IMG/VR virus record: IMGVR_UViG_3300017613_000461
Span: 1 to 35,911 of that record
DNA length: 35,911 nt
Direction: 5' to 3' (one strand)
Origin: a virus
Within the stretch, counting starts at the first letter, position 1. Every line of letters begins with the position of its first letter. The notes below the pieces were generated by a model that was not told the DNA's origin, did not search any database, and saw only the letters and a program-made list of their open reading frames with translations. Of the stretch, positions 1-35,911 are shown one piece after another. Both the position numbers and the translations under genes were made by a program.

Positions 1-121
1 ACCATGTTTCAACTGGTGTTTGAATCGGGTGTCGGGCTTGAATCTGCTTTAGAGTCTGAATCCGACCCTGAAATCATGCTTAGGTGGTCAGATGACGGTG
101 GTAAGAAGTGGAGCAATATTC
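1..121. repeat. 121-bp terminal direct repeat, left copy (circular contig overlap)
   Basis: These 121 bases are identical to 35791-35911. The reading frame entering here continues the gp10-like gene that runs off the right edge, so the two ends join into a circle of about 35,790 bp. An exact overlap of this size is typical of an assembler closing a circular or circularly permuted genome. It is most likely an assembly overlap and not a biological terminal repeat. Confidence 0.95.
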
Positions 122-261
122 ACCGCAGAACGATAGGAGAAATAGGAGAGTACAAGGAAAGAACTATCTGGCGGCGGCTAGGAAAGTTTAGAAATAGAGT
201 ATATGAGTTTTCCTTCTCCGCTCCCTGTAAAACGACTGTACTAGCGGCGTATGCAGAATAG
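1..261 (+). CDS. P22 gp10-like tail/DNA-stabilisation protein, C-terminal end
   Basis: This is the last 86 codons of the protein that starts at 34666 and crosses the contig ends. Frame is conserved across the 121-bp overlap, giving a joined protein of 461 residues, close to the 472 of P22 gp10. In P22 this protein seals the portal after packaging and forms part of the tail hub. The ATG at 4-6 is an internal methionine and not a start. The TAG stop (259-261) overlaps the start of the next gene at 251, so the two are translationally coupled. Confidence 0.85.
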   Translation, partial: TMFQLVFESGVGLESALESESDPEIMLRWSDDGGKKWSNIHRRTIGEIGEYKERTIWRRLGKFRNRVYEFSFSAPCKTTVLAAYAE

Positions 262-790
262 GTTTTTCATAACCGGCCTTCCGCGCACTCGGAGCGCATG
301 GTTTGCGACGTTTTTCTCAGCTTTCCCGGTCCAGTGTTATCATGATGGGATTATGGGTTGTGAGTCGGTAGATGAGTATTTTGCGAAGTTAAACGGGGTG
401 AAATACTCGCATACTGGCGATGCTGGATCGGGAATCCCTCTTATTTGGAAGCAAATAGTAGAGCAGTACAACAATCCCCCGATCGTGTTGGTTGAGCGGG
501 ATATCGAGCCAATTCTTGAATTTGGCAGAAAGATAGGGACTTTGGATTGGGTACTTCCGTTGCAGGAAGCTATTAACGACATGACGGAAAGTTATCCTTT
601 TGTCATGCGAGTCAAGTTTGAAGAAATTAATGAAAGGCTGCCTGAAATATGGCGATATTGTGTTAGCGGTTATTCTTTCGATTGCCAACGGGCTGATCTA
701 TATAAGCAAATGAATATCCAGCGTAACTTTGCCCGGTATGCTGATCCAAAAATGTTAGAGAAACTAAAGATAGTTATGAGGTCGTTATGA
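251..790 (+). CDS. Small sulfotransferase-like protein
   Basis: 179 residues. Residues 9-19 (GLPRTRSAWFA) look like the 5'-phosphosulfate-binding loop of PAPS-dependent sulfotransferases. Residues about 79-92 (VLVERDIEPILEFG) resemble the 3'-phosphate-binding segment. It is shorter than typical sulfotransferases (250-300 residues) but similar to compact versions seen in phages. The start at 251 overlaps the gp10-like stop by 11 nt and the end overlaps the next gene by ATGA, so it is a passenger inside the tail/ejection operon. Its substrate cannot be read from sequence. A second, differently built sulfotransferase lies at 31519. The fold call is by motif only. Confidence 0.6.
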   Translation: MQNRFFITGLPRTRSAWFATFFSAFPVQCYHDGIMGCESVDEYFAKLNGVKYSHTGDAGSGIPLIWKQIVEQYNNPPIVLVERDIEPILEFGRKIGTLDWVLPLQEAINDMTESYPFVMRVKFEEINERLPEIWRYCVSGYSFDCQRADLYKQMNIQRNFARYADPKMLEKLKIVMRSL

Positions 791-1734
791 TCGGAATTGG
801 AATGGCGCTCGCAGGCGTGGCATCTTCTGCCATGAGTTCAAGTGCTGCTGGAAAAGCAGCTGATGCTCAAGCTGATGCGGCTGATAAGTCCGCACAGGTC
901 CAGTGGGATATGTACGAACAGACCAGAGCGGATCAGGGGCCGTATCGTGATGTTGGCACAAATGCCTTGTACCGGATGGCTGACCATTATGGGCTAGGCT
1001 ATGGCAGCCCTAGCTCTACAGTTTCAGGTGGAACGCAACCAAACGCACTTGCTCCTAGCGTCGTAAATCCAGCATACCCTGCTGGATCGCTAGGCAGCAC
1101 AATGCCTGATTTTCAGACTGATAGTAAGTTTTTGAATGCGTGGATGAATGCACCTGCATCAAGTGTGGCTCATTCATTCGGCAGTCCGAGTGGAACGGTT
1201 AATGGGTATCCGTCTACTCCGATACAGCCTGCACCACAAATATCGGCTGGTCCATATTCAGAAGGTGATAGACAATCAGATGCAATGGGGCATTTTTTCA
1301 CTAGCCCAGATTATCAGTTTCGGCTAGATGAAGGAATTAGAGGGATTGAGAATTCAATGTTGGCTAGAGGTAAAGGCTTATCTGGAAACACGGCTAAAGC
1401 GATTACTGGATATTCTGGTGATCTTGCTAGTGGTGAATGGAATAACTACATGAATCGGCTTGCTAGTATGGCTGGTATTGGCCAATCAGCAACCAACCAA
1501 ATGGGCCAGTACGGAGCAAATGCGGCGGCTAATATCGGCAACGCTAATATTGCCGCAGGGCAGGCTAGAGGCTCCGGGTATATAGGGCAGTCAGACGCCT
1601 GGGGTAATGCTTTTTCCAATGTAGGAGGTATGGCAGGCTATGGAAACTGGGGAGGGCAGCCTTCTGTATATGGAGGAAGTCAGTATTCCCCAAATGTTCA
1701 GTCGGCTTATGCCAATGATTGGTGGGGAAGATAA
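787..1734 (+). CDS. DNA ejection / internal virion protein (DNA transfer protein p32-like)
   Basis: 315 residues, rich in Gly, Ala and Ser, with a short hydrophobic N-terminus (residues 1-15) followed by an Ala/Asp-rich helix. Residues about 173-205 carry the stretch SPDYQFRLDEG...RG..LSGNTAKAI typical of the ejection proteins often annotated DNA transfer protein in P22-like podoviruses. These are packaged in the head and delivered with the DNA to build a channel through the envelope. It is the first of three consecutive ejection candidates. The start is fixed by an ATGA overlap with the sulfotransferase gene, and the stop overlaps the next start as TAATG. Confidence 0.7.
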   Translation: MIGIGMALAGVASSAMSSSAAGKAADAQADAADKSAQVQWDMYEQTRADQGPYRDVGTNALYRMADHYGLGYGSPSSTVSGGTQPNALAPSVVNPAYPAGSLGSTMPDFQTDSKFLNAWMNAPASSVAHSFGSPSGTVNGYPSTPIQPAPQISAGPYSEGDRQSDAMGHFFTSPDYQFRLDEGIRGIENSMLARGKGLSGNTAKAITGYSGDLASGEWNNYMNRLASMAGIGQSATNQMGQYGANAAANIGNANIAAGQARGSGYIGQSDAWGNAFSNVGGMAGYGNWGGQPSVYGGSQYSPNVQSAYANDWWGR

Positions 1735-2855
1735 TGGCAAACTTCATACAACGGCCTCGTCTTCCGAATATTGCAGGCGCATATCAAACGGGGCAGCTTG
1801 CGCGAAACCGATTTGACGCAGGTCAAATAGCTAACCAGACGAACGCTTTTAACCTGGAGAATGCGCAGCAAAACGCGCCTCTGAATCGGCAGGCTTTGCA
1901 AGTAAAGATTGATCAGAGTATAGCTCAAATGGATTCCGACCAGCTTAAGCAGGCAATGGAGAGGATGAAGAATGTGGGTTATGCGATGGACGTTTATTCT
2001 CAAAATCCACTTCCTCAACAGGAAGCTGAATATCCCATGCTTCGCCGGATGACGGCACAAATGGGGGCCGCTGATTGGCCAGAACAGTACGACCCTAATT
2101 TTATTGCTGAAAAGGTTGCTGAATCTAAGTATGTGTTGAGCCAAATGGAGGAAGCGGAAGCTAATTTTGGAATACAGCCTCAATATGCCACAGATGCGGA
2201 AGGAAATATAACAGCGTATCAGTTAAATAAAATGGGAGGAGCTAAAGCAATAGATTTACCTGGAGGTCAAAATTGGGTAGATCCTAGAAGAATGGTGGAC
2301 CTTGGAAATCAAGTTATACCTGTAGGACAAAGAACAGGGCGGCAAGGTACGCCTTTAATGAAAGGTATACCGCCAGCTCAGCAGCCTGCTGCTGTAGCAG
2401 AAACAGTAATAGCGAAAGAAGAGGCAAAGCAGCAAATCCAAGCTGAATTTGATTTACCGAAAGTACAGGCAGAAGCGTCTGATTCTATCAGGCTTGTTGA
2501 TGAGCTAATTAAGCACCCTGGTCTTGAGTATGCGGTTGGAAAATCATCTGTTCTTCCGGTTATCCCGGGTACTCCTTCCGCTGATTTTGTGGTACGGCTT
2601 GAGCAAATACAGGGGAAGCAGTTTTTATCAGCTTTTCAGGCATTGAAAGGGGCCGGTCAAATCACAGAGATCGAGGGACAGAAAGCGACTCAAGCAGTGG
2701 CCAGAATGCAAAGAAAACAATCAGAATCAGAGTTTATAAAGGGAGCTATGGAATTCAAGCAGATTTTAATGAAAGGATTAGCGAGAGCGAGAAACGAAGC
2801 TAAGAGGCCAATGAAGACGAAAGATTCAGGTTGGAGTATCCGGCGGATAAACTAA
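1734..2855 (+). CDS. Putative internal virion / DNA ejection protein
   Basis: 373 residues, Gln/Ala-rich and mostly helical, with no transmembrane segment. I chose the ATG at 1734 because it overlaps the previous TAA as TAATG; an in-frame ATG at 1719 lies inside the upstream gene. It is placed second of three late genes between the gp10-like protein and the tail fibre, which is where P22-type phages keep ejection proteins (gp7, gp20, gp16). Residues near 255-340 (SIRLVDELIKHPG, QGKQFLSAFQALKGAGQITEIEG) resemble segments common in phage internal proteins. Function is inferred from position and composition. Confidence 0.6.
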   Translation: MANFIQRPRLPNIAGAYQTGQLARNRFDAGQIANQTNAFNLENAQQNAPLNRQALQVKIDQSIAQMDSDQLKQAMERMKNVGYAMDVYSQNPLPQQEAEYPMLRRMTAQMGAADWPEQYDPNFIAEKVAESKYVLSQMEEAEANFGIQPQYATDAEGNITAYQLNKMGGAKAIDLPGGQNWVDPRRMVDLGNQVIPVGQRTGRQGTPLMKGIPPAQQPAAVAETVIAKEEAKQQIQAEFDLPKVQAEASDSIRLVDELIKHPGLEYAVGKSSVLPVIPGTPSADFVVRLEQIQGKQFLSAFQALKGAGQITEIEGQKATQAVARMQRKQSESEFIKGAMEFKQILMKGLARARNEAKRPMKTKDSGWSIRRIN

Positions 2856-2856
2856 T

Positions 2857-4815
2857 ATGGCGACTTACGAAATAACATCTCCTGATGGCGTCCGTTATGA
2901 GATTACTGCGCCCGAAGGAGCAACAAAAGCGCAGATAAAGGCTTTTCTCCTTAAGCAGTCGAAGCCACAGAAATCATCTAAACCAGAAGAAAGAGGGAGT
3001 TTTATTGATCCTCTTATGCAGGGATTAACCTTCGGCTGGGCTGATGAATTAGCTGGAATTGGTGCGCGACTCGGTCATGCTTTAGCGGGTGGCGAAAGAG
3101 GCGCTGAAATTGAGAAAGAAGAAACGGGGAAATGGCGCGAAGATTTACGTCAACAGAGGGAAAGAGCGCCACTTAGCTCTGCCGCTGTTGAGATTGGCGG
3201 TTCTTTAGTGTCTGGGGGCCCGGTAGGCAAAGCAGTAAAGGGAGTTAAAGGTTTAATAGGGTTGGGCGCTCTTGAGGGGTCTATAGCTGGTGCTGGTGCG
3301 TCTGATGAAGATAAGCTATCCGGTGCCTTAATTGGCGGAACTCTTGGTGCTGGAGCGGCTGGAACATTAGCGGGGGCAGGTAGTTTAGCTGGTTATGGAA
3401 AAAGGAAGCTTGCTCCTGTTGTTAACCGTCTTAGGGAAAGCCCCTCGACATCTGCCAACCGTATGCTAATGGAGTCGCTGGAATCGGAAAGTATTACACC
3501 TACTATGCTCCGGTCAAGATATCGGCAGATGGGTCCAGAGGCGACACTAGCAGACGTGGGGGGATACAAAACTCAGGGCATGGCTCAAGGCGTTGTAGAT
3601 GTATCACAAACAGGCGATGAATTAGCGCAGGCTAGGCGAGTATTTGCCGCTAGAGCTAAAGGCTCAACCGAAAGACTGAGAAAAGATATAGCAAAAGCGA
3701 CCGGAGTGAAAGAACGTTTCTTGCCGAAAATGGATGAAATCAATGCGCGGCAAAAGTCTTTATCAAAAGATGCTTATGCAAAAGCGTATCAACGAAAAAT
3801 TAATAATTCTCACCCGTTGTTAGTTGATTTGATAAATCGGCCAGGAGTGCGGGCGGCTATTCCAGATGCAGTTAAAAATGCTGCAAATGAAGGTCGCAAA
3901 GTACTCGGGTTAGATGCCTTATTGAAAGCAGGAAAGGATGCAAAAATAAGCGGTGAAATGATGCCGGATATGCAGGCATGGGATGAAATTAAGCGATATT
4001 TAGATAAAAAGGTAAACACAGCATACAGAACAAGTGATACAGGCGCACATTCCCTTAGAATACTGCGGGATAATGTAAGGACAACACTGGATAAGCTGAA
4101 TCCTGATTATAAGGGAGCAAGAAACATCTTTGCTGGTGATGCGGCACTGAAAGAGTCAATGGAAGAGGGAGAAAAATTCCTCACAAAGAAAACCAGGGAG
4201 GTAATGGAATTCCTTAGAGGTAAGGGTGATTCTGAAAAGCAGGGCTATTTAGTTGGTGCTGTAGAATCTATCAGAGAAAAAATGGGTCGTGCTAGAGCAG
4301 GAGAGATTGGTCAATTTCGCTTTCTTGAGACTGGGAACGCCAAGGAGAAATTGAGGCTCCTGTTTCCGAAGGGACGCGCAGGCGACAAGCAAATGCAGCA
4401 GTTAATGCGTACTCTTAACCGGGAGCGTGTATTTGCTACGACTCAAGGCAAGATAACGGAAGGCTCGCAAACAGCTTTAAGAGCAGCTGGTGGCCGTGTG
4501 GTTGGAGGGCAAGCCGCAATACCTACATCGGCAGAAATAGTTACGCATCCCATTAGAGGCACCATAGGAGCGGCGGTAGAAGCGGGCAGGGAAGCGATAG
4601 AAGGGCTAAAAGATAAGTCCATAGGAGAGCTAGGTAAGCTTTTGTTTTCGCCTGATAATGCCGAAATGGTAATAGCTGAATTACAACGTAGGGGCGTGCC
4701 TCCGCAAGTAATAGAAAGCTTGGTGGCTAAATGGACAAGAGCGGGTGCAGCAATGGCGCCCGCTATTGGGCTGGGGGCTGGGAATGTTGCCGATGAGATT
4801 AATCTTGGCCAATGA
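2857..4815 (+). CDS. Large internal virion / DNA ejection protein
   Basis: 652 residues. The N-terminus (residues 1-34) is a small domain (YEITSPDGVRYEITAPEGAT) common at the start of phage internal proteins. It is followed by GLTFGWADELAG at 56-67, a motif shared by many podovirus ejection proteins. Residues about 118-180 form a Gly/Ala-rich hydrophobic stretch that could insert into membrane. The rest is helical and charged. Size and position match P22 gp16 (609 residues). No lytic transglycosylase motif was recognised. The stop overlaps the next start as ATGA. Confidence 0.65.
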   Translation: MATYEITSPDGVRYEITAPEGATKAQIKAFLLKQSKPQKSSKPEERGSFIDPLMQGLTFGWADELAGIGARLGHALAGGERGAEIEKEETGKWREDLRQQRERAPLSSAAVEIGGSLVSGGPVGKAVKGVKGLIGLGALEGSIAGAGASDEDKLSGALIGGTLGAGAAGTLAGAGSLAGYGKRKLAPVVNRLRESPSTSANRMLMESLESESITPTMLRSRYRQMGPEATLADVGGYKTQGMAQGVVDVSQTGDELAQARRVFAARAKGSTERLRKDIAKATGVKERFLPKMDEINARQKSLSKDAYAKAYQRKINNSHPLLVDLINRPGVRAAIPDAVKNAANEGRKVLGLDALLKAGKDAKISGEMMPDMQAWDEIKRYLDKKVNTAYRTSDTGAHSLRILRDNVRTTLDKLNPDYKGARNIFAGDAALKESMEEGEKFLTKKTREVMEFLRGKGDSEKQGYLVGAVESIREKMGRARAGEIGQFRFLETGNAKEKLRLLFPKGRAGDKQMQQLMRTLNRERVFATTQGKITEGSQTALRAAGGRVVGGQAAIPTSAEIVTHPIRGTIGAAVEAGREAIEGLKDKSIGELGKLLFSPDNAEMVIAELQRRGVPPQVIESLVAKWTRAGAAMAPAIGLGAGNVADEINLGQ

Positions 4816-5408
4816 GTAAAGTAATCCTCCCTCCACCCCCCCGCGACCTGATTACTCAGGGGCAGATTGATTGGAGAAGTTTTTACCGATGGTTGGTTCA
4901 GCTTCGTGATCTTCTTCAGAATGATACTCAATTCGATTGGAGCCAGATCGATTTTACAGGCTCGGATATAGCGGATATCGCCTCCCGGTTACATAGCGAT
5001 CTCCAAAGTATTCTGGAAGTTGACGATACCGATACAGATACTGACAAAGACAAGCACGTTTCAAACGCTTTAGCTAAGTCGTGGACTGATGGAGTCTCGG
5101 ACTTAGCTACACATGAAGCTGACACGTCCCCTCACGGCGCTACAGGCGATATCGTAGGAGAGGGGGACATAGCCACCACAGCGGTCTATGGAGTGCTTAA
5201 GCAGGCTGTAGCCGTGGGAGATGCTGCCGCGCCTACAGCGTACTTGGCACACTCTTCAGGAGGCATTACCGTCACCTCCACCGCTGCAACCGACCTAGAT
5301 ACAACTGCTGCCGCTCTGGAAACTCTCAGGAACGAAACAGCAGCTCTAACGACCAAAGTAAACGACCTTCTAGCAACCCTAAGAACCTCAGACGCACTGG
5401 ACACATAA
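4812..5408 (+). CDS. Tail fibre / needle-like protein carrying a shared 34-nt segment
   Basis: 198 residues. The N-terminal part (PPPPRDLITQGQIDWRSFYRWL) looks like a virion-attachment domain. The middle has helical tail-fibre segments (DFTGSDIADIASRLHSDL), then SPHGATGDIVGEGDIAT, a Gly turn motif common in tail fibres. The C-terminus is a Thr/Ala-rich heptad-like helix suited to trimerisation. It could be the tail needle or a fibre adaptor next to the tailspike. Bases 5145-5178, encoding GDIVGEGDIAT, recur exactly on the other strand at 8281-8314 in the same reading frame. Start is fixed by an ATGA overlap at 4812. Confidence 0.55.
   Translation: MSKVILPPPPRDLITQGQIDWRSFYRWLVQLRDLLQNDTQFDWSQIDFTGSDIADIASRLHSDLQSILEVDDTDTDTDKDKHVSNALAKSWTDGVSDLATHEADTSPHGATGDIVGEGDIATTAVYGVLKQAVAVGDAAAPTAYLAHSSGGITVTSTAATDLDTTAAALETLRNETAALTTKVNDLLATLRTSDALDT
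5145..5178 (+). repeat. 34-nt segment shared with the minus-strand gene at 8171-8410
   Basis: These 34 bases are the exact reverse complement of 8281-8314. In both genes the segment is read in the same frame as GDIVGEGDIAT. It contains the palindrome CGATATCG. The peptide suits a tail-fibre turn, so this copy is probably the original. Confidence 0.9.
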
Positions 5409-5410
5409 TC

Positions 5411-7606
5411 ATGGGTAGATATTACGCACCTTTCCAAACCGCACTTGATAGCAACGGTGATCCTATTTCTGGTGCAAAGTTATATTTCTATCAGACCGGG
5501 ACAACCACGAAATTAACTACATACAGTGATTCTGCTCTCACCACGGCAAATACTAACCCCGTCATTGCAGATTCGGCAGGCAGGTTTGGTGATATATATT
5601 TGAGCAGTTCATCCACATATAAGGTGGTGCTCAAAGATGAGAATGATGTACTTATAAAAACAACCGACCCTCTTGATGGAACGGCATCTGGTAGCAGTAT
5701 CTGCGATGTAAAGGCGTTTGGGGCAGTCGGTGATGGAGTTACAAATGATCATGATGCTATTGCTCTAGCGTTAGCTTGCGCTGCCAATTCTGTCTATGGA
5801 ACCGGCGCTGTATTTTTTCCACGAGGTCATTACAAGATTGATACGGACGATGGCACGTTAACGATTCAGGAAGGTGTGGAAATGTACGGCGAGGGCGGGA
5901 TTCAGGTTCGTCGTCCAGGGGTTCAGTTGCAAGGCACTGTGATAGATATAGTGGGAACAACAAATTCTCCGTTTACTTATGAGCGTGGCACATATATTCA
6001 CAATCTATCTTTTGATTACTCGGATGAAGAAGAAGACCCCGTAACTCCTACAACCTATCCTTATTGTTTTCAGGGGGATGCTTCTACGAATGGGGCGAAG
6101 TCGTTTTTCGAGAATCTGTACTTTGATCGTTGTTTTAAAGGATTCGAAGCAACAGGCGGCACGGCATGGACAGGGGTGCATGGGTGTTTTTATAATCAAG
6201 TTATAAGTATTATCAATTCATCTGCTGTTTGCCGTATTACAGATTGCAGTTTCTCGTCAGTATGGCATCGAACAACAAATACAAATCTTAAGGCATATCA
6301 GCAAGACAATCTAAAAATCATCGAAGTTGATGGAGGGGCAGATGGGTTGATAATAAACGGAATGACCGTTTATATCGCCAAGATTTTCCTTTCATTGGTG
6401 AATGGTGATGGTATTAACTTTTTCCGTATGGGCGATTACCTGCTAGACGGTGTTCCTGATCTCATTTGGATGGATACCGATGTGATCGTTTACTCGATGC
6501 AGTTTTCAAACGGTATGCACAGGATGTATAACGATTGGGGTTCAACCAGTCGAATCTCTCCTTGTGTTTTTGATGGCTATACTTCAGCCGCGAGTGCCGG
6601 TCAGGTAGTTCATTTTCAGAATTGTCGGTTTCGTGTTTCACCAGGCGGTGTATTTTCGGTTGAGAGTGGAATCACATTAATTCTTGATGGCTGTTCATTC
6701 TTCGATTGGAACGTAGACGCAGGTGCAAGCGCAGAGGCAATGTCGGTTGTTTACATGAATCATGCCAGTGCTAACTTGGTCGTTAATGGAGGATCTGCTG
6801 ACAATAATACGCAATATAATTTAGCGGTAGAGTCGCGCTTAGTTACTGTTGACGCGGCTAACCGCGTAACAGTCAACGGGATGGATCTATTTAAAGTTAA
6901 AAAGATAGTCAATGTCTCGGCTGGTGTAACACTCCCTTATCTCTCTTGTTTTGGTAATACGGGAAAGGACATTGATAACCCCATCGCAATGGGGGCGGGC
7001 GCGTCGGTTACTTACCGAGAAGTTGCGCAAAATAACTGGGAGATACTTAATACAGAAACGATTGCATCGGATACAACAATCACTATAGCGAAAGATGAAT
7101 CTACGCTAGCAAAGGTCACTGGAACAACGGCAATAGAGGGCATTACGGAATCCTGGACGGGTCGCATAATTGTTCTGAAATTTGGCGCGACCTGCACGGT
7201 TAGTGATAATGCAGATAATATTCTGCTAAGAGATAGCCGTGATTTTGTTGGTGAGGTTAGTGATTGCTTAACACTGGTATATGACGGGTCAAATTGGTAT
7301 GAAACCAGCAGATCAAGAAACGTAACACTTACTACGCTTGAAACACTGGCAGCTGCAACGGAAATTACAATTGACCAAGATCATACAACAGTATGCACTA
7401 TAACCGGGACCACTCAAATCGACACTATTACCCCCTCATGGGCTGGGAAAGTAATAATTCTGAAGTTTGCATCGACTCCCACTGTTAAAGATGGCGCGGA
7501 TAATCTCGTATTAGCTGGAGCTGATTTTGTGGCTACTGCCCAAGATACGCTTACGTTATTTTGTGATGGAGTAAAATGGATAGAAACATCAAGATCGGTA
7601 AACTAG
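5411..7606 (+). CDS. Tailspike with pectate-lyase-type beta-helix
   Basis: 731 residues. Residues 1-90 form a head-binding-like domain (YYAPFQTALDSNGDPISGAKLYFYQTG). The segment DVKAFGAVGDGVTNDHDAI (about residues 98-117) is the classic entry to a pectate_lyase_3 right-handed beta-helix, seen in capsule- or LPS-degrading tailspikes. The helix runs to about residue 530. Two tandem repeats of about 90 residues follow (about 547-637 and 643-731), each with an ATxxTIxxDxxTxxxxTGTT...W.G.I..LKF pattern ending ETSRS. The reading frame ends in TAG, but the same frame stays open for 62 more codons. It binds and probably cleaves the surface polysaccharide receptor. Confidence 0.8.
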   Translation: MGRYYAPFQTALDSNGDPISGAKLYFYQTGTTTKLTTYSDSALTTANTNPVIADSAGRFGDIYLSSSSTYKVVLKDENDVLIKTTDPLDGTASGSSICDVKAFGAVGDGVTNDHDAIALALACAANSVYGTGAVFFPRGHYKIDTDDGTLTIQEGVEMYGEGGIQVRRPGVQLQGTVIDIVGTTNSPFTYERGTYIHNLSFDYSDEEEDPVTPTTYPYCFQGDASTNGAKSFFENLYFDRCFKGFEATGGTAWTGVHGCFYNQVISIINSSAVCRITDCSFSSVWHRTTNTNLKAYQQDNLKIIEVDGGADGLIINGMTVYIAKIFLSLVNGDGINFFRMGDYLLDGVPDLIWMDTDVIVYSMQFSNGMHRMYNDWGSTSRISPCVFDGYTSAASAGQVVHFQNCRFRVSPGGVFSVESGITLILDGCSFFDWNVDAGASAEAMSVVYMNHASANLVVNGGSADNNTQYNLAVESRLVTVDAANRVTVNGMDLFKVKKIVNVSAGVTLPYLSCFGNTGKDIDNPIAMGAGASVTYREVAQNNWEILNTETIASDTTITIAKDESTLAKVTGTTAIEGITESWTGRIIVLKFGATCTVSDNADNILLRDSRDFVGEVSDCLTLVYDGSNWYETSRSRNVTLTTLETLAAATEITIDQDHTTVCTITGTTQIDTITPSWAGKVIILKFASTPTVKDGADNLVLAGADFVATAQDTLTLFCDGVKWIETSRSVN

Positions 7607-7795
7607 CATTTAGAATCATTTTACTACCCAATAGGGCAGGCAACTGAAAAAGAAACCATCCGGGCAGACGGCCAGTTCTATATGAATGTCGGAGACACTG
7701 CCAACGTTTACCTAGCAAGAATAACCGGGAGCGGTTCCTTCACCCTTTCCACGGTTTCAGAAGATTCCAGTTTCGATATCCAAAGAGTTGAATAA
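7607..7795 (+). other. In-frame extension behind the tailspike amber stop
   Basis: Directly after the TAG (7604-7606) the tailspike frame stays open for 62 codons to TAA (7793-7795). The translation is protein-like (SFYYPIGQATEKETI...GSGSFTLSTVSEDS). The frame has no ATG until 7682, and no convincing ribosome site precedes that ATG. The TAA overlaps the next ATG as TAATG, the coupling used elsewhere in this genome, which suggests ribosomes reach this point. It may be a readthrough tail domain, a remnant of a longer spike, or a 37-residue gene starting at 7682. Confidence 0.55.
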
Positions 7796-7908
7796 TGCAC
7801 CCCTACGTCCCAAAGAAAAAACCCGATTATGCGATTATGGCGTATCGGGCAGGGTGGCGGGATTGTTTACGCTGGATGCTTAGGAAGTTAACGGCTGTTC
7901 ATTACTAA
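7795..7908 (+). CDS. 37-residue basic protein, unknown
   Basis: A short frame starting MHPYVPKKKPDYAIMAYRAG, rich in Lys, Arg and Trp, with no recognised family. Its ATG overlaps the TAA of the tailspike extension (TAATG), and it is the last + strand frame before the converging minus-strand operon. The region behind it (7909-7934) holds only a weak AATTA/TAATT dyad, so the late operon has no obvious strong terminator here. Whether it is expressed is inferred from the overlap. Confidence 0.4.
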   Translation: MHPYVPKKKPDYAIMAYRAGWRDCLRWMLRKLTAVHY

Positions 7909-7934
7909 ACCTTCCCCAATTAGCAGTTAATTAG

Positions 7935-8174
7935 TCACCTCTTCGCAGCGTTTTGTTCATTCATCGCGTCGGCACAGTCTAAGCACATTAATGGTGTAGC
8001 GGGGTTGCCAGATACTGGAATCATATGGTCTGGGTTGTGTCTTGTTTCGCAGTAGCAACAAGGATAATCACCGTTTTCGTCGATTAAATCCATCTGTGCT
8101 TCAACTTGAAGATCAAGTAAGTGTAGTAATTGCCGATGCAATTTCAGGCGGGACAACCACTCGTCGGTTCTCAT
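7935..8174 (-). CDS. Small HNH-like zinc protein
   Basis: 79 residues from ATG 8174, which overlaps the upstream stop as ATGA; an in-frame ATG at 8240 lies inside the upstream gene. The C-terminal half has CCYC, then HNPDHMIPVSGN, then MCLDC. The DHMIPVSGN stretch flanked by two CxxC-type pairs is the signature of small zinc-bound HNH nucleases, but the final catalytic asparagine/histidine is not certain. It is the last gene of the minus-strand operon. It could be a nicking nuclease or only a structural zinc knuckle. Confidence 0.5.
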   Translation of the reverse strand: MRTDEWLSRLKLHRQLLHLLDLQVEAQMDLIDENGDYPCCYCETRHNPDHMIPVSGNPATPLMCLDCADAMNEQNAAKR

Positions 8175-8410
8175 GTTATCTCCGTTGGCATAGGTACGCA
8201 GGGGCATACGGTAGAGTTGGGTGAATTGCCTGCGCCACATACGGGGCAGATCCAGCCGGCCTGTATGTTAGTAGGTGGCATGGTGGCTATGTCCCCCTCT
8301 CCTACGATATCGCCATATGTACTACCGCTACGCGTTGGACACCTTGTCAGGTGTGGATACCCTTCTTGTACTCCGCAATACTTGCAACGGATAAATTGTT
8401 CTTTACACAT
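8171..8410 (-). CDS. Zinc-ribbon protein with an embedded tail-fibre segment
   Basis: 79 residues. The N-terminal half has CKYCGVQEGYPHLTRC and the C-terminal half WICPVCGAGNSPNSTVCPC, two cysteine knuckles of the kind found in small lambdoid accessory proteins. Between them lies GDIVGEGDIAT, encoded by 34 nt identical to part of the tail-fibre gene at 5145-5178. The start has a good ribosome site (GGAGAGA) just before ATG 8410. It overlaps the preceding 42-codon frame by 8 nt and the next gene by ATGA. Function unknown. Confidence 0.6.
   Translation of the reverse strand: MCKEQFIRCKYCGVQEGYPHLTRCPTRSGSTYGDIVGEGDIATMPPTNIQAGWICPVCGAGNSPNSTVCPCVPMPTEIT
8281..8314 (-). repeat. 34-nt segment shared with the tail-fibre gene
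   Basis: This is the exact reverse complement of 5145-5178. It falls in the linker between the two cysteine knuckles of the zinc-ribbon gene and is read in the same frame as in the tail fibre. Confidence 0.9.
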
Positions 8411-8531
8411 TTCTCTCTCCAGTCACCTTATTATTAATTCTACGTCTACTGACAATACTACCGTTAATGCGTTTCCTTACAAAATAATCGGCATTGTTTA
8501 TGCCAGCCCCATATACTAATTTCTTCAACAT
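8403..8531 (-). CDS. 42-residue basic protein, possible remnant
   Basis: The ATG at 8531 overlaps the stop of the DUF1364 gene by 7 nt, and the TAA overlaps the start of the zinc-ribbon gene by 8 nt, so it fits exactly into the operon. The protein begins MLKKLVYGAGINNADYFVRK and is Arg/Lys/Asn-rich. The VYGxGINxADY pattern recalls the N-terminus of a longer family of phage HNH/AP2-type proteins. If so, this is a shortened remnant kept for coupling. That link is from memory and tentative. Confidence 0.45.
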   Translation of the reverse strand: MLKKLVYGAGINNADYFVRKRINGSIVSRRRINNKVTGERNV

Positions 8532-8794
8532 TTAATTTTGCCCTCTTTAATCAATATCTCTATCGTCCTATACATCCCTTCCAGTTCGTCCAGCCTGTGT
8601 ACTCTAGGAGAGGCGTGGATAGCGGCATGACACGCTTCACATGCCCAACACCCAAGCGCGTCGTTTGGCTTTAACCCAAGCCCTGAGTTGATCCTTACGT
8701 GGTGCAAAACAACGGTTTCAGAATCGTGGTTGCATGTAACGGCAATACGGGCTTGGCAATCCCTCCCTCTAGCCTCTTTGCGGAGATTGCTCAT
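8525..8794 (-). CDS. DUF1364 (YbcO-type) putative nuclease
   Basis: 89 residues beginning MSNLRKEARGRDCQARI. The pattern LRKEARGRxCQxRI, then LHHVR, then CWACEACHAAIH and LEGMYRTIEILI matches the DUF1364 / YbcO family of lambdoid prophages, small zinc-bound HNH-like nucleases encoded in the nin-type region. The length is normal for the family (about 95). It lies 3 nt after the preceding gene and near NinB, the usual company for this family. A role in recombination or replication-intermediate processing is inferred from the family. Confidence 0.75.
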   Translation of the reverse strand: MSNLRKEARGRDCQARIAVTCNHDSETVVLHHVRINSGLGLKPNDALGCWACEACHAAIHASPRVHRLDELEGMYRTIEILIKEGKIKC

Positions 8795-8797
8795 ATC

Positions 8798-9037
8798 TTA
8801 CTCAATATTATAAAGCTGTTGATCCCAGGGGCCTGGTTCTGGCGGTGGGATGTCGGAAATGAGATGCCCGATTTCGTAAATACCAATGCTCAAATCGTCA
8901 TAATCCCAATAGTCATTCAAGGCTTTAGGTTCACTTTCATAGCAGTAAACTGCCCCGTTTTTATCCCAGGCCATCCAGTTAAACTCATTATCCACAGGAA
9001 TAGCGTAATCACCCCAGCATATTAGTTTATGTTTCAT
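8798..9037 (-). CDS. Hypothetical acidic protein
   Basis: 79 residues beginning MKHKLICWGDYAIPVDNEFN, aromatic and acidic, ending in a Pro-rich stretch (PPPEPGPWDQQ). No family recognised and no membrane segment. A GAGGTT ribosome site stands just upstream of ATG 9037. It lies in the minus-strand early operon 3 nt before the DUF1364 gene. Confidence 0.55.
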   Translation of the reverse strand: MKHKLICWGDYAIPVDNEFNWMAWDKNGAVYCYESEPKALNDYWDYDDLSIGIYEIGHLISDIPPPEPGPWDQQLYNIE

Positions 9038-9069
9038 GTGGAACCTCTATAGGTCTGCATAATAAGGTG

Positions 9070-9255
9070 TTATGTGTCCTTTGTAGGCCATATTCCATCC
9101 TTAATGTTTTTAGCCATACATTCTTCAGTTTTCTGAATGGCTATGTTCCCTGCCTCTTGTGCCGTATAACCATGATAACAACATTCGTGGTTGACAATAT
9201 TCATCCATTGACTATCAAAAAGCCGGTATTCTTCTTTTTTATCTAAATCAGTCAT
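9070..9255 (-). CDS. Hypothetical small protein
   Basis: 61 residues beginning MTDLDKKEEYRLFDSQWMN, containing HECCYHGYTAQEAG. The short Cys/His cluster could bind metal but has too few ligands for a known finger. The start overlaps the NinB stop as ATGA, so it is co-translated with NinB. Function unknown. Confidence 0.55.
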   Translation of the reverse strand: MTDLDKKEEYRLFDSQWMNIVNHECCYHGYTAQEAGNIAIQKTEECMAKNIKDGIWPTKDT

Positions 9256-9683
9256 TCCGCACCTCTATAATCCTGATATGATTTCTCTGCCTGCTCACTC
9301 CAATTAACTCCTTGTTGAGCGCCAAAAGCATAGATAAGCTCGATTAAATTAGAAAACTCTTCTTTACTCATGGTGCTTGTTCTAGCTCCTAAAACAACAA
9401 ATCCTCCATCGATCCCCGGAACCGCCTTCTGTTGTTTAAGTCCCGCTGTTATAATTTCCTTCCAGTCCTCTTTAGTTAACAGTCTACCGGTCCACTCTAC
9501 CTGATCAGAGATATCTGTAAGCATAGGCCAGAGTTTAGAGTTTTGATCAAGTGACCGTTTCTCCCTCCCTAGAGTAACCACCACAGCCCCCCCAGCCAGC
9601 CCTGCTTTAACTGCATTCCACACGCTCAGCATAACCGGGCGTAGGGTGGATTCGTCGCGGATTGTGAAGGTTTTACCACTCAT
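9252..9683 (-). CDS. ninB: NinB / lambda Orf-type recombination mediator
   Basis: 143 residues, the usual length for NinB (lambda Orf, 146). Recognisable features are the N-terminal FTIRDES, the REKRSLDQNSKLWPMLTDIS segment, WTGRLLTKEDWKEII and the C-terminal YAFGAQQGVNWSE. In lambda, Orf binds SSB and single-stranded DNA and helps load the annealing protein. Here an ERF protein lies in the same operon. The start is tied to the 54-codon gene upstream by an 11-nt overlap. A diverged copy of its first codons occurs at 9850-9881. Confidence 0.85.
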   Translation of the reverse strand: MSGKTFTIRDESTLRPVMLSVWNAVKAGLAGGAVVVTLGREKRSLDQNSKLWPMLTDISDQVEWTGRLLTKEDWKEIITAGLKQQKAVPGIDGGFVVLGARTSTMSKEEFSNLIELIYAFGAQQGVNWSEQAEKSYQDYRGAE

Positions 9684-9690
9684 TTAGTTG
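9659..9690. repeat. NinB start region duplicated at 9850-9881
   Basis: These 32 bases, covering the first NinB codons and just upstream, match 9850-9881 in direct orientation at 28 of 32 positions. The downstream copy starts a frame of only 14 codons (MNSKSFTIREAENG, 9874 to 9830) that overlaps the next gene's start. It looks like a tandem duplication whose second NinB copy has been lost, or a conserved start-region element. Confidence 0.7.
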
Positions 9691-9837
9691 ATCCCTTAAA
9701 TCCTGTATTGCTTTTTCTTCAGTATCCCCATACCCATAAGGCCCATTTTCCTCATCGCCGTCTAGATGTGCTTCCCAGTCAAATCGTCTATCTGGAATCG
9801 GAGGATACACGAATTCCGTTACTATTTTTTTATCCAT
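9673..9837 (-). CDS. 54-residue acidic protein
   Basis: Starts at ATG 9837 after a GAGGCTGAAA ribosome site and ends at TAA 9675-9673, overlapping the NinB start by 11 nt. The sequence (PPIPDRRFDWEA..DGDEENGPYGYGDTEEKAIQDL) is acidic. The DTEEKAIQDL segment recalls small phage proteins with a GxTxxEAIxDL helix. No family assigned. Confidence 0.55.
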   Translation of the reverse strand: MDKKIVTEFVYPPIPDRRFDWEAHLDGDEENGPYGYGDTEEKAIQDLRDQLNEW

Positions 9838-9931
9838 TTTCAGCCTCCCGGATTGTGAAGGATTTACTATTCATCTAGTTGTTTCCGTATTGGGGGTGGG
9901 TGGTAATCTGCTCTGATTTTCTTATTCATTC

Positions 9932-10144
9932 TTATCTTCCTTCAAGGCTTTTTTCCAGCGCTGTTTTCACGATTTCGTAACTATCTTTCACATACCATCC
10001 ATTTTCCCCACCGTCCCCGCCACTAGGGCCAGTAGCAATAAATACCGGATATGGATAGTTGGTTGTTTGAGAAAATCCTGTGATCAGGTCAACAGGAATA
10101 GATATAAGGCCATAGGGGCCATTAAATTCAATTAATTTAGTCAT
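9932..10144 (-). CDS. Hypothetical protein
   Basis: 70 residues beginning MTKLIEFNGPYGLISIPVDL, mainly beta-type with a Gly-rich loop (GPSGGDGGENG) and a C-terminal helix. The start at 10144 is nested in the end of the 25-codon frame upstream. No family recognised. The 94 bases between it and the 54-residue gene contain only the NinB-like 14-codon frame. Confidence 0.5.
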   Translation of the reverse strand: MTKLIEFNGPYGLISIPVDLITGFSQTTNYPYPVFIATGPSGGDGGENGWYVKDSYEIVKTALEKSLEGR

Positions 10145-10214
10145 TATCGCTTTCTTTATAGCAATCGGTTATGTGCACTTCAAACGCACCATTTCTGAAA
10201 TAAATATCATACAT
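10137..10214 (-). CDS. Possible 25-residue protein
   Basis: MYDIYFRNGAFEVHITDCYK..., starting at ATG 10214 with a weak upstream AAGGATAA ribosome site and ending inside the start of the next gene (8-nt overlap). The overlap suits coupling, but the frame is very short and could be incidental. Confidence 0.35.
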   Translation of the reverse strand: MYDIYFRNGAFEVHITDCYKESDND

Positions 10215-10228
10215 GCTCGGTTATCCTT

Positions 10229-10483
10229 TCACGGGACTGCCCAGTACCATTTTTTATCACGAAGCATCACGCCTTCCGCCATTGGGTGGGGCTTTGCTTC
10301 ACTTGGCGCGTATTCCCACCATTCGCGGCTTGCTGTAACGACACTTGTGCAGCAACCGGGAAACTGGGCTTTTTCGGGTAACGGCCACATCCATCTTCCA
10401 GAGACTTCCGCCCCGGATATCAGATACCGGATAACCTTTGGTTGTGGGTCAACCAGCACAAGGGTAAGCTTAGTATTATCCAT
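10229..10483 (-). CDS. Small early protein carrying a portal-protein segment
   Basis: 84 residues from ATG 10483, chosen because GAGG lies about 9 nt upstream; the alternative ATG at 10492 has GAGG directly against it. Residues about 16-27 read KVIRYLISGAEV, encoded within 37 nt identical to the portal gene at 28102-28138 and in the same frame. The rest (PLPEKAQFPGCC, SREWWEYAPSEAKPHP, DKKWYWAVP) is Trp/Pro-rich and unrecognised. It overlaps the ERF stop by 8 nt. Function unknown. Confidence 0.6.
   Translation of the reverse strand: MDNTKLTLVLVDPQPKVIRYLISGAEVSGRWMWPLPEKAQFPGCCTSVVTASREWWEYAPSEAKPHPMAEGVMLRDKKWYWAVP
10403..10439 (-). repeat. 37-nt segment shared with the portal gene
   Basis: Exact reverse complement of 28102-28138, read in both places as KVIRYLISGAEV. 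The segment can fold on itself (CCGGTATC against GATATCCGG with one bulge). The peptide suits the portal family, so the copy here is probably the derived one. Confidence 0.9.
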
Positions 10484-11225
10484 TAGCTTCATCCTCTTTA
10501 TTCTGCTTGTGCGCTTTCATGAGAGTTTCACGTTGCTCTGGAGTAACAATAGAACAAAGCACTTTAAGGCCCATACTTGAGATTCCTTCAATATTCTCAG
10601 CTACCATCAAATCGTCGCCGTCTTCTAGCCCCATGTTGACGTTAGCGAGTAAATCCTGTCCTTGGTGCTCTAACTCGTTGGCTATCTTCTTCCCTGACAC
10701 TTTCTTGCCCGCTGGGAAGGAGTTGTATAGATTAATGTATAGGTCATCACCTACCCTCTTTCTAAACAAATACAGCCCCAACCCATCCCCTGCGTCTACC
10801 AGCGTATGAAAAGTTGCTTGCTGTATCTCAGAGGCTTTGTGTTCGTCGCTATCAGCGTCTTGCCCGTCATCTAATGCTAAGAGGCCGCCTAGTGCATACT
10901 TTCTCGCGTAGGAACTACAGGAGCCTGAGAGCTGGGCAAGATCCATGCCTTTTTTGCTTTCGTCTTCTCGGGCATATCCAGTAGCACGTATAAACTGACC
11001 GTCGCCTGAACTTATAGTGGCAGTAGCTTGTACATAGTATCTTTCGCCAATCTGGATTATTTCATCTGTGAGAGTTATAAAAGTACCTGTTTCATCCAGT
11101 AGGGGTTTTACTGCTCCTAGGATATCTTCACAACTCCGATAGGAATAATTACCAAAAGAGTTAAACTGGCCCTTCGGGACATCCAAGAGAACCTGGATAG
11201 AACTAAGGATTTCATGTATTTTCAT
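10476..11225 (-). CDS. erf: ERF-family single-strand annealing protein
   Basis: 249 residues from ATG 11225, preceded by a GGGGGAAG ribosome site. The stretch VPKGQFNSFGNYSYRSCEDILGAVKPLL followed by VQATATISSGDG and GSCSSYARKYALGGLLAL is the ERF core, as in P22 Erf. The C-terminal half is acidic and less conserved. Erf promotes annealing of complementary single strands, needed for recombination and for circularising terminally redundant DNA. NinB in the same operon is the likely partner. Its presence fits a headful-packaging, circularly permuted genome. Confidence 0.88.
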   Translation of the reverse strand: MKIHEILSSIQVLLDVPKGQFNSFGNYSYRSCEDILGAVKPLLDETGTFITLTDEIIQIGERYYVQATATISSGDGQFIRATGYAREDESKKGMDLAQLSGSCSSYARKYALGGLLALDDGQDADSDEHKASEIQQATFHTLVDAGDGLGLYLFRKRVGDDLYINLYNSFPAGKKVSGKKIANELEHQGQDLLANVNMGLEDGDDLMVAENIEGISSMGLKVLCSIVTPEQRETLMKAHKQNKEDEANG

Positions 11226-11379
11226 TATCTTCCCCCTTAAGTGTTTTGATTTCTTCATGCTGTCGGTTTATTTCGGTTTTGAGCCAAGATACAATGTAGG
11301 GTAACTTGCTAATTCTAAGATCGGGGTCATTTTTCATAGATTGGTATGCTTCTGATTCAATTGTATCTGCATAGCTCAT
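11212..11379 (-). CDS. Hypothetical helical protein
   Basis: 55 residues from ATG 11379 (MSYADTIESEAYQSMK...), which overlaps the upstream stop as ATGA. A longer in-frame start at 11433 lies inside the upstream gene. The C-terminal half (SWLKTEINRQHEEIKTLKGE) looks like a short coiled coil. The stop overlaps the ERF start by 14 nt. No family recognised. Confidence 0.55.
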   Translation of the reverse strand: MSYADTIESEAYQSMKNDPDLRISKLPYIVSWLKTEINRQHEEIKTLKGEDNENT

Positions 11380-11627
11380 GGGTAAAGTCTCCGGGGCATG
11401 TCTTCGTCCGGCTCGAATTGGTCCCGCATCCATTCATAAGCCGATGCTTCCAAAGCTTGCTCCATACTCCCAGTTAGAAAGACCATTAACTCTCGGTTCT
11501 CTTCATCAGAAAAGCCAGGAATACGGATCTCTTCTATAGTGATTGTTTCAGGCATACCAACGTCTGGGTCTGCTCTTTCAAAGTCAAAGCAAACCTCTAC
11601 GTTTAGATCAAAGGAATGAGCAGTCAT
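11376..11627 (-). CDS. Hypothetical acidic protein
   Basis: 83 residues beginning MTAHSFDLNVEVCFDFERAD, strongly acidic, with GFSDEENRELMVFLTGSMEQALE in the middle. Linked by ATGA overlaps on both sides (11624-11627 and 11376-11379). No family recognised; the charge would suit a DNA-mimic or protein-binding role but nothing shows this. Confidence 0.5.
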   Translation of the reverse strand: MTAHSFDLNVEVCFDFERADPDVGMPETITIEEIRIPGFSDEENRELMVFLTGSMEQALEASAYEWMRDQFEPDEDMPRRLYP

Positions 11628-11809
11628 TTCTCTACCTCCGGTGGATCAGGAAGTGGCATCCAGTGTGTGACAACGACATTATGCACTCCCCACGGACGAT
11701 TGAAATCCCCACTTTCATAGGGAAAGGTTTCAATTATCCCATCGGAAAAATGGCATATATAAGTACCATCTTCTTCAGGAAGATATTCTGCTGATATCCA
11801 ATCACTCAC
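11624..11809 (-). CDS. DUF551-like protein
   Basis: 61 residues from GTG 11809, which overlaps the upstream stop as GTGA. The pattern WISAEYLPEEDGTYIC...(F)SDG...VTHWMPLPDPP matches DUF551, small proteins common in lambdoid early regions whose function is unknown. An in-frame ATG at 11851 lies inside the upstream gene and would add 14 unrelated residues. Confidence 0.65.
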   Translation of the reverse strand: MSDWISAEYLPEEDGTYICHFSDGIIETFPYESGDFNRPWGVHNVVVTHWMPLPDPPEVEK

Positions 11810-11946
11810 CCCGGCATCCTCCCAAACACACGAAACCACTTCTTGCGCCACGACAGGACTCTAGCTCTATTTCTGAGCATCTGGTCAACTCGCCTATCTA
11901 TCTCAGATTCGGCCCGCTTAGCGGCCTCTAATAACTCATTTCTCAT
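11806..11946 (-). CDS. 46-residue basic helical protein
   Basis: Starts at ATG 11946 (MRNELLEAAKRAESEIDRRV...) after GGGGCGGTGAC and overlaps the previous gene as ATGA. It is very rich in Arg and ends WRKKWFRVFGRMPG. The same frame is open further upstream, but that part is the shadow of the membrane-protein gene. Function unknown. Confidence 0.5.
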   Translation of the reverse strand: MRNELLEAAKRAESEIDRRVDQMLRNRARVLSWRKKWFRVFGRMPG

Positions 11947-12110
11947 GTCACCGCCCCTAGAATATACGCGCCTATCGTAACCGCTCCTACGATTGCACAG
12001 ATACAAAGGATAGCCAGTCCTGACCATACAGCTAACATGCCGATAGGGCCAAGGAGGTCTCGCTTAACTATCTTCGGTGGGCGTGTGTCGTAGTCTTTAG
12101 GTTGTTTCAT
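11943..12110 (-). CDS. Small membrane protein
   Basis: 55 residues. The N-terminus is hydrophilic (MKQPKDYDTRPPKIVKRD) and residues about 24-53 form one long hydrophobic segment (MLAVWSGLAILCICAIVGAV, then TIGAYILGAV), long enough for one or two membrane helices. The start lies within the end of the upstream alanine-repeat gene (14-nt overlap), and the stop overlaps the next ATG as ATGA. Probably an inner-membrane accessory protein. Not a recognised holin. Confidence 0.55.
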   Translation of the reverse strand: MKQPKDYDTRPPKIVKRDLLGPIGMLAVWSGLAILCICAIVGAVTIGAYILGAVT

Positions 12111-12774
12111 TTTTAGCCCTGATATGCTCAGCTACAATCATTGAAGTAAGACGTCTGTTATATTTATTCAGCATTTCGTCCCTAGCAGCGTCCCAAGCAG
12201 CGGCCCTAGCAGCGGCCCTAGCAGCGGTCCTAGCAGCGTCCCAAGCAGCGGCCCTAGCAGCGGCCCTAGCAGCGGCCCAAGCAGCGTCCCTAGCAGGGTC
12301 CCTAGCAGCGGTCCTAGCAGCGGCCCAAGCAGGGTCCCTAGCAGCGTCCCTAGCAGCGTCCCAAGCAGGGTCCCTAGCAGCGGCCCTTAGTGTGTCATCG
12401 CCTGTTTTTAGATATTCAATAACAATATCCGGCGCATTCCATATGTGAATAACGTCAAGCGCACAGCGGCGAGAGAAGGCACGCAGAATGTCGGTTGCGT
12501 CAAATCCCCATAGGTACGTTCGGTTTGATGCGGCGATTTTGTTATCATCAGTAACAATTATCCCCGACAGTTCAACTCGATAAATGATCGGGCCAGGGGC
12601 GTAAAAGAGCGCATCTGTAATGCGTTTGCTGGCATGTAGGCCCCACCCACAAACCCTAATCCTGTTTTTAGCAGTGGATAGAGTGTGGGTTTCTCCTATG
12701 TGTATTAGGCGATCATCGCCATAATTTAGACGACGATCTTCTTTAGCAAAGTGCCATGCTTTGATCGGGGTCAT
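12097..12774 (-). CDS. Protein with N-terminal DUF7666-like domain and 4-residue alanine repeats
   Basis: 225 residues from ATG 12774, preceded by AGGAGCGAGGA. The first about 125 residues (KAWHFAKED, CGWGLHASKRITDALFYAPG, YRVELSGIIVTDDNKIAAS) resemble small phage and prophage domains in which a GLHA/GFHA motif precedes an ELSG strand. Residues about 130-197 are 17 units of a four-residue repeat (AARD, AAWD, PAWD variants) encoded by 12-bp DNA repeats. First gene of the minus-strand operon, expressed from the divergent promoter at 12806-12834. Function unknown. Confidence 0.6.
   Translation of the reverse strand: MTPIKAWHFAKEDRRLNYGDDRLIHIGETHTLSTAKNRIRVCGWGLHASKRITDALFYAPGPIIYRVELSGIIVTDDNKIAASNRTYLWGFDATDILRAFSRRCALDVIHIWNAPDIVIEYLKTGDDTLRAAARDPAWDAARDAARDPAWAAARTAARDPARDAAWAAARAAARAAAWDAARTAARAAARAAAWDAARDEMLNKYNRRLTSMIVAEHIRAKNETT
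12184..12387. repeat. 17 tandem copies of a 12-bp repeat
   Basis: Seventeen contiguous 12-bp units of the form AGCAGSGKCCCW, with variants GCGGCCCT, GCGTCCCA, GGGTCCCT and GCGGTCCT after AGCA. On the minus strand they encode four-residue units (A-A-R/W-x). Unit variants are interleaved, so the array seems to have grown by duplicating blocks of several units. Such arrays change length easily by slippage. Confidence 0.9.
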
Positions 12775-12805
12775 TCCTCGCTCCTTTCTTGTGGTTAGTG
12801 AGATA

Positions 12806-12834
12806 AGCATAGGACAAGCAGTCACAGATAGCAA
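12806..12834 (-). promoter_or_regulatory. Early leftward promoter
   Basis: Reading the minus strand: TTGCTA (12834-12829), 17-bp spacer, TATGCT (12811-12806). It would transcribe the minus-strand operon starting at 12774. Its spacer carries TCTGTGAC-N5-GTCC, which also occupies the spacer of the opposing promoter. Confidence 0.65.
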
Positions 12835-12871
12835 GCATTATTTTGTTGACATCTGTGACCGGGAGTCCTAT
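12809..12871. promoter_or_regulatory. Large symmetrical operator between divergent promoters
   Basis: A nested perfect dyad: ATAGGAC (12809-12815), 5 bp, GTCACAGAT (12821-12829), 21 bp, ATCTGTGAC (12851-12859), 5 bp, GTCCTAT (12865-12871). Each half lies in the spacer and -10 region of one promoter. A dimeric regulator bound at each half, most simply the HTH protein at 12881, would control both directions together. Confidence 0.75.
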
Positions 12872-12874
12872 AGT
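12846..12874 (+). promoter_or_regulatory. Early rightward promoter giving a leaderless mRNA
   Basis: TTGACA (12846-12851), 17-bp spacer, TATAGT (12869-12874). The expected transcription start, about 7 nt after the -10 box, coincides with the A of the ATG at 12881, and no ribosome site exists. This resembles lambda cI expressed from pRM. Confidence 0.8.
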
Positions 12875-12880
12875 TAGGGC

Positions 12881-13090
12881 ATGGAAACTTTTGAAACGAT
12901 TATACAGCGGTGGCCAAGTGTCAAAGTTTTGTCGGACGATATCCACGTTAAATACGATACTGTGCGGAAGTGGAAAGAGCGGAAGCACATACCAAGCGAG
13001 TTTTGGTACAGGGTGATGTCATCTGCCAGAAAGCGTAGAATCAGGCTTACATATAAGGAAATGGCAGAGATCAGAGGGCGGAAAGAATGA
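12881..13090 (+). CDS. Cro/CI-type HTH regulator (short)
   Basis: 69 residues. Residues about 14-36 (VKVLSDDIHVKYDTVRKWKERKHIP) form a helix-turn-helix of the phage Cro type, with the recognition helix around YDTVRKWKER. There is no C-terminal peptidase or dimerisation domain, so it is Cro-like and not an SOS-cleavable repressor. It is the first gene behind the rightward promoter and most likely binds the dyad just upstream, repressing itself and the leftward operon. The mRNA appears leaderless. The stop overlaps the next start as ATGA. Confidence 0.75.
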   Translation: METFETIIQRWPSVKVLSDDIHVKYDTVRKWKERKHIPSEFWYRVMSSARKRRIRLTYKEMAEIRGRKE

Positions 13091-13260
13091 AATCAGACAT
13101 TTCTATATTAGAAATGAAGAGGGATAAGTTAGTTAGAGAGCTATGGATCATCATGAGGGACATTCAAGAAATAACTGGCGTAGAAGAATTTAACGATGCC
13201 GACTTGGATTTATGGACATCTATAACCACTCATAGAGCAATTCAGAGGCAGTTAAAATGA
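13087..13260 (+). CDS. 57-residue hypothetical protein
   Basis: Starts with an ATGA overlap at 13087 and ends at TGA 13258-13260, just ahead of a terminator. The protein (MKSDISILEMKRDKLVRELW..., then TGVEEFNDADLDLWTSI) is helical and charged. It could be a small partner of the HTH protein or a CII-position gene, but no HTH is visible. No family recognised. Confidence 0.5.
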   Translation: MKSDISILEMKRDKLVRELWIIMRDIQEITGVEEFNDADLDLWTSITTHRAIQRQLK

Positions 13261-13268
13261 CTCGCTCC

Positions 13269-13326
13269 AAACCGCCTCCGGGCGGCTTCACCTGCCCAAC
13301 CTCCCCTTTGGGTGGGTGTTTTTTAC
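13269..13326 (+). terminator. Tandem hairpins with T-run (early terminator)
   Basis: A CCGCC/GGCGG hairpin (13272-13276 with 13281-13285) is followed by a second GC-rich stem (ACCTCCCC against GGGTGGGT, imperfect) and a run of six T. It lies straight behind the 57-residue gene, where a lambda tR1-like terminator would be expected. Confidence 0.65.
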
Positions 13327-13587
13327 AAGAAGGCAGCCTCAGTGTTGTGGTTTACTGACCTCTCACACGATACTGATGTTTTCAGCTCCTAGCCCAGTGG
13401 GGGTCTGTCGGATAGACTGGGCATAGAAGTATTTAAGTGAAAATAAGGCAGGCGTTTCCCGGTAAGCCGAATATCCGGGAGTATAGAGGATGGTGTTATG
13501 TCCATTTAAGCCGTTAGAAGCGGCCAATGAAAAACCGGAGGTGCCGGTTGTAAGACCGGCACCTATTCAACAATCCTGGAGATTATT
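13327..13587 (+). other. Structured non-coding stretch with a series of hairpins
   Basis: No credible gene in about 260 bases. Stems seen in order: GCCCAGT/ACTGGGC around 13393-13423 (with inner GTCT/AGAC), TCCCGG/CCGGGA around 13457-13481, GCCG/CGGC around 13512-13526, and a perfect 9-bp stem GGTGCCGGT/ACCGGCACC around 13539-13562 with loop TGTAAG. The last is followed by GGAGATTATT and the start of the zinc-ribbon gene. It could be an antitermination RNA, a small RNA or a regulatory leader. Confidence 0.5.
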
Positions 13588-13803
13588 ATGAAAATTAAAG
13601 AGATTACTTCACAGAATCGCCGAGACTTCCAGGCAGTGTATGAATGTGAGCATTGCGGGCATAAGGTAAAGGGGTACGGGTACGACGATGCAAATTTCCA
13701 CGAGAATGTTATACCAGCGATGAAATGTGGTGAATGCGGAAAAGCCGCAGCAGGCAATTATCGCCCGTTAGCACCAAAATACCCTGAAGGGTTAACTGTA
13801 TAA
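13588..13803 (+). CDS. Conserved phage zinc-ribbon protein
   Basis: 71 residues. ITSQNRRDFQAVYECEHCGH, GYDDANFHENVIPAMKCGEC and YRPLAPKYPEG form a pattern found in many phages of Gram-negative bacteria, with two CxxC knuckles (CEHC, CGEC) making a zinc ribbon. A GGAG ribosome site precedes the ATG. It is an isolated small gene between two non-coding stretches. Function unknown despite its wide distribution. Confidence 0.7.
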   Translation: MKIKEITSQNRRDFQAVYECEHCGHKVKGYGYDDANFHENVIPAMKCGECGKAAAGNYRPLAPKYPEGLTV

Positions 13804-13883
13804 CAGCCCTAGGGAAAGTAGCTTAAAGTGCATTTATTCCCCAGAGCCGCCGATTTACTGGGGATTTGATACCGAATAACTCT

Positions 13884-13923
13884 GTGTGACCTAAAAAGTC
13901 ACACCGTGACACTAAAAGTCACG
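13884..13923. promoter_or_regulatory. Two adjacent dyads (operator-like or RNA hairpins)
   Basis: GTGTGAC-ctaaaaa-GTCACAC (13884-13904) is followed directly by CGTGAC-actaaaa-GTCACG (13905-13923). Both share the core GTGAC-(a)cTAAAA-GTCAC and are about two helical turns apart. Upstream at about 13840-13862 is a CCCCAG/CTGGGG stem. No clear promoter was found next to them. 13804-14065 holds no gene otherwise. Confidence 0.55.
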
Positions 13924-14001
13924 CCTAGCCAGAGAACATATAGCGTTCCTTGGCTCGGCAGGCTTTTTGGAGCGCACCGAGTTTGCCATTTGGTAAACAC
14001 C

Positions 14002-14048
14002 AAACCCCCGCTACGTCCTGCCGGGCCAACGTAGTGGGGGTTTCTTTT
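14002..14048 (+). terminator. Strong intrinsic terminator
   Basis: A 15-bp stem (AAACCCCCGCTACGT paired with ACGTAGTGGGGGTTT, one G-U) with a 12-nt loop, followed by CTTTTT. Because the stem starts with AAA it could also act on the other strand. It separates the zinc-ribbon gene from the next early genes, which begin 18 nt later, so antitermination or a second promoter is needed for them. Confidence 0.85.
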
Positions 14049-14065
14049 TACACGAGGACAAGAAA

Positions 14066-14416
14066 ATGGCCGGTAACACTAACGACACACAACCGGGTGG
14101 CGACATCCAAAACACGGCGGCAACTTCCAAGGAAGCCGCCAATCCCTTCGACCCTTCCCGTCTGCGTCTGTCGCAGAACTTTTCCGAGACAGTCGGCGTC
14201 AAGAAGGCACTGATCACTGTCCCGGTGCGTAAGCCTAACAAGCAGGAAATGGATAAGTCGTCGTGGTCATGTCCCATGTGGCAAGCCCACATAGAACGTC
14301 TAGAGCCATTCGAGAAGCGGCGTAGGGCGTTAGAAACAGAAGTGCCACCCGATATGCGGGATAGGGTTAAAAGCCACTTACAGACGGTTAGGCGGATAAA
14401 GGAGCGGAAGAGATGA
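14066..14416 (+). CDS. Chimeric early protein
   Basis: 116 residues. Residues about 26-52 (NPFDPSRLRLSQNFSETVGV, then PVRKPNKQE) match the N-terminus of a longer conserved phage protein that normally continues for well over 100 residues. Here it breaks off and changes into MDKSSWSCPMWQAHIERLEPFEKRR..., which looks like a separate small protein with its own methionine (codon at 14249). Probably a deletion fused the two genes in frame. A GAGGA ribosome site precedes ATG 14066. The stop overlaps the next start as ATGA. Confidence 0.55.
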   Translation: MAGNTNDTQPGGDIQNTAATSKEAANPFDPSRLRLSQNFSETVGVKKALITVPVRKPNKQEMDKSSWSCPMWQAHIERLEPFEKRRRALETEVPPDMRDRVKSHLQTVRRIKERKR

Positions 14417-14745
14417 CCGAATCAAAAGAAGCATGGAAAGCCTGGATAGAAACAGCAAAAGACTCCACTAGCTACACGGCATATCGGCAGGGATGGGAGG
14501 ATAGTAGGAAAATAAGCTGCCGAACGTGCAAGAAGTGGAAGCTAGATAAAACCGTTGGTTATTTGCCTGAAGATGAAATGGGTGAATGCTCCGGCTTATA
14601 CGGATGCGATGAAATTGAATATTACCTAACTACCGGATGGGACGGTGGTTATATTTCAGAGGTAGAAACAAAAGCTAACTTTTTCTGCGCCCTATGGGTT
14701 GCACGAGAATCAGTAGTTGCACATAGAGACAAAGAGGTGAAATAA
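14413..14745 (+). CDS. Hypothetical protein, possible zinc site
   Basis: 110 residues. CRTCKKWKLD, GECSGLYGCDE and ANFFCALW place five cysteines in an arrangement seen in small phage proteins with a CxxCxxW knuckle and a terminal FxCxxW. ATGA overlap with the previous gene. Function unknown. Confidence 0.55.
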   Translation: MTESKEAWKAWIETAKDSTSYTAYRQGWEDSRKISCRTCKKWKLDKTVGYLPEDEMGECSGLYGCDEIEYYLTTGWDGGYISEVETKANFFCALWVARESVVAHRDKEVK

Positions 14746-14746
14746 A

Positions 14747-14986
14747 ATGAATACATGGCCAAATGGATACCGACACGCAATATCTCAGTGTGAGCATGAA
14801 AAATGGAATTCTACACATTACCCAGGAACTAGACAGTTATGCGTTCTATGTGATGCTGAGACAGGATATTGTGAAGAAGACGCTATTTATCTTAGCGATG
14901 AGGAAGAAACCGGCCCTTTATGTGAAGACTGTTACCACAAAACGGATGAGTACAAAGCACTTGAACTTGGAGACAAAGAGGGGTAA
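14747..14986 (+). CDS. Cysteine-rich phage protein
   Basis: 79 residues. ISQCEHEKWNSTHYPGTRQLCVLCDAETGYCEEDAIY...GPLCEDCYHKTDEY has paired CxxC motifs and the PGTRQLCxxCDxxTGxCEED stretch found in a set of conserved small phage proteins. It probably binds zinc. It follows the previous gene by a single base. Another frame open from 14763 is a shadow. Confidence 0.6.
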   Translation: MNTWPNGYRHAISQCEHEKWNSTHYPGTRQLCVLCDAETGYCEEDAIYLSDEEETGPLCEDCYHKTDEYKALELGDKEG

Positions 14987-15029
14987 AGTGTCTGTAACGG
15001 GTGTCGGAGCCCGAAAGTTAAAAGGGATG

Positions 15030-15117
15030 ACCGGCTTTCTAGCTGGTGCTTTGGATTAATGGCTACCCTTGCCCATTTCCGAACTATTCAGAGCATCACC
15101 TAAAGAGCCGGTTTTTT
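15030..15117 (+). terminator. Terminator with competing hairpin (attenuator-like)
   Basis: ACCGGC (15030-15035) can pair with GCTGGT close by (15042-15047) or with GCCGGT (15107-15112), which is followed by TTTTTT. The two pairings exclude each other. A 14-codon frame (MATLAHFRTIQSIT, 15059-15103) ends at the foot of the distal arm. It lies just before the replication initiator gene, so it may tune its transcription. Confidence 0.45.
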
Positions 15118-15139
15118 GCGCTTAATAAGGATAAAAAAT

Positions 15140-16021
15140 GTGGCTGGCTACATCAAACTACACAGGTCTCTTAAAGACCATTTACTATGGACCGATGACC
15201 CATTTTCCAGGGGTCAGGCGTGGGTTGATTTAATCATGCTGGCTAACTTCAAGCAGACAAGTTTTAGAAAAAGAGGGATCAGGGTAATAGTAGAAAGGGG
15301 GCAAGTAGCATATTCAACAAAAGGGCTTGCAGATAGGTGGCATTGGTCAAGACCAAAAGTAGACAGATATTTAACAGAATTAACGGCCGTGCACCAAATC
15401 GTGCACCAAAAAACAAACCTTACAACACTGATAACTATAGTAAATTACGAAAAATACCAAGAAGAAAGTGCACCAAAACGTGCACCAAACGTGCACCAAA
15501 CGTGCACATTAGAAGAAGGTAAAGAAGGGAAAGAAGAAAAAACTAATAAAGATCAGCAGCCAAATGCTAAAAAGAAGCCCAAAACAAACGGCATAGATTA
15601 CTCGAAACTTTCACCATTAATCCCCAAAGAAGCGGCCATAGGATTTGTTGATCACAGGAAGCTATTAAAATCCCCCCTCACTCAGAGAGCGTTCGACCAA
15701 GCCATGAGGGCCGCCCTAAAGGCTCCAGAAATAGGATTAACCCCAGAGCAAGCAATAGACGAAACAGTGCAGGCAGGCTGGAAAAAAATAGATATTGAAT
15801 GGCTAAGAAATAGGATGGCTAAAAATGGAAATAACTCATACAGGCAAAAATCCCAATCAGAAATCAACAATGAATTCACAGACAAGCTCTTTGGTCGATC
15901 TGCTGGACCAAACGATGAGGGGAACATACGGAGCATTGTGGACGGGAGCGCCGAAGAGTCAGGGGGATGTGACGAGTCGGTTATCGATATGGGCGCATTT
16001 AATCAGCTCTTTAAATTCTGA
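15140..16021 (+). CDS. Lambda O-like replication initiator with internal origin
   Basis: 293 residues from GTG 15140, chosen because AAGG lies upstream and the conserved GYIKLHRSLKDHLLW begins there. The N-terminal half is a winged-helix replisome-organiser domain (VDLIMLANF, GQVAYSTKGLADRWHWSRPKVDRYLTEL). The middle is Lys/Glu-rich linker encoded by the iteron region. The C-terminal half probably contacts the helicase loader. As in lambda O, the initiator's binding sites lie in its own gene. Its end overlaps the loader gene by about 150 nt in another frame. Confidence 0.75.
   Translation: MAGYIKLHRSLKDHLLWTDDPFSRGQAWVDLIMLANFKQTSFRKRGIRVIVERGQVAYSTKGLADRWHWSRPKVDRYLTELTAVHQIVHQKTNLTTLITIVNYEKYQEESAPKRAPNVHQTCTLEEGKEGKEEKTNKDQQPNAKKKPKTNGIDYSKLSPLIPKEAAIGFVDHRKLLKSPLTQRAFDQAMRAALKAPEIGLTPEQAIDETVQAGWKKIDIEWLRNRMAKNGNNSYRQKSQSEINNEFTDKLFGRSAGPNDEGNIRSIVDGSAEESGGCDESVIDMGAFNQLFKF
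15388..15510. other. Replication origin: six iterons plus A-rich tract
   Basis: The iteron GTGCACCAAA occurs at 15389-15398, 15401-15410, 15468-15477, 15480-15489 and 15491-15500, and a sixth partial copy GTGCACAtt follows at 15502. Spacing is 11-12 bp inside each cluster, placing sites on one face of the helix. The clusters are separated by 57 bp and followed by a purine/A-rich tract (about 15510-15600) suited to unwinding. This is the lambda ori layout inside the initiator gene. Confidence 0.8.
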
Positions 16022-16472
16022 TCGAGTTGTGAAAGCAATAGGAAAAATTCCAGCTACTTTTGATAGACCTCCAGCACCAAAGCAATTCCTGGATTTATAC
16101 AAAGGCACTCATGTTGATAATGAGCCTATGCGGCTAGACCGCCCTAGAATGTCTAGGAGTGAGTTGGAAGCTGAAGCACAAACGGCCATAGCAAACATGA
16201 AGATAATTCTAGCCGAGGCTGGGCCAGTGCCGAAAAGGACTGACCCCGACTATATCCAGTGGGCCAATAACCACCGTAAGACATTGGGCTTAAGATTGAT
16301 AACAGAGGTAAAGGCTGACGGGTCGTATGTACTAGAGCCTGAGAAAAAGCCTCAGATGCTGGGTAGTTGTGCTGCTAATGGGTGCTTTAGAACTGGGGCA
16401 TTGTCAAAAAGTACAACCGGAGCCGAAAAGTGGTACTGCTACGAACATTTTAATAAATTCTTTATGGGCTAG
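15870..16472 (+). CDS. Lambda P-like helicase loader
   Basis: 200 residues from ATG 15870. Segments TYGALWTG, SIWAHLISSLNSDRVVKAIGKI, and PPAPKQFLDLYKG match the phage replication protein P pattern, in which a W-L...G segment is followed by PPxxxEF. The C-terminus (SCAANGCFRTGAL...KWYCYEHF) has four Cys/His able to bind zinc. Lambda P recruits host DnaB to the O-bound origin. The overlap with the O-like gene is longer than usual, so ATG 15915 is a possible alternative start. Confidence 0.65.
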   Translation: MNSQTSSLVDLLDQTMRGTYGALWTGAPKSQGDVTSRLSIWAHLISSLNSDRVVKAIGKIPATFDRPPAPKQFLDLYKGTHVDNEPMRLDRPRMSRSELEAEAQTAIANMKIILAEAGPVPKRTDPDYIQWANNHRKTLGLRLITEVKADGSYVLEPEKKPQMLGSCAANGCFRTGALSKSTTGAEKWYCYEHFNKFFMG

Positions 16473-16492
16473 GCAATTTATTAGGGGCTGAA

Positions 16493-16678
16493 ATGAAAAA
16501 ATATATTATTAGATATAACTCAGGATATGGGGATAATTACGAAACAGTAGAAGCAGAAAATGAAGAAAAGGCAAATGATATCGCATACGAAGCATGGAGG
16601 GAGGATGCTGAATCACAGGCTGATTACGATGTGATTGGAGAATACACGAAAGAGTTAGGCGAAGATTACGGAGTATGA
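16493..16678 (+). CDS. Hypothetical acidic protein
   Basis: 61 residues beginning MKKYIIRYNSGYGDNYETVE, with the pattern YxIRYNxGYGD...EAENEEKANDIAYEAW found in small phage and plasmid proteins of unknown role. Strongly acidic. An AGGGGCTGAA ribosome site precedes the ATG. Confidence 0.55.
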   Translation: MKKYIIRYNSGYGDNYETVEAENEEKANDIAYEAWREDAESQADYDVIGEYTKELGEDYGV

Positions 16679-16679
16679 A

Positions 16680-16949
16680 ATGACACAGAAAAAATATGAT
16701 CTGGTAGTGAAGGTCGGCAGTTACACAGACCGCAACGGAGAAGAAAAGAGCAGATGGGAGAATATCGGCTCAGTTATGCAGAGTGACAAGGGATTTTTCA
16801 TGCTGCTGAAGAAAACATTTAATCCGGCTGGCGTACCTGGAGACAGTGAGCGTGATTCTGTCTTGGTTAGCATGTTTGAGCCTAAAGAGCGTGGGCAAGC
16901 GCCACAGCAGGAAGCAAAGCCTGCTTTTGATGATTCTGTGCCATTTTAA
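16680..16949 (+). CDS. Putative SSB-like protein
   Basis: 89 residues. The body (KYDLVVKVGSYTDRNGEEKSRWENIGSVM...FFMLLKKTFNPAGVP...VLVSMFEPK) is beta-rich and ends in a linker plus the acidic tip DDSVPF, which imitates the DDDIPF tip that SSB uses to bind replication partners. It lies directly after the O/P-like genes. It is half the size of bacterial SSB, so it may be a minimal single-strand-binding protein or an SSB-tip mimic. Function is inferred from the tip and context. Confidence 0.55.
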   Translation: MTQKKYDLVVKVGSYTDRNGEEKSRWENIGSVMQSDKGFFMLLKKTFNPAGVPGDSERDSVLVSMFEPKERGQAPQQEAKPAFDDSVPF

Positions 16950-17369
16950 ATGGGCATTCTCTGGAAACCTGAAGAAGATGCGCTCTTACGCAAATACTAC
17001 CCGGAGCATGGCCCTAGAGGTTGCATGCGGTTTATTAAAAACCGTTCTCACTTGGGAATAGAAAAGCGGGCGAGCGTGTTGTATGTGCGAATAGCCCCTG
17101 GCAATCAACGCAACGGCTGGACGAAAGCGCAAAACGATATCTTGCGGAAGTATTGGCCGGAATTTGGGCGGGACGGGTGTATACCGCATTTACCTGGAAG
17201 GACGCCACAAGCAATATGCAACCAGGCCAAAAGGTTAAAGCTTGTGAATATCGATTATGCAAAGCGTATGCGGCCAAAAGATTTTCCTGAAAGCGATATG
17301 CGAAGTGTAACCCGCAAGCCTTGGCTGCCGTTAGATGTGGTTAAGTGGATAGATGAGGTGATGGCATGA
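16950..17369 (+). CDS. Myb/SANT-like DNA-binding protein with two repeats
   Basis: 139 residues. ILWKPEEDALLRKYYPEHGPRGCM (residues 3-26) and GWTKAQNDILRKYWPEFGRDGC (56-77) are two copies of a W..EED.LL.KYYPEHG motif, each followed by a recognition-helix-like segment (second: GRTPQAICNQAKRLKL). This is the Myb/SANT-like helix-turn-helix seen in phage regulators. Its start follows the SSB-like stop directly. Probably a transcriptional or replication-site binder. Confidence 0.6.
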   Translation: MGILWKPEEDALLRKYYPEHGPRGCMRFIKNRSHLGIEKRASVLYVRIAPGNQRNGWTKAQNDILRKYWPEFGRDGCIPHLPGRTPQAICNQAKRLKLVNIDYAKRMRPKDFPESDMRSVTRKPWLPLDVVKWIDEVMA

Positions 17370-17650
17370 CCGTAAAAATACAGCTGGACGATAAAACAAT
17401 GCTGGCATCTGATCAGTACCAGTGGATGCTTCAGAAACCGCATAAAGAGAAAAATGGGCCAGGATGGAGAGCGTTTGCTTTTTATAGCACTCTTGAGAAT
17501 GCCTGTAATGCTTACGTACAAGGACGGCTACGGGACTCAAATGCTGAATCTATAGCTACCCTTAGGGTAGAGCATGAAAACGCCGTCACGGGGCTATCGG
17601 CTGCTCTTAGCCCTATGTCCTGCCGGGTGCAGGTGGTGGGTCAGTTATGA
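17366..17650 (+). CDS. Hypothetical protein, DUF5405-like
   Basis: 94 residues. Pattern: DDKTMLASDQYQWMLQK, then WRAFAFYSTLENACNAYVQGRLRDSNAESIATL. The SDxYxWxLQ...YxxLExAxxxYxxxRLR arrangement recalls small phage proteins grouped near DUF5405. The assignment is weak. ATGA overlap with the previous gene and with the next one at 17647. Confidence 0.45.
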   Translation: MTVKIQLDDKTMLASDQYQWMLQKPHKEKNGPGWRAFAFYSTLENACNAYVQGRLRDSNAESIATLRVEHENAVTGLSAALSPMSCRVQVVGQL

Positions 17651-17838
17651 AAGTGCTTGTCGCATGTGAGTATTCAGGAATAGTAAGAGATGCTTTTCTT
17701 GGCCGTGGGTGCGATGCTATATCATGCGATATTCTCCCGACAGATCAGGAAGGACCACATTATCAGGGAGATGTATTAGATATAATCTCTGACGGATGGG
17801 AAATGCGATGGCTGACCAATGGGCAAAAGAGGAGATGA
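17647..17838 (+). pseudogene. Truncated DNA methyltransferase-like gene
   Basis: 63 residues. The start MKVLVACEYSGIVRDAFLGR, then GPHYQGDVLDIISDGWEM, is the N-terminal SAM-binding segment of a phage DNA methyltransferase-like family that normally runs for 150-300 residues and contains a PPC motif soon after DGW. Here the frame leaves the family at DGWEM and stops after 9 more codons, without catalytic residues. A deletion has joined it to other sequence. The coupled overlap upstream (ATGA) is intact. Confidence 0.65.
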
Positions 17839-17839
17839 C

Positions 17840-18061
17840 ATGAAACCACCAAAACCTAGCCAGGAAATGCGCCGGATAAACCAAATGGTATGCGGTGGAG
17901 GCAAATCAACCACATGGTTGCGTGATCTTAATGCAAAGGTGAAAACGGCAAACTACAAGCGCACAGAGGAGGCTATAGCGAGGGATGCGGCGAGAAGGAA
18001 GGTAGGGGCTATAGCTGAGTTTCGGCGGTTGTCTGATGATTTAAAGGAGGTGTGGGAATGA
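17840..18061 (+). CDS. Hypothetical basic protein
   Basis: 73 residues from ATG 17840, preceded by GAGGAG. Sequence (MKPPKPSQEMRRINQMVCGG..., then TEEAIARDAARRKVGAIAEFRRL) is helical and basic. No family recognised. The stop overlaps the next short frame as ATGA. Confidence 0.5.
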   Translation: MKPPKPSQEMRRINQMVCGGGKSTTWLRDLNAKVKTANYKRTEEAIARDAARRKVGAIAEFRRLSDDLKEVWE

Positions 18062-18126
18062 ACGACCTAGCAAAACTGAGAAAGAAAATAGTCAGGAGCA
18101 TCACTGGCAGTGCCGGAAACTCATAG
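18058..18126 (+). CDS. Possible 22-residue basic peptide
   Basis: MNDLAKLRKKIVRSITGSAG..., starting with an ATGA overlap at 18058 and ending 3 nt before the next gene. An amphipathic basic helix, or the shortened head of a former gene. Too short to judge by coding signs. Confidence 0.35.
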   Translation: MNDLAKLRKKIVRSITGSAGNS

Positions 18127-18129
18127 ATA

Positions 18130-18447
18130 GTGGTCGGATCTCCCACAACTCGCAGTTTAAAGTACCTTAGAGATCAGGGTTATTTGGCCTGGGTAGTCGA
18201 GAAATGGATTCCAAGGGCGAATATCCGGTCAGATCTTTTTGGGTTTATCGATATCCTGTGTTTGAAGGGTGGTGAAATTTTGGGAGTTCAGACAACTACA
18301 TCAAGCAATATGTCAGCCAGACTGAAAAAAATAGCTGACCATGAGAATGTTGGGGCCGTGCGGGAGGCTGGGATAGCAATACACGTACACGGGTGGCGGA
18401 AGAACAGCAAAGGGCGGTGGGTAATTAGAGTGGAGGATTTGTCATGA
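18130..18447 (+). CDS. PD-(D/E)XK-like nuclease family protein
   Basis: 105 residues from GTG 18130. The pattern LRDQGYLAWVVEKWIP...SDLFGFIDILCLKGGEILGVQTTT (D35, D41, Q54) followed by HVHGWRK...WVIRVEDL matches a widespread phage family with a restriction-endonuclease-like fold. The usual D...E/QxK/T catalytic arrangement is present with QTT in place of ExK. It may act as a resolvase-type or repair nuclease. The GTG start follows the family's conserved N-terminus. ATG of the next gene overlaps the stop (ATGA). Confidence 0.6.
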   Translation: MVGSPTTRSLKYLRDQGYLAWVVEKWIPRANIRSDLFGFIDILCLKGGEILGVQTTTSSNMSARLKKIADHENVGAVREAGIAIHVHGWRKNSKGRWVIRVEDLS

Positions 18448-18608
18448 AAACAGATAGTAAACCAACAGAATGTATGCCGTGTGTGTATTGGCGGCGCAAT
18501 GGTTGTGACAAGAATCAGCCTGGGTTCCCCACAATCGGCCCTTTCTGTATTTCCTACAGCAGGGAGGCCGGATCCGATGACGATATAGGCGAGGAAGAAG
18601 ACGAGTGA
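18444..18608 (+). CDS. 54-residue cysteine-containing acidic protein
   Basis: Starts with an ATGA overlap at 18444 and ends with a GTGA overlap at 18605. ECMPCVYWRRNGCDK, then GPFCISYSREAG followed by a very acidic tail (DDDIGEEEDE). Four cysteines could bind zinc. The arrangement resembles small lambdoid proteins located before the antiterminator gene. Confidence 0.5.
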   Translation: MKTDSKPTECMPCVYWRRNGCDKNQPGFPTIGPFCISYSREAGSDDDIGEEEDE

Positions 18609-18988
18609 TAACCCCCCGCCAGCGGAATTATGCCCATTTGGCTCTTATTGACTGGGCACAATGGAATGCGGGACACATAGACCAGAGCGCAATAGGCTAC
18701 CCCTCAGAAACCGTAGAATGCCGCATGATGGCCGGTGAAATAGGCTCTAGCCTGCCTGCACACTGCATTTGCCCTGATGTGATGAGTGGACCGAGGATTA
18801 AAACGGTGGGCTGGGTGGTGTCAGTCCTCCCTTCATCTGCTAGATTGGCAGTCAGGTGGAAATATGAGATCGGTGGCCTGAAAACTGAGGGAGAAAGGAT
18901 GCACGGGTGGGCAAAGGAGGTAAATAAACGCCCGAGGGGGTATTACGAAGAATTGGACGCAGTTTACGCTCTAATTAGCTTATGTTGA
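18605..18988 (+). CDS. Putative late antiterminator (Q-like)
   Basis: 127 residues from GTG 18605 (GTGA overlap). LIDWAQWNAG..IGYPSE, VGWVVSVLPSSARLAVRWKYE and a C-terminal YYEELDAVYALI follow the layout of phage Q-type antiterminators: W..W...GYPS, then a segment spanning xxVxxLP...A...Y, then a helical end. Position is also right: it is upstream of a promoter with an immediate terminator (19644-19715) that opens the late operon. The match is by pattern only; a sigma-region-4-like regulator is the main alternative. Confidence 0.5.
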   Translation: MITPRQRNYAHLALIDWAQWNAGHIDQSAIGYPSETVECRMMAGEIGSSLPAHCICPDVMSGPRIKTVGWVVSVLPSSARLAVRWKYEIGGLKTEGERMHGWAKEVNKRPRGYYEELDAVYALISLC

Positions 18989-18996
18989 AAAAAGAC

Positions 18997-19025
18997 TTGC
19001 ATTATTCATAATAACCGTCTATTCT
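18997..19025 (+). promoter_or_regulatory. Promoter upstream of the 19071 gene
   Basis: TTGCAT (18997-19002), 17-bp spacer, TATTCT (19020-19025) in an A/T-rich stretch right behind the Q-like gene. It would drive the gene at 19071, which has an AGGAG ribosome site. Confidence 0.55.
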
Positions 19026-19070
19026 TAATTCAACGGTAGGGAGTGGCCCTGCTAGAGAAAGGAGAATAGC

Positions 19071-19463
19071 ATGGATAATAGAATGATTGATCAGAATCAC
19101 AACCAGAAATGGGACCATATTCTTGATGCGATGATTGAGGAGGGGATTGTGGACGAAAATTATTCCCTTCCTATCCATTGGGAAGTTTGCCCGACTTGTG
19201 GTGGTGAGGGGACGCATGTAAACCCCTCAATAGATGGTAATGGGTTAACCGCTTCAGACTTCGCTGAAGATCCAGATTTTAAGGAGGATTATTTCAGCGG
19301 AGTGTATGACGTACAGTGCTATACGTGCCGAGGCCGGTCGACTGTACAGGAAGTTGATTTTGATGCTCTTCCGGACGTGATCGCAGAGTTTATCCGCGAA
19401 TGGGAGCGTGCCGAAGCCTATTATCAGGCAGAGCGTGACGCGGAAACAAGGATGGGGTGCTAA
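19071..19463 (+). CDS. Conserved phage protein with DnaJ-type zinc knuckles
   Basis: 130 residues. VCPTCGGEGTHVNPSIDGNG, then a DFAEDPDFKEDYFSGVYDVQC segment and CYTCRGR form a CxxCxGxG / CxxCxGR pair like one DnaJ zinc module, split by an acidic insert. The whole pattern recurs in many phages. A C-terminal helix is Glu-rich. Function unknown. Confidence 0.6.
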   Translation: MDNRMIDQNHNQKWDHILDAMIEEGIVDENYSLPIHWEVCPTCGGEGTHVNPSIDGNGLTASDFAEDPDFKEDYFSGVYDVQCYTCRGRSTVQEVDFDALPDVIAEFIREWERAEAYYQAERDAETRMGC

Positions 19464-19464
19464 A

Positions 19465-19647
19465 GTGAGGGGAGGCGCAAGAAAGGGGGCAGGCAGGCCC
19501 CCTATTGACCCACAGAGGCTTAAAATCCCTGTGGGGTATAGGTTGCCGAGGTGGCTTGTTGAAAAGCTTAGAGAGGCCGATCAGCCTGCCGCTATCCAAA
19601 TAGAGGCTGCTTTACGGCTTATGAAGGGGTGGAAGCCTCCCAGTTGA
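19465..19647 (+). CDS. Conserved small basic protein
   Basis: 60 residues from GTG 19465, one base after the previous stop; an in-frame ATG at 19408 lies inside that gene. RGGARKGAGRPPIDPQRLKI, then VGYRLPRWLVEKLRE and QIEAALRLMK suggest an AT-hook-like basic head and a ribbon-helix-helix-like body. This type is common in phages and may bind DNA. The TGA stop overlaps the -35 box of the late promoter. Confidence 0.6.
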   Translation: MRGGARKGAGRPPIDPQRLKIPVGYRLPRWLVEKLREADQPAAIQIEAALRLMKGWKPPS

Positions 19648-19672
19648 CAGACCGCAAAAAATAGGCTAAATT
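19644..19672 (+). promoter_or_regulatory. Late promoter (pR'-like)
   Basis: TTGACA (19644-19649), 17-bp spacer, TAAATT (19667-19672). A second -10-like hexamer TACAAT (19676-19681) lies at the expected transcription start, as in lambda where such an element causes the sigma-dependent pause used by Q. The terminator at 19688 begins only about 9 nt after the start. Confidence 0.75.
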
Positions 19673-19687
19673 CAGTACAATGTTATT

Positions 19688-19715
19688 AGCTCGCCTTCCA
19701 CGGCGGGCTTTTTTT
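19688..19715 (+). terminator. Intrinsic terminator right behind the late promoter (tR'-like)
   Basis: An 8-bp stem (AGCTCGCC with GGCGGGCT, one G-U) with a 6-nt loop, followed by seven T. Without antitermination the transcript would be only about 35 nt long. All genes from 19729 round to 7908 lie downstream on the same strand. Confidence 0.85.
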
Positions 19716-19728
19716 GTGGGCGGAGCTA

Positions 19729-19800
19729 ATGTGGCCTGAATCTCCAAAGCCTCCACCGCCTCCAGATCCATTACTCACCAGCCCACAGACCCGCTGGTAA
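19729..19800 (+). CDS. Possible 23-residue proline-rich peptide
   Basis: MWPESPKPPPPPDPLLTSPQ..., with a GGAG ribosome site before ATG 19729. First frame of the late transcript. Pro-rich short frames in this position occur in other phages, but coding is uncertain. Confidence 0.35.
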   Translation: MWPESPKPPPPPDPLLTSPQTRW

Positions 19801-19827
19801 CAATCAGTAAGAGGTAATAGCGGGTGA

Positions 19828-20148
19828 ATGTCTATGGTGACAAAAAATGGTAGCAATGCTACACAAACACTGGCGCAACGAATTATCGGACCTTTGGTGG
19901 TTGCCTCACTCATGGGGTTGGGTATGGGGTGGCTTGGGATTAGGGATGCTGTTAGGACTCATACTGTACAACTTGAGTCGCTAATCACAGACCAGAACAA
20001 GGGCAAGCGGTTTACTTGGGATGACGGCCAAAGACATGAACGGCAAATAAACCTCTGTAAGAGAAAACTGGACGCTAGAGAAAGTCGAGAACATGAACGG
20101 ATTGATTATTTGGAACTGAGAATCAAGGCGGTTGAGAGCAGAATGTAA
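19828..20148 (+). CDS. Small membrane-anchored coiled-coil protein
   Basis: 106 residues. One hydrophobic segment (about residues 18-37, RIIGPLVVASLMGLGMGWLG) is followed by a long charged helix (RHERQINLCKRKLDARESREHERIDYLE). The layout suits an inner-membrane protein with a coiled coil, such as a spanin-like or holin-associated protein. It lies at the start of the late operon where lysis genes are common. No lipobox partner was seen. Confidence 0.5.
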   Translation: MSMVTKNGSNATQTLAQRIIGPLVVASLMGLGMGWLGIRDAVRTHTVQLESLITDQNKGKRFTWDDGQRHERQINLCKRKLDARESREHERIDYLELRIKAVESRM

Positions 20149-20173
20149 CGAATTCCCTTAGCTGAGGACAGAT

Positions 20174-20250
20174 GGATGGGAGTAACCGAAAGGAATGTCG
20201 GGCCTTGCACCCGATCTCCCATCCTCATTTGATTGCAAGGATCAATGAGG
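20174..20250 (+). ncRNA. Structured leader RNA with two kissing hairpins
   Basis: Three stems: GGATGGGAG/CTCCCATCC (20174-20182 with 20216-20224); inside it TCGGG/CCCGA (20198-20202 with 20210-20214) with the 7-nt loop CCTTGCA (20203-20209); then CCTCATTTGAT/ATCAATGAGG (20223-20233 with 20241-20250, one bulged T) with the 7-nt loop TGCAAGG (20234-20240). The two loops are perfectly complementary. The last stem pairs the GAGG ribosome site of the gene at 20259, so it could switch translation. The outer stem and the last stem compete for two C residues. Confidence 0.65.
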
Positions 20251-20258
20251 AAATAGAA

Positions 20259-20825
20259 ATGGCATTTAATGATTTATTTCGAGTGTACCCGAATCGGAAT
20301 CCAGAACTCCGAGCCACCGCGAAACAGATGTATGAATTCGGGCGAAACATAGCCCAAGAGCCATCTGCAGGCCGAAGCGCTGGCCTTGACGAGTGGGCTA
20401 TCAATCGTCAAGAGGTGTACATCAAGAGGGCCAAGGATCGCTTGGAAGCGATGAAAAAGGCTCCGCGCCCCGATCAGCCCGCTACTCATCCGACGAATCT
20501 CGATATTGATTTTACCGTCGAGTACAACCAGTTTACGGTCGCGACGGATGGCGATAAGATTCCGATCAACGAGGACACCCAGTTGATCGCTGAGCTATGG
20601 ATGTTTTGCGCTTCTGAACTGGCAAAATCCGCAACGGCCACTGACGCAGGATCTATCTATGGCCCGGATTACAGGAGAGCCGTGGCAAAGGTCGATGCTA
20701 TTTCAAAGTACGTCGGGGAGTGTAAATCCCGTCTGGAAGACGAGGAAGAGTTGGATCTCCCAGAGACCCAAGATCCTGGTGCATTACTGGAAGTGCCGAC
20801 CCGTGGAATGGGTGGCGCACGATAA
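20259..20825 (+). CDS. Late hypothetical protein under a structured leader
   Basis: 188 residues from ATG 20259, preceded by GAGGAAAT, which lies in the hairpin described at 20174-20250. The frame is also open back to 20172, but that part coincides with the RNA structure. Sequence is helical (NPELRATAKQMYEFGRN, ELWMFCASELAKSATATDAG) with an acidic tail. No family recognised; not a known endolysin. Placed between the first late membrane protein and the holin/spike genes, it may be structural or lysis-related. Confidence 0.55.
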   Translation: MAFNDLFRVYPNRNPELRATAKQMYEFGRNIAQEPSAGRSAGLDEWAINRQEVYIKRAKDRLEAMKKAPRPDQPATHPTNLDIDFTVEYNQFTVATDGDKIPINEDTQLIAELWMFCASELAKSATATDAGSIYGPDYRRAVAKVDAISKYVGECKSRLEDEEELDLPETQDPGALLEVPTRGMGGAR

Positions 20826-20837
20826 GAGGGTAGAGAT

Positions 20838-21104
20838 ATGACCGTATCAAAAGAAGGACGCTACGCAATCGAGGTAACCGTTATTGTCCGGGATAAAGAC
20901 TCCGGTGAGGAGGTTACCAAGACCACGCACATCGACAACACGCTGGATTATGCGTCCATCGTATTGGGTCGAAGTGCAATTATCCGGGGCATGGAATCAG
21001 AACTCAGCAAGCTGGGATTTATGCTTGCTGATTCGTTCGGGCAAATTCCAGACGCGTTCAAGCCAGCGGAGAAGCCAGTGGAGAACCCGTACGTTAACCC
21101 GTGA
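20838..21104 (+). CDS. Hypothetical late protein
   Basis: 88 residues beginning MTVSKEGRYAIEVTVIVRDK. The first half is beta-rich and the second helical; the C-terminus is Pro-rich (KPAEKPVENPYVNP). GAGGGTAGAGAT provides a ribosome site. No family recognised. Confidence 0.5.
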   Translation: MTVSKEGRYAIEVTVIVRDKDSGEEVTKTTHIDNTLDYASIVLGRSAIIRGMESELSKLGFMLADSFGQIPDAFKPAEKPVENPYVNP

Positions 21105-21358
21105 AAATCCACATCGCCCCTGTTACCGAACTGATCCGGTTTTTTGGTGATAGTCAGGAATACGGAGAGCCTTACCTTGGTGTAGCGACCGCAATCCTCA
21201 CGCACCAAGGTAAGGAGGTGTATATTGAAGGGGCGCATGCTGGTGGGTTCACTATGGAGCATTACAAGCTACTCTGTGATGCTTATAGGGAACGTGGGGT
21301 AGAGCGAATGCAATGGATGCACAATGGTAAGCAAATGAGCGAGGAACTGAAAGTATGA
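21101..21358 (+). CDS. Hypothetical late protein
   Basis: 85 residues from GTG 21101 (GTGA overlap with the previous stop). IAPVTELIRFFGDSQEYGEPYLGVATAILTHQGKEVYIEGAHAGGFTMEHYKLLCDAYRERGVERMQW has the look of a small alpha/beta domain near holin and spike genes in other phages; role unknown. ATGA overlap with the holin-like gene. The bases encoding it are ordinary; no lysozyme motif. Confidence 0.5.
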   Translation: MKIHIAPVTELIRFFGDSQEYGEPYLGVATAILTHQGKEVYIEGAHAGGFTMEHYKLLCDAYRERGVERMQWMHNGKQMSEELKV

Positions 21359-21540
21359 AAACAGCAACCGAAGTAAAGAAGGTTCCCAGCCGCCCGGTAG
21401 TGGCTGGCGGTATCGCTGGTTCGATCACAGTTATTTTAGTATGGGGGATTGGGTTTTTTGATGTGACCGTTCCGCCAGAAATTGCATCTGCCATCACAAC
21501 ACTAATCGCTGCCGTTGCAGCGCATGTTACAAGAGATTAA
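21355..21540 (+). CDS. Putative holin
   Basis: 61 residues. A basic N-terminus (KTATEVKKVPSRP) is followed by a transmembrane helix (about 15-34, VVAGGIAGSITVILVWGIGF), then VPPEIASAITTLIAAVAAHV, a second hydrophobic helix starting with the VPPE turn typical of a group of small phage holins. ATGA start. Expected to permeabilise the inner membrane at lysis. No endolysin was recognised beside it. Confidence 0.6.
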   Translation: MKTATEVKKVPSRPVVAGGIAGSITVILVWGIGFFDVTVPPEIASAITTLIAAVAAHVTRD

Positions 21541-21545
21541 ATATC

Positions 21546-21812
21546 ATGATCGATCCTTTTGAAGAATCATTCCCCCTTACTAATTACGCTCCGGCAGAGC
21601 ATGCTTTTGCTGCTGATGCTGAGTTTTCAGACGCCAATGACCTGGGATATGCAACAAGAGCACTATATGTCGGTACTCAAGGGAACTTAAAAGTTGTCAC
21701 AGTGCAAGAGGATACGGTTACATTTGTGGGAATCCAGGGCATTTTACCCGTAAGGGTTAAGCAGATTTACTCCACCGGTACGACCGCCAGTGATGTAATA
21801 GGGCTATATTAA
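21546..21812 (+). CDS. Head-spike base protein (RCAP_Rcc01079 / GhsA family)
   Basis: 88 residues. The pattern LTNYAPAEHAFAADAEFSDANDLGYATRALYVGTQGNLKV...VTFVGIQGILPVRVKQIYSTGTTASDVIGLY matches the spike-base family named after Rhodobacter capsulatus rcc01079 (GhsA), which anchors head spikes on gene-transfer-agent capsids. It is followed at once by a large fibre-like protein, as in the GTA cluster. The start has no strong ribosome site; the stop overlaps the next start as TAATG. Confidence 0.75.
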   Translation: MIDPFEESFPLTNYAPAEHAFAADAEFSDANDLGYATRALYVGTQGNLKVVTVQEDTVTFVGIQGILPVRVKQIYSTGTTASDVIGLY

Positions 21813-23896
21813 TGTCTCTGGGGTTAGATTTATCGCTACGGCTAAAACCGTCTGCTCTAAGTGTTAGGTCTTTACTGGGCATGCCTTTGGCCGATGCTAA
21901 CGGTCTCATCGATTTAGCAGGATGGGCCTCGAACCGCAATAGTGATACTGTCGTAACAGACTTCGAAGATATCCAGAGAACACTGCCGCCATATACTATT
22001 CCTTGGGGTGATGGGCGGATACCTAAGAATATAGTTATTGGTAGATCAGAAGACCTTACTGACAGTAATTGGTTGGTTAATAATGTAACCAAAGACTCCA
22101 GTACGCAGATAACATTCACAGCTTTGAATGGAGCATTATCTGATTACATTGTCACAAAAGAAGGTGGAATTTATATATTTAGTTTTTATGTACAAAATAT
22201 AGATGGCAATACTAACCTTCGCTGTCAACACCTTGATTCAGCAACAGGGTTTGCTACAGCTTTCACATGCGATAGTACGTTACGAAGATATTCATTTGAA
22301 ATAGCTGGTAGAGTGGGTGGCGGTACGGTCAAATTTGGTATAACTGATAACAATGCAAGCGGTCATGGCAGTATTATTTTAACCAAAATCCAACTAGAAG
22401 AAGTCACAGGCCAAGCGATAACTGCTCCGAGTGAGTATGTTCCTGTCGGTACTGCGGTCGGGAGTGAATTAAAAGATAATTATAATGGCAGTAATTTAGG
22501 TACTGAATGCTCATGGGTTGATCAACCAACAGATTTTTCATTTGATGATACAACTGCTGCTAGACAGTGTAGTATTTTTTACGATGAAAGTTTAACATTA
22601 ACTAAACAGTATGTTATTCAGTATGAAATATACGATCATGTCAGTGGTGATATAAGAATTAACATAACTGCATCAGGCTCCGCGTTTTCTGGTAGTCCTG
22701 GAACCTATAGTCAAGATGGAATATACACAGAAGTTTTAACCTGTGATGACATAAGTGCAGGTCGAGGTATAGTATTTCGAATAAATGCTGCTGGAGGAAT
22801 AGCAAAAGCACGATTATTGTCTTTAAAAGAAGCCTCCACCGGCATAGCCATCTACGCCACAGAAAATGACAACACAGTAGACGCCAATGGCGTAGTAACC
22901 GAAATCGTGGGCGATCTCCTCGATCCAGCGCCGCATATTATTAATAATCCTGAGCGCACGAATAAGTGCGAGAACTATAATCTAAATCCGACTGACACCA
23001 CCGGAGTTACTAAATCTGGAGACGTCGCAGCTACTTTAACATTAGTAGATGATTCTGCAAATTATCCAGATGAACTCAAGCAAAGAGGTAATCAATCTGT
23101 GTTTAAGTTGGACAACAGTGGAGGCAGTGCAAATGCAACTGCCGACATTGATGGCACTGCTGGAAACACAGAAACACACATTTGCCAATGCTACGCAGCA
23201 ATAACCACAGGAACAGGAAAGCTTAGGTTATCTTCAGATGCTGGCAGTGATGTGGCTTTTATCGGGAGTGCCTATGCTCTGTATGAAACAGTGCCACTTG
23301 CTGCAATAGTAAGTTCAAAAACCAGAATAATTGCAAATGCTGGGGCAGTTATATACTTCATAGCTAATCAGCTTGAACAGTCTTCCTTCGTCACACCAAT
23401 AATCGAAACATCTGGCGGCACCGCAGACCGCAGCGCAGACGAAACCCGGCATGCTTATTCATCCTCTGTGTTTAATCAAGATGAGGGAATGCTTATTTTT
23501 GATTGGGTGCCTGAGTATGATAAAGCGGCAGGAGTTAAATCTCTAATATATCCAGGAGCCGCTTCCAGTATACTATATTTACAGGGAGCAGATGGATCAA
23601 TAGCATCATGGGATGGGACAACTATAACAACAGTTCCAGAGAGCTATGTAAACGGTAATAGATACATAATCGGGTTGCGTTGGTCAAAGGCATTATCTGA
23701 GATACAAGTAGGTGTAAAGGATGTAGATGGCGATGGATTGTGGGCTTGGGATACCCCACCCGAAGCATATGATGATGAATATACTTTTGCTTCATACTTA
23801 GAATTGTTTAAAGTGAACCCTGCAATCAATCAACTCCACGACCTGAAAATATATAATAAGGATAAAGGGACGGATTTTATTGAGGCCAACTTCTAA
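21812..23896 (+). CDS. Putative head-spike / receptor-binding fibre
   Basis: 694 residues. Repeated beta-sandwich-like modules: residues about 70-210 (NIVIGRSEDLTDSNWLV...IILTKIQLEEVTGQAITAPSEYVPVG) and about 370-545 (NNPERTNKCENYNLNPTDTTG...FIANQLEQSSFVTPIIETSG) follow the same N-x-R-(S/T)xDLxxxxW ... QLE...(S/T)xYVP plan of carbohydrate-binding phage proteins. The C-terminal 150 residues are LamG-like (GMLIFDWVPEY, LYLQGADGSIASWDG). With the spike base before it, the simplest reading is a GhsB-type head spike binding host polysaccharide. Confidence 0.6.
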   Translation: MSLGLDLSLRLKPSALSVRSLLGMPLADANGLIDLAGWASNRNSDTVVTDFEDIQRTLPPYTIPWGDGRIPKNIVIGRSEDLTDSNWLVNNVTKDSSTQITFTALNGALSDYIVTKEGGIYIFSFYVQNIDGNTNLRCQHLDSATGFATAFTCDSTLRRYSFEIAGRVGGGTVKFGITDNNASGHGSIILTKIQLEEVTGQAITAPSEYVPVGTAVGSELKDNYNGSNLGTECSWVDQPTDFSFDDTTAARQCSIFYDESLTLTKQYVIQYEIYDHVSGDIRINITASGSAFSGSPGTYSQDGIYTEVLTCDDISAGRGIVFRINAAGGIAKARLLSLKEASTGIAIYATENDNTVDANGVVTEIVGDLLDPAPHIINNPERTNKCENYNLNPTDTTGVTKSGDVAATLTLVDDSANYPDELKQRGNQSVFKLDNSGGSANATADIDGTAGNTETHICQCYAAITTGTGKLRLSSDAGSDVAFIGSAYALYETVPLAAIVSSKTRIIANAGAVIYFIANQLEQSSFVTPIIETSGGTADRSADETRHAYSSSVFNQDEGMLIFDWVPEYDKAAGVKSLIYPGAASSILYLQGADGSIASWDGTTITTVPESYVNGNRYIIGLRWSKALSEIQVGVKDVDGDGLWAWDTPPEAYDDEYTFASYLELFKVNPAINQLHDLKIYNKDKGTDFIEANF

Positions 23897-24162
23897 TGCC
23901 AAAACTAGCAAAGACACCACGCCCAGTAGACTCCAGGCCACAAGCAAATAACGCATGGGGCAAGCTTCGCTCTCTGCTTGCGAGGAATGGATATACCCAG
24001 GCTTGGATTAAAGAACAGCTTGGAGATACAGCATCAGGTCGGAAAACACATGAAGTTGTGGACGCGCTTATAACAGCAACGAATACCACTAAAGCAAAGG
24101 AAGTTCGAGAAGAGAGGATTAAGGCTAATGTCATATCAGCTCATAATAGAAGTAGACTCTGA
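23896..24162 (+). CDS. Hypothetical basic protein
   Basis: 88 residues from ATG 23896 (TAATG overlap). Basic and helical: NNAWGKLRSLLARNGYTQAWIKEQLGDTASGRKTHEVVDALI. The segment NGYTQAWIKEQLGD resembles a small DNA-binding helix pair. It precedes the terminase region. The end overlaps the next gene by 35 nt. No family recognised. Confidence 0.5.
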   Translation: MPKLAKTPRPVDSRPQANNAWGKLRSLLARNGYTQAWIKEQLGDTASGRKTHEVVDALITATNTTKAKEVREERIKANVISAHNRSRL

Positions 24163-24613
24163 TCTTGATCTGCTTGGTGTACATGCAGAGGAGTATGCAA
24201 CCGTACTTGAGGAGCTTGGCGCAATGCAAGTTGAGTTCCCAAATCACAGCTGTCCCGATGGCGGCACTATGATGCCTGGGACAAGAGTACAGAAAGGCCG
24301 CAAAGCGATCTTTGCAACGGCTGAGCTTAGCTCCGAAGATCCTGCAACTCTTCTGGAAGGGATGATTGAGGCTTATGGATTAGATTGGGAATTGTGGACA
24401 CTCCAGAGTCTCGGGTTGCAACTTGTAGTAGATGTGAATGGCGATCCGATCCTGGATGAGAATGACGAACGACAGTACGCGATACTGATTGAGAAACCGC
24501 TTGATTCAGGATTTCAGATATTTCTTAATGACGTAGGCGATCCTCCAGTCCGACCCTCTTTGCCACGAAAACTACACCAACGTGCTGGATGGGCGCAAAT
24601 GGTAGTCGAATGA
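24128..24613 (+). CDS. Hypothetical late protein
   Basis: 161 residues from ATG 24128. Acidic and globular (IIEVDSDLDLLGVHAEEYATVLEELG, DPATLLEGMIEAYGLDWELWTLQSLG, LIEKPLDSGFQIFLND). No family recognised. Its stop overlaps the fibre-tail adaptor start as ATGA, so it may be a minor structural protein or assembly partner. Confidence 0.5.
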   Translation: MSYQLIIEVDSDLDLLGVHAEEYATVLEELGAMQVEFPNHSCPDGGTMMPGTRVQKGRKAIFATAELSSEDPATLLEGMIEAYGLDWELWTLQSLGLQLVVDVNGDPILDENDERQYAILIEKPLDSGFQIFLNDVGDPPVRPSLPRKLHQRAGWAQMVVE

Positions 24614-24951
24614 TCAGAATAATCAGTATACTACCCGAAGACAGAGTAATAGATATGCGAACAAACAGACAACGTTTGCAGGATAAAACAGTAAACGAAT
24701 CAAAAGTATACGGCGTAGACTGGAAGCCAGACGTTAAGACAGGTTCTCTCTCAACCGTAACATGGTCAAGCAACCCATCTGGCCTTACTTTCTCAGGCGA
24801 GACAATCAGCGGTACTCAATCACTCGTCACAATAGCGGGTGGGTCTGAAAATACAGAGTACGCGGTAACAGCAAAAGCAACGAAAGCTAACGCCGAAGTG
24901 CTGGAAGCTGTTGTTTGGCTGAGAGTAACCCCAAGCGATAGGGTGACGTAA
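24610..24951 (+). CDS. Fibre-tail adaptor-like Ig-fold protein
   Basis: 113 residues from ATG 24610 (ATGA overlap). After an N-terminal tail (IRIISILPEDRVIDM), the segment YGVDWKPDVKTGSLSTVTWSSNPSGLTFSGETISGTQSLVTIAGGSENTEYAVTAKATKANAE...VVWLRV reads like the small beta-sandwich family called phage fiber-tail adaptor. It probably links a spike or fibre to the virion. Confidence is limited because the family is diverse. Confidence 0.5.
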   Translation: MIRIISILPEDRVIDMRTNRQRLQDKTVNESKVYGVDWKPDVKTGSLSTVTWSSNPSGLTFSGETISGTQSLVTIAGGSENTEYAVTAKATKANAEVLEAVVWLRVTPSDRVT

Positions 24952-25347
24952 ATGCCGTCGTCAGGAGTAACCCGAAAAAACGAGAATCAACGTATACGCC
25001 AAGAGAACCTCAGAAAGCAGTTAGCTGGCCAAGGTCATGTACAACATCTTGTTGATATAGCTAATAAACTGAGAGACCTAGACCCTAAAAACGAATTAGA
25101 CTCATTAGCAATACAAAGACTTAGGGGTGCTGCCGATATTCATAAGGGATTAGTAGACAAATATCTCCCTACTCTCAAGCAGGTAGACAGCAAAGTGGAC
25201 ATGACAATCGCTGATGTATCAGATTCAGAACTTGACGCCAGACTCGATCAAATCATTGCCGCACTCCCAAAAAGCGGAGTTAGTGGAACTCCTGGAGGAG
25301 AAGGCGAGAAGGCAGAAACGCCGCAAGATTCTGACATATTACCCTGA
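24952..25347 (+). CDS. Terminase small subunit-like protein
   Basis: 131 residues. TRKNENQRIRQENLRKQLAGQGHVQHLVDIANKLRDLD, then LAIQRLRGAADIHKGLVDKYLPTLKQVD is the helical pattern of small terminase subunits of P22-like podoviruses with the conserved DKYLPxLK. It recognises the packaging site and feeds DNA to the large subunit. The C-terminal part is encoded in the 134-nt overlap with the large-subunit gene and is Gly/Glu-rich. Confidence 0.7.
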   Translation: MPSSGVTRKNENQRIRQENLRKQLAGQGHVQHLVDIANKLRDLDPKNELDSLAIQRLRGAADIHKGLVDKYLPTLKQVDSKVDMTIADVSDSELDARLDQIIAALPKSGVSGTPGGEGEKAETPQDSDILP

Positions 25348-25954
25348 TACTGGGCCTTTACGCCGTGAGTTGTATCATAAACACACAGCGTTTTTCGCCG
25401 CAGGCAAGGAGCATCGGGAACGACTTATGCTCGCCGCGAACAGGGTTGGGAAGTCAGAAGGTGTCGGCGGGTACGAACTTGCGTTACACCTCACTGGTGA
25501 CTATCCAGATTGGTGGGAAGGTCATACCTTCAAGCGGCCAATTAAGGCTTGGGCAGCTGGTGACACGGGCAAAACAGTGCGGGAGATCATTCAAGCTAAG
25601 ATGCTCGGAGAGCCTGGGCAGTTAGGGACTGGGCTTATTCCAGGCGATAAGATACACCGCACCACCTCAAAAGCAGGTGTATCAGACGCTATTGAGACAG
25701 TTTACGTTAAACATCATTCCCGGCATGGAATGTCACAGTTAGTTCTAAAGTCCTACGACCAACGCCGCGAAGCTTTCCAGGGTACTGAGCAGGATGTCAT
25801 CTGGCTAGACGAGGAATGCCCGATGGATATTTATTCCGAATGTCTCTTAAGGACGATGACCACAAACGGCCGAATTATGTGTACATTTACTCCTCTTATG
25901 GGCCTTACGGACATGGTTCTTCAGTTTCTACCGGGTGGGAAAGTGCCTGAATGA
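25214..25954 (+). CDS. Terminase large subunit, ATPase part
   Basis: 246 residues. YYPDTGPLRRELYHKHTAFFAAGKEHRERLMLAANRVGKSEG contains Walker A (AANRVGKS, residues 74-81). Walker B is VIWLDEE (about 195-201) and the coupling motif is TFTPLMG (about 226-232). This is the complete DNA-translocating ATPase domain of TerL. The frame stops exactly where the nuclease half begins, and the stop overlaps its start as ATGA. Normal TerL proteins of this family are one polypeptide of about 480-500 residues. Confidence 0.85.
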   Translation: MYQIQNLTPDSIKSLPHSQKAELVELLEEKARRQKRRKILTYYPDTGPLRRELYHKHTAFFAAGKEHRERLMLAANRVGKSEGVGGYELALHLTGDYPDWWEGHTFKRPIKAWAAGDTGKTVREIIQAKMLGEPGQLGTGLIPGDKIHRTTSKAGVSDAIETVYVKHHSRHGMSQLVLKSYDQRREAFQGTEQDVIWLDEECPMDIYSECLLRTMTTNGRIMCTFTPLMGLTDMVLQFLPGGKVPE

Positions 25955-26679
25955 GCAAGTATGTAGTAATGGCAACCTGGGATGATGCCGCTCATTTAAC
26001 AGAAGAGCAGAAAAACGAGCTATACGAATCTATCCCGCCCTATCAGAGAGATGCCCGCAGTAAGGGCATACCACAACTAGGGTCAGGGGCTATCTATCCG
26101 GTCCCTGAGAGCGAGATAACCTGTGACCCTATAGAGATACCCGACTACTGGCCTAGAGTGTATGGGCTGGACGTAGGGTGGAACAGGACGGCTGTAGTGT
26201 GGGCGGCGCTGGACCAAGAGAGCAGCACTGTTTACCTGTATTCAGAGCATTACCGTGGGCAGGCCGAGCCTAGCGTGCATGCAGACGCTATCAAGAGCCG
26301 AGGGGCTTGGATTCCTGGCGTTATAGACCCAGCGGCTAGAGGCAGAGGGCAGAGAGATGGCGAGCAACTTCTTCAGGATTATGTCGATCTTGGACTGGAT
26401 CTTGTCCCGGCTAAAAACGCTGTTGAGTCGGGATTATATGCCGTATGGCAGAGGCTTAGCGGCAACAAGCTAAAGGTGTTTAAGACCTGCCAGAATTGGT
26501 TGGATGAATACAGAATCTACAGACGGGATGAAAAAGGCAAAGTGGTAAAAACAAACGATCATTTAATGGACGCAACTCGCTATCTGATAGTAAGCGGCCT
26601 GGATTGCGCCATTGTTAAGCCCGAGCCTGTTAAGACTGGCAGACAGCCCTATGCGGGCGTTGGGAGCTGGATGCGATGA
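25951..26679 (+). CDS. Terminase large subunit, nuclease part
   Basis: 242 residues. After SKYVVMATWDDAAHLTEEQK and ARSKGIPQLGSGAIYPV, the RNase-H-like nuclease core follows: YGLDVGWNRTA (D74), VIDPAARG (D126) and TNDHLMDATRYL (D203, D207). These acidic residues bind the metals that cut the concatemer. The second frame has a TGA at 25948-25950, just before its ATG, so it cannot be entered by frameshifting upstream of the junction. Translation restart at the ATGA is the likely route. Confidence 0.85.
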   Translation: MSKYVVMATWDDAAHLTEEQKNELYESIPPYQRDARSKGIPQLGSGAIYPVPESEITCDPIEIPDYWPRVYGLDVGWNRTAVVWAALDQESSTVYLYSEHYRGQAEPSVHADAIKSRGAWIPGVIDPAARGRGQRDGEQLLQDYVDLGLDLVPAKNAVESGLYAVWQRLSGNKLKVFKTCQNWLDEYRIYRRDEKGKVVKTNDHLMDATRYLIVSGLDCAIVKPEPVKTGRQPYAGVGSWMR

Positions 26680-27314
26680 TTAATCTGCTTCATATCGACT
26701 GCATGGAGTATATGGCAGGGTTAGAAGATAACGCCTTCGATCTGGCTATTGTTGATCCGCCGTATGGTGGAAATGATGCTTTGGATGTGAGAAACGGCAA
26801 TAAACACAATGGAAATAGAAATAATTACAAGCAGTTTGAGAACATTCCTCCAGAAGAAAAGTATTTTAGCGAATTAAAAAGAGTGTCCAGAAATCAGATT
26901 ATTTGGGGAGTTAATTTCTATAAAACAACCATGCTAACTGGTGGTCGTATTGTTTGGAACAAAAAAGCGGGGCATAAATCAATATTTGGTACGTGTGAAA
27001 TAGCCTATTTTTCTAATTCAATGTCATGCGCGTATATAGAAATTAATTGGAATGGATATTGGCAAGATAACATGTCTAACAAAGAAATCCGCATCCACCC
27101 AACCCAAAAGCCCGTAAAACTCTATGAATGGCTCCTAACCAACTACGCCAAACCCGGCCAAAGAATCCTAGACACCCATCTAGGCAGCGGATCTAGCGCC
27201 ATAGCAGCGCATTACTATGGCTGTGATTTCGTAGGATGTGAGCTAGACGAAGATTATTACAATGCGGCCTGTGATCGGTTTGATATGGCCACTAGACAGG
27301 TGGCATTACTATGA
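26676..27314 (+). CDS. Beta-class DNA N6/N4 methyltransferase
   Basis: 212 residues. The catalytic DPPY is at 27-30 (LAIVDPPYGG), HPTQKPVKLYEWLL follows near 141-154 and the SAM-binding DTHLGSGSSAIAAHYYG near 166-182. The order catalytic-then-SAM is that of beta-class MTases (PF01555). Its closing FVGCELDEDYYNAAC is also typical. It sits between terminase and portal with ATGA overlaps on both sides and no endonuclease partner. Probably an orphan enzyme that protects progeny DNA from host restriction. The middle part is more A/T-rich than its neighbours. Confidence 0.88.
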   Translation: MINLLHIDCMEYMAGLEDNAFDLAIVDPPYGGNDALDVRNGNKHNGNRNNYKQFENIPPEEKYFSELKRVSRNQIIWGVNFYKTTMLTGGRIVWNKKAGHKSIFGTCEIAYFSNSMSCAYIEINWNGYWQDNMSNKEIRIHPTQKPVKLYEWLLTNYAKPGQRILDTHLGSGSSAIAAHYYGCDFVGCELDEDYYNAACDRFDMATRQVALL

Positions 27315-29239
27315 GAAAAAAGAAAGACGAAGAGCTGTTAAGGCTTGCCCGAGAGCGTTTCACGGCGGCGGCTGATTATGAGAGCGAGAACAGGGAATGG
27401 GCGGTGGAAGATCTGGAGTTTATCGCAGGTAATCAGTGGCCCCAGACGATTGAGAGTGCTAGAAATGATAGCCACCAGCCTTGCCTAACGATTAACCGTC
27501 TTCCTGGCTTTATTCGCCAGTTGGTAAGCGATGCGCGGCAGAACATGCCTAGCATTAAGGTCCACCCGGTAGACGATAACTCCGATCCAGATACAGCAGA
27601 GATTTATAACGGACTGATACGTCAAATCGCAATGGCGAGTCAGGCTGACCAAGCCTACGACACGGCAATAGAAGGGTCAGCTTCTGCTGGTTTCGGCTAC
27701 TTCAGAATCCTAACTGAATATGCAGATGATGATGTATTCGAGCAGGACATTCGCTTCAAGCGGATTGTTAACAATTTCTCGGTATATTTCGATCCAGCAG
27801 CAACCAATTATGATAAGTCAGATGCGCGATGGTGTCATGTCACAGAATGGATAGATGAGGAAGTATTCGAGGCTCGCTATCCGAAAGCCGCCAAATCTGA
27901 CTATGAAACAGATTCAAAACGGTACGGTGGTGAATGGTTTGATGGCCAGAAGCGGGTAAGAATCTCCGAATACTGGGTAAAGGAGCCTGAAGAGAAAACG
28001 CTTTATCTGTTGAGTACTGGTGAAACGGTTACAGATGTCACTAAGGATGAGCTAACCGCACAAGGTTTTGAGGTCATAAAAGAACGGCAGGTAACGGCTG
28101 AAAAGGTTATCCGGTATCTGATATCCGGGGCGGAAGTCCTGAAAAAAGAGGAATGGGCTGGAAAGTATATCCCGATTATCCCTGTATATGGACCAGAGCT
28201 ACATATTGAAAACAGGGTCATCTATCATTCCTTGATCCGCTTCGCCAAAGATCCTCAACGTCTATATAACTATTGGCAATCGGCTATTGCTGAGAAGATT
28301 GCGCTTGCGCCGAAGTCACCTTTCATAATGACCGCAAAGCAGATCTCGGGGCATGAAACGCTTTGGAACAACGCTAACGCTGAGAATCGCGCTTATCTGC
28401 TGTACAACCCTGATCCGCAAGCACCCCCACCACAAAGGCAGATGCCAGCGACTCTAAACCCTGCTGAGCTACAGCAGAGCGCACAGGCGATAGAAGACCT
28501 AAAGGCGACCACAGGCATTTATGATGCAAGTTTGGGCGCTAAGTCCAACGAGACATCCGGTAGAGCTATTATTGCTAGGCAGAGAGAGGGTGACGCCGCT
28601 ACTTTCACTTGGCTTGATAATCTAGCCCGTTCTATAGCGTATGCTGGACGGATTCTGATTGACCTAATCCCGAAGATATACGACACAGAAAGAGTTGTAA
28701 GGGTTATGGGAGAAGACGGCGCGGCTGACTTTAAGCCCATCAATTCTGTTATGCAGACGGCGCAAGGCCCGCAGAAGATCCATGATTTAGGTGCTGGAAA
28801 GTATGATCTGGTGGTTAGCGTTGGCCCCAATTACGCTACCCAGAGAATAGAAGCACAAGATATCCTGATGAAGTTTGCCCAAGCCGTGCCGCAAGCCGGT
28901 CAAGTGGCGCCTGATATCATTGCCAGGACGCTGGATATACAGTATTCGGATGAACTCGCAGACAGGCTTAAAAAGATTCTCCCTCCTGGGCTGGTAGAGC
29001 CTGAAGAGGGAGAGGAGCAACCCGCTCCTCCCCAACAGCCCCCGCCTTCTCCTGAACAGTTGATAGCCTTAAAGGAAGCGGAGATGAAGGCAGAAAAGAA
29101 CGCTGTAGAGATCGAGCAAATCCGCCTTGAAAACGCTGATAAACAATTCGAGCTATCCGCAAAGACCGGCCAGATGCAACAGCAGGTCGAGGGCATGGTG
29201 GTCGATGTGCTGCGGAGAGTGCAGGGAGGTATGGTTTAA
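27311..29239 (+). CDS. P22-like portal protein
   Basis: 642 residues (P22 gp1 is 725). ENREWAVEDLEFIAGNQWP, PCLTINRLPGFIRQLVSDARQNMPSIKVHPVDD and the KYIPIIPVYGPE segment are typical of the P22 portal family. The last 90 residues are a Pro-rich linker and long Gln-rich helix, as in the P22 barrel. The portal forms the dodecameric ring for packaging and ejection. Residues 265-276 (KVIRYLISGAEV) are encoded in the 37 nt also found in the early gene at 10229-10483. ATGA start. Confidence 0.85.
   Translation: MRKKKDEELLRLARERFTAAADYESENREWAVEDLEFIAGNQWPQTIESARNDSHQPCLTINRLPGFIRQLVSDARQNMPSIKVHPVDDNSDPDTAEIYNGLIRQIAMASQADQAYDTAIEGSASAGFGYFRILTEYADDDVFEQDIRFKRIVNNFSVYFDPAATNYDKSDARWCHVTEWIDEEVFEARYPKAAKSDYETDSKRYGGEWFDGQKRVRISEYWVKEPEEKTLYLLSTGETVTDVTKDELTAQGFEVIKERQVTAEKVIRYLISGAEVLKKEEWAGKYIPIIPVYGPELHIENRVIYHSLIRFAKDPQRLYNYWQSAIAEKIALAPKSPFIMTAKQISGHETLWNNANAENRAYLLYNPDPQAPPPQRQMPATLNPAELQQSAQAIEDLKATTGIYDASLGAKSNETSGRAIIARQREGDAATFTWLDNLARSIAYAGRILIDLIPKIYDTERVVRVMGEDGAADFKPINSVMQTAQGPQKIHDLGAGKYDLVVSVGPNYATQRIEAQDILMKFAQAVPQAGQVAPDIIARTLDIQYSDELADRLKKILPPGLVEPEEGEEQPAPPQQPPPSPEQLIALKEAEMKAEKNAVEIEQIRLENADKQFELSAKTGQMQQQVEGMVVDVLRRVQGGMV
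28102..28138 (+). repeat. 37-nt segment shared with early gene 10229-10483
   Basis: Exact reverse complement of 10403-10439, in the same reading frame in both genes (KVIRYLISGAEV). In the portal the segment continues smoothly into LKKEEWAGKYIPI, a family-typical stretch, so the portal copy appears to be the source. Confidence 0.9.
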
Positions 29240-29242
29240 CCC

Positions 29243-29285
29243 GACCACTGGGTAAGTGGGCATTTATTCGCCAGAGGGCGCAAAC
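29243..29285 (+). promoter_or_regulatory. Two-hairpin translational leader, copy A
   Basis: CCACT-gggta-AGTGG hairpin (29245-29259) then CGCC-agag-GGCG hairpin (29269-29280), ending 5 nt before ATG 29286. The AGAGGG ribosome site lies in the second hairpin. A near copy sits at 29421-29465 ahead of the scaffold gene, with the first stem extended by one matched pair. Confidence 0.65.
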
Positions 29286-29444
29286 ATGGTAAACAAGTAT
29301 CAAAAGCCGCTTAAGTGGCTACTGGAAGAGGTAGAGAAACAAGCAGTCGAGATTGAGCAGCTTAAGAAAGAAGTAGGTCGGCTGGATAATGAAAAAGCCG
29401 GTCGCAGAGGTAGAAAGCCTGACCACTTGGCAAAAGTGGGCTAA
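29286..29444 (+). CDS. 52-residue coiled-coil protein with basic tail
   Basis: Starts at ATG 29286, fixed by the leader repeat; an upstream in-frame ATG at 29256 lies inside that leader. LKWLLEEVEKQAVEIEQLKKEVGRLDNE is a perfect short coiled coil, followed by AGRRGRKP, an AT-hook-like basic motif. The last codons overlap the second leader copy. Between portal and scaffold it could be a minor assembly factor or DNA-binding head protein. Confidence 0.6.
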   Translation: MVNKYQKPLKWLLEEVEKQAVEIEQLKKEVGRLDNEKAGRRGRKPDHLAKVG

Positions 29445-29465
29445 TTATCGCCAGAGGGCGCACAA
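29421..29465 (+). promoter_or_regulatory. Two-hairpin translational leader, copy B
   Basis: CCACTT-ggcaa-AAGTGG (29423-29439) followed by CGCC-agag-GGCG (29449-29460), ending 5 nt before the scaffold ATG at 29466. The first part overlaps the last codons of the 52-residue gene. Same layout as 29243-29285, with compensating changes in the first stem. Confidence 0.65.
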
Positions 29466-30230
29466 ATGACCGAAGAAGTAACCGAAATACAGGAAACTCC
29501 GACGCCTGAAGTAACAGGAGCACCAGCCGACCAAGTAACGGACCCGGCCCCCGTTGAATCAGTGGATACCACTGCAAAAGAACCCGAGAAGACCGGCGTT
29601 CAAAAGCGTATCGATGAACTGACCTTTAAGCAGCGTGAAGCCGAACGAGAGGCTGACTATTGGAAACAGCAGGCACAAACGCAGCAAAGTCCAGAGCAAC
29701 CCAAGCCCAATGGTAAACCATCATTGGACCAGTTTGACGATTACGAAGGGTATGTGGAAGCACTGGCCGGATATCAAGCGGAGAAGAAGTTTGCAGACTT
29801 GCAGGCCCAGCAGTCGGTGGCCACACAACAAGCACAGCAGGCGTCAAGATCGCAGGATTTCCGGCAGAGAGCAGACGCATTTTCAACGGAACATCCGGAC
29901 TTCAATCAGGTTGTATTTGAAAACCGATATCTCCCTATTACTGATGGGATGAAAGAGGTGATTGAGGCATCCGAGAAAGGCCCGGAACTTGCTTACCACT
30001 TGGGGCAAAACCCACAAGATGCGGCAAGAATCGCACAACTGAGTCCTACGATGGCCGCAATGGAATTGGGAAAACTAGAGTCCATGCTATCTATTCCAAA
30101 GGCACCTAAGACGCCTGGTGCGCCGCCTCCCATTACGCCGATTGGCGGTGGTGATGCGAGCGTGAAAACCCCGTCTAAGATGACTATGGAGGAGTATGCG
30201 GCTTATTACAAATCCAACATTCAACGGTGA
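29466..30230 (+). CDS. Scaffolding protein
   Basis: 254 residues. Acidic, Pro/Glu/Thr-rich N-terminus, long Gln/Ala-rich helices in the middle (KRIDELTFKQREAEREADYWKQQAQ), the segment HPDFNQVVFENRYLPITDGMKEVI found in P22-like scaffolds, and a C-terminal MTMEEYAAYYKSNIQR that looks like the coat-binding helix. It guides assembly of the coat into procapsids and is removed before packaging. It precedes the coat gene by 5 nt. Confidence 0.8.
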   Translation: MTEEVTEIQETPTPEVTGAPADQVTDPAPVESVDTTAKEPEKTGVQKRIDELTFKQREAEREADYWKQQAQTQQSPEQPKPNGKPSLDQFDDYEGYVEALAGYQAEKKFADLQAQQSVATQQAQQASRSQDFRQRADAFSTEHPDFNQVVFENRYLPITDGMKEVIEASEKGPELAYHLGQNPQDAARIAQLSPTMAAMELGKLESMLSIPKAPKTPGAPPPITPIGGGDASVKTPSKMTMEEYAAYYKSNIQR

Positions 30231-30235
30231 AATAA

Positions 30236-31483
30236 ATGGCTAATACCAACCTAACGATTGACATGATCACTCAGCGGGCGCTGATGGTCTTGCATCAAAA
30301 ACTCAACTTTGTCGGTAATATCGTTCGCGATTACGATGATTCCTTTGCCAATACTGGCGCAAAAATCGGAGATACCCTTCGTCTGCGGTTGCCTCTGTCT
30401 TATATGACTGGTACCGGTGCCACAATGGCTACAACCACAGATGCCGATACTGTCGGCGTTTCCACGACTCTCCAAGTGTCTACCCAGCGTCACGTTCCTA
30501 TGCGTTTCACGACCAAGGAAATGACAATGGATATCGACGAGTTTTCAAGTCGTCACCTTGACCCGGCAATGGCTAAACTGGCAGCCATGATTGAGTCCGA
30601 CTGCTTGACTCAGGCGTATAAGAATATGCCTGAACTGCATAAGTCGGCGACTCTTGCGACTCCGGTTTACAAGGATGTCATGGAGATGCGGAAGATCCTG
30701 AACGACAATCTGGCACCTTTCGATAACAGGACGCTGTTGCTTGATACTCAAGCGCATGTTGACCTGGTGGATGCCTTTAAGGGTCTGTACAACGACCAGA
30801 AGCTTGTCAGCCAGCAGTTCCGGGATGGCATGATCGCACGGGTAAGCGGGTTCGATGTGTTTGAGAATACGCTTATTCCGCAGTATACCTCGGGTACGGA
30901 AGACACTGGCGACGCGGCGTATGATATCGCCGCTGGTTCAACTATGTCTAAGACCCTTTCGGCCACCAGTAACGATCCAAATACCATGACCATTACGGTC
31001 GACACTGGTACGAAGACTGTTACCGCTGGGCAGGTGTTCACGATTGCCACGGTTAATGACGTGCATCCTGAAACCAAGGACGACTTGGGAGTTTTGAAGA
31101 AGTTTGTCGTAACCGGTGGTGATACTGCTACCGCTACCGCAACTTCTCTGGTTATTTCCCCTGCCATTATCGCAACCGGCCCGCAGAAAAACTGTAGTGC
31201 AGCGGCGGCTGAGAACGATGATCTTACCTTCCTGAATGCAGATACGGCGACCACGTTTAACCAGTCGCTTGCGTTCCAGAAGGGTTTCGCGGCATTTGGT
31301 TCGGCTGATCTGGTAATGCCTGATGGTGTAGCCATGAAGTCACGACAGACGTATGACGGCATCAGTATGCGTGTGTTACAGGACTACGATGTGGTGAAGG
31401 ATCGCGTTTATACCCGCCTCGATGTTTTGTATGGGTTCAAGGTTATCCGGCCTGATCTCGGCGTGAAATTGTGGCACACCTAG
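30236..31483 (+). CDS. Major capsid (coat) protein, P22 gp5-like
   Basis: 415 residues (P22 gp5 is 430). ITQRALMVLHQKLNFVGNIVRDYDDSFANTGAKIGDTLRLRLP and STQRHVPMRFTTKEMTMDIDEFSSRHLDPAMAKLA are the hallmark N-terminal segments of the P22 coat family. The middle Thr/Ala-rich part (about residues 220-330) corresponds to the inserted I-domain. HK97-type fold. It ends just before a strong terminator. Confidence 0.88.
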   Translation: MANTNLTIDMITQRALMVLHQKLNFVGNIVRDYDDSFANTGAKIGDTLRLRLPLSYMTGTGATMATTTDADTVGVSTTLQVSTQRHVPMRFTTKEMTMDIDEFSSRHLDPAMAKLAAMIESDCLTQAYKNMPELHKSATLATPVYKDVMEMRKILNDNLAPFDNRTLLLDTQAHVDLVDAFKGLYNDQKLVSQQFRDGMIARVSGFDVFENTLIPQYTSGTEDTGDAAYDIAAGSTMSKTLSATSNDPNTMTITVDTGTKTVTAGQVFTIATVNDVHPETKDDLGVLKKFVVTGGDTATATATSLVISPAIIATGPQKNCSAAAAENDDLTFLNADTATTFNQSLAFQKGFAAFGSADLVMPDGVAMKSRQTYDGISMRVLQDYDVVKDRVYTRLDVLYGFKVIRPDLGVKLWHT

Positions 31484-31492
31484 TATAGGAGA

Positions 31493-31516
31493 GGGGCGGG
31501 GAAACCCGCCCTTTTT
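31493..31516 (+). terminator. Terminator behind the coat gene
   Basis: GGGCGGG-gaaa-CCCGCCC (stem 31496-31511, flanked by GG and followed by TTTTT). It should lower transcription of everything downstream unless the polymerase is antiterminated. The next ATG (31519) lies 3 nt after the T-run and has no separate ribosome site. Confidence 0.75.
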
Positions 31517-31518
31517 AT

Positions 31519-32373
31519 ATGGATTACAAACAAATAATTTGGCTAGCAAGTTACCCGAAATCTGGGAATACATGGGTAAGAGCGTTCCTGGACGCATATT
31601 TTATGGGCGAGGTAAATATTAATTGCCTACTGTCCTCAATTACAGATGATCAAGCCTCCGCACATCAGATAGGTGATGGAAGCGATTTTATGGAATGCCC
31701 GAGCGCGATTCAAATGCTTACTCGTCCTATGGCATTGCTGCGGATAGTCCGTCAGTACGAAGAGAGCGAAAAGCCTATTCCTTTGTTCGTGAAAAGTCAT
31801 TCGGCCAATATGTTCATAAATGGCATGGAACTAATGCCTGAACTGGTCACAAAGGCAACTATTTTTATAGTGCGAGATCCGAGGGATGTATTGCCGAGTT
31901 TCGCTAAACACATGGGGGTTAATTTAGATACGGGCATTGAGTGGATGCTTGAGAAATACCGCATGTTGAATTCTAAACATACCCAAACAGTAGTTAATTT
32001 CCTTTCCTCATGGGATAGGCACACGCGGTCATGGCTGAATGCCGACGTGCATAATGTTCTGCTTGTTCAGTATGAAGATATGCACAGAGATCCTGTTAAT
32101 ACATTCTCCAGGATTCTTGAGCATTCCGGCGTAACTCCAGATAGAGAAAGGGTGAAAAAAGCGATAGATATCGTTGCTTTTGATAAACTAAAGGCACAAG
32201 AAACAAAGTATGGTTTTAATGAATCAAGCCCTCATGCAAAACATAATTTTTTCGGTACAGGAAAAGTAGGAAGCTGGCAGGAAACCTTAACCCCTACGCA
32301 GAAATACAGAATTGAAAAGAAATTTGGCGCTGTGATGAAGCGTTTAGGCTACTTAAAGAGTAAAGCGGCATGA
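31519..32373 (+). CDS. PAPS-dependent sulfotransferase domain protein
   Basis: 284 residues. The 5'-phosphosulfate loop is YPKSGNTWVRAFLDAYF (residues 12-28), a basic residue follows in FVKSHSANMF, and the 3'-phosphate site is IFIVRDPRDVLPSFAKHMG (about 115-133). Later segments (VLLVQYEDMHRDP, GTGKVGSWQETLTPTQKYRIEKKFG) also match the Sulfotransfer_1 family. It is a complete enzyme that would move sulfate from PAPS to an unknown acceptor. It stands between coat and gp4-like genes, starting right behind a terminator. ATGA overlap with the next gene. Confidence 0.85.
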   Translation: MDYKQIIWLASYPKSGNTWVRAFLDAYFMGEVNINCLLSSITDDQASAHQIGDGSDFMECPSAIQMLTRPMALLRIVRQYEESEKPIPLFVKSHSANMFINGMELMPELVTKATIFIVRDPRDVLPSFAKHMGVNLDTGIEWMLEKYRMLNSKHTQTVVNFLSSWDRHTRSWLNADVHNVLLVQYEDMHRDPVNTFSRILEHSGVTPDRERVKKAIDIVAFDKLKAQETKYGFNESSPHAKHNFFGTGKVGSWQETLTPTQKYRIEKKFGAVMKRLGYLKSKAA

Positions 32374-32771
32374 CTACTGCATTGGATGTTGTTAACAGGG
32401 TAGCGAAGACTTCCAAAATTCTAGCGGCTGGTGAGGCATTGGCTGCTGAAGACGCGCAGGATATTCTGGATTCACTGAATGAGATGCTTCACAGCTGGGA
32501 ATTGGAGGGCATTGCCCTCGGACATTCAGACATGGAATTGACAGATGACGTTTATCTGCCTGATTCAATGTTGAGAGCTATTCGCTGGAATCTCTCTCTA
32601 GAGATATCAGGAGAGTACGGAATTGATATAACGCCTATTCAGATGGGTTTTGCAGATGCAGGGAAGAGAGCTATTCAGGCTTATTACGGAAACCCCGGTA
32701 CTTTAGAAGTGCCTGATGATCTAGCAACTATCGGCAACGCTACAACGTGGAATGGGATCATCCGTGGCTAG
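32370..32771 (+). CDS. Head-tail adaptor, P22 gp4-like
   Basis: 133 residues (P22 gp4 is 166). TTALDVVNRVAKTSKILAAGEALAAEDAQDILDSLNEMLHSWELEGIAL and DDVYLPDSMLRAIRWNLSLEIS form the helical pattern of the gp4 family that extends the portal ring. P22 gp4 also cuts peptidoglycan; no such motif is visible here. ATGA start. The end overlaps the next gene by up to 20 nt. Confidence 0.75.
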   Translation: MTTALDVVNRVAKTSKILAAGEALAAEDAQDILDSLNEMLHSWELEGIALGHSDMELTDDVYLPDSMLRAIRWNLSLEISGEYGIDITPIQMGFADAGKRAIQAYYGNPGTLEVPDDLATIGNATTWNGIIRG

Positions 32772-34626
32772 TTGGCAGCAAATCATAGGTGAGATGGCCG
32801 CACCTTTGCAGCGCACAGGCGGGAAAGTTGTAAATGCGCTGGGTAACATAGGTCGAGAGTACGGCAAAGGGTTGTACGAAACCCACCAGAACTACCTGGC
32901 AGACCTGAAAGACCCCTTCCCTAGAGGCTCCTCTAACGCACTCATGGACGCCGTACAATTTGACCGTGGAGAGCTAACCGGCCCTGTCCAGGGAGGCCAG
33001 ATAGGCCCGCAGAAGTGGGATGAAATACTCGCTTATGGGCTGGATATGGTGCCGGGTGTAGTAGGTGCCACTTCAAGAGTAGGGAAATCTCTATCTTCAT
33101 GGGAAATGACAAAAACGCAATACGATACTCCAAGTAAAAAGAAAGCCGCGAGGTCTTTTTATGTCCCAGTAGGGAAAGATAAAATTGAGGTTGTGCTAAA
33201 TCCCACATCTGCTGATTTCCGGGCAATGAAGAAAGAAGTTAGAAATGCGGGATGGACAGACCCGAATGATCCGCCGTTAAGATTCACGGAAGATGCAGAC
33301 GGGAATAAATATTATTGGAAAGCTTACGAAGCGGTTCATCCATCAATAGAGTCACCTTTGTCTAAAATGGTCGGGCATGAATTGAATCAAAATATGGGCA
33401 GCAAACCGTCGCATAGGAACATGGTGAGGCGTGCATTATATGAAGGTAAAAACGTACCTGAAAACGTGATCGCTGAGTATCCGGGGTTAGTTGATGAAGT
33501 GTTGCAAATAAAAGGGAATAAAATTGCAGGTAAACCCATAACCGATGAATTCATTCCCCAACAAGCGGGAGATTACAACCTAAACCAGCTAGTAGACGAG
33601 CCCTTCTCAGCCAACGCACTCCGCAGGCAGGCTGGTGATATGCCGTTGTCGCCTGATGAGGTTCTAGCGCAAGAGGCTAGGATTAGCGCGATGCTGCCGA
33701 TGGATGAGGCGAGCAGGATGGCTAGGGCAAAATCAAGTGGTTTCAGTGATGACTTGTATCACGGGACTATAGCGCAAAATATAGAGGAGTTTGAACCAGG
33801 AGATATTGGTATACATTTAGGGACGTATGAACAAGCAGACAATCGATTAAGGGATGTGTGGAAAGAGAGAAGATTTAGCGATTCACCGAGAGTAACAGCT
33901 GGCTATGATGAAGGCGCTAATATCATGCCGATAAAGGCCCAGCTAGGGAAGCAACTAGAAATGCCAGATGTTGGAATGTGGAATGATTCCGAGAAAGTTC
34001 TTTCTTCCTTGGAAGATATGCCAGAATTTAGAGGTAAACTAGATGATGCTTGGGAAGAATTAGGCGTAAAAGATCAATTTGGATCTACGAAAGAATGGAT
34101 TGATTCTCCAGAAAACAAGGAAATGCTAGAGGAAATTAAAGATTTACTGATAGACAGAGGGTATGGGTCTGTAAAATATGCTAACGTGGTCGAAAATAAA
34201 TACTCAACTGGAGGCGGTTTATTGCCTGGAGCACAAAATAAAATCAACGAACTTCAAGAAAAAGTTTCTAGAATAAACAAAGCCGCTAGTGATAGAAATT
34301 CAATTCCTGATATAACCGCTATATCAGAAGATAAAATAACCTCTGTTCTAGATGAATGGGCGAAAAAAAAGGATACTTTTACTCCAAACGAATTAAAAGA
34401 GATGGATTGGCTACACAAGCAAATTAGATCGATCAGAGAAAAAGAAGTGCATTCTAATTATTCATATATAATTTTAGACCCCAAAAACATCCGCTCAAAG
34501 TTCGCCAAATTCGACCCATCTAAATCAGAATCATCCGACATTCTAGCCGGTGCCGCTGGTGCTGCTATAGCCGGAGCCACATGGCAAGAAATTCTAGGAG
34601 TAGATGATGCCTTGCAAACGCAATAA
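32752..34626 (+). CDS. Large virion-associated protein with ADP-ribosyltransferase-like domain
   Basis: 624 residues from ATG 32752 (GTG 32764 is possible). Residues about 130-200 (KDKIEVVLNPTSADFRAM...DADGNKYYWKAYEAVHP) are a phage-typical unnamed domain. About 334-590 resemble ART domains of phage polyvalent proteins: LYHGT (335-339), GIHLGTYEQADNRL (353-366), GYGSVKY and YIILDPKNIRSKFAKFDP. The C-terminus is Ala/Gly-rich hydrophobic. It lies between gp4- and gp10-like genes, so it may be carried in the particle and delivered. Activity is not shown; the catalytic glutamate is uncertain. Confidence 0.6.
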   Translation: MGSSVASWQQIIGEMAAPLQRTGGKVVNALGNIGREYGKGLYETHQNYLADLKDPFPRGSSNALMDAVQFDRGELTGPVQGGQIGPQKWDEILAYGLDMVPGVVGATSRVGKSLSSWEMTKTQYDTPSKKKAARSFYVPVGKDKIEVVLNPTSADFRAMKKEVRNAGWTDPNDPPLRFTEDADGNKYYWKAYEAVHPSIESPLSKMVGHELNQNMGSKPSHRNMVRRALYEGKNVPENVIAEYPGLVDEVLQIKGNKIAGKPITDEFIPQQAGDYNLNQLVDEPFSANALRRQAGDMPLSPDEVLAQEARISAMLPMDEASRMARAKSSGFSDDLYHGTIAQNIEEFEPGDIGIHLGTYEQADNRLRDVWKERRFSDSPRVTAGYDEGANIMPIKAQLGKQLEMPDVGMWNDSEKVLSSLEDMPEFRGKLDDAWEELGVKDQFGSTKEWIDSPENKEMLEEIKDLLIDRGYGSVKYANVVENKYSTGGGLLPGAQNKINELQEKVSRINKAASDRNSIPDITAISEDKITSVLDEWAKKKDTFTPNELKEMDWLHKQIRSIREKEVHSNYSYIILDPKNIRSKFAKFDPSKSESSDILAGAAGAAIAGATWQEILGVDDALQTQ

Positions 34627-34669
34627 AAGGCCGGTTAGACCACTTCGCAGGCCGGGGCGCAAGAGATGA
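34607..34669 (+). CDS. 20-residue arginine/lysine-rich peptide
   Basis: Starts inside the end of the previous gene (ATG 34607) and ends with an ATGA overlap at the gp10-like start (34666). The product (MPCKRNKRPVRP...) has 10 Arg/Lys in 20 residues. It bridges an otherwise untranslated 39 nt, so its translation may serve to deliver ribosomes to gp10. Whether the peptide itself has a role is unknown. Confidence 0.4.
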   Translation: MPCKRNKRPVRPLRRPGRKR

Positions 34670-35911
34670 GACAGCCCATTGATTTAGCCTCTGGAGCCTA
34701 TGAGTCCCGTAGCTTGCCGGTATCTGCACAGAGGCTTGTTAATATGTACCCCGAAGCAATGCCCAGTGGCTCCAGGGTGCCGTTTGCGCTCTTTGGCACA
34801 CCAGGGCTAACCCCGCTTGTTACGATAGCCACAGGGGCGATCAGAGGCATGCACTGCATGGATGGTGTGCTGTATGTGGTGAGTGGATCAACCCTGTATT
34901 CTGTTTCGTCAACGTGGGTGGAGACATCATTAGGCTCGATGTCTGGAGTGCCTGACAGAGTGGATATGGCTGATAATGGCACTCAGCTGATGATCACATG
35001 CGGCACGAAAGGATATATCTATACGGTAGCTGCGGGGCTTGTTGAGATCACTGATAGCGATTATCCCGGAGCTGATCAGGTTGGTTTCATAGATGGATTC
35101 TTTCTGGTTTCAAGGGATGGTAGCGGAGAATTTAACAAAAGTGCTGCTTATGATGGAATGGACTGGGATGCGCTTGAGTATGCTACTGCCGAGGGCGATC
35201 CTGACTACATTGTTGGCCAGATCATAGATCACAGGGAGGTCTGGTTATTCGGGTCGAAAACAACTGAAGTCTGGTATAACGCCGGTACGGCTACAATGCC
35301 GTTTGAACGGATGGAAAACGCCTTTATTGAGAGGGGGTGTGCTGCTCGATACTCAGTGGCAAAACTGGTTAATACGGTATTCTGGCTAGGGGATGACAGG
35401 GTTGTATATCTGGCTAATGCCTATAATCCGGAAAGGATCTCAACCCATGCCATTGAGAATGCGATAGGCGAATATGGCACTATTTCAGATGCTTTTGCTT
35501 GGACTTATACGGATGAAGGTCATAAGTTTTACGTCCTGACTTTCCCCACTGAAAATGCTACATGGTGCTATGATATGGCTGCCCAAAAGTGGCATGAGCG
35601 GGAGTATTACCCTGGTAAGCGACACAGGGCTAATGCTTACGCCTATGCGTATGGTAAACATGTAGTGGGAGATTGGGAGACTGGGAGACTCTATCAGATG
35701 GATCTGGACACCTATACGGATGCCGGGGAGCATATCCAGCGCATAGGGACAACGGGAATGATTCACAACATGGAACAGCGATCTTTTATGACCATGTTTC
35801 AACTGGTGTTTGAATCGGGTGTCGGGCTTGAATCTGCTTTAGAGTCTGAATCCGACCCTGAAATCATGCTTAGGTGGTCAGATGACGGTGGTAAGAAGTG
35901 GAGCAATATTC
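34666..35911 (+). CDS. P22 gp10-like tail/DNA-stabilisation protein, N-terminal part
   Basis: 415 codons to the window edge, continuing at position 1 for a total of 461 residues. IDLASGAYESRSLPVSAQRLVNMYPE at the start, FGTPGLTPLVT, and repeated beta-propeller-like segments (GSKTTEVWYNAGTATMPFERM, FWLGDDRVVYLAN) match the P22 gp10 family (phage stabilisation protein). Gp10 binds the gp4 ring and carries the needle and spikes. The ATG overlaps the Arg-rich peptide's stop. Confidence 0.85.
   Translation, partial: MRQPIDLASGAYESRSLPVSAQRLVNMYPEAMPSGSRVPFALFGTPGLTPLVTIATGAIRGMHCMDGVLYVVSGSTLYSVSSTWVETSLGSMSGVPDRVDMADNGTQLMITCGTKGYIYTVAAGLVEITDSDYPGADQVGFIDGFFLVSRDGSGEFNKSAAYDGMDWDALEYATAEGDPDYIVGQIIDHREVWLFGSKTTEVWYNAGTATMPFERMENAFIERGCAARYSVAKLVNTVFWLGDDRVVYLANAYNPERISTHAIENAIGEYGTISDAFAWTYTDEGHKFYVLTFPTENATWCYDMAAQKWHEREYYPGKRHRANAYAYAYGKHVVGDWETGRLYQMDLDTYTDAGEHIQRIGTTGMIHNMEQRSFMTMFQLVFESGVGLESALESESDPEIMLRWSDDGGKKWSNI
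35791..35911. repeat. 121-bp terminal direct repeat, right copy
   Basis: Identical to 1-121. See the left copy: it marks the closure of a circular molecule of about 35,790 bp, with this gene continuing in frame at position 1. Confidence 0.95.

Follow-up and report, generated by a model that had tools for sequence, protein, structure and literature searches.

A candidate kissing-loop translation switch in the 5' leader of an orphan phage gene

Does a short RNA with two matching hairpin loops, lying against a ribosome-binding site, control the phage gene that follows it? The question is raised by an element in IMG/VR record IMGVR_UViG_3300017613_000461, the whole of which (35,911 nt) we call the window. 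The record represents a 35.9-kb virus with a P22-like portal, a terminase, and an Erf-like recombinase, and the element sits between an ORF ending at 20148 and an ORF running to 20825 (Table 1). The product of the latter, the 20259 gene, had no relative in the phage, viral (IMG/VR), or genome_contigs collections, no Pfam match, and no meaningful PHROG match. Our answer is a tentative one: with a probability of about 0.4, the element may be a compact cis-acting translation switch in the 5' leader of the 20259 gene, in which the kissed state would be ON.

Table 1. Features of the element and its surroundings (positions in the window).
Feature	Position	Strand	Remarks
Promoter-like TTGACA-17-TAAATT	19644..19672	+	consensus scan only; possible origin of the transcript
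Intrinsic terminator-like hairpin with T-run	19688..19715	+	scan; at most 16 nt past TTGACA-17-TAAATT
In-frame upstream extension, 29 codons	20172..20258	+	translated if ATG 20172 is the start; more likely untranslated
P1 5' arm GGATGGGAG	20174..20182	+	direct reading; pair probabilities 0.36-0.99, minimum at the base competing with P4
ACCGAAAGG between P1 and P3	20185..20193	+	9-mer also in L092 and L095
P3 hairpin TCGGG-CCTTGCA-CCCGA	20198..20214	+	kissing loop 20203-20209
P1 3' arm CTCCCATCC	20216..20224	+	ends in the two Cs (20223-20224) that P4 also claims
P4 hairpin TCAT-T-TGAT / ATCA-ATGA	20225..20248	+	kissing loop TGCAAGG 20234-20240
GAGG Shine-Dalgarno of the 20259 gene	20247..20250	+	unpaired probability 0.02, 0.06, 0.36, 0.50
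Gene 3' of the element	20259..20825	+	188 aa; orphan; late gene of an uncultured phage

Several other features of the record were observed. The promoter-like and terminator-like sequences upstream of the element together resemble a late promoter of the lambdoid type, with a leader under antitermination control. The terminase large subunit (25214-26679) is carried by two ORFs with a 4-nt overlap (ATGA), the ATPase domain (Terminase_6N) lying on one side of the split and the nuclease domain (Terminase_6C) on the other. Among its relatives, four encode a single continuous protein (L003, L004, L006, and L007), one has a stop at the same point as the split (L002), and four lose the frame shortly past it (L005, L014, L028, and L049). 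A DNA methylase gene (N6_N4_Mtase, E = 1e-16) lies at 26676-27314 between the terminase and portal genes, and a sulfotransferase gene (Sulfotransfer_1, E = 6e-27) at 31519-32373 among the structural genes. By eye, the ORF at 251-790 resembles this sulfotransferase, yet it had no Pfam match. On the minus strand, the ORF at 12097-12834 combines a DUF7666 match with a subsequent long low-complexity tract of AARDPAW/AARAAAW repeats.

The fold of the element was examined by direct reading and by structure prediction. The first-pass annotation had described two hairpins whose 7-nt loops are exact reverse complements, with a 9-bp outer stem around the first of them, and both features were read directly from the sequence. 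The outer stem, P1, is Watson-Crick throughout, and P3 consists of the stem TCGGG/CCCGA plus one G-U pair. P1, P3, and P4 are strongly predicted. A feature absent from that annotation is CC-GAAA-GG, a 2-bp hairpin with a GNRA-type tetraloop at 20186-20193. The two C residues that the annotation took to be shared between P1 and the second hairpin are indeed claimed by both; they can pair within P1 or with the GG of the ribosome site at 20249-20250 (-24.0 versus -23.7 kcal/mol), and P4 grows to 20223-20250 once the base of P1 opens. The GAGG, likewise placed within the second hairpin, overlaps P4, with its first G and A in lower P4 and its GG contested.

We further examined how often such an arrangement is expected. 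When the window was shuffled, each strand yielded 0.05-0.13 exact 7-nt kissing hairpin pairs, and the full architecture (stems of at least 5 and at least 8 bp, outer stem of at least 9 bp) arose 0.004 times per strand (2 in 500 shuffles); these rarity figures overstate the evidence because the criteria were set after the element had been seen. In 1.24 Mb of real loci, both strands included, there were 250 loose kissing pairs, or about one per 10 kb of strand. The full criteria picked out only about two or three places there, from a list judged by eye; thus, the element is unusual but not unique. The 81-nt core folded better than 199 of 200 shuffles, with an MFE z-score of -2.78, but the z-score was only -0.56 for 127 nt, so the overall stability alone is not striking. 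We judge the kissing-hairpin element unusual, which is not to say proven.

The Shine-Dalgarno sequence of the 20259 gene lies 8 nt from its ATG, a spacing that suits that start. The GA of the GAGG was predicted to be paired almost always. As the P1 base and the P4 extension are 0.3 kcal/mol apart, the GG would spend roughly one-half to two-thirds of its time in a pair. The site was 0.26 unpaired, the ninth lowest value among 46 scored gene starts. The occlusion is partial and not exceptional for this genome.

A two-state RNA can be drawn from these predictions. In the unkissed state, P4 would be fully zipped and the GAGG largely occluded; in the kissed state, the two loops would build a 7-bp helix, which would free the ribosome site and switch translation on. 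If loop 1 or loop 2 were blocked, by a protein, a complementary RNA, or low Mg2+, the gene would stay OFF. More informative than the degree of occlusion is the geometry, which was estimated with coarse A-form rigid helices; actual loop-loop complexes are strained and flexible. With P3, the 7-bp kiss, and the 8-bp P4 in one stack, the span to be bridged was 51-59 Å (inter-helix angle of 120-180 degrees), compared with a reach of about 27 Å for the linkerless P1 strand that joins P3 to P4 when P4 is closed. With 5 nt melted, the needed span was 41-48 Å and the reach 59 Å. Because P4 begins without a linker after P1, the kiss would be impossible on this rigid-helix estimate unless about 3-5 nt of the P4 base unzip. 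The cost of unzipping lower P4 was approximately 2.7 kcal/mol, against -9.3 kcal/mol for the 7-nt duplex (nearest-neighbour energies; the kissing energy is crude). These values suggest that the 7-bp kiss and lower P4 cannot coexist. Since the melted part of P4 is the part that pairs with the Shine-Dalgarno sequence, kissing should open the site.

The switch reading presupposes that the element lies in a leader, and the alternative is that the gene starts at ATG 20172, so that the stems would fall incidentally within the coding sequence for its N-terminus. Read from ATG 20172, the frame crosses the element without a stop and continues in phase into the 20259 gene. In this densely packed genome, a start at 20172 would also leave only 23 nt, instead of 110 nt, behind the upstream ORF, and it has a GAGG of its own at 20164-20167, with a spacing of 4 nt and good accessibility (0.75). 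The codon content of the extension points the other way. Scored against the codon usage of the genome's other genes, 20172-20258 gave -2.63, which ranks it at the 2.7th percentile among coding segments and at the 41st among stop-free non-coding frames, and the local density favored a non-coding segment approximately fivefold. An earlier score, not conditioned on stops, ranked the segment lower than every one of the 44 gene starts tested. A structure predicted from the single sequence of the 217-aa product, N-terminal 29 residues included, was uninformative (mean pLDDT of 41). Judged by its codons, 20172-20258 is more likely an untranslated leader, and we consider a start at ATG 20172 unlikely.

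Another possibility is that the element does nothing as an RNA: a pair of ordinary intergenic hairpins may have acquired matching loops by chance and been picked out as striking. We hold this to be quite possible. The abundance of looser kissing pairs in real loci, the weak z-score at 127 nt, the unexceptional occlusion of the Shine-Dalgarno sequence, and the lack of any relative that conserves the element are consistent with it. It accounts less readily for the rarity of the full architecture in shuffles, for a match that uses the loops completely, for the z-score of the core, and for the placement of the element exactly against the ribosome site. The least probable of the readings considered here is an intermolecular one, in which two transcripts, or the leader and another RNA, kiss through CCTTGCA/TGCAAGG in the manner of a sense-antisense pair or a dimer. 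The two 7-nt loops match along their whole length, and as long as P1 and P4 are closed, a kiss within one molecule looks sterically strained; however, the element is single-copy in the record, no antisense partner was identified, and adjacent loops favor contact within one molecule. For the translation switch, the rare architecture, the core z-score, the untranslated-looking leader, the GAGG with its unpaired probabilities of 0.02-0.50, and the geometry argue in favor, whereas the lack of a homologue, the commonness of loose kissing pairs, and a Shine-Dalgarno sequence only ninth least accessible among the 46 argue against. Translational regulation by the element is plausible but unproven, and the response to a ligand, protein, or timing cue that the first-pass annotation envisaged is conjectural.

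Relatives of the element were sought at the levels of RNA, DNA, and protein, in collections from which the records nearest to the window may have been left out. In agreement with the first-pass annotation, which had recognised no known riboswitch or ribozyme class, the whole window gave no Rfam 15 match at the gathering threshold. At E values up to 10, nothing meaningful was found near the element (one irrelevant lncRNA, E = 3.4). The DNA of the element gave only short chance matches in phages and plasmids, and its neighbouring proteins as queries gave only short partial matches, in six phage records. None of the 80 loci with relatives of the terminase large subunit (best identity of 75%) has the element, and a covariance model based on the window found no homologue over the collected loci. 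The pattern GTAACCGAAAGGAATG gave 8 matches, all by chance, and patterns with CCTTGC/GCAAGG gave mostly chance matches, from which two look-alikes, L092 and L095, remain; both have ACCGAAAGG and a kissing pair in common with the element. A hammerhead ribozyme (CUGANGA core, stem II, GAAA, and stem III) was also considered, prompted by CTGAGGA at 20162-20168 and the GAAA in ACCGAAAGG, and was rejected; on inspection, no stem II could be drawn between them, and Rfam gave no hammerhead.

The L095 structure (1331-1455) combines ACCGAAAGG with hairpins whose loops include CCTTGCAGG and CCTGCAAGG, a 9-nt kiss, all within one outer stem; the 9-mer or its 8-mer core was in the search pattern for this and later scans. 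The structure is intergenic, and downstream of it come first a GC-rich terminator-like hairpin and next a start codon near 1526 (1331-1500 region). It had no match in Rfam. L095 also encodes, at 6913-9594, an 893-aa protein with ADFDGD, which is reminiscent of the NADFDGD motif of RNA polymerase beta-prime. L092 (3192-3275) shares ACCGAAAGG and the CCTTGCA loop with the element and likewise has a 9-bp outer stem, but this stem belongs to an operator-like repeat next to a gene encoded on the opposite strand. When the 28 pattern matches were folded with the kissing strands held unpaired, the strongest folds were those of the window (z of -3.85), L095 (-2.66), and L092 (-2.57). L095 was the only other match with a short-hairpin fold that placed both kissing strands in apical loops.

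These look-alikes raise the idea of a wider RNA family, with ACCGAAAGG followed by kissing hairpins with CCTTGC/GCAAGG, of which L095, and perhaps L092, would be members; it overlaps with the switch reading and was scored separately. The three strongest constrained folds, and the position of the L095 structure ahead of a start codon with its kissing strands in apical loops, speak for such a family. Against it, the number of pattern matches equals chance (19 found in genome_contigs, approximately 19 expected by estimate), the topology of L095 differs, and the outer stem of L092 belongs to its repeat. The covariance model built from the window alone misses L095 and scores L092 weakly (E of 1.2). 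A pattern search of IMG/VR for relatives of L095 through its RNA-polymerase-like protein returned only L095 itself. Because the genome_contigs matches equal the chance estimate and L095 has no IMG/VR relatives by this search, no family is claimed. Homology of L095 and L092 to the element is unproven, L092 may be a chance match, and we regard the family as very unlikely. More doubtful still is the boldest form of the switch reading, a new class of phage 5'-leader switches. In these, a full 7-bp kiss within one RNA would mechanically pull open the lower end of the neighbouring hairpin and thereby free the ribosome site, and ACCGAAAGG would be a family signature found in other phages too, such as that of L095.

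The candidate switch can be set beside known systems. In ColE1, RNA I and RNA II carry 7-nt loops that are complete mutual complements on two separate molecules; the element shares the full 7-nt complement, whereas its loops are adjacent on one RNA. In the purine riboswitch, the two hairpins lie together within a closing stem, and their loops touch only in part. The element is likewise a compact RNA with a closing stem and hairpins whose loops would touch, but its stem encloses the first hairpin only, its loops match fully, and it has no Rfam match to that class. RNA thermometers also occlude the Shine-Dalgarno sequence by pairing in a short hairpin; the feature of the element is a predicted competing kissing interaction, and there was no Rfam match to ROSE or fourU. 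In guanidine-II (mini-ykkC), the nearest functional analogue, switching is proposed to turn on the kiss between two neighbouring hairpins (PMC7544219; PMC7357161). The likeness lies in the two neighbouring hairpins with kissing loops. The loops of guanidine-II are short, conserved ACGR sequences that share only 2 bp, whereas those of the element are 7 nt long, and the element has an extra enclosing stem and no Rfam match. Membership in guanidine-II calls for the conserved ACGR loops, and with CCTTGCA and TGCAAGG it was rejected. A kissing switch calls for two loops within the same RNA that are able to pair along their full length, and the exact 7-nt complement provides them. As a mechanism, the element would be a variant of kissing-loop translational control.

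As an orphan for which no homologues were found, the element is at present only a well-specified candidate. If the switch reading is true, it would be a very small translational switch of a phage, in which the complete loop-loop helix and the ribosome-site stem are mutually exclusive. This would provide a simple mechanical route to turn on a late gene, and the short list of leader elements described in phages would gain another structured RNA.
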